Made by a program: the position numbers and the translations under genes
NCBI GenBank assembly: GCA_003221195.1
Contig: QHQO01000022.1
Location: 1-40,982 of the forward strand
Reading direction: 5' to 3'
Length of the DNA: 40,982 nt
From: Verrucomicrobiota bacterium
Lineage (GTDB): Bacteria; Verrucomicrobiota; Verrucomicrobiia; Chthoniobacterales; UBA10450
Notes under the pieces: model-generated
The model's input: the letters and a program-made list of their open reading frames with translations, nothing else
The model's database searches: none
What the model was told of the DNA's origin: nothing
In this document: in pieces, positions 1 to 40,982 of the stretch
Position numbering within the stretch: the first letter of the stretch is position 1
How the letters are laid out: each line of letters begins with the position of its first letter

Positions 1-1403
1 AGACTCCGACGCCAACCCCGACGGCTACTCAGACACCAACGCCGACACCGACTGAAACGCCTACGCCTACCCCGACCGAGACGCCGACCCCCACGCCGAC
101 TCCGACTCCAACGCCACCACCCGACGTCAGCGTCACTAAAACGGCTGACGCTGCCAGCGTGAGCGCCGGTTCGCAGATCGGTTTCACCGTTACTCTCGCC
201 AATAGTAGCGTTACCACAGCAACGGGATTAAGTGTCACCGACGACCTTCCGGCCGGGACGGGGGTGGACTGGAGCATTGACGCTGGCAACAGCGACCCTG
301 GCTGGTCAGTCAGCGGGTCTCCTCCGAGCCAAAGTCTGGTCTATACGCCTACGACACTGGATGGTAACACCACCACCACAGCGCATGTGGTGAGTGGCAC
401 CACGGGCGAAAGCTGCGGAACATATGACAACACGGTCAACTTCACTACCGACAACGACGGCTCGGGTTCAGCATCGGACTCGGAAACGGTGCTGTGCGCC
501 ACGGTCGCCATCAGCAAGGCAGCTGATGCCGTCAGTGTGAATGCCGGTTCGCCGATCGGTTTCACAGTAACTTTGACCAATAGCACTGCCGGCACAGCGA
601 CCGGACTTAGCGTGACCGATCCCCTGCCTGCCGGTGCCGGTGTTGAATGGACGATCGATGCCGGCAACACCGATCCAGGCTGGTCAGTGAGCGGCTCGCC
701 ACCTAACCAAAGCTTGGTTTACAGCCCGACCACGCTGGCTGGCAACACCACCACTCAAGCGCACGTAGTCAGCAACACCACGCCTAACAGTTGTGGCACC
801 TACGATAACACAGCTAGCTTCACCACCGACAACGACGGCTCAGGCCAGGCCTCCGACTCGGAGACAGTTATTTGTCCGAGCCCGACCCCAACTCCTACGT
901 CGACACCTACATCTACTGAAACACCAACGCCTACGCCGACGGCGACAGCTACAACTACTCCGACTGTGACGCCAACGCCGACTGAAACTCCAACCCCGAC
1001 TCCGACGGCAACGGAGACTCCGACACCAACCCCGACAGCTACTCAGACACCAACGCCAACAGCTACAGCGACACCCACCGTAACACCAACTGCAACCCCC
1101 ACGTCGACGCCAACCCCCACGCCGACTCCGACCCCGACGCCAACTGCGACAGCCACAGCAACTGCAACACCGACGGCAACGGCTACTCCAACCCCGACTG
1201 CGACGCCTACGGCGACCGCAACAGTAACGCCCACGGCGACACCGACAGCAACGCCAACAGCAACGGTAAGGCCGACTCCGACGCCTGGATCGGCTTCTCC
1301 TGAAGACGATGGCAGAAGCAACCCGCCGAAGGCGCAAGATGATGGCTTCCGGGGTCGCTCGGCGTCCCAGGGCGATGCGCTTAAATGCCACCGGGCGACT
1401 TAA
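1..1403 (+). CDS. Secreted DUF11-type repeat protein with Thr-Pro-rich tracts (5' end outside window)
   Basis: The reading frame is open from base 3 without a start, so the gene begins upstream; the first internal ATG (159) lies inside a repeat and is not the start. A Thr-Pro-rich tract (about 3-122) is followed by two tandem domains of about 125 residues, each opening with a [24 protein letters not shown] motif and containing a GLSVTDxLPAG motif and DNDGSGxASDSETV near its end. This is the pattern of DUF11/CARDB-like extracellular beta-sandwich repeats. A second, longer Thr-Pro tract (about 880-1285) follows. The last 38 or so residues are charged and do not resemble the tract; they are encoded by a dispersed repeat shared with the region upstream of mfd. 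Probably an adhesive or structural surface protein, with the Thr-Pro tract as a wall or stalk region; function inferred only from architecture. Confidence 0.8.
1287..1338 (+). repeat. Dispersed repeat, copy A (forms C-terminal tail of the DUF11 protein)
   Basis: The 25 bases at 1287-1311 are identical to the reverse complement of 24026-24050, and 1325-1338 (gccgaaggcgcaag) matches the reverse complement of 24000-24013 at nearly the same spacing. It begins exactly where the Thr-Pro tract ends and is translated into the protein (GSASPEDD...), so it has probably replaced the original C-terminus. A diverged copy lies at 4753-4770. Confidence 0.75.
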
Positions 1404-1567
1404 CCAGGTAACAGTCTAACGATTCAACGATTTAAGGTCGTAACGTTCTCAAAAACGGCTTGACCAAATTTAGCCAAACATCTATGAACGCGTCTCCCTG
1501 AATCATGAAGTTCTCTGAAACATGACGGCCGACTACGGACGACAAACCACGAGACCTGTTGCGGCAC

Positions 1568-1603
1568 AGCTGTTTTGGAGTGCGGCGGTGTTCCGCCGCT
1601 TTT
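1568..1603 (+). terminator. GC-rich hairpin followed by TTTT, possible terminator or repeat
   Basis: GCGGCGG (1582-1588), loop TGTT, CCGCCGC (1593-1599) is a perfect 7-bp stem followed by four T. It sits in the 249-base gap between the DUF11 protein and the BNR protein, where I see no gene. It may terminate the upstream gene, but its position only about 50 bases before the next start and the many other palindromes nearby make a dispersed repeat equally likely. Confidence 0.45.
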
Positions 1604-1652
1604 CCCTTCCGCGCTTCCACGCTTGAACACCTCAACCTTCTGATTTCCATCT

Positions 1653-4600
1653 ATGAAAAAGCAATCCACTTCTCACTCGGCATTCATCAACCTGCGCCTC
1701 TTATTTGGATTCACGCTCTGCTTCCTCGGAGTAGCGCTGGCAATCTTTGCGTCCTTCCCTGTCCGCGGTAGCCTTGGCGAAGGCGGATCACGTCCAGGCG
1801 CAACGAACGCTGAGCGGCCTGCGCCATATATGCCGGTACCCAGTGGCAGAGTCGAGACCGAGGGCGCCGATCTGGGGCGGTTGGAACAGTTCTGGAACGA
1901 TCGTTTGACGTATCCGACAGGGCGCTTTGATCCAGCCTGGGTGCGCGCAGCAGCGATACAACATGCGCGCATGGCCGTGGGCGTTCCTGCGGGAATGCCT
2001 GCCGTGCTGAATCCCTTTAGTCCGCTGGCTTTTAGCACTACCAGTTTCACCGCTCTGGGTCCGCAACCGGAACAGATGACGGGTTGTTCCGGTTGTTTTA
2101 ATTACACGACGACTGAAGGGCGAGTGAACGCGATTGCGGTTGATCCAACCACCACGGTGAATGGCAGCATTGTGGCTTATCTTGGTGCGGTTGGAGGCGG
2201 TGTATGGAAGACGACCAACTGTTGTAGTAATTCCACTACCTGGAGCGTGGTAACCGATGATCCGTTGATTTCCACTACAGCCATCGACAGTGTTACGATT
2301 GATCCCAGCGATCATAACACCGTTTATGCTGGCACCGGCGATCTCAATTTCGGTTCCTTTTCCATGGGTAGCCAGGGTATTCTTAAGTCCACTGATGCAG
2401 GAGCTACATGGACCGTTCTCGGCGCCGACGTTTTTGGCATGGCTTACACAGAGCCTCCGGGTCAGTTTCCACAGTATAACGCTGTTGGCAAAGTTCGTGT
2501 GGACCCAAATAACAGCAGTAAAGTCGTAGCTGGCACGAAACAAGGCCTGTATTTTTCGTACGATGGCGGAGCGAACTGGACCGGCCCCTGTTTCACCAAC
2601 AATTTCGCCACCCAGCGTCAGGACGTTACCGGTCTTGAGCTAAGCGACGTGGGTGGTGGCGATACCCGCATCGTTGCGGCCATCGGCACGCGCGGCTTTG
2701 CTACCACCGTGCAGTACGATCTCAATTTGAACGGTGCCAACGGCCTTTACGGCGCAACGATGCCATCGAGCGGCTGCCCAAGTTTCACTTCAATCGCTAG
2801 CAATGCCAACGGCTTCATCTTCGGCACTGCGGTCACCGGAAGCGCCTATTCGACTGGGGCATCTATGAATGCCGGGAGTGGCTCGCCTTTCGTCAATATC
2901 TCCACCGGCAATCAGTTGGGTCGAATTGACATTGCCGTCGCGCCGAGCAACGCGGACTACATTTATGCGCAGGTGCAATCCATTATCGGTAACAATAACG
3001 GTGGTTGTGGCAGCGCACCTGGCTGCCAGATAGGCGCCTGGGCTACTACCGATGGCGGCGGCTCCTGGTCGTTTATGCAGGGATCTCAGGGCGGCGCGCT
3101 CAGGAACTGCACTGGCGGGCAGGGCGACTATCCCCAAAACTGGTACGACCAGGGAGTGGTTGTTGATCCAAACAATCCCGACCGTGTGTTCTTCGACACG
3201 TTCGAGGTCTGGTTTGCAACGCGCACGGGAACTGTCTGGAACGATACTACGTGCGGTTATTCCTACAGCGGCGCGGCAGGTCCTGTGCATGTGGACCAGC
3301 ACGCTCTGGCCTTCGTGCCCGGCTCGTCCAGCATCTTGCTAATCGGCAACGACGGCGGCGCCCACGGGACGGCAAACGCCAACATCGTAAACCAAAACAC
3401 GGATCCGACGTGGTTCAACATGGACACGGGCTTGAACACAATCGAATTTTACTCGGGCGACATCAGCGGTAATTTTCTTAATGCCGCCTCGCCACAAGCA
3501 AGCGGCGGCGCGCAGGACAACGGTTCCAGCTCAGTTACATTTGCCGGCGCGCCCTCCGGCCCGGTGCTATGGCAGCTGGGAGTGGGTGGAGACGGCTTCT
3601 ATTCACGCATTGATCCTGTGGGCACAGGTTCGAGTCTGCGTTTCTGGCAGGGTAACAACAGCGGTATGGTTCATCGTTGTGTTAGTAACTGCACGAATCA
3701 GAATGCTCCCTGGAGTGGCAACGTCCAGGGCAGCTGGGGCGGCGATACGCAATCGTTCGTTCTGCCATACGACCTGTTCCATGGCGGTATCCCAGGAGGG
3801 GATGACTGTCCAGCAGCCGGCGTCCCCGGCGGCTGCGGTAATCTGGTTGCCGGCACGACCAGGGTGTGGGAGACAACTCATGGCGGCAACGCCTCGTTCA
3901 GCTCATCGGATTGGTACATAACGAACAATCCGACCACGCAGAACATGACCAAGCAGACATTGGGGAACCGTTCGTTTATTAATCAGGTAAAGTACTCGCC
4001 GAAGTATCAGAGCGTTGCCATTGTCGGCACGAACGACGGCAATGCCTGGATAGGCTTTAACCTTGGCACGGGGACGCAAGCGCAGGCGACCTGGGTAAAT
4101 GTCACTGGAAACAATACGGTTCTGCCCAATCGCCCTGTGATGGGCATCGCGCTGGACCCTTCCATGCCAGCCGCAAATCTCCCAGTTGGATACGCAGCGG
4201 TCGGCGGTTTCAATGCTAATACGCCACCGACACCGGGTCACGTGTTCCAGGTAACATGCGCGGCCAATTGCGGCACTTTTACCTGGGCCGATAAGACCGG
4301 CGATCTGCCGGATATTCCGGTGGACTCGATCATCGTTAATCCTAATCAACCGCAACAGGTCTTTGCCGGCACAGACTGGGGCGTTTACTACACCGATGAC
4401 ATCACTGTGGCATCTCCTACCTGGCAGCGCTTCGAGAATGGCCTGCCGCACGCGATGGTATGGGACATGCAAATTGACCGTGGTAGCACTACCTTATCAG
4501 TCTGGACACGCAGTCGCGGTGCCTACGTCTATCCTTTGCCCGGCGCTGGTCCGACGCCGACCCCGACTCCAACACCCACAGCCACGCCCACGGTGACACC

Positions 4601-4703
4601 TACACCTACGTCAACGCCTACCGCTACCCCGACGCCTACTGCTACGCCTAGAGCAACACCGAGGCCGCGGCCAACGCCCCACCCTCGGCCAACGCCGCCG
4701 TAA
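1653..4703 (+). CDS. Secreted BNR/Asp-box beta-propeller protein with Thr-Pro tail
   Basis: 1016 residues. The start MKKQSTSHSAF is followed by a hydrophobic stretch (about residues 14-33), a signal peptide or anchor; the same type of N-terminus opens the convergent 5.3-7.4 kb protein. Asp-box motifs (S/T-x-D-x-G-x-x-W) occur near residues 246 (STDAGATW), 301 (SYDGGANW) and 465 (TTDGGGSW), with further propeller-like segments such as VFAGTDWGVYYTDD near the end. This indicates a sortilin/VPS10- or sialidase-like propeller built from repeated blades. From about residue 965 a Thr-Pro tract leads to the end PRPRPTPHPRPTPP. No sialidase active-site arginine triad is evident, so I make no enzyme claim. 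Likely exported to the cell surface or medium. No clear Shine-Dalgarno sequence precedes the ATG. Confidence 0.8.
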   Translation: MKKQSTSHSAFINLRLLFGFTLCFLGVALAIFASFPVRGSLGEGGSRPGATNAERPAPYMPVPSGRVETEGADLGRLEQFWNDRLTYPTGRFDPAWVRAAAIQHARMAVGVPAGMPAVLNPFSPLAFSTTSFTALGPQPEQMTGCSGCFNYTTTEGRVNAIAVDPTTTVNGSIVAYLGAVGGGVWKTTNCCSNSTTWSVVTDDPLISTTAIDSVTIDPSDHNTVYAGTGDLNFGSFSMGSQGILKSTDAGATWTVLGADVFGMAYTEPPGQFPQYNAVGKVRVDPNNSSKVVAGTKQGLYFSYDGGANWTGPCFTNNFATQRQDVTGLELSDVGGGDTRIVAAIGTRGFATTVQYDLNLNGANGLYGATMPSSGCPSFTSIASNANGFIFGTAVTGSAYSTGASMNAGSGSPFVNISTGNQLGRIDIAVAPSNADYIYAQVQSIIGNNNGGCGSAPGCQIGAWATTDGGGSWSFMQGSQGGALRNCTGGQGDYPQNWYDQGVVVDPNNPDRVFFDTFEVWFATRTGTVWNDTTCGYSYSGAAGPVHVDQHALAFVPGSSSILLIGNDGGAHGTANANIVNQNTDPTWFNMDTGLNTIEFYSGDISGNFLNAASPQASGGAQDNGSSSVTFAGAPSGPVLWQLGVGGDGFYSRIDPVGTGSSLRFWQGNNSGMVHRCVSNCTNQNAPWSGNVQGSWGGDTQSFVLPYDLFHGGIPGGDDCPAAGVPGGCGNLVAGTTRVWETTHGGNASFSSSDWYITNNPTTQNMTKQTLGNRSFINQVKYSPKYQSVAIVGTNDGNAWIGFNLGTGTQAQATWVNVTGNNTVLPNRPVMGIALDPSMPAANLPVGYAAVGGFNANTPPTPGHVFQVTCAANCGTFTWADKTGDLPDIPVDSIIVNPNQPQQVFAGTDWGVYYTDDITVASPTWQRFENGLPHAMVWDMQIDRGSTTLSVWTRSRGAYVYPLPGAGPTPTPTPTPTATPTVTPTPTSTPTATPTPTATPRATPRPRPTPHPRPTPP

Positions 4704-4744
4704 GACGGAATAGTGATTAGTGACGATTTCTCGGCGGCGCTAGG

Positions 4745-4830
4745 CCAAAGGTGGACCGGCTTCTTCTGAAAATGCCAGTCCGGCTCGGACCGATAGCATT
4801 TCGCCCGACGACGCAAGATCGAAGTCCCAA
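4745..4830 (+). repeat. Diverged copy C of the dispersed repeat, in a gene-free stretch
   Basis: 4753-4770 (ggaccggcttcttctgaa) matches the start of copies A (1287) and B (24050) with two substitutions, and a further weak match (gacgcaagat) lies about 50 bases on. It begins about 50 bases after the stop of the BNR protein. The whole 4704-5269 gap (566 bases) otherwise holds only the tail relic at 4960-5067; I see no complete gene in it. Confidence 0.5.
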
Positions 4831-4959
4831 GGCATTAAGCAGCAGAGCTTGGCGGCAAAGCCGCGTTGCTCTACCAACGCGTTCAGGAGTCGCCGCGACG
4901 ACCATTCCACCTGACTGATCAGCTTCTTGAGAAATAATCTATTTCCCGTTCAAAATTAA

Positions 4960-5067
4960 AAAGTCTTGAACCGTTTCCGAAGCAGGCGGCGGCGTATTCC
5001 AACAGTGCCACCCATCATACTGCCCAGGCCTCGGCCCACGCCGCATCCTCGTCCGACTCCGCCGTAA
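4960..5067 (+). pseudogene. Relic of a third Thr-Pro/Arg-Pro protein tail
   Basis: A short open frame without start codon ends in PRPRPTPHPRPTPP and TAA at 5065. These 14 residues are identical to the C-terminus of the 1653-4703 protein, although the codons differ at several positions. The upstream part (RFRSRRRRIPTVPPI) does not match that gene. In both places the stop is followed within about 20 bases by a gtgat(t/c)agtga sequence. I read it as the decayed 3' end of a former paralogue or a mobile tail cassette. Confidence 0.5.
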
Positions 5068-5269
5068 TTGTGAGCCGGTGATCAGTGATCAGTTGTAGCC
5101 CGATTGCTGAGCTGACCCGTGTAGCGCGACAACGTGCGGGCGGCGGACGCGCTAGCCGCCATGGCGACAAGACCAGTCGGCGGTCAGCAGTACGCGGCTG
5201 CAGCAACCATGTCAGCGGAACTCGGCTACTCCTGTGCGAGTTCCCGCGTGAGGCGTGCGTCCCGAAACG

Positions 5270-7399
5270 TCAAAATGTCACCGTCACTTGATTAGAACAG
5301 GTCTGAGTGCCCGCGTTACATACTTTATAGGTGTAGCTGGCATGGCCACGGCCGCCGGGCGAGTCGGTGTAGAAACCGTCGTTTTGGGTCGTGGTGACGA
5401 TCCCGCCGTTGCGGTAAACATCGACATTGCTCGAAGTCGCCCCGTTCCAGGAGAGGTCCACTGTGTGTCGTCCCTGCACTTTGTAGCCACGCGCAGTGAG
5501 CGTGATTTGGCCGGCTGTAGGTGTTGGTGTAGCTGTGGGAGTGACGGTCGGGGTAGGGGTTGCCGTCGGAGTTGGCGTCGGTGTTGGAGTTGGGCTTGCG
5601 GCAGGGAATTGGAATTTGCCGATGCGCGTAAACCAGCTAGCGCTACTGGTCACAGGATAATATTCGTTGGTGTGCCAGAAAGTTAGATTATCCGCAGGAT
5701 CGATAGTCAGCATGCTGTAGTCGCCCCAGCGTCCACTGGAATGGGTCTGGTGGCCTCCGCCAGCAATCATTACGGCTTCACCTTGGCCGAGATTATTTAA
5801 CGGATCGGAAGTCAGCCGTCCCGCATAACGAATGGAAGGTTCCTGTGTCGCGCTGGAGGTAGAATAACCGATTGCCATGTTTCCGTTTTGATCCACTGCA
5901 ATACTAGGCATCCACCGCCACAAACCATCACTGCCATTCGTCCAGCTTTGCTGTTGCACCGGCGTAGCGGGAAAATTGCCGCCGGTAACATTCATTTGAT
6001 ACCAGCGAATCGCAGTCGGGCCGTTCGGGTAATTCAGAATAACGGTCTGGGACGCCCACAACGACTCCGTGCCGGAGCTATTCCGATAAACAAGCGGCGT
6101 CATGATTTTGTCGCCCAATGTGTCTAACTTTTGTGCGGTGCCGTTCTGGGGCACCAGGAGCGTGCCGGAATTAGTGAACGCGTCAACGAACCCGGCTACG
6201 GGGACGTTGGCATTCGGGGTATGGTTGACGCCGAGGCCGAGAGTCGAATTACTCGGGGTGCCAAAATCAACGTGAAATTTCCAGCCATGCACCTGAGTCA
6301 AAGTCACGCCGCCGGTCGCGGGGCTATCGACGGAGATGAGAAACTCATCCCTGCCCGCAGGCGGAGGCGTACCCGTGCGAAAACCAGCTGGAACCAAACT
6401 GTAGGAATCGCCCAAGCCGGCAGGGGTGATGTTAAAGGCAATGGTGTTAGCGGCGCCCCCGGTGAGCATGGATGCGCGATCGAGAGCAAAGACCCGCACG
6501 CCTTGAAAGCCAAGAGTAACGCCATTGAACAAGTTGACCGTGAGGTAATAGGCGTTTTCTGCAGGGCTCCCGCCGCTGTTCCACATCGCCAACTTCGGGT
6601 AATCACCGATCCAAGTGGGATTGGACGGGTCATGCTGGATCGCATAGAGGAACCAGCCCCCACTGACTGGGTCGCCTGTCTGAGATACACCGACGCATTG
6701 GTAGAATGGTCCGGAGCCGGGCAGCGAGCCGGGAAAGGCAAAATCGCTCACCACCCAGCGATTGGCCTGATGATCATAAAGGACGAACCCATCGCCATTG
6801 TTGAAGCCCGAACAAGGCGTGCCTACCAAGGTCAGGAAGAAAGAGTTGTAGGTCGTTCCATTGGGGCCATTGAGCGGATTACCGTTTTTATCAAAAATCT
6901 TGATCGAGCTATTGACCGACTGGACATAATGATTCGGGCCGACATCGCCATCGGTGTCAGGCGGCAAACAGAGACAACCACTCTGGCTTGAGTTCATCCC
7001 ATCGAAAGTCAGCAGCGGCGCAGGCATTGTCGGCGTGGGGGGTGTGATTCGCTTCACCAACGTCTCCAACCGTGGGTAATCGGATTGATTGGTCGGGTTT
7101 GGAATTTCTGGATGCGGATAACGCGTCAGCCGCTTCTCTTCGATCTCGGGGTTTGGAGCAACGTAAGGGAGACTTCGCAAATCGTTGTTTTGAATAACCG
7201 GTTCCATCAACCGCAAGACGTCCGGCGTCTGCGTACCGGGAGCATCCTGTGCGCCTACGGAGGGATTGCTTTGTTGAGTCGGCCTTGCGCTCTTTGTTTG
7301 GGCGAACAGCGCCACAGCAAGACCACCAAGGCAAAAGACCGCGGCAATTAAAACGCGAAGATTAAAGAAAGCGGATTGTGAAGTAGATTTCTTTTTCAT
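5270..7399 (-). CDS. Secreted propeller-like protein with Thr-Pro linker and C-terminal Ig/FnIII-like domain
   Basis: 709 residues. The N-terminus MKKKSTSQSAFFNLRVL plus a hydrophobic run to LFAQ is a signal peptide closely similar to that of the convergent BNR protein at 1.65 kb, so the two look like members of one export class. The body contains DTDGDVGPNHYVQSVNSSI and several Trp/Gly-rich segments compatible with a beta-propeller, but no named family is certain. Residues about 603-631 form a Thr-Pro linker. Residues about 632-709 read as a small beta-sandwich (VDLSWNG, VDVYRNG, ASYTYKVCNAGTQTCSNQV), typical of fibronectin-III-like domains with a Cys pair. Function unknown; probably surface-exposed or released. 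No SD sequence stands out before the ATG. Confidence 0.75.
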   Translation of the reverse strand: MKKKSTSQSAFFNLRVLIAAVFCLGGLAVALFAQTKSARPTQQSNPSVGAQDAPGTQTPDVLRLMEPVIQNNDLRSLPYVAPNPEIEEKRLTRYPHPEIPNPTNQSDYPRLETLVKRITPPTPTMPAPLLTFDGMNSSQSGCLCLPPDTDGDVGPNHYVQSVNSSIKIFDKNGNPLNGPNGTTYNSFFLTLVGTPCSGFNNGDGFVLYDHQANRWVVSDFAFPGSLPGSGPFYQCVGVSQTGDPVSGGWFLYAIQHDPSNPTWIGDYPKLAMWNSGGSPAENAYYLTVNLFNGVTLGFQGVRVFALDRASMLTGGAANTIAFNITPAGLGDSYSLVPAGFRTGTPPPAGRDEFLISVDSPATGGVTLTQVHGWKFHVDFGTPSNSTLGLGVNHTPNANVPVAGFVDAFTNSGTLLVPQNGTAQKLDTLGDKIMTPLVYRNSSGTESLWASQTVILNYPNGPTAIRWYQMNVTGGNFPATPVQQQSWTNGSDGLWRWMPSIAVDQNGNMAIGYSTSSATQEPSIRYAGRLTSDPLNNLGQGEAVMIAGGGHQTHSSGRWGDYSMLTIDPADNLTFWHTNEYYPVTSSASWFTRIGKFQFPAASPTPTPTPTPTATPTPTVTPTATPTPTAGQITLTARGYKVQGRHTVDLSWNGATSSNVDVYRNGGIVTTTQNDGFYTDSPGGRGHASYTYKVCNAGTQTCSNQVTVTF

Positions 7400-7533
7400 A
7401 ACAGGGCTTCATTGGAGGCCCCGATGGTTGATCAAAACACTCCGAAAAATCAACACTTTATTTTGTATGCTTGGCATGCTGATCCCGGCTTGGCGATAAA
7501 CACTCGCCCGCTGACCCCTGTTGATTAGGTGGG

Positions 7534-9258
7534 CTACGCAGAGGAGGTGCCGGAAAGTCTTCTTGGCGCCGGTCCATCGTACCCGTGATTGACCGGATCA
7601 ATCCGCCGCATTGGTTTCTCGCGAGTTTGTTCTTCGATCACGTGCGCCACGAGCCCAGGCGTGCGGGCGATCATGAAAATGCCATTGAACGCTGCGGGGT
7701 TCATTCCCAGATCGGCAAGAATGGCGCCGATAGCGCCGTCCACATTGATGGGCAAAGCTTTCTTCGCCGCAGCGAACGCCTTTTCAACGGCGCGCGCTGT
7801 TTTCATGTGCACGCCATCGACGCCTGCTTCGCGCGCCAGCTCGAAAAGCCGGGCCGTACGCGGATCTTTCGTATGATAACGATGACCAAAGCCTGGCATG
7901 CGCTCGCCCGTTTCTCTCATTGCCGACAGTGTGCGAGCGGCGGATTCATCCAATGAAATAGATTCACGAGTTGCGCGATCAGCGATTGCTTTCAGTTGCC
8001 GGGCGCAATCTTCAATTGCCCCGCCGTGGTGACGATTGATCGACATGATCCCTGCGGCGACCGCCGCGCTCAACGCTGCTCCGGTTGATGCGACAGTTCG
8101 CGCCGCTAACGCGCTTGGCGGCGTCGCACCGTGATCAATCGACGCGACCAAAATCGCGTCCATCAAACGCGCGATTGCCGGCGAGGGCAGTTCGCCCGTC
8201 AAAATGAGATAAACCGCGGCGCCGAAGGAGACGCGTCCCATAAGCTCGGCAATATCGTATCCGCGTACTCCCACCCTGTTAGGTTCTATGCGCGTGACCG
8301 CGGTGTTCCATGTTGCTTTCTTGTCGGCTTCGCTCATGAGACTTAGTCCTTTCATTTTCTTGAGAATCTCGACGACCGCGTCCGGCAGTTCCCCGAACGA
8401 ATCGACTACGATGGCGCCTGCCTCGCGCAAGGCTTTTACCTTGCCGGCGTGCGTGCCGCGGCGGCCCTCGATAATCGCTCCGGCGTGACTGAACCGGGTG
8501 CCTTCGCGCGCAGCCTTGCCACCGATATAGGCGATCACCGACTTGGTGACCTTTCGCTCGACAATCAGTTGTGCCAATTCTTCCTCCTGCGACGAACCGA
8601 TTTCACCGAAGACGACAATGGCTTCTGTGAAAGGATCAGCTTCGAACATCAGCGCGGCATCGGGAATTCGAACTCCAAGGACCGCGTCGCCGCCAATATG
8701 CACGATGGTTGAAATGCGGACGCCGGCTTGCCCAAGATAATAACCTGTGCTCGAAGCCATCCCGCCCGAGCGGCTGATCACCCCAACGCCTTTTGGAATC
8801 CCGGGCTTGAACCATTGTCGCGCGCTTTCCGCTCGGCCGCCGATCATGCCGACCACAGCCTTGCCCGGGCTAAGCGCCCCCAGTGTGTTCGGTCCAAGAA
8901 ACATTGCGCCGTTTGCGTTTGCGGCTGCTGCGATTTCCATGGCGTCCCATACTGGCACGCGATCTGGCACCAGCACGGTGAGTTTGATCCCTGCGTCAAT
9001 CGCGGAAATTGCTGCGTCTTTCACACCTGCCGCTGGCACGAAAAGGACCGAGATATCGATGTTACCTAACGAATTTACCGCGTCCTGTGGTGTGTTAAAC
9101 ACAGGCACCCCGAGGACGTTCTGTCCGCCTTTGCCTGGCGTAACGCCGCCGACCACGTTGGTTCCGTACTCGCGCATGAGACGCGTGCGTGCCCGTCCTT
9201 CACGTCCGGTGACGCCTTGCACCAACACACGCTTTGTCTCGTCGATTAAAATTGCCAT
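7534..9258 (-). CDS. Succinyl-CoA-ligase-alpha/citryl-CoA lyase fusion (ATP-citrate lyase large-subunit-like)
   Basis: 574 residues. Residues 1-300 are a CoA-binding plus CoA-ligase module of the SucD type, with GVTGREG near the N-terminus, GPNTLG (122-127), SRSGG (162-166) and the phospho-accepting histidine in SHAGA (His258). Residues about 325-560 are a citrate-synthase-like citryl-CoA lyase domain: IDHGATPPSAL (His376), NRHHGG, PGFGHRYH (His459), NVDGAIGA and FNGIFMIAR, which follow the C-terminal half of eukaryotic ACLY and of bacterial AclA. It starts one base after the stop of the ATP-grasp gene, so the two are surely co-transcribed and coupled. The complex would cleave citrate with ATP and CoA to acetyl-CoA and oxaloacetate, or run in the citrate-forming direction. 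Substrate is inferred from fold; a different 2-hydroxyacyl-CoA is possible. Confidence 0.8.
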   Translation of the reverse strand: MAILIDETKRVLVQGVTGREGRARTRLMREYGTNVVGGVTPGKGGQNVLGVPVFNTPQDAVNSLGNIDISVLFVPAAGVKDAAISAIDAGIKLTVLVPDRVPVWDAMEIAAAANANGAMFLGPNTLGALSPGKAVVGMIGGRAESARQWFKPGIPKGVGVISRSGGMASSTGYYLGQAGVRISTIVHIGGDAVLGVRIPDAALMFEADPFTEAIVVFGEIGSSQEEELAQLIVERKVTKSVIAYIGGKAAREGTRFSHAGAIIEGRRGTHAGKVKALREAGAIVVDSFGELPDAVVEILKKMKGLSLMSEADKKATWNTAVTRIEPNRVGVRGYDIAELMGRVSFGAAVYLILTGELPSPAIARLMDAILVASIDHGATPPSALAARTVASTGAALSAAVAAGIMSINRHHGGAIEDCARQLKAIADRATRESISLDESAARTLSAMRETGERMPGFGHRYHTKDPRTARLFELAREAGVDGVHMKTARAVEKAFAAAKKALPINVDGAIGAILADLGMNPAAFNGIFMIARTPGLVAHVIEEQTREKPMRRIDPVNHGYDGPAPRRLSGTSSA

Positions 9259-9259
9259 C

Positions 9260-10795
9260 TTAGTGAGCGCCTCCGATCAGGTCATTCAATCCCGGAATAT
9301 CAAGCTCCAAATAGAACCCTTCGATTCCGGCAAGCCGGCACTCGACATCACACGCGAGTAATTCGGAATCCTTGGTCGCGAATTCTTCTTCGGAGAGCGA
9401 GCGCGCGGGCGCACCTTTGCGATCGACAATCAATCCGCCGGAGTGCGTTTCCACGGCGCTGCGAACTTCTGTCCATTGCCCAGGGTCGATCCATACCCGA
9501 CCATTTTTCACCTGAAATACAGTGGCTGACGAATTTTTGATGAACTTCGGGACGCGCGGAGTGCGCGGCTTCCATTTTGTGCCGCCAGTGTTTCCGACGA
9601 GTTCGGCAAAGCGTGCCGCGATCATCGCCGGTGTGTCGGTCTTGCGACAGCCTTCGACCTGCGCGCACAACAGCTTCGACATGCGACGCAAGATATCCAC
9701 GGCGCGATCTTCTGTGTTTCCGCCCAGACGAATGACCGCCGGAATGTCGAGATCGAGCTCCCAAAAAGCTTTGGCCAACCCGTACGCGGACCAATATTGC
9801 TCCTGGCTCGCGACACCGGAACCCGAACCGAAGTATCCGACGAGATCGGGCTGAGCCAAAATGATTCGCGCGGCGCGATAAACCTTGGATGCGGACGGAT
9901 TTCCGCTGGTATCAGTGAAATCCGCGATGGTGAATCCCGCGTTAACGATAGCGTCCATCGACATCATTGAGCCGCCGCCGCCGGCGCCATGAAAACCAAC
10001 CAAACCTTTGGAATCTTTGGGAGCAGCCGTCGCCAACTGTGCGAAATAAAATGTGCCGCGATGATCGCTTTGTTCCACAGCGTAGGCGAGGCGCTCGAGA
10101 ACAGTCGGTGGATGATCGAACTCGCGCGCGATTTCGATTCCCAATTCGGGGCGACGCACCACGGCGTAGTCATCAATCGTAATCCGGCAATCGGCCGCGA
10201 CGAATTCGCCGCTTCTGGTCAATACCAGCGGATTGATTTCCAGCGACCGCGCTTCCACGCTGCGCGCGGCAGCAAACAACTTCCGGATCGAATCGGCGAG
10301 TTGCTCCGCGAGCGCTGGTGAAAGTCCGCATGGATTGACGGCTTCATTCACGACGGGATCAAGAGGTCCTCGATTCACGTCGCAGGGAATGCGTCTCGTT
10401 GACGCGGCGCGTTCTTCGATTCCCGTGCCTCCGCCCGCCGCGAAGATGATCACCGGCGCGCGTGCGGCGTCATCAATGGCAAACGAAAGAAAAAATTCCC
10501 GATCGATATCGATCTTTTCTTCAACGAGCACGGCTTCGACTGGAAACTGTCCGACCTTCATCGCCAGCATCCGCGTCGCGTGCGGACGCACTTCATCTGG
10601 CTTTTTTGCAAACGCGACACCACCGATGCCGGCGCGGCCCGTAGTCCAAACCTGAATCTTGATGACGACTTCGTCCCCTAACTTCGCCGCTACTGCGACG
10701 GCCTCTTCAGTCGTTCGAGCCGGAGAGCCGCGCGGGATTTTGAATCCATTGGCGGCAAGAATGGCTTTGCCTTGATATTCGTGGAGTCGCGCCAT
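9260..10795 (-). CDS. ATP-grasp acyl-CoA synthetase subunit (SucC/ATP-citrate-lyase small-subunit-like)
   Basis: 511 residues, longer than SucC (about 390). The N-terminus RLHEYQGKAILAANGFKIPR is a classic ATP-grasp_2 opening; VVIKIQVWTTGRAGIGGV gives the nucleotide-binding Lys and Gly-rich loop, and LEINPLVLT and CRITIDDYAVV match the Mg-binding Asn and Asp region of SucC. The second half has the ligase-CoA features GAGGGGSMMSMDAI and VIRLGGNTEDRA. About 100 extra residues after roughly 395 are not explained by SucC. It activates the carboxylate by phosphorylation and pairs with the downstream SucD/lyase fusion. Citrate rather than succinate is inferred from that partner. Transcription diverges from the cyclase gene at 10990. 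The chosen ATG follows no strong SD. Confidence 0.78.
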   Translation of the reverse strand: MARLHEYQGKAILAANGFKIPRGSPARTTEEAVAVAAKLGDEVVIKIQVWTTGRAGIGGVAFAKKPDEVRPHATRMLAMKVGQFPVEAVLVEEKIDIDREFFLSFAIDDAARAPVIIFAAGGGTGIEERAASTRRIPCDVNRGPLDPVVNEAVNPCGLSPALAEQLADSIRKLFAAARSVEARSLEINPLVLTRSGEFVAADCRITIDDYAVVRRPELGIEIAREFDHPPTVLERLAYAVEQSDHRGTFYFAQLATAAPKDSKGLVGFHGAGGGGSMMSMDAIVNAGFTIADFTDTSGNPSASKVYRAARIILAQPDLVGYFGSGSGVASQEQYWSAYGLAKAFWELDLDIPAVIRLGGNTEDRAVDILRRMSKLLCAQVEGCRKTDTPAMIAARFAELVGNTGGTKWKPRTPRVPKFIKNSSATVFQVKNGRVWIDPGQWTEVRSAVETHSGGLIVDRKGAPARSLSEEEFATKDSELLACDVECRLAGIEGFYLELDIPGLNDLIGGAH

Positions 10796-10820
10796 GGCTG
10801 CGTGCTATTTCGGATGAAAA

Positions 10821-10842
10821 CGCCCAACGTTCAACGCTCAAC
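10821..10842 (+). repeat. Short dispersed repeat (cgcccaacgttcaacgctca type)
   Basis: cgcccaacgttcaacgctca here, cgcccaacgtccaacgctca at 19546-19565, and in reverse orientation within 37731-37766. This copy lies in the divergent promoter region (10796-10989) between the lyase operon and the cyclase gene. No consensus promoter is convincing there. Confidence 0.6.
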
Positions 10843-10989
10843 TCGAAGAGAATTCACCCACGACGGGCAAGCCGAGCAGGCATCGAACGCAGGATTGCAT
10901 CGCTACCGAACTATGCATTCCTGGATTGCTCCACTATCCGGAGTTGAGTAAAGATCATATTACGGTGCGCTCCGCTTGCGAGAGTCGAT

Positions 10990-13371
10990 ATGGCCGGTGA
11001 GGGCAAAAAGGAAATCCAACTCGAGATCGGGCACGTCTTGTTCATCGATCTCGTTGGTTATTCGAAATTTTCCCTTAACGACCAGCACGCCGCAGTTGAA
11101 CAGCTAAATCGGGTTGTTCGCGCGTCAGAGCAATTTCAACAGACCGAAACCGCAAGCCGTTTGCTCAAAATCCCAACCGGCGACGGCATGGCGCTGGTAT
11201 TTTACTCGACGCCGGAGGCGCCCGTGCAGTGCGCGCTGGAGATTAGTCGCTCACTCAAGCGATATCCACAGCTGCAAGTTCGGATGGGAATTCACAGCGG
11301 TCCGGTCAGCGTGGTGATGGATGTGAATGAACGTGCCAATCTGGCTGGCGCTGGAATGAATATCGCCCAACGAGTGATGGATTGCGGCGATGCGGGGCAC
11401 ATCCTGCTTTCGAAGCGTGTCGCTGAAGATCTCGAAACGCACGAGAAATGGCGACCGCTCTTGCACGATCTTGGTTCGTGCGAAGTGAAGCATGGAGTGC
11501 GTCTTGCTGTGGTAAATGTCTATGCCGACCAATTCGGCAACCCAAAACTCCCGCTGAAATTAGCAGCGCAGAGACGCCGCACGCGAATGCGATGGGCGGC
11601 GATGACTACAACGTTGCTCGCACTTGCGGCGACCGTCGGTGGTATTGCGATATTTTCCCGTAATCGCGCACAATCGACACTGACTGCGCCAGAAAAGAGC
11701 ATCGCGGTGCTGCCGTTTGCGAACCTGAGTGAAGATAAGGCGAACGCCTACTTCGCGGAAGGTATCCAGGACGAAATTCTGACGCGCTTATCCAAGATTG
11801 CTGATTTAAAGGTGATCTCGCGCACATCGACGCAGCATTTCAAAAGCGCGCCTGGCAACTTGTCCGAAATCGCCAAACAACTTGGAGTTGCCTACATTCT
11901 AGAAGGAAGTGTTCAGAAGAGTGGCGACGCCGTACGCGTAAACGTGCAGCTGATCAAAGCAGCCAATGATTCCCATCTTTGGGCCGATACCTTTGATCGA
12001 AAACTGATAGATGTGTTTTTCGTCGAGAGTGAAGTGGCTAGAGCGATCGCCGAGAAATTGCGCCTGCACCTCACGGGCGAGGAAGAGCAGGTCATCGCCG
12101 CGAAACCAACGGAGAACGTCGAGGCCTACGATGCCTATTTGCGGGGTCTGGCTTACAACCTCAAGACGGCAACCACGCCTGCCAACTCCCTTGGCGCGCA
12201 GAAATATCTCAGAGAAGCCGTGCGGTTGGACCCGAAATTTGCTGTTGCCTGGGCGCTGCTCTCGTACGTGGACGCCCGTGGTTATCTCCAATTGACTCTG
12301 CAGCCAACGACTGCCCTTCGCGAGGAGGCACGGCAGGCAGCCGAAACCGCGCTTACTCTTCAGCCCAATCTCGGCGAAGCTCTGATGGCGATGGGGTATT
12401 ACCGCTATGCCTGTTTGAAGGATTACGACACCGCAGTGCGGTACTTTGAGCAAGCACGTCAGTCCCTTCCCAATAGCAGCCGTATTCCCGAATCGCTGGC
12501 TTATCTCGAGCGGAGACGAAACCAATGGGACCGGAGTGAGTCGTACTTCAACGAAGCCGAGCGACTCGATCCGCGCAATGTTTCGCTGCTAACCCAGCAT
12601 GCACAATCATACATTTGTCGTCGTCAGTTCCCGGAAGCGCTACGAAAGCTTGACCAGGTTCTCGATATTGTACCGGACGACCTGGATACGCTGGTGCAAA
12701 AAGCGTCTATCGCCCAGGCAGTGGGCGACCTGCCGCAGGCTGCGATACTGTTAGCTCCGCTACATCCGGCGTCGAATAACCCAGGGGCCTTGGAAACGCA
12801 GCTTTACCAAGCCATCTTGGAGCGCCACCCCGAACAAGTTATCCCTCGCCTGAAGGAAATACTGGCCAAATCTGATCCTGGATTGGGTTATTACAATGGA
12901 GAATTGCGCTTTTGGCTCGGCTGGGCGCAAGAAATCGGGGGCGACCGTCCCGCTGCCGACGAAAGCTGGCGCCAGGCACGCAGCGAATTGGAATCCCTTC
13001 TAAAAGAGCAGCCTGAAAATTTTGTTGTGATCGGTGATCTCGCGCTGATCAATATGGGTCTCGGCGACAAGACGGCTGCATTAAGTCTAGCTGAACGTGC
13101 CATGCGTGTCATTCCGCTTGAGAAAGATGCGTTGCACGGTCCAATCCCGATTGAGATCCTCGCCCGGGTAGCAGCACGATTTGGAGAGCCTGATCGCGCC
13201 ATCGCAGCGTTGCAGAAACTGCTCTCGATTCCGTCCACCGGCCCATTAGCTTCGAACGCGCCGATCACGTCCGCGTTGCTTCGCCTCGATCCAATGTTTG
13301 ATCCGCTTCGGCAGGATCCACGCTTCGAAAAGCTCCTCGCCTCGGTGGGGCAGAAGGACGCGAAGCAATGA
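10990..13371 (+). CDS. Class III adenylate/guanylate cyclase fused to TM helix, FlgO-like domain and TPRs
   Basis: 793 residues. The N-terminal cyclase homology domain keeps both metal aspartates (FIDLVGYS and GDGMALVF), the purine-selecting Lys just before GDG (LLKIPTGDG) and the transition-state Asn/Arg pair (GMNIAQR), so it may be active. A single TM helix lies at about 200-222, placing the cyclase in the cytoplasm and the rest outside. Residues about 236-375 (SIAVLPFANLSEDKANAYFAEGIQDE, VAYILEGSVQKSGDAVRVNVQL) form the FlgO/TolB-N-like domain common in such fusions; about 385-780 are TPR repeats. Likely a membrane sensor or regulator making a cyclic nucleotide. Preceded by GCGAGAG about 5 bases before ATG, a weak SD. 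Convergent with the ABC-2 permease. Confidence 0.85.
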   Translation: MAGEGKKEIQLEIGHVLFIDLVGYSKFSLNDQHAAVEQLNRVVRASEQFQQTETASRLLKIPTGDGMALVFYSTPEAPVQCALEISRSLKRYPQLQVRMGIHSGPVSVVMDVNERANLAGAGMNIAQRVMDCGDAGHILLSKRVAEDLETHEKWRPLLHDLGSCEVKHGVRLAVVNVYADQFGNPKLPLKLAAQRRRTRMRWAAMTTTLLALAATVGGIAIFSRNRAQSTLTAPEKSIAVLPFANLSEDKANAYFAEGIQDEILTRLSKIADLKVISRTSTQHFKSAPGNLSEIAKQLGVAYILEGSVQKSGDAVRVNVQLIKAANDSHLWADTFDRKLIDVFFVESEVARAIAEKLRLHLTGEEEQVIAAKPTENVEAYDAYLRGLAYNLKTATTPANSLGAQKYLREAVRLDPKFAVAWALLSYVDARGYLQLTLQPTTALREEARQAAETALTLQPNLGEALMAMGYYRYACLKDYDTAVRYFEQARQSLPNSSRIPESLAYLERRRNQWDRSESYFNEAERLDPRNVSLLTQHAQSYICRRQFPEALRKLDQVLDIVPDDLDTLVQKASIAQAVGDLPQAAILLAPLHPASNNPGALETQLYQAILERHPEQVIPRLKEILAKSDPGLGYYNGELRFWLGWAQEIGGDRPAADESWRQARSELESLLKEQPENFVVIGDLALINMGLGDKTAALSLAERAMRVIPLEKDALHGPIPIEILARVAARFGEPDRAIAALQKLLSIPSTGPLASNAPITSALLRLDPMFDPLRQDPRFEKLLASVGQKDAKQ

Positions 13372-13402
13372 TGCACGGGAATTGACCAACAATTCGTCGC
13401 TG

Positions 13403-14218
13403 CTATCCGCCCACAGCTTGGTAATGGCCGAGGCCGCGTTTCCACATGAGGTTTGCCCAAGCCCATGCGAGCAACAGCCAACCAGTTTGGATCGCCAGGG
13501 CTTGCACAAGGTCAGCACCTTTTAATCGGCCGAGAAAGATCGCGATTGGACAAAACAGTTCGTAGTAGAACGGCAGCCATTTCATCACGGCCTGGACGGC
13601 AGACGGCATGATGTCGATGGGAAACATCTGGCCACCGAGGAAGTATTCGAACGAATAAACAATGAAAACGAAGGTGGAGATTTCCAGAATCCAAAACGCC
13701 ATCATCGCAAGGCTGTAAGTGATAAAGAACTGAATGAACGCCGCCATTAACATCGATACGATGGAAACCACATACACCAGTGGATCAGTCGGCAGCACGA
13801 CGTAGTCGCGGAAATAAATAAAGATCAGCGCAATCGGCGGCAGGGTAACGAAGGTGTAAACGAGCCGGCCGCTTAGAAAAATACTGAACCGGTATGCTAG
13901 ATAACTCATCGGTTTGGTGAGAAGCGCATTGATCTGGCCTTCGCGAATATCAGCGGCGATCTGCCATTCATCCTCCGTCGGTGTGACCAGATTGCTGACC
14001 AGGATAGTGAGCAAATAGTAGTAAATCATCGAGCCGTAGTCGTAGCCGTGCAGCCCGCCGCCGCGCTCCTTGAACACCGCGGCCCAAAGAAAAACTGTGC
14101 CGGCTAGCGGAATCAGGCCGAACAGCGCGCGCAGAAAATAATTCCAGCGGTAAACAAACGTGTTCTGTAGCCCGATGTTAAAAACCGAGAGGTATTTTTC
14201 GATCTTACTCGTGCTCAT
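13403..14218 (-). CDS. ABC-2 type transporter permease (DUF990-like family)
   Basis: 271 residues with about six predicted membrane helices and the pattern of the ABC-2 permeases of PF06182: a cytoplasmic N-terminus (KIEKYLSVFNIGLQNTFVYRWNYF), REGQINALLTKPMSYLAYR after helix 2, and FEYFLGGQMFPIDIMPSAVQ in the second half. Such permeases normally work with a second permease and an ATPase, often encoded together, in drug or lipid export. Neither partner lies next to it: upstream is pdxA on the same strand, downstream the convergent cyclase gene. It may therefore be a split or orphan locus, or the partners lie elsewhere. Its first codons overlap an inverted repeat (14213-14284). Confidence 0.8.
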   Translation of the reverse strand: MSTSKIEKYLSVFNIGLQNTFVYRWNYFLRALFGLIPLAGTVFLWAAVFKERGGGLHGYDYGSMIYYYLLTILVSNLVTPTEDEWQIAADIREGQINALLTKPMSYLAYRFSIFLSGRLVYTFVTLPPIALIFIYFRDYVVLPTDPLVYVVSIVSMLMAAFIQFFITYSLAMMAFWILEISTFVFIVYSFEYFLGGQMFPIDIMPSAVQAVMKWLPFYYELFCPIAIFLGRLKGADLVQALAIQTGWLLLAWAWANLMWKRGLGHYQAVGG

Positions 14219-14284
14219 GCTCCTGCTCGTAATCGTAATCGAAATTACAAAATGTCGAGCACGACCAGGATTACGAGCATGAGC
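14213..14284. repeat. Inverted repeat of gagcatgagc type at the permease start
   Basis: gctcatgctc (14213-14222) and gagcatgagc (14275-14284) are exact inverted copies, with further imperfect symmetry of gctcgtaatc/gattacgagc inside. The ATG of the ABC-2 permease (14218) lies in the left arm. Similar GAGCA-rich strings occur at 15268-15285, 19480-19507 and 37871-37895. Confidence 0.6.
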
Positions 14285-14288
14285 TCAA

Positions 14289-15293
14289 CTATTCGCTACA
14301 GTTTTGAGTCAGCTCCACGGCCAGATTAATCGCGGCGATCATGCTGTCAGGACATGCAATTCCTTTGCCGGCAATTTCAAACGCGGTGCCGTGATCGGGA
14401 CTGGTCCGAGGAAAAGGAAGCCCAAGCGTCACGTTCACACCTTGGTGAAAGGCGTGGAGTTTCAGCGGAATCAATCCCTGGTCGTGGTACATGCAGAGTA
14501 CCGCGTCGAATTCGCCTTCAATCGCACGATGGAAAACTGTGTCGGGGGAGTGTGGGCCTGTAAAAACGGGATGTGACCCGTGAGAAGTCAGAAGTGATTG
14601 GTTTAATTCGGCGACTGCCGGAGCGATGATTTCGATTTCTTCACGGCCGAGTTTTCCCGATTCGCCAGCGTGGGGGTTTAATCCGGCAACAGCAATGCGC
14701 GGTCTCGCAGCGCCACCACGCGCGACCATCGTGACCTTGGAAGATTGACGGCTTAAAGCCGTCGAGCTTCCAGAAGTGCCGCGCGAGAGGGTTCGGGCTT
14801 GTAGAAAATCCGCGAGCAACAGACCGACTCGGACAACCTCTGATTGCTGAAGCGCACTCGTTGCCTTGCGCAATGGAAGGTGAGCCGTTACAAGCGCGAC
14901 GGTCATCTTTCCACCGGTCAGACACATTGCGAAATTTTTGACGCTGCATCGCTCGGCAAAAAATTCCGTCTGTCCTGGAAACTTGAAACCCACTTCGTAC
15001 ATCCGGGCTTTGTGAACCGGGCCGGTTACGATTGCATCGAGCTCACCGCGCCGGGCCAGGGTGACTGCTTCCTCCAGCGCGGCGGCAGCAGATCGCGCGG
15101 TTTTACGCGTGGGCTGTCCTGGATGGCAATCCGGATATTTGCCGATGATCTTGTATTCGGCCGATTTGGGAACTTGGTCAGACCTCAGCGCGAGATCGAC
15201 AATCTCTGGCCCGATCCCGGCGCAATCGCCGAGCGTGACGCCGATACTTGGTTTTCCGCTTCTGTTCATGCTCGTGATCGCAATCGACTTCAC
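14289..15293 (-). CDS. pdxA: 4-hydroxythreonine-4-phosphate dehydrogenase
   Basis: 334 residues. It oxidises 4-phosphohydroxy-L-threonine with NAD in the DXP-dependent pyridoxal phosphate pathway. Diagnostic motifs are present in order: IGVTLGDCAGIGPEIV (usually GDPAGIGPE, so a Pro-to-Cys change), TGPVHK, HLPLRKA, AVAGLNPHAGESGKLGREE, and YHDQGLIPLKLHAF, supplying the three metal-binding histidines, then GLPFPRTSPDHGTAF. Between helix LLADFLQ and RPRIAVAGLNPHAG is an extra Ser/Arg-rich segment coded by a palindrome (14738-14772). The start at 15293 gives an eight-residue leader; Met9 (15269, MNRSGKPSIGVTLGD) fits the family better. It diverges from the TPR membrane gene at 15382. Confidence 0.92.
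   Translation of the reverse strand: MKSIAITSMNRSGKPSIGVTLGDCAGIGPEIVDLALRSDQVPKSAEYKIIGKYPDCHPGQPTRKTARSAAAALEEAVTLARRGELDAIVTGPVHKARMYEVGFKFPGQTEFFAERCSVKNFAMCLTGGKMTVALVTAHLPLRKATSALQQSEVVRVGLLLADFLQARTLSRGTSGSSTALSRQSSKVTMVARGGAARPRIAVAGLNPHAGESGKLGREEIEIIAPAVAELNQSLLTSHGSHPVFTGPHSPDTVFHRAIEGEFDAVLCMYHDQGLIPLKLHAFHQGVNVTLGLPFPRTSPDHGTAFEIAGKGIACPDSMIAAINLAVELTQNCSE
14738..14772. repeat. 35-base palindrome inside pdxA
   Basis: tggaagattgacggctt (14738-14754) pairs with aagccgtcgagcttcca (14756-14772), 15 of 17 positions, around a single base. It codes for part of the extra segment in PdxA and keeps the frame. Confidence 0.75.
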
Positions 15294-15324
15294 TTAATCG
15301 ATCACGTGCACACGCAACGAGCAA

Positions 15325-15360
15325 AAACTGCGAACATGGGATTGATTTTCCCCGCAGTTT
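15325..15360. promoter_or_regulatory. Inverted repeat in the pdxA / TPR-gene divergent region, possible operator
   Basis: aaactgcg (15325-15332) and cgcagttt (15353-15360) are exact 8-bp inverted copies separated by 20 bases, lying 22 bases before the start at 15382 and 32 bases before that of pdxA. This could be an operator or RNA hairpin. Nothing else in the sequence supports either reading. Confidence 0.3.
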
Positions 15361-15381
15361 AAGGAAAACTAGCTTCCCGGC

Positions 15382-17322
15382 ATGCAGCACGTCACCGCGT
15401 TCTCAAGTCCGCAAACTGTTCCCGCTGCGCCTGCGGCCGTGCGAAAATCTGGCTTGTGGATTTTGGACAGCTGGCGCGACCTGGTCCTGTACGTCTGCAC
15501 GCCGCTGGTGATTCTGCCGATCTTCCTATTGGCACAGGCGCGTTGGAGCGCGCAGGACATTTATCTTTTCGTCGCTGCTTTTGGCGCAATGGGCCACCAT
15601 TTGCCGGGAATGATTCGCGCCTACGGCGATCGCGCGTTATTCCAGCGGTTCAAATGGCGCTTCATTCTTGCGCCGATTTTCCTGGTTGTCGTCTGTGCGG
15701 CCTTTTCCATTTGGGACCTTAAAGGCATCGTGCTGGTCGCCTTTGTCTGGGGCGTTTGGCACGGCATGATGCAGACCTACGGGTTCTGTCGCATTTACGA
15801 TGCGAAAGTTGGCTCGTTCGCTGAGCTGACACGCCGTCTCGACTTCGCATTATGCGGGATTTGGTTCGCTACCGCGGTTCTCCTCTCACCGCAGCGAATG
15901 ACCGACACACTCGAAACTTATTATTCTGCCGGCGGCCCCTTCATACCGCCTGCGCTTCTCCGAATGGCGCAGCAAAGCTTGCTAGCCGTGGCGCTCGCAG
16001 TTGCGGGCCTGTTCCTGGCAAATTATGTCTGGAGCTGGACCCGGGGGAACCGGCCGAGCCCTGTGAAGCTGGTGCTCCTCGTCACAAGCATTTCTTTCTG
16101 GTGGTACTGCAACAACATTGTTGCGAGTGTTCTGGTGGGCATCGCGTTGTTCGAAGTCTTTCACGATGTGCAGTATCTATCGCTGGTTTGGATTTATAAT
16201 CGCAAACGAGTTGAGACAGACAGCGCGATCGGCGGTTTTATGCGTTTCGTGTTCCGGCGCAGCGGCTCGCTGATGGGTCTTTACGTGGGGCTGATCTTTG
16301 CCTACGGCGCGCTCGGCTATTTCAAGTCCAGTATCGGTACCGAGTCAGTCAAAACGATACTCGCCGGCGTTGTGACGGCTTCAGCGCTGCTCCATTTTTA
16401 TTACGACGGGTTCATTTGGAAAGTGCGCGAAAAATCGACCCGGCAATCTCTCGGCATCAGCGGCGGCGGCACAGCGGATGTTTCGACCAAAGGTTTTCTG
16501 CCGGGCTGGACGTTACATGGCGCGAAATGGGTAGGCGTTTTCGTCATACCATTGGGAGCGCTTTGGCTCGGGCAGACGCACACGGCCCGGACCGAACTCG
16601 ATCGCGTTGCGATGATCGCCGCTGATCTTCCAACCAGCGCGCGGGCGCATTTGAATCACGCGACTGCGTTGCAGGACACCGGCCGTGTTGATGAAGCTGC
16701 CGAATCCTTCTCCAAAGCCTTGCGTCTGAATCCCGATTCCGCGAAGGCGCATGTCAGTCTCGCGACCATTCTGATTGGCAAAGGAGAACTGAACGACGCG
16801 CATGCCCATTATGAACAAGCGTTGCGGATGGACCCTAACAACGCCGAGTATCACTCCGGTTATGCTTATCTTTTGGAGCAATTGGGCCAGGACGACCAGG
16901 CGGCGGCCCAGTGCGAAGCCGCAGTCCGTCTGGCGCCAAAGTCCGCGCTGGCTCATTATAGCTATGGCGCTTTTTTGGAAAAACACGGCAAATTGGACGA
17001 GGCCACTGCGCAGTATCGAGAGGCGGTCCGCGCTGATCCCAGTTTAGTCGATGCTCAAATAGATCTCGGGAGTGCACTCCTGGAAAAGGGCGACTTCGCA
17101 GGAGCAAAGGAGCACCTTCAAACAGCCTCCAAGCTCGATCCAAAGCTAGCCCAGCCGCATAATTATCTTGGAAAAATTTTTATGCGCGAAGGCGACATTT
17201 CCGGCGCAATCGCACAATTCGAAGAAGCGTTGCGTTTGCATCCCGACTTTCCGGAAGCCGAGGAAAACCTCCGCATGGCCAAGACGAGCGACGGCGGATC
17301 TCTCACGCTGTCACCCAGGTAG
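15382..17322 (+). CDS. Polytopic membrane protein with conserved-looking histidines and C-terminal TPR repeats
   Basis: 646 residues. Residues about 30-410 contain roughly ten hydrophobic segments. Histidines sit in or at the edge of several of them: MGHHLPGM (about 70), WHGMMQTYG (about 127), FHDVQYLSLVW (about 260) and LLHFYYDGFIWKVR (about 336). This spacing suggests a buried metal or redox site, as in membrane-bound di-iron enzymes, but I recognise no named family. From about residue 415 at least six TPR units follow (for example AHLNHATALQDTGRVDEAAE, AQPHNYLGKIFMREGDISGA), which should face one side of the membrane and bind partners. It stands alone, divergent from pdxA. The start is the first ATG and precedes the first helix by about 28 residues. 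Confidence 0.7.
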   Translation: MQHVTAFSSPQTVPAAPAAVRKSGLWILDSWRDLVLYVCTPLVILPIFLLAQARWSAQDIYLFVAAFGAMGHHLPGMIRAYGDRALFQRFKWRFILAPIFLVVVCAAFSIWDLKGIVLVAFVWGVWHGMMQTYGFCRIYDAKVGSFAELTRRLDFALCGIWFATAVLLSPQRMTDTLETYYSAGGPFIPPALLRMAQQSLLAVALAVAGLFLANYVWSWTRGNRPSPVKLVLLVTSISFWWYCNNIVASVLVGIALFEVFHDVQYLSLVWIYNRKRVETDSAIGGFMRFVFRRSGSLMGLYVGLIFAYGALGYFKSSIGTESVKTILAGVVTASALLHFYYDGFIWKVREKSTRQSLGISGGGTADVSTKGFLPGWTLHGAKWVGVFVIPLGALWLGQTHTARTELDRVAMIAADLPTSARAHLNHATALQDTGRVDEAAESFSKALRLNPDSAKAHVSLATILIGKGELNDAHAHYEQALRMDPNNAEYHSGYAYLLEQLGQDDQAAAQCEAAVRLAPKSALAHYSYGAFLEKHGKLDEATAQYREAVRADPSLVDAQIDLGSALLEKGDFAGAKEHLQTASKLDPKLAQPHNYLGKIFMREGDISGAIAQFEEALRLHPDFPEAEENLRMAKTSDGGSLTLSPR

Positions 17323-17369
17323 ATCCTTGGTGCTCGCAAAAGACCGCTGGTTATAACGGCTGACAATCA

Positions 17370-17804
17370 TCATGGCGGGCGTGATAAGTAATCATCGAAT
17401 CGTCCGTCTTGAATCTGTGAGAGAAGCTGAGGAAACGGCTCCCGGCTGACCATACATCCACACGCGACTTCGACGTTGTCGTTCGAAACCGACAGCGAGG
17501 TAGAGATTTTCTCATACGCGGGCACGGTCACACCGACGAAGGCCAACCAGAATGTAGAGTTCGCCTGCCGGCGTCGCATGAGCAAGCGCAGCTTGCAACT
17601 GCTGTGAGGCATCCGGCCGCTCCAAAACAGCACGCAAATTCCGTTCACCTGCGGACATGAGTCCAGCAACTCCAACACCTCCAAACGCAAAGGATTTTGC
17701 CGCGGCAAGATCACGAGCCGCTGAATTCTCGGACGTAGCCACTGCCGAAACACCAAGCTGCGACAACACAATTCCGACGACGAGCGTGATGGTGAGCCTT
17801 TCAC
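17370..17804 (-). pseudogene. Small secreted protein gene broken by two apparent frameshifts
   Basis: A GTG at 17804 opens one frame (MKG...), but the next codons make sense only in another frame, which reads as a signal peptide and Ala-rich mature part: LTITLVVGIVLSQLGVSAVA, then SFAFGGVGVAGLMSAGERNL and ATPAGELYILVGL. Near 17530 the protein-like sequence returns to the first frame (VPAYEKISTSLSVSNDNVEV) and ends DGRFDDYLSRPP at 17370. Joined, this gives a secreted protein of about 140 residues. Two compensating shifts suggest either a degenerate gene or sequencing/assembly errors. It lies 108 bases downstream of the HAD gene on the same strand. No family recognised. Confidence 0.55.
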
Positions 17805-17912
17805 GTCACAGCAGTGGGGCTCTTATTCATTTAAAGTCCCAAGCTCAGCGGCCCGGCGCACGGAACGGCTGGATTGCAACCAGAGCGCGATCGCCGGGTT
17901 CTGCAGCCATGG

Positions 17913-18599
17913 TTAGGCCACGTTTGTGATCTCATACACACTGCTCAAAAATAACTCCGTGTCACTGAAATCTGGAAAGACGCAAACAGCTCCCTCTGCC
18001 GACAACCGTGTTGCGCGACTCCCCGTGCCAATACCAACGAACGGAATACTAACGCTGCGACATGCGCGAGCATCCCACACCCCGTCTCCAACGTAAACGG
18101 TGCGGCCAAGCCCGCCATATCGCTCGGCTGCCCTCTTCATCGACAACCTGATAATGGACTCTCTATCAAACGCATCGTCGCTCGATGCCGCTGGATAATC
18201 GTCATAGGACAAGCCAGCACTCGCCATCTTAAGACGAGCCGAGTCACGCCAAGCCCCAGTAGCAAGGGCGACGCGATACTGCTCGCTCCCATCCAAGCGC
18301 GAAAGCAACAAAGGTGCTCCTGTGACTGCTGCAAAAGCAGCTTCGGATGAAGCCCGGGCAAGCAAAGCAACAAAGTGCTGGCGAAACCGTGAAGTCTCGC
18401 TTGGTGATGGAAGCCGTCCGGTGCGAGCCTCGTGAATCTCGCGGAAAACACCAAAATCAGTTGCGTGCTTGTAGCGCGACCAATCGCTATTCACCTCGGC
18501 GAAGCCACACACTTCAGCGAGCGAACGCACAAAGCACTCTTCGTCGGCCTTCATGGTCTGAGTCAGTGTGCCATCAATGTCGAATATGACCAAGCGCAT
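17913..18599 (-). CDS. HAD-superfamily phosphatase
   Basis: 228 residues. The N-terminus MRLVIFDIDGTLTQT carries HAD motif I with the nucleophile Asp7 and acid/base Asp9. Motif II is the Thr/Ser in VALATGAWRDSARLK, and motif IV is VGDGVWDARACRSVSIPFVGIG. A helical cap lies between about 15 and 85, as in phosphoglycolate phosphatase and beta-phosphoglucomutase-like C1-cap enzymes. Substrate cannot be read from the sequence. It ends 108 bases upstream of the broken small secreted gene on the same strand. Confidence 0.85.
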   Translation of the reverse strand: MRLVIFDIDGTLTQTMKADEECFVRSLAEVCGFAEVNSDWSRYKHATDFGVFREIHEARTGRLPSPSETSRFRQHFVALLARASSEAAFAAVTGAPLLLSRLDGSEQYRVALATGAWRDSARLKMASAGLSYDDYPAASSDDAFDRESIIRLSMKRAAERYGGLGRTVYVGDGVWDARACRSVSIPFVGIGTGSRATRLSAEGAVCVFPDFSDTELFLSSVYEITNVA

Positions 18600-18685
18600 G
18601 GAAGTGGCCTAGCGAGAAAGCGATAAGCCACGGCAGGGTATCTTGGCAAACACACTGAACGCATTTCGATATGGGGCCGTTGGCT

Positions 18686-19414
18686 TCATCGACTAGTTAG
18701 ACCCGATTTTGGAGTCAGCTCAGGCTGAGCGTATCGCTGTTCCCACTCTTCCATCTGGTGTCTGCCTCGTTCGTCATCAAGCAACCCACTGATGTGCTCG
18801 CCGTTAAAGGTGCCTTCTTCATCGGTGAAGTGCGAAAAGAATAGTACAGCTTCATTTCGACCACGCCGGAACAACAACCCTATGCCTGGTTTGCCATCGT
18901 CTATCACGACAAGCGTGTAGAGTCCGTGCCACCACGTTTCCCCATCACCGAGTAAACGGGTGACTTTGCGGCGCGCATCTGCGTCCAGCAAACGCAGATG
19001 CTTGTCGTCCCGATGGGGTTTTAAAGGTGTGGCAACCGGAAAAACATACACTTCATTAGCGCTTTTTATGAACCGTAAAAAGTCGGGAGCATCGTCGATG
19101 GCCCGCTTCCATGTGATCCATGCGAATTCATTGCGATGGTCAGGATCACCGCGTGGAAAACGGCGAATGGCAACCCAACCCCAATCATGTGTTTTCTCAT
19201 AAGCGCGCATCTCGATACTGCTGAGGACTTCAAGGGCTGCGGGCTTCCTCTTGTCAGAAGATGTTGATACGAAGTCGGCAATCGCCGCGCGAATATCACC
19301 AACCGATACGTCATGCATTCTCCCATAAACCCGCACGCCATTGACGCGCATTGATTCGCTCGCGATTGCGAGCGTCGCTGTTGCGATTGTGAGAAGAACG
19401 ACCAATATCCGCAT
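18686..19414 (-). CDS. Secreted protein of unknown function
   Basis: 242 residues. MRILVVLLTIATATLAIAS is a typical signal peptide with cleavage after about residue 18. The mature part is rich in charged and aromatic residues (THDWGWVAIRRFPRGDPDHRNEFAWITWKRAIDD, VYVFPVATPL, GIGLLFRRGRNEAVLFFSHF) and has no Cys. I recognise no family. Composition suggests a soluble periplasmic protein. The 152-base gap upstream holds GAGCA-type and cgcccaacg-type repeats. Confidence 0.7.
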   Translation of the reverse strand: MRILVVLLTIATATLAIASESMRVNGVRVYGRMHDVSVGDIRAAIADFVSTSSDKRKPAALEVLSSIEMRAYEKTHDWGWVAIRRFPRGDPDHRNEFAWITWKRAIDDAPDFLRFIKSANEVYVFPVATPLKPHRDDKHLRLLDADARRKVTRLLGDGETWWHGLYTLVVIDDGKPGIGLLFRRGRNEAVLFFSHFTDEEGTFNGEHISGLLDDERGRHQMEEWEQRYAQPELTPKSGLTSR

Positions 19415-19545
19415 GAGGTCTAACTAGAACTAGACGAACATTCGCTTTCAAAGGCGAACATTTTTTCGTCGAAAGCTCGATCATGAGCAAGAGCAGGAGC
19501 AGGAGAACACGGCGAAGCGATCAACTCCGATAAATCGCGAGCAGG

Positions 19546-19566
19546 CGCCCAACGTCCAACGCTCAA
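19546..19566 (+). repeat. Short dispersed repeat abutting the surA-like stop codon
   Basis: cgcccaacgtccaacgctca plus one base ends at 19566, and the stop codon of the SurA-like gene begins at 19567. It differs by one base from the copy at 10821. An AG-rich string (19480-19507, gagcaggagcaggag) lies just beyond it. Confidence 0.6.
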
Positions 19567-20556
19567 TCAGAACGTGCGGATATAAGCTTTCTCGCGCAGG
19601 CTGGCGATCCAGCGTTCCTGAATTTGCTGCGCTTCGTCCTGGATCAGTTTCTTCTCGATATCGGCGCGCGCTTCAGCGAGTGATCTCGTCGTGCCGCCGC
19701 GCTTGTCTTCAACTTTCAAGATGTAGTAATTGCCGGCGTAATCGATGATGTTACTGATTCTGCCGACTGGCATGTTAAAGGCGAACTTTTCCAGCGGCAC
19801 GGCGAGAGTGTTGCGTCCAATCCAGCCCCAGTCGCCGCCGTTGTCTTTCGTGCTGTCCTCGGAATAAATCTGCGCTGTTTGTTCGAATTCAGCGCCGCCG
19901 GCGAGTTTGCCGAGCACTTCTTCGGCCAGCGACTTTTGCGCCTGAGCGTTCCCGGTATCCTTTTGGCCGGAAATCATGATCATCCGCAACTTGATTTCTT
20001 CCTTGCTCGTAAATAGTTCGCGATGCTTCCTGTAGAAATCTTCAATTTTACTAGGCGAAATAATGTAGTTGGTCTTGACGTTGTGACTGCGCATCGCCTG
20101 GACGATGATTCGTTCCATCTCCTTTTCCTTGAACTCGCCCAGCGAGTAATTCTGCGCCTCAAGCGTCTTGACAAACGTATTGCGGTCGCCGCCGAAGCTC
20201 TCCCGGATAATATCGTGCACCCGCTGGTCCACCACGTGATCCGGGATTTGATAGCTTTCCTTTTTGAACGCCTGGATGATAAGCCGTCGATCGATCAGAT
20301 CCTTTAGAGCAAGCTGCCGGACTTCTTTCAGCTTGTTTTCCAGATCCTGACCGCTCAATTGCGACCGCAACAGTTTTTCGCGCGGCGCGGACAACTGCCG
20401 CACTTGTGAGTATGTGATAACGTCGCCATTCACAATTGCAGCCATGCCGTCCACCACCTGAGGTTCCTGGGCGAACGCATCGCAACAAATGGGTAATAGA
20501 ACAAGCGCACAGACCGCCACCAAAATGGCGGTAAATTGACGCACGAAGTTTCTCAT
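19567..20556 (-). CDS. SurA/PpiC-type periplasmic peptidyl-prolyl isomerase
   Basis: 329 residues. A signal peptide (hydrophobic run to CCDAFA) is followed by a SurA-N-type chaperone domain beginning AIVNGDVITYSQVRQL, the hallmark of this family, and helical segments to about residue 190. One parvulin domain follows: IKLRMIMIS, AGGAEFEQTAQIYSEDSTKDNGGDWGWIG, and VGRISNIIDYAGNYYILKVEDKRGGTTRSL. Escherichia coli SurA has two parvulin domains and 428 residues; a single one is common outside the Proteobacteria. Role: folding of exported and outer-membrane proteins. Its ATG overlaps the mfd stop (ATGA), so translation is coupled to mfd, an unusual partnership. I leave the symbol blank because orthology to SurA versus PrsA-like proteins is not settled. 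Confidence 0.87.
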   Translation of the reverse strand: MRNFVRQFTAILVAVCALVLLPICCDAFAQEPQVVDGMAAIVNGDVITYSQVRQLSAPREKLLRSQLSGQDLENKLKEVRQLALKDLIDRRLIIQAFKKESYQIPDHVVDQRVHDIIRESFGGDRNTFVKTLEAQNYSLGEFKEKEMERIIVQAMRSHNVKTNYIISPSKIEDFYRKHRELFTSKEEIKLRMIMISGQKDTGNAQAQKSLAEEVLGKLAGGAEFEQTAQIYSEDSTKDNGGDWGWIGRNTLAVPLEKFAFNMPVGRISNIIDYAGNYYILKVEDKRGGTTRSLAEARADIEKKLIQDEAQQIQERWIASLREKAYIRTF

Positions 20557-23500
20557 AATTTCTTTATCAGTTCCAGAATCTCCCCGAGATGCTGCTCGAT
20601 TTTGGCTTCAACTAAACGAGGGAATTTGCCCGCGACAAGTATAAAATCTCCGCGCCGCGTCAACATCAATTTGCGTTCGCGCACCTCGACGCGGGTTATC
20701 CCTGATTTTGCAGCAGCGAGCTTGATTTCGATGAGGCGAAACAAATTGTCAACCGGCGGTGGGAACGGCCCAAAGCGGTCGCGCCAGTCGCGTCGCAGAC
20801 GGTCTAATTGCTCGTGCGTCGTAACTTCTGCGACGTCCCGGTATGCCCGGATGCGCAAACCGGGATCGCTGACGTAGGTGATTGGAGTGAAGGCTGGAAT
20901 TTTCTCAGGAGAAGGCGGTTCTCCACGCGCCCCGGCGGAAGGCAAAGCTCTGCTCCTTGGTATCGGCGGTGCCACGAATTCCGCTTCATTTGTGGCCACG
21001 AAATCGAGGTTCAAGTCGACATCGAGCCGAAACCGCGGCTTCTTGCCCTTCAGCTGGGCTACAGCTTGTTTGAGCAGCTGACAATACAAATCAAAACCGA
21101 CTGCCACGATGTGGCCGCTTTGAGCTGTGCCTAGCATGCTGCCCGCGCCGCGAATCTCCAGGTCGCGCATGGCAATACGAAAACCTGCACCGAGCGAACT
21201 GTACTGTTTGATCGCGCTGATCCGTTTGCGCGCTGCGGCCACAGTCATCATTTCGCGCGGAAGCAGCAGGTAGGCGTATGCCTTGTGCTCCGCCCGGCCG
21301 ACGCGCCCGCGCAATTGATACAAGTCTGCGAGACCAAACTGGTCCGCCCGGTCAATGATGATGGTGTTTGCATTCGGTATATCGAGACCGCTTTCGATGA
21401 TCGTGGTGCAAACGAGCACGTCGATTTTCCCAGCAATGAATCGCGCCATAACGCCTTCCAGCTCGTCGGCATCCATCTGGCCATGCCCGATCTCGACTCT
21501 CGCTTGTGGACAAAGATCGACGACCCGATCCCGCACCCGCTCAATGCTCGCTACGCGATTGTGCAGAAAGAATACCTGACCCTGCCGTTCGAGCTCCCGA
21601 TCAATCGCTGCGCGAATCAGCCGCTCATCGTAAGCCGACACCACTGTTTCTACTGGCAGGCGGTTGAGCGGCGGGGTCTCGATCGTGGACATATCTTTTA
21701 CGCCAACAAGTGAAAGATAAAGCGTGCGAGGAATCGGGGTGGCCGACAGCGTCAACACATCGACCAGCTTGAAGAGCTCTTTGAATTTTTCCTTGTGCAG
21801 TACTCCGAAGCGTTGCTCCTCATCGATCACGACCAGGCCGAGGTCTTTGAATACGACGTCGCCAGAGATGAGCCGATGAGTGCCAATGACGATGTCGACA
21901 CCACCCTCGCGCAGCAGCCGCAACACTTTTTTCTGCTCCGATTGCGAACGGAAACGGCTGAGCATTTCGATGCGAACTGGGTAGTCGAGCATGCGTTGTC
22001 TGAACACCTCGAAATGCTGTTGAGCCAGGACCGTGGTCGGTGCCAGCACAGCCACTTGTTTTCCATCCATGACTGCTTTAAACGCGGCGCGCACCGCCAC
22101 TTCGGTTTTGCCAAAACCGACGTCGCCACAGATTAACCGGTCCATCGATCGAGGACGTTCCATGTCAATCTTGGTATCGATGATTGCCCTCATTTGGTCC
22201 GGCGTTTCACGAAATGGGAATGAATGTTCGAATTCTGCCTGCCATTTTGTGTCCGGGGCGAATGCGTAGCCCGGATGCAATTGGCGCTCGGCTTGGACCG
22301 CGAGCATTTTCCCGGCGTAATCAAATATGGAAGCGGCCGCTTTTATTTTGGCGCGAGCCCATCTTCCATCGCCGAGTGAGCTGAGTGGCGGCGATTTTTT
22401 CCCCGCGCCAACATACCGGGAAACGAGATACGCCTGCTCGAGTGGAACATAGAGCTTCGCATCATCTGCAAACTCAAGCGCGAGAACTTCCTGCTGCTGT
22501 TGTAGCACAGACATCTTGTCTGTTGGGCCAGCGAGCATCTTGCTTGCTGAATCGGCAGGTGAGACGCGTGCCACCTCTGGCTCCAGCGCGCCCGCCGGTC
22601 GCGCCCTACCAATTTTCACGAGTCCAAGAAATCGCCCGATGCCGTGCTCGAGGTGCACGACGAGGTCGCCCTCGTTAAGCTCACTGAAATCAATCTGCGC
22701 GCGATTGCGGTCCGCACGACGCAAACGCCTGCGCGGATGGGCCGCGAATCGCCCAAATAATTCTGCGGCGGAGAGGACGACGAGATTGGCCGCGGGAAAA
22801 CAAAATCCGCGAGCAAGAATGCCTTCGATAAAATCGCTGCCTTCAATCGCGCCAACCATGATCTCGCGAAATCGCTCGATCTCACCCTCAGTCTGAAAAT
22901 AAATGACGATTTTCGCGTTATTGGCGCGCCACTCTTTTAAACGCTCGACAAACTGTGCGCGTTTCGCCTCGGCCAGCATCAGATCGCCGACCGCAAACTC
23001 GCCGATCTCGCAATCCTGGAATGCACCGCTAAAATCTTCCTGACCAGTCTCAATCCAGCCTTCGCTGATCTGAATGTGTGGAGGGCCGAGCTCCTGCGAG
23101 CCCGGCGTCGCATGAGCTCCGCCCTCCATCCCCGGTTCAAGATCAATTATGAGATCATTTGGAGCGACGTAATCGCGAACTCGACCGCTTTGATCGATCG
23201 AGAAGAGGCGATCTGATCCAACCGCGCCTCCGAGCAAAATATCAACCGAACCCAAATCGCGCACGGAGGTTTGAGTATCGATGTCGAACTCGCGCAGTGA
23301 TTCGATCTGATCGCCGAAGAATTCCAGCCGCAACGGCAATGGCGCTTGCCACGAATAAAGATCGACAATGCCGCCGCGGACGGCGAACTGTCCCCGGGTA
23401 GTGACTTGGGCGGCGCGCTCATAACCGCTGGCGACAAGTCGCTTGAGAAGGTCTTCCATCTGCCCGGTGGCTCCGCGCCGGAGCTGAGTAAAAGCAGAGT

Positions 23501-23951
23501 GGAGTGTGTAACGCCCTGGTGCGGCTTGCTCGAGACTTGCCCGCGTTGCGACTATGGCGCGCGGACCGGTTCCGCGCCCGATTTGCATTAGGACTGCCAG
23601 CCGTTCCGCTACGATTTCCGGATCCGGCAAGACGTTTTCCGCTGCTGCAAACTCAGCTTCCGGAAGGAACAGCGCATCCGACCGCCAGTTAAGCAGGCTT
23701 TCATAGAACAATTCTTGAGAATGAACGCTGGGACAGAGGATCCAAATCGTAGAATCGGCGGTCTGCCGATCATCGGCTGGAGGCCGATGCCACGTGTGCG
23801 CGAGTATGGCGGCCAGAAATGGCTGAGCCGGCTGGATGACGTGTGAAAACTGCACGGGCCAGCGAGCATCTTGTATCGTGTGAAGTTTGCGCGCGATGGG
23901 TTCGCTTGCCGCGACACGTTCCAGAAGCTGTGCACCGATTGGTTTCTGCAC
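20553..23951 (-). CDS. mfd: Transcription-repair coupling factor
   Basis: About 1132 residues from a GTG at 23951 (E. coli Mfd has 1148). An in-frame ATG at 24248 would give 1231 residues but overlaps the DAHP synthase gene by 125 bases and reads through a dispersed repeat, so I reject it; no other ATG, GTG or TTG in frame lies between 24123 and 23951. Order: UvrB-like N-terminal module, RNA-polymerase-interacting domain ([17 protein letters not shown], then [16 protein letters not shown]), SF2 helicase motifs ([42 protein letters not shown] for the DEEQ box, [16 protein letters not shown]), RQLRGRVGR-type motif ([19 protein letters not shown]) and a C-terminal TRCF domain. The interacting domain carries an extra segment coded by hairpin modules (22507-22572). 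It displaces stalled RNA polymerase and recruits UvrA. Confidence 0.93.
22507..22572. repeat. Three TCT/AGA-loop hairpin modules inside mfd
   Basis: Module 1: acaga-CA-TCT-TG-tctgt (22507-22523), perfect 7-bp arms. Module 2: cagcgagca-TCT-tgcttgctg (22529-22549), 8 of 9 pairs. Module 3: ggcaggtg-AGA-cgcgtgcc (22554-22572), 6 of 8 pairs. They encode an extra segment in the RNA-polymerase-interacting domain of Mfd without breaking the frame. An 18-base string (gggccagcgagcatcttg) recurs at 23856-23873. Confidence 0.75.
23856..23873. repeat. Second, degenerate copy of a hairpin-module string in mfd
   Basis: gggccagcgagcatcttg is identical to 22525-22542, but here the right arm no longer pairs. 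It lies about 30 codons after the proposed GTG start of mfd. Confidence 0.6.
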
Positions 23952-23999
23952 CGCAAAGTTTACGCCAAATTTCGCGAGAGTTGTAGCCGGGCCTGCATT

Positions 24000-24050
24000 C
24001 TTGCGCCTTCGGCGATTTGTCTTGGCATCGTCTTCAGGAGAAGCCGATCC
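24000..24050 (-). repeat. Dispersed repeat, copy B, between the DAHP synthase gene and mfd
   Basis: The reverse complement of 24026-24050 equals 1287-1311 (25 of 25), and 24000-24013 equals the reverse complement of 1325-1338. It fills part of the gap between the stop of the DAHP synthase gene (24124) and the GTG of mfd (23951), and its frame is open into mfd, which creates a false N-terminal extension. Confidence 0.75.
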
Positions 24051-24123
24051 ACCTTGCGCAAGGTGGAACGTGTTGTCGTCAACGCGTTGGCAAGCAACGG
24101 TCCGAAGGCTTTCGGGCCGAATT

Positions 24124-25137
24124 TTACAAGGCGCGGCCGATGGCCGTGGCAACTGCGCGGAGACGCGGAATGAGCTCGGCGAAAATTTCCGGCGTGAGCG
24201 CCTGGTTTCCGTCGCTCTTGGCCATCTCGGGAGAGTTGTGCACTTCAATCATGAGCGCGTCCGCACCGGCCGCGACGGCGGCCAGACACATCTGCGGAAC
24301 AAATTCGCGCACACCCAGGGCGTGTGCCGGATCGACGATGACCGGTAGATGCGTTTTAGACTTCAAGATTGGAACAGCGCTCAGATCCAGCGTGTAGCGG
24401 GCTGCCGTCTCAAACGTTCGAATGCCGCGCTCGCAGAGGATTACGTTTGAATTGCCCTCGTTTAGGATGTATTCCGCGCTCATCATCAAATCGTAAATCG
24501 TCGCGCTGAATCCGCGCTTGAGGAGCACGGGAAGTCTGCTGCGCCCTACTTCTTTTAATAGGGAGAAGTTGTGCATGTTGCGGGTCCCAACCTGAAGACA
24601 GTCGGCGTACTTCTCGATCATCGAGAGATCGCGCGGATCCATGACTTCGGTGACAACAGGCAAGCCTGTTTTCGCGCGCGCTTCCGCGAGGAAACGAAGC
24701 CCTTCTTCACGCAACCCTTGAAAACTATATGGCGAAGTGCGCGGCTTAAACGCGCCGCCGCGCAAAATTTTTGCGCCTGATTCTTTCACAATCGCTGCGA
24801 TCGCCTGAATCTGCTCCGGGCTTTCGACCGAACACGGTCCGCAAATCAGAACAACATTCTCATGTTCACCCAGACGCACGTCGCCTACTACGACTGAGGA
24901 AGCGCCGCGAGAGTCGCGCCCTGCAAGTTTGTAAGGTTTCAACACCGGGATGATCGCTTCCACGCCCGCCATCGCGGCAATCGGTTTCTCGCGAAGGAGG
25001 GCCTCAGGTCCGATTACGCCAATGATTACGCGCGACGCGCCGCGGCTGATTTGTGCCTCCAGCCCGAACTCACGTACACGCGTGATGATCCGCTGGATCT
25101 GCTCCTCGGTGGCGTTTGGTTGCGTGATAACGATCAT
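24124..25137 (-). CDS. aroF: 3-deoxy-7-phosphoheptulonate synthase (DAHP synthase, type I beta)
   Basis: 337 residues. It condenses phosphoenolpyruvate and erythrose 4-phosphate, the first step of the shikimate pathway. Residues 1-70 form a ferredoxin-like (ACT-type) regulatory domain ([20 protein letters not shown]), as in the Thermotoga enzyme, which mediates feedback by aromatic amino acids. The catalytic barrel has CGPCSVES (metal Cys), [58 protein letters not shown] (metal His) and [17 protein letters not shown]. Gene symbol usage varies for this subtype. Its stop lies 172 bases upstream of the mfd start on the same strand, with a repeat between. Confidence 0.9.
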
Positions 25138-25214
25138 ATTCCTGGCACCGGAATAATCAGAATGCCGATACCAGGAATTTTCTGCAAGCCCAGATACTGC
25201 TTCCCCAAAAGATC

Positions 25215-25823
25215 CTAATCCGTGATCGTGACCGGTGTTCCGACTGAGACTGATTTAAAGAAATTTTCGGCCATGAATTCCGGCATACGGATGCAGCCGT
25301 GCGACGCCGGATAGCCTGGCAAATAACCTGCGTGCATACCCGTCCCCGACACGATGCGCATGAAGTACGGCATCGGCGTGCCTCTAAAATGAGCGCCTGG
25401 CGGTTTCGGATCTTTATTAATATCGACATTGGGCACGACTACGTTTCCCGCCGAATCGACGTAATCACCAAATAAACTGGAGACGTGGTCTTTGTCCTTT
25501 TGAATAATTTTGAAATGACCCAGTTGCGTGTTGAGTCCTTCGCGGCCGGTCGAAAGCTGTGAAACGCCAACCAGCACGCCACCTTTGTAAAAATATGCGC
25601 GCTGTTCTCCGAGGCTGATCTTCACCGACGGGCTTCCGCTTGCGTTGTCTCCATCCCAGTACGAGACGGTGTCGTGTGGGGGACCACCCTCAGCGTTTCC
25701 GTAAACGCCGCCCAAATACTGCGTCCTCGCGGAAAAGCGCGGATCCTCACCGCAACCGGCCACGAGGAAAAGCAGACCAATTGAGAGAGCTGCCAGGGAA
25801 ATACGAAAGAGATTACGAGACAT
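25215..25823 (-). CDS. L,D-transpeptidase (YkuD domain) lipoprotein
   Basis: 202 residues from the ATG at 25823, preceded by GGAAA at a good distance; a longer frame from 25862 adds 13 residues that would spoil the signal peptide. [24 protein letters not shown] gives a lipobox (LVAGC), so it is probably an outer-membrane or periplasmic lipoprotein. The catalytic core is [17 protein letters not shown], with the SHGCxR nucleophile Cys and upstream His of the YkuD family. It makes L,D-cross-links in peptidoglycan or attaches proteins to it. The fold includes the strand motif [19 protein letters not shown] near the start of the domain. It stands alone, 77 bases after the DAHP synthase start (same strand, upstream of it). 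Confidence 0.9.
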
Positions 25824-25955
25824 AAGGTTTCCGATGGCGTTCTTAATGCGCAACCTGCGCAAAAAGTCAAGCGAACGGGCTTTGCGCCCGCAAACGGTCG
25901 CGCGCGCTCGCCATCGTGGATTTATTATCTTAGGTACGGTGGTGGCCGGCGTAAG

Positions 25956-26055
25956 TCAGCCATCTTGGCTGATGCGTCACGCAGGCTTCCAGCCTGCGAG
26001 CGTCGGAGATCGACAAGCAAGATGCATGTCGGACGAAACAGGCTAGGAAGCCTGT
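25956..26055. repeat. Array of four small hairpin modules
   Basis: Four hairpins in 100 bases: tcagcca-TCT-tggctga (25956-25972, perfect), cgcaggct-TCC-agcctgcg (25980-25998, perfect), cgacaagca-AGA-tgcatgtcg (26011-26031, 8 of 9) and acaggct-agga-agcctgt (26038-26055, perfect). The array ends one base before the stop codon of the S9 peptidase. The rest of the 25863-26056 gap shows no gene. Confidence 0.75.
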
Positions 26056-26056
26056 G

Positions 26057-28243
26057 TTACTTGCACCATTGATCGACCCAATCGTTCACGGTTTTGTACC
26101 AGAGCTGGCTGTTCTGCGGCTTAAGCACCCAATGACCTTCGTCCGGGAAATACAACATCTTCGACGGCACCTTCAGCACTTGCAGCGTCGTGAATAGATC
26201 GAAACCTTGAGACACATCGAGTCGATAATCGTTTTGTCCGTGCACGACCAGGGTCGGCGTTTTGAAATTCGCCGCGTATTCGTGCGGTGACCATTTCCGG
26301 TAAACATCCCGTTTCTTCCATGGGGGACCGCCGAATTCCCAGTTTGCAAACCAAAGCTCCTCTGTCGTGCCGTACGCCGATTCCGCGTTAAACATGCCAT
26401 CATGCGACACGATGCATTTGAAACGATTGGTGTGGCCTAACAACCAATTGGCCATGTAACCGCCGTAGCTCGCACCCAGCGCCGCTTCGCGGTTTTTGTC
26501 GATGAATGGGAATGTCTTCTCCACGTAATCGAGTCCCTTCATCACGTCGATATACGGTTTGCCGCCCCAATCCCCGCTGATCGAGTCGGTAAACTTCTGT
26601 CCGTAACCGGTCGAGCCGTGGAAATTAATCATCACCACCACGTAATTTGCGGTCGCGGCGAGCAACTCCGCGTTCCAGCGATACGTCCACGAATTTCCCC
26701 ATGCTCCTTGCGGCCCGCCGTGTAGCAAAAACTTCAGCGGATATCTTTTGTTGGGATCAAATCCCGGAGGCTTGATCAAGAATCCCTGCACGTCGTCGTT
26801 GTTCGCGCCTTTGAACGTGAACGACTCCAACGGCTGCATGTCGATCTGTGACAACAACGCGTCATTCATGTGTGTTACAGCAGTCGGATTGGCATCGTGT
26901 CCCGTTGAAAGATCGAGTCGCCAAATCTCATTTGGTGCCTGAATTGACATACGTGTGAAGTACAGAATGCCGTTGTTAATCGTTAGATCATCGGCATGCA
27001 GGCCATCGTTCTCTGCAATTGTTGTCCAATTCGCGCCGACTGAAGTCGAAAAGAGCGGAGAAGTGCCACGTCGCTCTGCCGTGAAGACGATTTCACCTGT
27101 ACGGGACGCCCAGCTGAAGCTTCCGATCGAATATTCAAAGCTTTGAGCGACTTCGCGCGTGTTCCCAGTTTGTCGATCTTGCACTAAGAAGCGCCATTTA
27201 TCGGCTTCGAAGCCGGCGCGCGCTTGCGAACGCCAAGCGATATATTTTCCGTCCGGCGAATAGAGCGGCGTGGTGTCGGCGCCGGGACTGCTGGAAATTT
27301 TCTTTGGCGCGCCGCCGCTAATCGGCACGATGAAAATTTCGTTGTTCGTGCTCGTCGCTTCGACTTCGTCGATGTTGCTCGTGTACGCGACCTCCTGGCC
27401 GTCCGGCGAAATCGCATACATGTCCTGACCGCCTAACGAGAACGGTGGCACGTCGTGATCGCCTGGGGTGAGATCCCGTGGCACAGGCATCTTGCCTGTG
27501 GGGACACCGGGCGTCTCGCCTGGTGTTTGCGATTCGGCAGGCGAGACGCCCGCCTGCCTCACAGACAAGATGTCTGTGCTACGATCTGCACGCGCGTCCC
27601 CACTTAACACAAACAAATGGCTGCGCTTGAATTCGGTGAACGCGTTCCAATGCCGATAGAACAAGCGCGTGAAGATTTTCGCTTTTACTTTGCTTTTCTT
27701 CAGTTCTTCATCGCGCTTCTTGTTGCAGTCGTCGCTTGTCACGCCGGAGCCAGGCGGAGGCGGATTGCAATCCGGATAGACAGCCGACACAAAGACGATG
27801 TTCTTCCCGTCCGGCGACCAGATCGCGCCGTCGGCGCCGGTCGAGATTGATGTGACTTGATGCGGTTTCCCAACGAGCTGCCCCGCTTCCGGATCGAAAT
27901 CGCACATCCAGACTTGCGTCGGATCGGTTGCTTTCGAGGTCCAGATCAAGCGCTTGCCATCAGGCGAAAAACGCGGCCGCTCCTCGTGATTCGGCGTTGG
28001 ATTCAATCGATGCGATTCACCGCCGCTGGCCGGCACGATCCACAAATGCGAAATTTTCGTGTTCGCGGCCAGATCGACATCTTCGCAATCGAACACGACC
28101 CATTTGCCATCCGGTGAAGGCACAGGCGCGCCGACCCGCTTGAGTTTCATCATCTCTTCGAACCTGAATGGATGTTTTTGCGAAGCGGTCTGAGCAAACA
28201 TTGAGCCCGCTAAGAGAACGAAAATGCCAATAAATATTTTCAT
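26057..28243 (-). CDS. S9-family serine peptidase (acylaminoacyl-peptidase / DPP-like), secreted
   Basis: 728 residues. MKIFIGIFVLLAGSMFAQ is a signal peptide, so it acts in the periplasm or outside. Residues about 30-470 form a WD40/PD40-like propeller (VPSPDGKWVVFDCEDVD, RFSPDGKRLIW, IWSPDGKNIVFVSA, YSPDGKYIAWRSQ), and about 480-728 the alpha/beta hydrolase. The triad is visible: Ser592 in GASYGGY, Asp672 in HGQNDYRL and His704 in DEGHWVL. The family removes N-terminal dipeptides or acylated residues from peptides. Residues about 218-255 (STDILSV...TGKMPVP) are not propeller sequence but the translation of a four-hairpin palindromic element. It lies convergently with nothing; its 5' side faces the CDGSH gene. 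Confidence 0.92.
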   Translation of the reverse strand: MKIFIGIFVLLAGSMFAQTASQKHPFRFEEMMKLKRVGAPVPSPDGKWVVFDCEDVDLAANTKISHLWIVPASGGESHRLNPTPNHEERPRFSPDGKRLIWTSKATDPTQVWMCDFDPEAGQLVGKPHQVTSISTGADGAIWSPDGKNIVFVSAVYPDCNPPPPGSGVTSDDCNKKRDEELKKSKVKAKIFTRLFYRHWNAFTEFKRSHLFVLSGDARADRSTDILSVRQAGVSPAESQTPGETPGVPTGKMPVPRDLTPGDHDVPPFSLGGQDMYAISPDGQEVAYTSNIDEVEATSTNNEIFIVPISGGAPKKISSSPGADTTPLYSPDGKYIAWRSQARAGFEADKWRFLVQDRQTGNTREVAQSFEYSIGSFSWASRTGEIVFTAERRGTSPLFSTSVGANWTTIAENDGLHADDLTINNGILYFTRMSIQAPNEIWRLDLSTGHDANPTAVTHMNDALLSQIDMQPLESFTFKGANNDDVQGFLIKPPGFDPNKRYPLKFLLHGGPQGAWGNSWTYRWNAELLAATANYVVVMINFHGSTGYGQKFTDSISGDWGGKPYIDVMKGLDYVEKTFPFIDKNREAALGASYGGYMANWLLGHTNRFKCIVSHDGMFNAESAYGTTEELWFANWEFGGPPWKKRDVYRKWSPHEYAANFKTPTLVVHGQNDYRLDVSQGFDLFTTLQVLKVPSKMLYFPDEGHWVLKPQNSQLWYKTVNDWVDQWCK
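27482..27578. repeat. Composite four-hairpin palindromic element inside the S9 peptidase gene
   Basis: cacaggca-TCT-tgcctgtg (27482-27500, perfect 8-bp arms), caccgggcg-TCT-cgcctggtg (27505-27525, 8 of 9), gcaggcg-AGA-cgcccgc (27537-27553, 6 of 7) and cacagaca-AGA-tgtctgtg (27560-27578, perfect). The outer and inner pairs mirror each other, so the whole is a nested palindrome. It stays in frame within the peptidase. Confidence 0.82.
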
Positions 28244-28264
28244 GACTTGTGCGTTTCCTATCTT

Positions 28265-28341
28265 GTCATGTCGAGCGGAGTCGAGACATCTCTAAATCTT
28301 TCAGAAATAATTAGAGATTCCTCCACTTCAGTCGGAATGAC
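28265..28341. repeat. 29-base imperfect inverted repeat upstream of the CDGSH gene
   Basis: 28265-28293 (starting gtcatgtcgagcggagtcga) is an imperfect inverted copy of 28313-28341 (ending gtcggaatgac), about two-thirds of positions pairing over a 19-base loop. The same GTCAT...GAGCG type of arm occurs at 40325-40538. It occupies most of the 112-base divergent gap between the S9 peptidase and the CDGSH protein and could affect both promoters. Confidence 0.65.
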
Positions 28342-28355
28342 ACTAAACTGCAGGC

Positions 28356-28571
28356 ATGGCTCAAGTAACAATCGAGACAATCAAGAACGGTCCTTACATC
28401 GTGACCGGCGAAGTGGAGTTGATCGACGCACACGGAAACAAATATCCAGTAGAAAAGCGGATGGCCCTCTGTCGCTGTGGCGCATCGACCGAAAAACCGT
28501 TCTGCGACGGCACACATTCCAAGATCGGCTTTCAAGCTGCCGAGAAAGCGGTGCCGGAATCGAAAGAATAG
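28356..28571 (+). CDS. CDGSH-type iron-sulfur protein
   Basis: 71 residues with the complete [2Fe-2S] ligand set [16 protein letters not shown]: Cys39, Cys41, Cys50 and His54, in the mitoNEET/CDGSH pattern CxCxxS/TxxxPxCDGxH. Small stand-alone bacterial members hold a labile cluster and are linked to redox or iron homeostasis; the exact role is unknown. The N-terminal 35 residues ([20 protein letters not shown]) form the short beta strands seen in these proteins. The ORF6N gene starts 13 bases after its stop, so they may be co-transcribed. Confidence 0.9.
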
Positions 28572-28584
28572 GCGCCGGACATTT

Positions 28585-29151
28585 ATGCCATCCGAAGCGC
28601 TCACGGTTCAGGTCGAGCGCTGCATTTATTTAATTCGCGGCGAGAAAGTGATGCTGGACTACGACCTGGCAGTCCTTTATGGCGTACCGACAAAATCGCT
28701 TAACCTCGCGGTAAAACGAAACGCGGAGCGATTTCCGAACGATTTTATGTTTCGGCTTACGCAGGCCGAAGCAGAAGGTTTGAGGTTTCAAATTGGCACC
28801 TCAAATGAGATGGCGGCAAAGCAAACCTCGGGTTTGAGGTTTCAAACTGAAACCTCAAAGAGCCGCCGGGGTGGACGCCGTTACCTGCCATACGCCTTCA
28901 CTGAGCAAGGTGTGGCAATGTTGTCGAGCGTATTACGCAGCCAACGCGCGGTGCAGGTGAACATCGCGATCATGCGCACGTTTGTGCGGTTGCGCGAAAT
29001 GTTGCTTTCGAATGCCGATCTCGCACGTAAACTCGGTGCGCTCGAGAAGAAGTATGATGCTCAATTTAAAGTCGTATTCGACGCAATTCGTGAGCTGATG
29101 ACGCCAACTGAACCGCCAAGACGCCAGATTGGATTCCATTCTCATGATTAA
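28585..29151 (+). CDS. ORF6N (KilA-N-like) domain protein
   Basis: 188 residues from the ATG at 28585; a longer frame from 28477 lies inside the CDGSH gene and is rejected. The ORF6N domain (PF10543) is clear: [53 protein letters not shown] and [19 protein letters not shown] helical C-terminus ([26 protein letters not shown]) follows. The domain is known from phage antirepressor-type DNA-binding proteins and is widespread on chromosomes. Between FRLTQAEAE and YLPYAF the gene contains two copies of a palindrome (28779-28859) that duplicate a GLRFQxxTS segment. The stop overlaps the amidohydrolase start by 8 bases. Confidence 0.88.
28779..28859. repeat. Two palindromes in direct repeat inside the ORF6N gene
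   Basis: tttgaggtttca-aac-tgaaacctcaaa (28833-28859) has perfect 12-bp arms. A degenerate copy, starting with the same tttgaggtttca, lies at 28779-28805. Both are translated in the same frame (GLRFQ...TS). Confidence 0.85.
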
Positions 29152-30550
29152 TAAAGCGGCGATTCTCACCGCGATTGCGTTATCGAGCTTCGTGCTCACT
29201 GCCCGCGCCGAAAAAATCTCTCTCGTTGGCGGTACAGTGATCAATCCCGCCGACGGCAAGGTCCTGCCGAATGCGACAGTGGTCATCGACGGCGACAAGA
29301 TCGAACGGGTCACGATGGGCAAGCAGGATGCGGCGTCGCTGGGGAAACAAATTGATTGCGCAGGCAAATTCATTCTGCCGGGCTACATCGACACTCACAT
29401 TCATTTCTTTCAATCTGGCGATCTGTTCACGCGACCGGACGGCGCCGATCTGAATAGCGTTCGCCCCTACAAGGACGAAGTCGCGTGGGTCAAGAGTCAC
29501 TTGAACGATGTTTTCCCGCGCTATCTGCGCTGCGGCATTACCAGCGTGGTGGATGTTGGCGGGCCATTTTGGAATTTCGAGGTCCGCAAGACTGCAACTG
29601 CAACCGCCAAAGCACCGCGAGTCGCAGTCGCGGGGCCATTGATTTCCAGCGTCTCACGCGAAAAACTCGATCTTGGCGATCCGCCGATCGTCAAAATCGA
29701 CACGCCGGATCAAGCGCGGCAGTTCGTGCGTAAACTGGCCGAACAAAAACCCGACCTGGTCAAGATTTGGTACATCGTCGACAAGGACCATCCGGTCGAA
29801 AGTTTCCGGCCAATCGTGCGCGCCACGATTGAAGAAAGTCATGCGCACAAGATTCGTGTCGCAGTGCATGCCACGGAATTGGAAACGGCACGGGCAGCTG
29901 TGGAAGAAGGCGCGGACGTGCTCGTCCACAGTGTGACCGACAAGCCAGTCGATGACGCGTTTGTAAAGCTACTGAAAGAGCGACACACGATTTTGTGTCC
30001 GACGCTTGTTGTCTTCGAGCGTTATGGCCGGACCTTTTCGCATCAGTTGAATCTGACTCCGGAGGAAAAAGCGTGGGGCAATCCGGAAGTGATCGCGTCG
30101 CTCGATGTCACCAAAATTCCGCCGGATAAATTGCCTGACCGAATCAAGAACGCCTTAGCTAAACCGAATGAAGCATTGGATCGCATCAAAAAAACCTACG
30201 ATATCGCGCTACCGAATTTGAAAAGACTGCAAGATGCCGGCATCACGATTGCAGCGGGAACAGACGCAGGAAATATCGGCACAATTCATGGCCCTGCGCT
30301 TTTCCGCGAATTTCAGTTGATGAAAGAAGCCGGACTGACGCCAATGCAGATTCTTCAATGCACAACTGCAAACGCGGCGAAACTTTTCGGCGGCGACGTT
30401 GGCGCGCATATCGGCAAGATTGAAAACGGCTATTTCGCTGATCTTGTCATTCTCAATTCAAATCCGGTTGACGGCATCGCGCACGCTTCCGATATCGACG
30501 CTGTTATCAAGAATGGCGTGGTTTATCCTGCCGATTCTATTTTGCGCTGA
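29144..30550 (+). CDS. Secreted metal-dependent amidohydrolase
   Basis: 468 residues from the ATG at 29144; the TTG at 29129 would add five residues before the signal peptide [22 protein letters not shown]. After the small beta domain ([26 protein letters not shown]) comes [10 protein letters not shown] with the HxH metal motif, then DLVKIWYIV (candidate carboxylated Lys), [23 protein letters not shown] with two metal His, and AGTDAGN with the catalytic Asp. The end ([21 protein letters not shown]-like) is the usual amidohydrolase C-terminus. This matches the imidazolonepropionase/Xaa-Pro dipeptidase-like group of PF01979. Substrate unknown; export suggests peptide or amide breakdown in the periplasm. 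It overlaps the ORF6N stop by 8 bases. Confidence 0.9.
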
Positions 30551-30567
30551 TCGTGGTTCGCATGGCT

Positions 30568-30633
30568 CTGTAGCCCGCCCACGTGTGCCCGAAAGCATCC
30601 CGACTCTTGCAGCCAGCACGACTGCCTCTACAG
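30568..30633. repeat. CTGTAG-type palindromic repeat before maf
   Basis: ctgtag (30568-30573) and ctacag (30628-30633) close an imperfect palindrome. The reverse complement of 30609-30633 matches 38031-38055 at 20 of 25 positions, so these are copies of one family. It ends 10 bases before the GTG of maf and lies in the 93-base gap after the amidohydrolase. Confidence 0.6.
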
Positions 30634-30643
30634 TAGTTATGTC

Positions 30644-31222
30644 GTGCCTTCTCTAGTGCTGGCATCCTCTTCGCCCAGGCGCGCTGCATTGCTTTCGGAG
30701 GGTGGATTTCATTTTGAAATCGCCAAGCCGCACGTTGCAGAAAAGTTCGATGCTGCTCTCACATTGCGCGAACTAACGCTCTGGAACGCCATTCGAAAAG
30801 CAATGTCCATCGCGCAGGCACGGCCCGACGCTGTCGTCCTTGCAGCCGACACGCTGGTCGCACTGGAGAATCAAGTTATCGGTAAACCGACGGACTTGAG
30901 CGAAGCTTCCCGGATGCTCCGGAGACTAAGCGGACGAACTCACGAAGTTTGTTCTGCTGTGGCAATTTATCAACAGACATCGGGAAAATCGGCGGTTTTT
31001 CACGACGTCTCGCGCGTTCGTTTTCGCCGGCTGAGTGAGGCAACCATCGAGAACTATCTTGCGAAAGTTCGCCCACTGGACAAAGCCGGCGCCTATGCCG
31101 CGCAGGGGAGCGGCGGCGAAATCATCGTAAAAATCGACGGCTCATTCACAAACGTTGTCGGTCTGCCGATGGAAAAAACCGTCGCGGCGCTGACCAAATT
31201 CGGAATACAGCCGAAATCTTAG
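30644..31222 (+). CDS. maf: Maf/Ham1-type nucleoside triphosphate pyrophosphatase
   Basis: 192 residues from a GTG at 30644; the nearby ATG is out of frame. The family signature LASSSPRRAALLSEGGF opens the protein, followed by VLAADTLVAL (catalytic Asp), IGKPTDLSEASRMLRRLSGRTHEV, and AGAYAAQGSGGEIIVKIDGSFTNVVGLPM. Maf proteins hydrolyse dTTP, UTP or modified nucleotides such as m5UTP to monophosphates and help keep odd nucleotides out of nucleic acids. QGSGGEII resembles the YhdE-type (dTTP/UTP) subgroup. Its stop overlaps that of the convergent glpX by 4 bases. Confidence 0.92.
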   Translation: MPSLVLASSSPRRAALLSEGGFHFEIAKPHVAEKFDAALTLRELTLWNAIRKAMSIAQARPDAVVLAADTLVALENQVIGKPTDLSEASRMLRRLSGRTHEVCSAVAIYQQTSGKSAVFHDVSRVRFRRLSEATIENYLAKVRPLDKAGAYAAQGSGGEIIVKIDGSFTNVVGLPMEKTVAALTKFGIQPKS

Positions 31223-32289
31223 ATTAAGTGTTCGCGATTATCGGATCGCAGCCGGATCGTTTTGGTTTGTAAATTGTGCCTTGCTCGAATGAAACGCACA
31301 GTCTTGCTTTTGGCGCGCATGAGGATCGAATGCGTAACGGCTGTGACGCCGCCGTGAGCCCGCACGCCGCGCAGCAACGCGCTGTCGCTGATCCCGGTCG
31401 CACAGAAGAGGATGTTCTGGCCGTTAGCCAGATCGTCGGCTGAAAAGACGCGGTCCAGATCTTTCTTGTAACCGGCGTCGATCAAGTTCTTTCGTTCCTT
31501 TTCATCGCGCGGCCACATCTTGCATTGCATATCGCCACCGAGACACTTGATTCCTGCTGCCGCCAGCACCGCTTCGGGAGAACCGCCGATGCCCATGTAA
31601 AGATCGACATCGGATTCGGGCAGCGACGGCGCGATGGCGGCGGCGATGTCGCCGTCGCCGATCATGCGCAAGGACGCGCCTGCCCCACGAATTTGTTCGA
31701 CGATTTCCTTGTGCCGCGGTCTGTCGAGCATCATCACCGCCACGTCCTGGACGCGTTTGTCCACCGCGCGTGCAACGATTGCCAGCATCTCCGGGATCGG
31801 CATCTCCACGTGGAGCGAGTCGCCACGCTTTTTCATGTAATCGATAACGCGCGGCCCGTAAGCCAGCTTCGACATGTAAAACGATGGCACATCGCGCAGC
31901 GCCACCTTTACTCCTTCCTCCGGACTCGCTGCTGCGATGCAACTGATCGAGTTCGGTGCACCTTTGGAAATGTTGGTTGTTCCGTCGATTGGATCGATGG
32001 CGATATCAAACTGTGGCGAACCGGGAATCCAGGTGCCGAGCTGTTCGCCTTTGAAAATGCCAGGCGCTTCGTCCTTGATGCCTTCACCAATGACGACTTC
32101 GCCACAGATATTCATCAGGTCGAACATGCCGCGCATGGCGTCGCAGGCAGCCGCGTCGGCCGCTTCTTTGTCGCCGCGTCCGAGCCAGCGGAGTGAATTT
32201 AGTGCTGCGGCTTCCGTCGCGCGCACAAAATCCAACTCGATGAGTCGCTCGATGTCTTGATAATCTTGTTTCGGCAGTCGCAGAGCCAC
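31219..32289 (-). CDS. glpX: Fructose-1,6-bisphosphatase class II
   Basis: 356 residues, the family length or slightly over (E. coli GlpX 336). It hydrolyses fructose 1,6-bisphosphate in gluconeogenesis, and in some bacteria also sedoheptulose bisphosphate. Motifs: RATEAAALNSLRWLGRGDKEAADAAA at the N-terminus, VVIGEGIKDEAP with the metal Glu69, and the phosphatase motif IDPIDGTTN (Asp99, Asp102). Later parts KLAYGPRV and MGIGGSPEAVLAAAGIKCLGGDMQ are also typical. Transcribed towards maf, sharing 4 bases at the stops; it starts 78 bases from the end of the CapA-fusion gene, on the same strand. Confidence 0.93.
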   Translation of the reverse strand: MALRLPKQDYQDIERLIELDFVRATEAAALNSLRWLGRGDKEAADAAACDAMRGMFDLMNICGEVVIGEGIKDEAPGIFKGEQLGTWIPGSPQFDIAIDPIDGTTNISKGAPNSISCIAAASPEEGVKVALRDVPSFYMSKLAYGPRVIDYMKKRGDSLHVEMPIPEMLAIVARAVDKRVQDVAVMMLDRPRHKEIVEQIRGAGASLRMIGDGDIAAAIAPSLPESDVDLYMGIGGSPEAVLAAAGIKCLGGDMQCKMWPRDEKERKNLIDAGYKKDLDRVFSADDLANGQNILFCATGISDSALLRGVRAHGGVTAVTHSILMRAKSKTVRFIRARHNLQTKTIRLRSDNREHLI

Positions 32290-32367
32290 GGGGCGTTAAT
32301 TTTCACGCAGGTCATGCGCGATGACAAGAAATCAACGACGGATAGATTTCCATCCTCCATCTTCGAA

Positions 32368-35004
32368 TCAACGGCTGCTGAGGGTTTTTCCCTTTTGGAG
32401 ACGGTCCGCGCGAGGGAGACCGTCTTCGAGAACGATTGGAATGAGGGAGGCAGACGAAACTTGCACGCTTTCGTTCAAACCGATCTGAAGTAATGCGCCG
32501 CGATTCCACGACTCGACCGTGGATGCGCCGTCGAACACGAGATTGTCCAGCGAATACGCGATTGGGCAGCCATGATAGAAATCGAGCGCCTGAACACAAT
32601 GCGGATGCGAGCCAACCACGACATCGACTCCGCCATCAATCAGCCAGCGGGCGAGTTCACATTGTTCGTCAGTGACCTTTTCGCTGTTTTCACCTCCCCA
32701 ATGAACCAGGCAAACGACAAGATTTGCGTGTGATCGCGCATTCGCAATTGCCGCGCTCAGGCCAGATCGATCCGATGCTGCGGCGATTTGGTGTCCTGCA
32801 GCAGGTCCGACATCAGTGATCGCGAGGAGAGCGATCCTTTTCCCATCGAGTATCGAGAAGAAACTCGGCGTGTAAGTTTTGCCGCCGGGTTTTCCGACCC
32901 CGATCGGCTCGATCTGCTCCTGGACCAAGTGCGCTGCGCAGTCCTCCAACGCCGCGGTCCCAAAATCGAGCGCATGATTATTCGCCAACCCCATTGCGCG
33001 AAATCCGGAGCGACGGAGCAATTGCGCGGACTGCGCAGGGGCGCGGAATGCGTAGCGCTGCGCGGAAGCGCCAAGATTCGAGATCGTGCATTCCAAATTT
33101 GCCGCGGCGAATGATGCGCTGTGTAACAGTGGTACGATGCCAGCAAACGGGTCTATTCCACTTTCGATCTTCGCTGCGCAACTACGACCGAGCATTACGT
33201 CGCCACCAAAAACAAGTGTCGCGGCGGATTTTGGTGGCGGCACGCGAAACAAATCGAAACAATTTTTCCTGCGCTCTTTTAGGAGTTCCCCAAGCGTTAG
33301 AATTTCCGGGGCGCCCCCAAGCTGGTGGGCGACTAGGTCGTTTTCACTGAGAATACCGACCGGTTGCCGGTCTTCCATTACCGCTGCAACGTGCGTACCG
33401 AGATGCACGATTACGCCGCGCTGCAGATCCTCCGCGCTTATCCTTGCCGTGCCCGGTGTGGCTGATCGCGTCACAAGATCAAGATCCTCGCGCAGTCGTT
33501 TCGGGTCCGACCACGGCACGCGCTGGCCCTGGCGCCGCAACGCGTAAACAACGAAGTTCGCGCAATCAGCGCCGAGATTCGTTTCCGGCCCGGTATCTGA
33601 ATCTTCTGACAATTCGCCACTTCCGAAAAGGTACGGAAGGCCAAACTGCTCAGTGATTGCGGAACGGAAACCGGTGCCGATAAATCGTCGCAGCTCCAGA
33701 ACAGGGGTTTCGCGGATCTTCCCATCGACGACAGCGCAGGCTCGCAAACGCAGCGAACCACAGTGCCACTGTGGATCAAACAAATTGTCGAGCTTGCTTA
33801 TTGGCAGCGCCGAATCGTGATAATCGATGGGAAGTTCATTCCAGGCAGGACGTGACGCCGCATTCGCGACAAACCCAACCTGATCGGTCGACAAATCGGT
33901 CAGATTGCAACGCAAATATTTCGGAGTCAGCGCGAACCATTCGATCTTTTCCGATTTCGTCGTCCAAGGCTCGGCTACGAGCTCGATCTCGGCCGGTTGG
34001 TCCGCGAGTATGCGCCAGACTTTGTCTGTGGAAGGCTGACGGTCTTTAACTTGAAGATGCAACTGCGGCGCTTCGTCATTCCAAGTGCCCAAGAGTTGCT
34101 CCCAATGGGTTGTGTCATGTCCTACGAGAATGCGTTGACGCTCGGACAAAATTCGCGCGCGGAGCTCCTGTGGTGCCTGCGCGAGATCGAACACCGGTAG
34201 TTTCTTGCCGTTTATCATCGATTCCTTTGCGAGATTTGAATGGTCATTGGCAACCGTCTGAAATGGCTCGAACTCGACCTGTGCCGTCGGCAACGAGATC
34301 ACGGCGGTCAACGTCAGTTCGAGTAGCCGGTACGCTTCGTCTTCGTCCTTCAAGTACGGACGAGAAATTGCAAACGTGATGGCGCGAAGGTTTGGCCGTT
34401 CGATCACGAAATTCCAGATGCGGGCAAAAGCTATTTCTTGTTCGGTGGCGGAGAGGCCTGCGAAATAATCGAGATCAATCGTCACAACCAATGGCTGGTT
34501 TGGATTGATATGCTTGTCGAGATTGTGGAAATCAGAAACGACATACGATTCGCGCAATGATCCCGATTTTCGCGGCGCTGCTTCGAGATGCCCATCGAGT
34601 AACGCTGTTGCTTCTTGCTTGCGCTTGTCGACTTCGGATGTGGAAAATTCCCCGGCGGGGACCCAGATTACTCTTGCAATCGGCGCCGGCATAAGTGGCT
34701 CGATCCAGTTGAAGCATTGGACAGTCCCGTTGCTGCGCCAGTGAGCAAGCAGCGCCTGTCGGTCCCGCGAGGATGCGACATTTCGCAGCGCGTTCCGAAT
34801 GTTATCGGAATCGAAGATCCCGGACGCATCGCTATGCGCATCGAAGAGGATAAGCGTGCACGGCTGATCCAAATCCAGTTTTTGGGCCAACCAATAAAAC
34901 GTCCCAGCGTGATTGTCCTCGATGTAAATGGGCAGAACCTTCGCTGTTGCGCTCGCCACGACGAGCAGCGCCGCCGTGCAAAGCGCAGTTGCTCGCTGGT
35001 TCAT
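32368..35004 (-). CDS. Three-part exported protein: UPF0489 domain, NlpC/P60-like middle, CapA-like phosphoesterase
   Basis: 878 residues. A signal peptide (MNQRATALCTAALLVVASATA) is followed by VLPIYIEDNHAGTFYW and LILFDAHSDAS (about 50-61), the metal-site signature of UPF0489 (arginase/deacetylase-like fold). Residues about 440-590 contain GADCANFVVYALRRQGQ and GVIVHLGTHVAAVME, the Cys and His blocks of an NlpC/P60-like peptidase. From about 595 a CapA/PgsA metallophosphatase domain follows: LVFGGDVMLGRS, ANLECTIS, GLANNHALDFG, CLVHWGGEN and VVVGSHPHCVQ. CapA-type proteins are tied to poly-gamma-glutamate export. All parts suggest cell-envelope peptide or polymer processing. Its ATG overlaps the stop of the upstream gene (ATGA). 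Confidence 0.82.
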   Translation of the reverse strand: MNQRATALCTAALLVVASATAKVLPIYIEDNHAGTFYWLAQKLDLDQPCTLILFDAHSDASGIFDSDNIRNALRNVASSRDRQALLAHWRSNGTVQCFNWIEPLMPAPIARVIWVPAGEFSTSEVDKRKQEATALLDGHLEAAPRKSGSLRESYVVSDFHNLDKHINPNQPLVVTIDLDYFAGLSATEQEIAFARIWNFVIERPNLRAITFAISRPYLKDEDEAYRLLELTLTAVISLPTAQVEFEPFQTVANDHSNLAKESMINGKKLPVFDLAQAPQELRARILSERQRILVGHDTTHWEQLLGTWNDEAPQLHLQVKDRQPSTDKVWRILADQPAEIELVAEPWTTKSEKIEWFALTPKYLRCNLTDLSTDQVGFVANAASRPAWNELPIDYHDSALPISKLDNLFDPQWHCGSLRLRACAVVDGKIRETPVLELRRFIGTGFRSAITEQFGLPYLFGSGELSEDSDTGPETNLGADCANFVVYALRRQGQRVPWSDPKRLREDLDLVTRSATPGTARISAEDLQRGVIVHLGTHVAAVMEDRQPVGILSENDLVAHQLGGAPEILTLGELLKERRKNCFDLFRVPPPKSAATLVFGGDVMLGRSCAAKIESGIDPFAGIVPLLHSASFAAANLECTISNLGASAQRYAFRAPAQSAQLLRRSGFRAMGLANNHALDFGTAALEDCAAHLVQEQIEPIGVGKPGGKTYTPSFFSILDGKRIALLAITDVGPAAGHQIAAASDRSGLSAAIANARSHANLVVCLVHWGGENSEKVTDEQCELARWLIDGGVDVVVGSHPHCVQALDFYHGCPIAYSLDNLVFDGASTVESWNRGALLQIGLNESVQVSSASLIPIVLEDGLPRADRLQKGKTLSSR

Positions 35005-36344
35005 CGGGCTGCCTGAATTTCAGGTTTCTTAGTCAGTGGCGCTCGCAACTCAACCAGCGAGATGCACGTGTCACGAAATTGCGTACCACGATACACGCCT
35101 TTGATCACGAGCTTTATCTTGTTAACTGGCTTAGTGTAGTTCCGCACGCGGATGAGGTACGGACTTTCGAATCGCTCATCGGGAATGTTTTCCGTGAATG
35201 TGTCTTCGTCATTCAGCGTTATCTCGAGTTGCGCGACCCGATTGTTTTTCGACCACGGCTCCTTTTCATCGTACTCGTAATATCCAGGCTGGATTAGGAT
35301 GCCATAGAGTGGAAGCGGGCGTTTCACGTTGAGCGTTACGCTCTCGCCTATCGCGTCGCCTTCGACTCCCTCGGCCCATGGCGAATGAACCTCTCGGGTT
35401 GGATCGCCCTTTATGTTAACGACGTCGTAATTGTGTTTGCCCTGGGCTGCCAGCGTTGAGCTGGCGGTCGCATCGTAATCGGTATGATCGAGAAAGTATT
35501 GATGGTCCCTAAGAACATACGATGCATGACGGCTAAGGTCTTCTTCGCCATATCCGGTTGGATACTTGTCGTATTTTGGATGCGCGATAATGCGGATGTC
35601 ATCCGCCAGCGATGGTTTCAGGTTTTCAAACTTCCATTCGTAATGCGAGTCGTTGATTTTTTCGAAGCGCTCCTTTGGTTTTTCGATGGAGACGTCTTCG
35701 GGCTCGGGGTGCAGGATGTTGATCTCGATTTTCCCTTTGCTAATCGGCCCTTTCCAAGTCGCCGCCGGCGAAAGCGAATACGCGAATGTCGCGTCGCTGA
35801 TGTGTGCATCGTCCGAGACCGATTCGTCGTTTTCGGCGTACTTCGCGCGGTAACTAATCATCACTTCGCGTGTTTGGTTTCGGTCGAACGGAATGACCGA
35901 TTTTTTCCATGACTTGATCGTGGAAACATTTTGCTGCCAGAACTGTCCGGACGTTGACTCACTGGCGTGCTCTTTCGGTCCCGATGCGTTCGTCGACGGC
36001 AGTTTTTTTCCGTCGACGGTGATTTGATACTGGTCAACGTCGGCGCTCTTTGTGTCCGTATCGGCGTCGGGATTTTTTCCCCAGCGCTCGACCGGAAAAA
36101 AGAACTCCTGCTCCACTTTAGGTCCGGTGTTGTGCATCCGGTAACGCACCTCTACCGATGCGTACTCTGGGTGCAGATCAATTTTCAGATTTTCATCCTC
36201 AATCGCGACGTCAGTTTTGCGACTTTTGTCCGAGGCGCTGGCGCTACCGGTTCCCGGAACGCCTGTCTGCCAGGCACCGCCATTGGCTAAGAGCGTGCTG
36301 ATTCCGGCGATGAGTAACGCAAGCCCGAGCGAAAGTTTTTTCAT
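35001..36344 (-). CDS. Secreted protein with possible discoidin/NADase-type C-terminal domain
   Basis: 447 residues from the ATG at 36344 (MKKLSLGLALLIAGISTLLANG, a clean signal peptide); an ATG 11 codons earlier spoils it. The first part (VEVRYRMHNTGPKVEQEFFFPVERWGK) looks like a beta-sandwich domain. The last 150 residues (LPLYGILIQPGYYEYDEKEPW, RVAQLEITLND, LIRVRNYTKPVNKIKLVIKGVYRG) resemble the NADase-type glycan-binding or F5/8C-like fold found in bacterial surface proteins. No catalytic motif is evident. It lies 60 bases after the metal-binding-domain gene and overlaps the CapA-fusion gene, so it belongs to that operon. Confidence 0.75.
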   Translation of the reverse strand: MKKLSLGLALLIAGISTLLANGGAWQTGVPGTGSASASDKSRKTDVAIEDENLKIDLHPEYASVEVRYRMHNTGPKVEQEFFFPVERWGKNPDADTDTKSADVDQYQITVDGKKLPSTNASGPKEHASESTSGQFWQQNVSTIKSWKKSVIPFDRNQTREVMISYRAKYAENDESVSDDAHISDATFAYSLSPAATWKGPISKGKIEINILHPEPEDVSIEKPKERFEKINDSHYEWKFENLKPSLADDIRIIAHPKYDKYPTGYGEEDLSRHASYVLRDHQYFLDHTDYDATASSTLAAQGKHNYDVVNIKGDPTREVHSPWAEGVEGDAIGESVTLNVKRPLPLYGILIQPGYYEYDEKEPWSKNNRVAQLEITLNDEDTFTENIPDERFESPYLIRVRNYTKPVNKIKLVIKGVYRGTQFRDTCISLVELRAPLTKKPEIQAAR

Positions 36345-36404
36345 GTTCGCATGTTTTAACACATGCGTGCGCCGCATGGCGAAGCGAGAATCTCAGCAGG
36401 CCGT

Positions 36405-38015
36405 TTATTTTTCCATCCCGGCAATATGGTCACCGTGCTCATGTCCGTCATTACCGTGCAGCCACGGACGGATACGCAGGAAAAACTGAAAGGCGTAACC
36501 GAGATCGTCGCCGTAGTAGCGATCGAGGGTATCAGGTCGATCGTTGATAGTGAATTGAGTGCCGAGTCCGATGTCTACCCCGTTGCCGTGCGACAAATCG
36601 CGCACGTAACCGATGCTGTATCCGCCAACGGGAAAAATGCGGGATTCATCCTGTGGATCGAGAACCAGTTCATGACCCGACTTTTCTACTCGCTCCCAGC
36701 GCAGATAAACTGTGTTGCGCCCGCGCTGATAATTTGATTCGACCAGGAACGATTGCGTTTTGCCCTCACTGGTGGCGTTATTCTGGCCCCAGACGAACGA
36801 GTTTGACCAATTCATGTCGGGACCGAGCGGCAGATTGTAAATGGCCGATGCGGTCGTGCGGTGGATGTTTGTCTTGGGGTCAAGCGCTTCCGGGCTTTTG
36901 ATGTAGCCGTGTGAAACTTGCAGCGCGAGATTTTTGGTAGGGTTCCATGAAATGCGGCCGCTGTAAGAATCGAAACGCGGCCGATCGAAGTCGTAACGGT
37001 TTTCGTCTGGTTCACGGCCAGTGAAGATGCTGCCTTCAATTTTCATCCCGCCGAAGCGGGACCAAACCAGGCCGGCCGTAGCCACGCCGAAGGTGATGTG
37101 CGTCGAATCCTGCCAGTGGTGTCCAATCGGTGCGTCGGGATCATCCATGGCTGATGGGCGATGCATAAACGCCGGCGGACCTAGCGCTGGTTCGCCCGGA
37201 TAGCCGAAATAGAGATAGCCGCTAAAATCGTGCTCAAACTTTTGCGAAAGGCTCAGTGATAGCTCGTCGAAAAGATCGTGTGGATGCTGGCGATCGTGCA
37301 GCGGCTGGTCGTGCCAGGATTCGCCGGTTTGAAATAGGAGCGGATAACCGCGACCGCCTTCGGTGAGCGGATCGAGGCTCATCATCAAGCGCGCGCCGAT
37401 CTGCGTGTTATCGCCGACCGGATGCGAATACATGCCCATAATCCAGTTAGGCGCATCGATTCGATCGTCGCCGCGTCGTGTGCTCACGTTAGTGTAACGC
37501 GGGAAAATCGCTCCATGCAGCATCAGCAAGTCGTTGTCGAACATGAACATCTTGCCATACATGGGAGATGAATCCGGTAACCAACTTGTGCCTGAGCCTT
37601 CGCGGGTCATGGGATCGGCAAGGTCGATAGACGAATGCATTTCCATATGCATTCCGTCGCTCCCATGCGAAGGCGGGTGCGTTCCGTGCTCATGCACCGA
37701 GTGCGACTGATGAGACAAATGTGACTGATGATTGGGTGTTGGGCGTTGGACGTTGGACGTTGGGCGTTTTTTCTGTTCCTTGGGCACAAGTGTCATTCCG
37801 CACTTCGGGCAATTGCCGGGATGATTCGTAACCACTTCAGGATGCATGAGGCAGGTGTACGTCTGTCTCTTCTCATGCTCATAATCGTGCTCGCTACCCG
37901 GGCGATTGAGAGCCTGCCCTGAGCGAGAGTCGAATGGGTCGATCGCCCTTATCTGCGCGCCGGCGCTAATCGCGAGCGCAAAAGTAATGATTAGAATCGA
38001 GATTCGTTTCTGCAT
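36405..38015 (-). CDS. Outer-membrane-type protein with N-terminal heavy-metal-binding domain
   Basis: 536 residues from the ATG at 38015 (MQKRISILIITFALAISAGAQ, signal peptide); 23 further upstream residues of the open frame are coded by a palindrome and are rejected. Residues about 51-78 (TYTCLMHPEVVTNHPGNCPKCGMTLVPK) are a heavy-metal-binding domain (HMBD/YHS-like) as in copper and silver efflux proteins. A His/Met-rich linker (HEHGTHPPSHGSDGMHMEMH) precedes about 400 residues of alternating beta strands ending in a short His-rich tail, suggesting a beta-barrel. Likely copper or other soft-metal binding at the outer membrane. Two repeat-derived segments sit in the linker: SEHDYEHEKR and RPTSNVQRPTPN. 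Confidence 0.8.
   Translation of the reverse strand: MQKRISILIITFALAISAGAQIRAIDPFDSRSGQALNRPGSEHDYEHEKRQTYTCLMHPEVVTNHPGNCPKCGMTLVPKEQKKRPTSNVQRPTPNHQSHLSHQSHSVHEHGTHPPSHGSDGMHMEMHSSIDLADPMTREGSGTSWLPDSSPMYGKMFMFDNDLLMLHGAIFPRYTNVSTRRGDDRIDAPNWIMGMYSHPVGDNTQIGARLMMSLDPLTEGGRGYPLLFQTGESWHDQPLHDRQHPHDLFDELSLSLSQKFEHDFSGYLYFGYPGEPALGPPAFMHRPSAMDDPDAPIGHHWQDSTHITFGVATAGLVWSRFGGMKIEGSIFTGREPDENRYDFDRPRFDSYSGRISWNPTKNLALQVSHGYIKSPEALDPKTNIHRTTASAIYNLPLGPDMNWSNSFVWGQNNATSEGKTQSFLVESNYQRGRNTVYLRWERVEKSGHELVLDPQDESRIFPVGGYSIGYVRDLSHGNGVDIGLGTQFTINDRPDTLDRYYGDDLGYAFQFFLRIRPWLHGNDGHEHGDHIAGMEK
37731..37766 (-). repeat. cgcccaacg-type repeat inside the metal-binding-protein gene
   Basis: On the minus strand, tandem copies of a ccaacgtccaacg motif encode RPTSNVQRPTPNHQ in the linker after the heavy-metal-binding domain. 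The motif is shared with 10821-10842 and 19546-19566. Confidence 0.65.
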
Positions 38016-38030
38016 AGTGGCCTGCGTTCT

Positions 38031-38096
38031 CTGTAGTGGCAGCTGTGTCGGCTGCGACGTCCTGCGCAACTGCAGACGGCACATCTGTCGCTACAG
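38031..38096. repeat. CTGTAG-type palindrome with 25-base arms
   Basis: 38031-38055 pairs with 38072-38096 at 20 of 25 positions over a 16-base loop. It lies 15 bases upstream of the metal-binding-protein ATG, between it and the small secreted gene, so it should be transcribed in any operon mRNA. Related to 30568-30633. Confidence 0.75.
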
Positions 38097-38132
38097 CGGA
38101 AGATTCGCGACCCCGAAAGCTTTCCGGGCTGG

Positions 38133-38534
38133 TTAGGCCAATGACGGTGGAGCGTGCGCGAGAAGGCTCCGCTGCAAAATCAATTCAGCGAACGAATGCG
38201 CACCGGGCGGCCCGGTATCAAGAGATCGCGGCGCCAAGGCAATTCGCGAATACCTGGCATACGCAGGTTCTTCCAGGCTAAGATTGGCGCTGGAAAAATT
38301 CGCGTGGTCACGCATCCAGCTCTTTGCCGCAGCCGGAGCGATCGCCCGCAAAATTTTGCAGCACAGGGCCCCAGTCGACGGCTTTTCTTGTTTCGCGGGC
38401 TTGGAATGAAACGGGCACCCGGCTCTCACCGAGTCTGTCTTTGTTGCCAGCGCAGCGAACGCACAATGATTTGAAATCGCAAACCATGAGCAGATCGCAA
38501 CTGCAACGATCAGGCAACGCGCAATTGCTCTCAC
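38133..38534 (-). CDS. Small secreted protein with Cys/His motif
   Basis: 133 residues. MRAIARCLIVAVAICSWFAISNHCAFA is a signal peptide. The mature part has CPFHSKPAKQEKPSTGALCC (C-P-x-H and a Cys pair), a possible metal or disulfide site. The last third is plain and has no motif. It lies 117 bases upstream of the heavy-metal-binding-domain gene on the same strand, which suggests a role in the same metal response. No family recognised. Confidence 0.6.
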   Translation of the reverse strand: MRAIARCLIVAVAICSWFAISNHCAFAALATKTDSVRAGCPFHSKPAKQEKPSTGALCCKILRAIAPAAAKSWMRDHANFSSANLSLEEPAYARYSRIALAPRSLDTGPPGAHSFAELILQRSLLAHAPPSLA

Positions 38535-38565
38535 ACCAATTCAATCACTGATACGCTGCGAATGC

Positions 38566-39810
38566 TCAAATATTTTCTTTCGCCTCGCCAAATGGCGCGG
38601 CGCCGGTCGCGGTAACTTCCGGTGGTGCCAAGGGTATGTTCTGCGGCATAGCCGTTTCTGATTCGACTCGTCCTTGCTTGATGCGTGTCGACATTAACAT
38701 CGCCGTAAAAAGAAGAGCGGCTGCCAGATAATAGGCCGCGCCGGGAAGATGAATTTTATTTCTCGGATCAATGAACCATCCAAAAATCCGAAGAAACAAC
38801 CATGGGCCGATAATGAATGTGATCGAACGCATGCTCTGGACCGCGCCTTGCAATTCGCCTTGTTCGCGCTCGCTGACGCGATGAGTCATCATGCTTTGTG
38901 CGGCTGGCATCGAAATATTCCACAGTGAAATAATTGGAATCGAAGCGAGCAACCACGCGCCCGTTTTGGCCAGGCCGGCGACTAACATTCCGCTCGATCC
39001 AAAAAACTGGCCAATGTAAAGAGTCCGTCTCTCGCCGAAACGTTTCACCATTACGCCGGTCAATCCGCCGGAAATCGCGGCAGTGACCACTCCGACCACC
39101 ATGAGCGACAATCCGATCATTCCCTGGCTCCAGCTGTAGCGGTAAATCGCGTAAAGTGCCCAGACGCTAAATACATTATGTGCCAGATAGGCCAGAAATT
39201 GGATCGTAGTCAGCCGCCAAAGTTCGTGATGAGAGCGCAACAGCGTAAGCGAACCGACCGGGTTCGCACGCCGCAACTCGAATTGTTTTCGCTGATCTCG
39301 GGGCAAGGATTCCGGAACGAAGAAGTAACCCCAGAGCCAATTCGCTAAGCTAAGACCTGCTGCAATCCAAAACGCCAGACGCGGACTGACGTCGCCCGCC
39401 AATCCACCAATCGCCGGGCCGAACGTGAATCCGACGCCGAACGCGACGCCGATCAGGCCGAACGCTCCAGCTCGCTTTTCTCTCGGTGTAACGTCGGCGA
39501 TGTAAGCCATCGCGGTCGGAATGCTTGAAGTCGTGATGCCGGAAATAATTCGGCCCAGGAAAAGCCAGCTCAACGTGGGCGCCATCGCCATCACGATGTA
39601 ATCCAATCCGAGACCGAGATTTGAGAGCAGGATGATCGGGCGTCTTCCAAACCGATCTGACAAAACTCCGAGTAAGGGTGAACAGAAAAACTGCATCAGC
39701 GCGAAGACCACAGCGAATCGGGCGCTCCATTTTGCCGCATCGGTCATCTCACCGCCAAGAAAATCAAGAATTAGCTTGGGCAAAACGGGGATAATCAAAC
39801 CCATCGCCAA
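38566..39810 (-). CDS. MFS exporter of the TCR/Tet type, apparently missing its N-terminus
   Basis: 414 residues from a TTG at 39810; the first ATG is at 39804. GLIIPVLPKLI is the end of the first helix in TetA-like exporters, where about 20 residues (helix start) normally precede it. In-frame sequence upstream is hydrophilic (RDKRDDASCI) and overlaps the divergent SET gene, so the helix start is absent. Motif A of the major facilitator superfamily is intact (GVLSDRFGRRPI), as are GLIGVAFGVGFTFGPAIGG (motif C-like) and eleven or so helices. Likely a proton-driven drug or metabolite exporter if functional; possibly 5'-truncated. The 31 bases between its stop and the small secreted gene suggest read-through is possible. 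Confidence 0.83.
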   Translation of the reverse strand: MAMGLIIPVLPKLILDFLGGEMTDAAKWSARFAVVFALMQFFCSPLLGVLSDRFGRRPIILLSNLGLGLDYIVMAMAPTLSWLFLGRIISGITTSSIPTAMAYIADVTPREKRAGAFGLIGVAFGVGFTFGPAIGGLAGDVSPRLAFWIAAGLSLANWLWGYFFVPESLPRDQRKQFELRRANPVGSLTLLRSHHELWRLTTIQFLAYLAHNVFSVWALYAIYRYSWSQGMIGLSLMVVGVVTAAISGGLTGVMVKRFGERRTLYIGQFFGSSGMLVAGLAKTGAWLLASIPIISLWNISMPAAQSMMTHRVSEREQGELQGAVQSMRSITFIIGPWLFLRIFGWFIDPRNKIHLPGAAYYLAAALLFTAMLMSTRIKQGRVESETAMPQNIPLAPPEVTATGAAPFGEAKENI

Positions 39811-39818
39811 AATGCAAG

Positions 39819-40367
39819 ATGCATCGTCTCTCTTATCTCTCGCCGAAAACCGAAGTCCGCGAAAGTAAGATTCACGGACGCGGTTTGTTTGCGACTGCCG
39901 ATATTGCCAAGGACGAAATCGTGGCCGTGAAAGGCGGGCACATTGTCGATCGAAAAACTTTGCGCGAAAAAATCACGCCCAGGCTCGGACCGGTGGAAAT
40001 CCAGATCGACGACAATTTGTTCATCGCGCCAGTGACCGACGAAGAGCGCGAGCTATCGATGTTGTATTCGAATCACTCGTGCGATGCGAATCTCGGAATA
40101 CGCGGCGAGATCACGTTCGTGGCGATGCGTGACATCCGCGCTGGCGAAGAACTCACGCATGATTGGGTGATGACGGACGACGACGATTATTCCGTTGAAT
40201 GCAAATGCGGTGCGCCCAATTGCCGCAAAATTGTCACGGGCAAGGACTGGCAGCGACTGGAATTGCAAAAACGTTACGAAGGGTACTTCTCAGCCTATTT
40301 AACGCGCAAAATTGCCGCCGGGTTGTCATTCCGAGCGAAGCGAGGAACCTCACAATCGGATCGGTGA
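39819..40367 (+). CDS. SET-domain protein (putative lysine methyltransferase)
   Basis: 182 residues. SKIHGRGLFATADIAKDEIV opens the SET domain, NHSCDANLGI and RDIRAGEELTHDW supply the pseudo-knot motifs that bind S-adenosylmethionine and the target Lys, and CKCGAPNCRKIV is a post-SET zinc motif. Bacterial SET proteins methylate histone-like or ribosomal proteins; the target here is unknown. The last residues (LSFRAKRGTSQSDR) are encoded by a dispersed inverted repeat (from 40325), so the natural C-terminus was probably near KIAAG. It diverges from the MFS gene with only 8 bases between the two proposed starts. Confidence 0.87.
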   Translation: MHRLSYLSPKTEVRESKIHGRGLFATADIAKDEIVAVKGGHIVDRKTLREKITPRLGPVEIQIDDNLFIAPVTDEERELSMLYSNHSCDANLGIRGEITFVAMRDIRAGEELTHDWVMTDDDDYSVECKCGAPNCRKIVTGKDWQRLELQKRYEGYFSAYLTRKIAAGLSFRAKRGTSQSDR

Positions 40368-40538
40368 TTACACTGGACCAGCGTCTCACCAGTACGCAGC
40401 GCGAGATCCTTCGCTCTGCTCAGGATGACGGCTTCACATTGGTGCGCGATCCATCATTGCAGATCGACATCGCGAGGTTGTCGGTCCTAGAGCATAATGC
40501 CTTTGAGCCAGAAATTCCTTGGCTTCGCTCGGAATGAC
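40325..40538. repeat. Composite GTCATTCCGAGCGAAG inverted repeat
   Basis: 40325-40351 pairs imperfectly with 40403-40429 (about 21 of 27), and gtcattccgagcgaag at 40325-40340 recurs in exact inverted form at 40523-40538. The first arm forms the end of the SET gene; the rest fills the 178-base gap before the ahcY stop, where I see no gene. Confidence 0.75.
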
Positions 40539-40545
40539 AAGCTTC

Positions 40546-40982
<437 letters not shown>

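Follow-up and report, generated by a model that had tools for sequence, protein, structure and literature searches.

The persistence of REP and REPIN populations, and what drives the RAYTs linked to them, is an open question, and most descriptions present RAYTs as domesticated single genes whose benefit is unknown. GTAG REPs, including a GTGG variant and intragenic dimers, have been described in Opitutus terrae, a Verrucomicrobium; they are reported (PMC3733652) to combine a GTAG or GTGG foot with a 6-9 bp stem, to form inverted dimers and to be mostly intergenic, with some dimers lying in frame in genes and adding 20-30 residues. The same paper cites the Rickettsia palindromic elements (RPE), palindromic repeats in frame in protein genes, and reports no dedicated transposase for the CGTC class. 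In Pseudomonas fluorescens, REPINs are inverted REP doublets that form one long hairpin and are tied to a RAYT (PMC3116915), and the biochemically studied REP of S. maltophilia (REPtron Sm, group 3 TnpA-REP) is a 23-nt sequence with GTAG, an 8-bp perfect palindrome and a 3-nt loop (PMC8266576).

The window analysed in this study, a stretch of 40,982 nt from a Verrucomicrobiota bacterium, contains a palindromic element that resembles each of these repeats in the respects just listed, its likeness to RPE being taken from their description. Compared with the O. terrae REPs, it belongs to another host and sequence family and carries two hairpins per half; compared with the P. fluorescens REPINs, it occupies about 20 sites rather than hundreds, and the copy studied here is intragenic (PMC3116915). 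Unlike the S. maltophilia REP, with its supporting biochemistry, it is known from sequence alone. A further difference from the O. terrae case is that the matching RAYT lies in frame in carB, RAYTs within host genes not being mentioned in the available part of PMC3733652.

A REP dimer in the frame of an S9 peptidase

The element and its surroundings comprise the following features, given in window coordinates.

26057..28243, minus strand: S9 family peptidase (Pfam domains PF00326 and PD40, open frame), hosting the element in frame
27478..27582, no strand assigned: whole REP dimer (REPIN/BIME-like), 105 nt or 35 codons, in frame in the S9 peptidase
27478..27481, plus strand: GTGG foot of the plus-strand REP (GTAG-class tag, GTGG variant), a tag found on most copies
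27482..27500, plus strand: hairpin 1 (H1), CACAGGCA-TCT-TGCCTGTG, 8 bp, perfect
27504..27526, plus strand: hairpin 2 (H2, inner), ACACCGGGCG-TCT-CGCCTGGTGT, 10 bp including one G.T
27536..27554, minus strand: hairpin 3 (H3, inner), GGCAGGCG-AGA-CGCCCGCC, 7/8 bp, AGA loop on the plus strand
27560..27578, minus strand: hairpin 4 (H4), CACAGACA-AGA-TGTCTGTG, 8 bp, perfect, inverted partner of H1
27579..27582, minus strand: CTAC on the plus strand, read from the sequence as the GTAG foot of the minus-strand REP
22502..22570, minus strand: incomplete copy of this REP, in frame within the neighbouring ORF 20553-24248 (Mfd-like)
25951..26060, no strand assigned: degenerate REP-like copy directly downstream of the peptidase gene

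Within the 105-nt element, RSTDILSVRQAGVSPAESQTPGETPGVPTGKMPVP, the outer and inner hairpin pairs mirror each other and form a nested palindrome tagged GTGG/CTAC. The first-pass annotation had described four hairpins with TCT or AGA loops in such an arrangement, and all four are present as claimed; the feet had been overlooked, so that the full unit extends from 27478 to 27582 and spans 35 codons. Shuffling, proposed there as a control, does not yield comparable arm-TCT-arm hairpins: perfect TCT/AGA hairpins with arms of at least 7 bp number 4 in the window, whereas 60 dinucleotide shuffles average 0.05 and never exceed 1. The element folds as a single long hairpin at -48.8 kcal/mol (shuffles, -21.0 +/- 2.6 kcal/mol; z -10.8). 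It has the GTRG foot of GTAG REPs, a stem within their 6-9 bp range (8 bp with a 3-nt loop) and, as in REPINs, two inverted REPs that form one large hairpin. These traits mark it as a GTAG-class REP dimer (REPIN), built from GTRG, an 8-bp palindrome and a 3-nt loop. It is a new member of a known and ordinary type, that of intragenic GTAG-REP dimers, which includes those of O. terrae (PMC3733652).

The REP family was surveyed by pattern searches, and in match-bearing stretches, of the 3.1-Mb Udaeobacter-like draft genome (276 contigs, 86.8% complete), from which further RAYTs may be missing. The genome-wide copy count suggested by the first-pass annotation gave 26 matches to the 19-nt hairpin pattern and 0 to its reversed control. 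They correspond to about 20 REP loci, dispersed and mostly outside long frames; in most of them GTAG, GTGG or a similar tetranucleotide borders the first hairpin on its outer side, CTAC or a variant follows the final hairpin, and many copies are degenerate. The annotation had also stated that the arms differ among copies yet still pair around a constant 3-nt loop, and compensatory changes bear this out: the arms covary (score 0.241 versus 0.091 shuffled, with 0 of 500 shuffles as high), most strongly at the sixth pair (column 6/14; C-G 8, G-C 8, A-U 2). The idea that these REPs are tuned to stay open in frame was dropped, the consensus being open in 2/3 frames compared with 1.6/3 in shuffled sequence.

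The peptidase frame runs uninterrupted across the element (728 aa), in agreement with the earlier view that the repeat extends the protein without stopping its frame; the addition amounts to 35 codons in a length-variable loop. Orthologues, whose comparison had likewise been proposed, do not keep the segment. They retain SHLFV and DLTPGDHD as borders with 6 to about 60 variable residues between them; several are without this REP, some carry the same REP and others hold different palindromic inserts. The insertion place corresponds to a short loop in the solved S9 peptidase structure 8wt1. In other species (L119, L120, L127 and L130) the same loop contains other repeat-like segments (e.g., EAGVSPAPS...TRLPLQK), which suggests an insertion-tolerant site. 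The insert is common to G000, G071 and G080, and its changed arms still pair. Its divergence in G071 and G080 is about that of its flanks, so the peptidase copy is old, and no excision or insertion event at this copy was caught among the orthologues compared.

An ordinary selected peptidase loop, palindromic merely as a side effect of codon or amino-acid repeats, would fit the open frame and the insert shared by these three genomes. However, the unrelated segments or other palindromes of the orthologues, the failure of shuffles to produce such hairpins, and the near-copies of the repeat in intergenic DNA, in the Mfd-like gene and on either side of the carB RAYT described below speak against it, and the dispersed non-coding copies refute it. 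An ordinary loop is accordingly regarded as extremely improbable.

Other repeats were observed in the window. Positions 28777-28859, within the small ORF 28477-29151, contain two 29-nt direct repeats, 90% alike and each palindromic, and long TPTPTP-type repeats occupy positions 1-1300 (ORF 3-1403) and 4534-4672 (C-terminus of ORF 1653-4703). The neighbouring ORF 20553-24248, judging from its motifs, is presumably Mfd.

A matching RAYT inside carB

A profile search of the genome returned 11 Y1_Tnp matches. At one of them, the RAYT at C274:3103-3861, the REP found in the peptidase lies on both sides in opposite orientation, whereas the other RAYT loci of the genome that were examined are flanked by different hairpins or by none of this kind. 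This RAYT is in frame inside a 1348-aa CarB in which all CarB domains are present.

L046:1306-5352, minus strand: CarB containing, in frame, a complete RAYT between two inverted REPs; REP-RAYT-REP stretch of 253 residues

The stretch splits the CarB oligomerisation domain at a loop corresponding to E. coli residues 475-489. No second CPSase_L_D3 match was detected in the draft genome, so that the RAYT-bearing carB is the only one found. In the structure model, the CarB-RAYT segment consists of two well-predicted domains joined by low-confidence, REP-encoded stretches; the top match of the first is TnpA-REP bound to a REP hairpin (4er8; Z 13.9, 134 residues, rmsd 2.5), and the second matches the CPS oligomerisation domain (Z 9.7). 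The HUH motif PNHVH and the Tyr of DYI..NP, both aligned to 4er8, are near-invariant among 26 carB RAYTs. Since dN/dS is low both in the RAYT inserts (0.12-0.25 in nine of ten pairs, the tenth being saturated) and in the CarB flanks (0.04-0.07), both parts are maintained under purifying selection.

RAYTs usually, though not by definition, are genes with a start and a stop of their own, and the carB RAYT is not: an ATG before the RAYT core is absent from 13 of the 27 carB RAYTs, and an own stop codon from all 27. Because the RAYT fold and catalytic residues are present, it is a variant RAYT; because no member has a stop and 13 have no ATG, it is probably produced solely as a segment of CarB, with internal GTG or TTG starts possible.

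The first-pass annotation had raised the possibility of a structured mobile repeat moved by a transposase in trans, and the RAYT of the same genome, bounded by inverted copies of the same REP, supports it well. The proposed mechanism is that the hairpins and their GTRG feet would be recognised in single-stranded DNA by an HUH/Y1 transposase (RAYT, TnpA-REP) acting in trans, which would cut and rejoin at the feet; CACAGGCATCTTGCCTGTG is the single-stranded REP sequence expected as the substrate of the carB RAYT. The REP dimer would represent a REP-RAYT-REP unit that lacks its transposase gene and consists of the inverted ends alone, and the peptidase copy would have survived as an insert of 3n length, open in the frame used, rich in Pro, Gly, Ala and Thr, and placed in a tolerant loop. 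The likeliest enzyme for the peptidase REP would be the RAYT made as a domain of CarB, because the same REP bounds it and the other RAYTs examined differ. We infer that the RAYT cleaves and moves REPs in trans, that it is expressed fused to CarB and that CarB still works. As an overall explanation, a REPIN mobilised in trans, most likely by the carB-borne RAYT, is given a probability of about 0.85. Against it stands the view that RAYTs elsewhere are domesticated and poorly mobile (PMC3733652). The other suggestion of the annotation, that the element acts as an RNA hairpin unit, is possible but not needed.

REP types, site occupancy and movement of carB RAYTs

Across 83 genomes of the family, complete carB frames are mostly of two lengths, about 1070-1110 and 1320-1390 residues. 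The REPs at the ends of the carB RAYT vary between genomes, and the carB type predicts which REP is frequent genome-wide, for type B with p=4e-7 (2e-5 with own copies removed) and for type A with p=0.001 (0.016 with own copies removed). Type A was considered as a clean marker of the carB RAYT and dropped, being only moderately specific; since type A REPs also exist where carB holds no RAYT, the element may have been moved by other RAYTs or by earlier ones.

These data bear on whether the REP dimer is now immobile, a vertically inherited relic of past RAYT activity that perhaps serves as an RNA hairpin or mRNA-stability element. Such a relic would agree with the sharing of the peptidase copy by G000, G071 and G080, the many degenerate copies and the persistence of REPs in genomes without a carB RAYT. 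It is nevertheless rather unlikely, given that the matching RAYT retains its catalytic residues under purifying selection and that REP type tracks RAYT type between genomes.

In the 59 genomes with a readable carB site, a RAYT is present in 27, the site is empty in 20, and 12 have other lengths, several of which are single REP hairpins, i.e., REP scars. In G071, the RAYT has been deleted in frame with both REPs kept in frame and CarB flanks that are 99% identical, and such loss is a plausible route to a REPIN. The insertion site is identical in all. A carB RAYT at the same site also occurs in Luteolibacter, which belongs to a different order, and, by sequence, in a genome from a different family of the class (L215); the RAYT of the latter was recognised by BLAST similarity and its HUH motif, the Pfam scan of L215 giving no Y1_Tnp match. 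The nearest named genome in the RAYT search was an uncultured Candidatus Udaeobacter.

In the RAYT tree, sequences group by host gene and site (13 changes versus 31.7 shuffled). A single ancestral insertion into carB, inherited vertically with many losses and no repeated arrival, would account for the grouping together of 26 of the 27 carB RAYTs, for the divergence of the nearest RAYT pairs roughly in step with CarB and for the scars, which show that loss happens. However, RAYT identity is not correlated with CarB identity across 351 pairs (Mantel r 0.09, p 0.17); AU tests with the CarB data, based on quick trees without a mixture model and on clades picked after viewing the RAYT tree, reject five of six RAYT clades, with {G064,G066} retained (p 0.06); and the exception among the 27, G016, holds an unrelated RAYT type at the same carB site. 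The trees of the carB-borne RAYTs and of CarB itself disagree, and purely vertical inheritance is judged improbable.

RAYT-CarB alleles might instead have spread by homologous recombination between carB genes, without homing by the transposase. The CarB flanks are conserved enough to recombine and the site is always identical, but the RAYTs in many other genes would be left unexplained, and MqnA-borne RAYTs (L242, L243) nest among the carB RAYTs, a position that implies transfer between genes and likely reflects a move from one host gene to another. Recombination between alleles is accordingly held to be possible, if doubtful.

RAYTs as passengers in conserved proteins

Two further embedded RAYTs were found in the genome of the window.

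L047:818-4288, plus strand: AlaS with an in-frame RAYT, the only AlaS found in this genome
L015:1069-2784, minus strand: Sua5/YrdC protein with an in-frame RAYT

Of 79 top-ranking RAYT relatives from named genomes, 40 sit within long frames that continue on both sides and 28 are free-standing, in frames of 206-293 residues; the remaining 11 are partial. Pfam host domains occur together with Y1_Tnp in RecG, MetH, AlaS, Sua5, ValS, RarA/MgsA, LeuS, HsdR, PriA, MqnA, adenosine deaminase, diphosphomevalonate decarboxylase, XseA and others. In GcpE (L226, a one-contig genome) the host domain is split and the RAYT was called from BLAST similarity and the HUH motif, the Pfam scan giving no Y1_Tnp match. 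Two cases are counted as unsure: ThrS (L162), with no Y1_Tnp match above threshold, and ClpB (L164), which ends at a contig edge. That the pattern recurs in so many independent assemblies makes an assembly fault unlikely. HsdR proteins of several phyla (L261, L262, L266, L268, L275, L288, L295) carry closely related RAYTs, at a site that looks identical where both sides are present, and this distribution may reflect transfer of whole hsdR genes.

Like inteins, such RAYTs are passenger enzymes that occupy one fixed position in a conserved essential gene, are patchy in distribution and are apparently mobile between alleles, and their gene-and-site-specific lineages, which would spread between those alleles, follow the pattern known from inteins. 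Intein-like passengers without protein splicing are known as the WHO elements of yeasts (PMC7282813). The RAYT differs from inteins and WHO elements in being an HUH/Y1 transposase, not a homing endonuclease, and from inteins in having no splicing domain: scanned with Pfam, the hosts examined, CarB, AlaS, RecG and MetH among them, showed their own domains and mostly Y1_Tnp, but no Hint domain. In contrast to an intein, the insert remains in the protein, as far as its sequence tells.

These observations favour, on balance, the broader reading that in Verrucomicrobiota and neighbours RAYTs live as in-frame, stop-less and apparently start-less passengers at fixed sites of conserved housekeeping proteins (CarB, AlaS, Sua5, RecG, MetH, LeuS, ValS, PriA, XseA, MqnA and others), that they would be host-expressed and unspliced, enter identical sites anew in separate lineages and sustain REP/REPIN populations in trans, a mode of life like that of inteins but based on a transposase. 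Searches of the open PMC literature, which covers few subscription journals, returned no description of RAYTs within host genes, and this absence is weak evidence. Within that scope, a RAYT in frame inside the only carB of a genome, recurring across the phylum, was not found described before, and the surprising part is the location of the transposase.

For genome annotation, a transposase match inside carB, alaS, recG or metH need not mean a broken gene. The more than a dozen host proteins constitute a natural set that tolerates insertion of a domain of roughly 200 residues, and the embedded RAYTs would be a splicing-free counterpart of inteins. A transposase inside essential enzymes would be hard to lose cleanly and would probably be expressed with its host gene, which would explain, in a testable manner, how RAYTs and their REPs persist.

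What the first reader, a model, noticed from the sequence alone, without database searches (positions are those of the whole stretch)
32368..35004. UPF0489, NlpC/P60-like and CapA domains in one exported protein
CapA-type phosphoesterases and NlpC/P60 peptidases are both linked to gamma-glutamyl or peptidoglycan chemistry; joining them to a UPF0489 (arginase-like fold) domain suggests a multi-step enzyme on an envelope polymer. I do not know a described protein with this order.
Basis: partly seen in the sequence, partly recalled or inferred. Interest (0 to 1): 0.6.

Follow-up and report, generated by a model that had tools for sequence, protein, structure and literature searches.

The report
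Exported triple-enzyme with dedicated tail-bearing partner
A secreted bacterial protein joins three enzyme domains, one of them a relative of enzymes that turn arginine into ornithine inside peptides, and it is always encoded next to one secreted partner protein that nearly always ends in arginine, which suggests an undescribed way of chemically finishing the end of a protein outside the cell.

Summary
The ORF at 32368-35004(-) encodes an 878-aa exported protein with an N-terminal peptide-arginase (UPF0489/OspR-like) domain, a beta-rich middle, an NlpC/P60 domain and a CapA (PGA_cap) domain. The first two assignments rest on a good AlphaFold model (OspR Z 16.7; NlpC/P60 about 9.5), CapA on sequence. 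All motif residues of the three active sites that I checked are unchanged in every homologue that has letters there. The fusion is a rare, conserved family of Verrucomicrobiota (8 of 387 sampled genomes), not a local accident.

The new result lies outside the given coordinates. In 20 of 20 loci the gene directly upstream encodes one secreted partner (DUF4424-like plus a glycan-binding NADase/F5-8C domain). The partner carries a short C-terminal tail P-x(4-5)-R: Arg is last in 22 of 23 copies, written with all six Arg codons and all three stops. 0 of 17 homologues without the fusion have this tail.

Best reading: a periplasmic enzyme dedicated to its partner's C-terminal tail, with Arg-to-Orn conversion as the likeliest step (0.4). 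The chemistry is untested. I found no description of this architecture in print.

The parts
32368..35004 (-). Triple-domain exported protein, 878 aa (P0001): peptide arginase-like, beta region, NlpC/P60, CapA
   Evidence: homologues; alignment
34939..35004 (-). Predicted signal peptide, residues 1-22 (cleavage ...ATA|K), by eye
   Evidence: positively charged start plus hydrophobic core, no SignalP available
34111..34938 (-). Peptide arginase (OspR/UPF0489-like) domain, residues 23-298; metal ligands H32, D55, H57, D59, D177, D179 and E102 invariant in members with letters there
33682..34065 (-). Beta-rich middle region, residues about 314-441, no family assigned
   Evidence: secondary structure; Ig-like-looking but unspecific Foldseek rows
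33235..33678 (-). NlpC/P60 domain, residues 443-590; C481, H538, H560 invariant in 21 of 21
32530..33219 (-). CapA/PGA_cap metalloenzyme domain, residues about 596-825; D602, E638, N676, H677, D680, H768, E772, H802 invariant in members with letters there
35001..36344 (-). Partner gene: secreted 447-aa protein, DUF4424-like plus NADase_transloc/F5-8C (discoidin) domain; overlaps the fusion gene by 4 nt (ATGA)
35049..35474 (-). Partner NADase-type glycan-binding (discoidin-like) domain, residues 291-432
35004..35033 (-). Partner C-terminal tail TKKPEIQAAR (residues 438-447): P441 and C-terminal R447 near-invariant in fusion-linked partners, absent from orphan homologues

Best explanation
The finding is half of a two-gene, exported protein-modification system. 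The upstream gene makes a secreted glycan-binding scaffold (DUF4424-like plus NADase-type discoidin domain) with a short C-terminal tail ending in Arg. The downstream gene makes a dedicated three-site enzyme that acts on that tail. Most likely the OspR-like domain hydrolyses the terminal arginine to ornithine and urea, and the CapA/MslH-like domain acts on the same C-terminal residue by metal-assisted acid/base chemistry. The NlpC/P60 domain would supply a thioester step, trimming the tail or joining it to a cell-wall peptide. Shown: gene pair, export signals (by eye), invariance of the three active sites, and a tail found only with the fusion. Inferred from family chemistry: that the tail is the substrate, and each chemical step.
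For: Partner directly upstream in 20 of 20 loci and nothing else conserved across them. Same 8 of 387 phylum genomes hold the fusion and a full-length partner. C-terminal Arg in 22 of 23 partner copies with six different Arg codons, TGA/TAG/TAA stops, and both overlapping and non-overlapping gene junctions, so it is a protein-level signal; background is 22 of 134 neighbouring ORFs of 250 aa or more. The tail P-x(4-5)-R occurs in 21 of 22 aligned partners and in 0 of 17 homologues that are not linked to the fusion. The N-domain is structurally closest to a peptide arginase, Z 16.7 against about 9 for free-arginine or agmatine enzymes, with all six metal ligands named in PMC10028609 invariant. 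CapA part: 7 of the 8 MslH residues named in PMC10406935 have invariant counterparts. No other credible tail-bearing gene found in 22 genomes. Partner and fusion distances correlate, r 0.96 over 16 loci (species tree not controlled).
Against: No assay and no complex model; the two structure jobs went to the fusion itself. The residue that PMC10028609 proposes as catalytic Glu11 in OspR is N or S here in all 18 members with letters. MslH His261 is Gly (18 of 19). Known peptide arginases are RiPP enzymes acting on Arg within short precursors, not on the end of a 450-aa secreted protein. One partner copy ends SRK, although that genome has a second copy ending GAR. In G031 the tail persists although the fusion gene is reduced to remnants. 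A conserved tail can equally be a docking peptide.
Confidence: 0.4

Rival explanations
1. The tail is a docking peptide, not a substrate. The partner is a glycan-binding adaptor that positions the triple enzyme on the cell surface, and the enzyme's real substrates (peptidoglycan stem peptides, secreted peptides from self or competitors) are elsewhere.
For: Short terminal peptide motifs commonly serve as docking sites (general knowledge). The partner has a glycan-binding-type domain. A divergent two-gene variant (G456) keeps a partner homologue plus a beta/NlpC-like protein without arginase, CapA or tail, so adaptor plus NlpC could be the older core.
Against: A docking motif need not be at the extreme C-terminus nor end in Arg, and the tail occurs only with an arginase-bearing enzyme. 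The G456 NlpC-like protein has Gln where the fusion has both catalytic His (by eye) and no PF00877 hit, so it is weak support for an active core.
Confidence: 0.3
2. One reading: a multi-step enzyme on an envelope polymer (peptidoglycan or a poly-gamma-glutamyl-like polymer), with NlpC/P60 as endopeptidase and CapA as polymer enzyme; the partner is a polymer-binding subunit.
For: NlpC/P60 catalytic Cys-His-His invariant in 21 of 21; nearest solved structures of that part are cell-wall peptidases such as LytE, 3h41 and MepS; both proteins exported.
Against: Gives no role to a peptide-arginase domain whose six metal ligands are invariant; no Arg-bearing envelope polymer is known to me in these bacteria; no polymer synthesis or capsule genes conserved beside it; does not explain the tail.
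Confidence: 0.2
3. The fusion matures an unseen small secreted peptide (a periplasmic RiPP-like pathway), and the DUF4424/discoidin protein is a carrier or scaffold.
For: Solved or characterised relatives of two domains (OspR, MslH) are RiPP enzymes (PMC10028609, PMC10406935).
Against: No gene other than the partner is conserved beside the fusion across loci in ORFs of 80 aa or more; shorter ORFs were not examined. RiPP maturases are cytoplasmic in described cases (recalled).
Confidence: 0.1

Closest known systems
Peptide arginases OspR, FlmR, OhkR, BipC (UPF0489 superfamily; PMC10028609, PMC12703449, PMC12707348)
   Same: Fold (8brp_C Z 16.7, 213 residues); six Mn ligands H..DxHxD..DxD invariant; weak but recurrent profile hits
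   Different: Exported, fused to two further enzymes, EEH motif replaced by [ED][N/S]H in most members; partner is a 447-aa secreted protein rather than a short precursor
MslH lasso peptide epimerase and CapA/PGA_cap family (PMC10406935)
   Same: Strong profile match to 8gq9 (E 2.6e-33); Asp11, Glu44, Asn87, His88, Asp91, His259, His295 all have invariant counterparts
   Different: His261 counterpart is Gly (HWG motif); only the domain is shared; NF038314 score 63 against a cutoff of 700
NlpC/P60 peptidoglycan peptidases (LytE, RipA, BCE_2878, MepS)
   Same: Fold Z about 8.5-9.6, Cys-His-His order, PY...DC motif
   Different: Embedded between arginase-like and CapA domains; below Pfam cut-off as a single sequence (13.1 against 23 bits)
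DUF4424 proteins such as lpg2210 (PMC3848476)
   Same: 19 of 22 partners hit PF14415; secreted beta-sandwich proteins
   Different: The paper reports DUF4424 alone, with YARHG, or once with CARDB, and no recurrent gene neighbour; here it carries a NADase_transloc domain and has an obligate neighbour

Membership tests
Peptide arginase (OspR-type, UPF0489) | OspR fold rather than ordinary arginase fold | tested here: met
   8brp_C Z 16.7 over 213 residues, next ureohydrolases Z 9.4 or less
Peptide arginase (OspR-type, UPF0489) | Six binuclear-metal ligands (His12, Asp39, His41, Asp43, Asp165, Asp167 in OspR) | tested here: met
   H32, D55, H57, D59 in 18 of 18 true members with letters (one further apparent H32, in the truncated L033, is a chance alignment); D177, D179 in 20 of 20; ligands from PMC10028609 passages
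Peptide arginase (OspR-type, UPF0489) | Glu directly before the first His (Glu11, proposed catalytic; EEHxE motif) | tested here: not met
   N (10) or S (8) in 18 of 18 members with letters
Peptide arginase (OspR-type, UPF0489) | Pfam PF12640 / NCBIfam NF052474 above curated cut-off | tested here: not met
   9 of 20 and 8 of 20 members match at E<=0.1; the scores seen are below cut-off: window protein 17.4 against 350 for NF052474, L054 17.3 and L056 19.3 against 27 for PF12640
Peptide arginase (OspR-type, UPF0489) | Converts peptidyl Arg to Orn | not testable with these tools
   needs enzyme assay
NlpC/P60 | Papain-like NlpC/P60 fold | tested here: met
   Z 9.6 (8tw1), 9.4 (8er5), 9.1 (3h41)
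NlpC/P60 | Cys-His-polar triad | tested here: met
   C481, H538, H560 in 21 of 21
NlpC/P60 | PF00877 above curated cut-off | tested here: not met
   13.1 bits against 23 for the window protein; 8 of 20 members match at E<=0.1
CapA / PGA_cap | PF09587 above curated cut-off | tested here: met
   190 bits against 27; own genome 194 bits
CapA / PGA_cap | Metal and acid/base residues of the fold | tested here: met
   D602, E638, N676, H677, D680, H768, H802 invariant in members with letters
MslH-type peptide epimerase | All eight residues shown essential or important in MslH | tested here: not met
   seven of eight; His261 counterpart is Gly in 18 of 19
MslH-type peptide epimerase | Acts on a C-terminal residue | not testable with these tools
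   suggested only by the partner tail
RiPP biosynthesis system | Short leader-core precursor gene in the cluster | not tested
   only ORFs of 80 aa or more were compared between loci
DUF4424 (partner) | PF14415 match and signal peptide | tested here: met
   19 of 22 members at E<=0.01; window partner 28.7 bits against 27; signal peptide by eye

The most novel reading that the evidence does not exclude
A sortase-like, ornithine-based protein attachment system: the arginase domain creates a C-terminal ornithine on the exported glycan-binding partner, and the NlpC/P60 domain, running as a transpeptidase, joins the new delta-amine to a peptidoglycan stem peptide, with the CapA domain setting the stereochemistry or protecting the C-terminus.
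Probability: 0.1. Interest if true: 0.92.

Novelty: new variant of a known kind. Interest (0 to 1): 0.68.

Why it matters
If true, peptide arginase chemistry, so far described for ribosomal peptide natural products, also works outside the cytoplasm on the end of a full-size secreted protein, inside a single polypeptide with two more enzymes. It would name a substrate for one group of CapA-family domains and make an orphan secreted pair directly testable by mass spectrometry: one enzyme, one partner, one predicted residue and one predicted mass shift (-42.02 Da for Arg to Orn).

Tried and rejected
First AlphaFold run on the full protein with 8 close homologues gave a poor model (pLDDT 54.9) and was not used. 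The second, on residues 23-600 with 20 homologues, gave pLDDT 89.9. Foldseek on that multi-domain model listed unrelated proteins on top (GH158, Wzt, Ig domains), so the domain claims rest on VIA-align and profiles; other folds absent from that list are not excluded. The beta-rich region 314-441 has no assigned family.

DNA-level explanation of the conserved Arg (overlap ATGA, ribosome site) rejected: six Arg codons, three stops, overlaps of 4 nt, longer apparent overlaps, and gaps. Other tail-bearing proteins in 22 genomes: a first pattern wrongly left out Lys-Lys-Pro; the corrected one found the partner genes. Of the remaining hits, several match only because TRR also allows TGG, which is no stop; the two I read (one of them only) are ORFs of 11 and 12 aa; the rest were not opened. 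One search did not match the partners of G543, G549, G550, G305, G271, G285 and G430; some tails fall outside the pattern and the others were not looked into. Defence link: no PADLOC match for fusion, partner or the G456 pair. Mobile elements: plasmids hold no fusion (98 records match, none covering 80% of the query; the 20 listed match the CapA part only) and no partner; no viral contig with a relative of the NlpC part. Arginase domain alone: of 236 class genomes 9 matched, 8 being the fusion and one (G667) a chance hit in an unrelated 617-aa protein. The collection scan finds close relatives only, so presence outside Verrucomicrobiota is not excluded.

Rows dropped: L035 (partner broken) left out of A7; fragments (L033, L035, L038, L062, L067) left out of some domain alignments; L033, L035, L062 and L067 left out of the distance correlation, which also has no L038 partner (16 loci used). 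The 17 orphan homologues exclude L114 (frameshifted) and L139 (N-terminal part only); 14 of the 17 lie in genus g26 or one close relative group and are not independent; three of them end in Arg without the tail; one (L144) is from G285, which also holds a fusion and its tailed partner elsewhere.

Full report
What was claimed and what is there. The ORF 32368..35004(-) is real and 878 aa long. Single-sequence profile searches show only the CapA part clearly (PGA_cap E 5.5e-56) and give weak hints for NlpC/P60 (E 0.1) and for peptide arginase FlmR/OhkR (E 0.005). With 20 homologues the hints recur: 9 of 20 members match UPF0489, 8 of 20 NF052474 and 8 of 20 NLPC_P60 at E<=0.1. A model of residues 23-600 built on 20 sequences has pLDDT 89.9 and pTM 0.87. 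In the structural comparison the first 276 model residues match the peptide arginase OspR (8brp_C) at Z 16.7, far above agmatinases and arginases (Z 9.4 or less), and residues 421-568 match many NlpC/P60 enzymes (Z 9.6 and below). The profile of the CapA part matches the lasso peptide epimerase MslH in the PDB (8gq9) at E 2.6e-33 (that 8gq9 is MslH is taken from residue numbers shared with PMC10406935 and from recall, as the chain is titled poly-gamma-glutamate synthesis protein).

A family, not an accident. Full-length or near-full-length homologues occur in the same genus, in other families of the order and in the wider class. Public record titles place the near ones in Chthoniobacterales / Candidatus Udaeobacter. 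The fusion is rare: 8 of 387 sampled phylum genomes and 17 of 213 order genomes including fragments. The arginase subfamily was seen only inside the fusion: of 9 matching genomes among 236 of the class, 8 are fusions and one is a chance hit. Across the alignment (29-80% identity to the window protein) the active-site positions I checked are unchanged wherever a member has letters: H32, D55, H57, D59 (18 of 18 true members), D177, D179, E102 (20 of 20); C481, H538, H560 (21 of 21); D602 (21 of 21), E638, N676, H677, D680 (20 of 20), H768, E772, H802 (19 of 19). All three sites are thus under selection together. Differences from the named relatives: the OspR Glu11 position is Asn or Ser, and MslH His261 is Gly in 18 of 19 (residue roles from passages of PMC10028609 and PMC10406935; the residue correspondence with MslH was counted by eye on the alignment).

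The obligate partner. Gene neighbourhoods of 20 loci were compared (window, L032-L035, L054-L068). Nothing but one gene is shared across them: the gene immediately upstream, in the same direction, present in 20 of 20 when searched by tblastn. In the window it is 35001-36344(-), overlapping the fusion start by 4 nt. It encodes a secreted protein (signal peptide by eye, mature N-terminus NGG..) with a DUF4424-like part (19 of 22 members) and a NADase_transloc/F5-8C domain (21 of 22). In the phylum sample the 8 genomes with the fusion are the 8 with a full-length partner; 4 other genomes match only the C-terminal domain, and with the more sensitive profile 14 other genomes give partial matches only. 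In the order sample 15 of 17 fusion genomes have the partner. The two without are a decayed copy (G030) and a contig-end fragment (G021). Six genomes have partner matches without the fusion: one intact partner beside fusion remnants (G031), one partner fragment (G548) and four weak homologues (G456, G458, G566, G037).

The tail. Fusion-linked partners end in a short extension after the last beta strand, consensus KKPxIQ[PAG]AR. Arg is the last residue in 22 of 23 copies; the exception ends SRK, in a genome with a second copy ending GAR. The 22 Arg residues use all six Arg codons, and the genes use TGA, TAG and TAA stops and both overlapping and separated junctions with the fusion, so the constraint is on the protein. 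Neighbouring ORFs of 250 aa or more end in Arg in 22 of 134 cases (mechanical ORF calls). The simple binomial probability printed there (1e-16) ignores relatedness and should not be quoted as a test. Of 22 aligned partners 21 fit P-x(4-5)-R. Of 17 homologues not linked to the fusion none do; three end in Arg without the tail (mostly one group, not independent). A pattern search of 22 genomes found no other credible gene with such a tail, though the pattern misses some partner tails too and not every non-partner hit was opened. The enzyme thus appears to have one dedicated partner.

Mechanism. Peptide arginases turn peptidyl Arg into Orn plus urea (PMC10028609 and PMC12707348, passages). MslH acts at the C-terminal residue of its peptide with paired His/Asp and a metal (PMC10406935, abstract and passages). 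NlpC/P60 enzymes work through a Cys thioester (general knowledge). Put beside a partner whose C-terminal Arg is near-invariant, the most economical reading is that the fusion modifies that tail, Arg to Orn first. Shown: domains, invariance, export signals by eye, pairing, tail. Inferred: that the tail is the substrate, and every chemical step. Docking of the tail, without chemistry on it, is the strongest rival.

A variant worth noting. G456 carries a divergent partner ending GWKKKQKE, with no tail, followed by a 335-aa frame aligning to about the fusion's residues 307-577 only (numbering of the best-matching homologues), with no arginase and no CapA part. Its counterparts of both catalytic His are Gln by eye and it has no PF00877 hit. 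It fits the idea that tail and arginase/CapA go together, but it is a single case and may be degenerate. No second intact case was found in 40 genomes of its family.

Known or new. Searches of the paper library found peptide arginases in RiPP work in all six papers listed (listing; passages of PMC10028609, PMC12703449 and PMC12707348 read), 4 papers with 'UPF0489' (listing), DUF4424 work reporting no recurrent gene neighbour (PMC3848476 passages), and no listed paper that joins these domains (listings). Subscription papers are mostly not in that library. I rate it a new variant of known kinds: known domains and probable known chemistries in an undescribed architecture, location and pairing.

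Noticed in passing
L113 1067-3381(+) (G456): Divergent two-gene version: partner homologue without the Arg tail plus a beta/NlpC-like protein lacking arginase and CapA parts, with Gln at both expected catalytic His positions (by eye).
   Followed up: partly
L111 4781-6308(+) (G031): Intact partner with tail ending QPAR beside only remnants of the fusion gene; G030 (L117) holds a decayed fusion; the system seems to be eroding in this genus.
   Followed up: partly
L067 / L007 (G039): Fusion gene interrupted by one TGA inside the CapA part, in a 97% complete genome; two tandem partner copies. Not mended or reconstructed.
   Followed up: no
L035 and L118 (G022): Fusion residues 1-768 on one contig and about 750-874 on another: misassembly or rearrangement.
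   Followed up: no
L077-L080, L127-L138, L144 (genus g26): A separate conserved secreted protein (470-544 aa) with the same C-terminal glycan-binding domain, ending just after the domain, with no fusion gene in these genomes except G285, which holds both types.
   Followed up: partly
window 27548-27571(-): The protein of 26057-28243(-) carries the insert STDILSVRQAGVSPAESQTPGETPGVPTGKMPVPR, which looks like a translated repeat element (resemblance recalled); not found in the other loci held.
   Followed up: partly
window 40334-40429(+): SEARNL...REILRSAQDD, a translated-repeat-like pair next to a SET-domain-like ORF at 39819-40367 (names recalled); no other copy in the loci held.
   Followed up: partly
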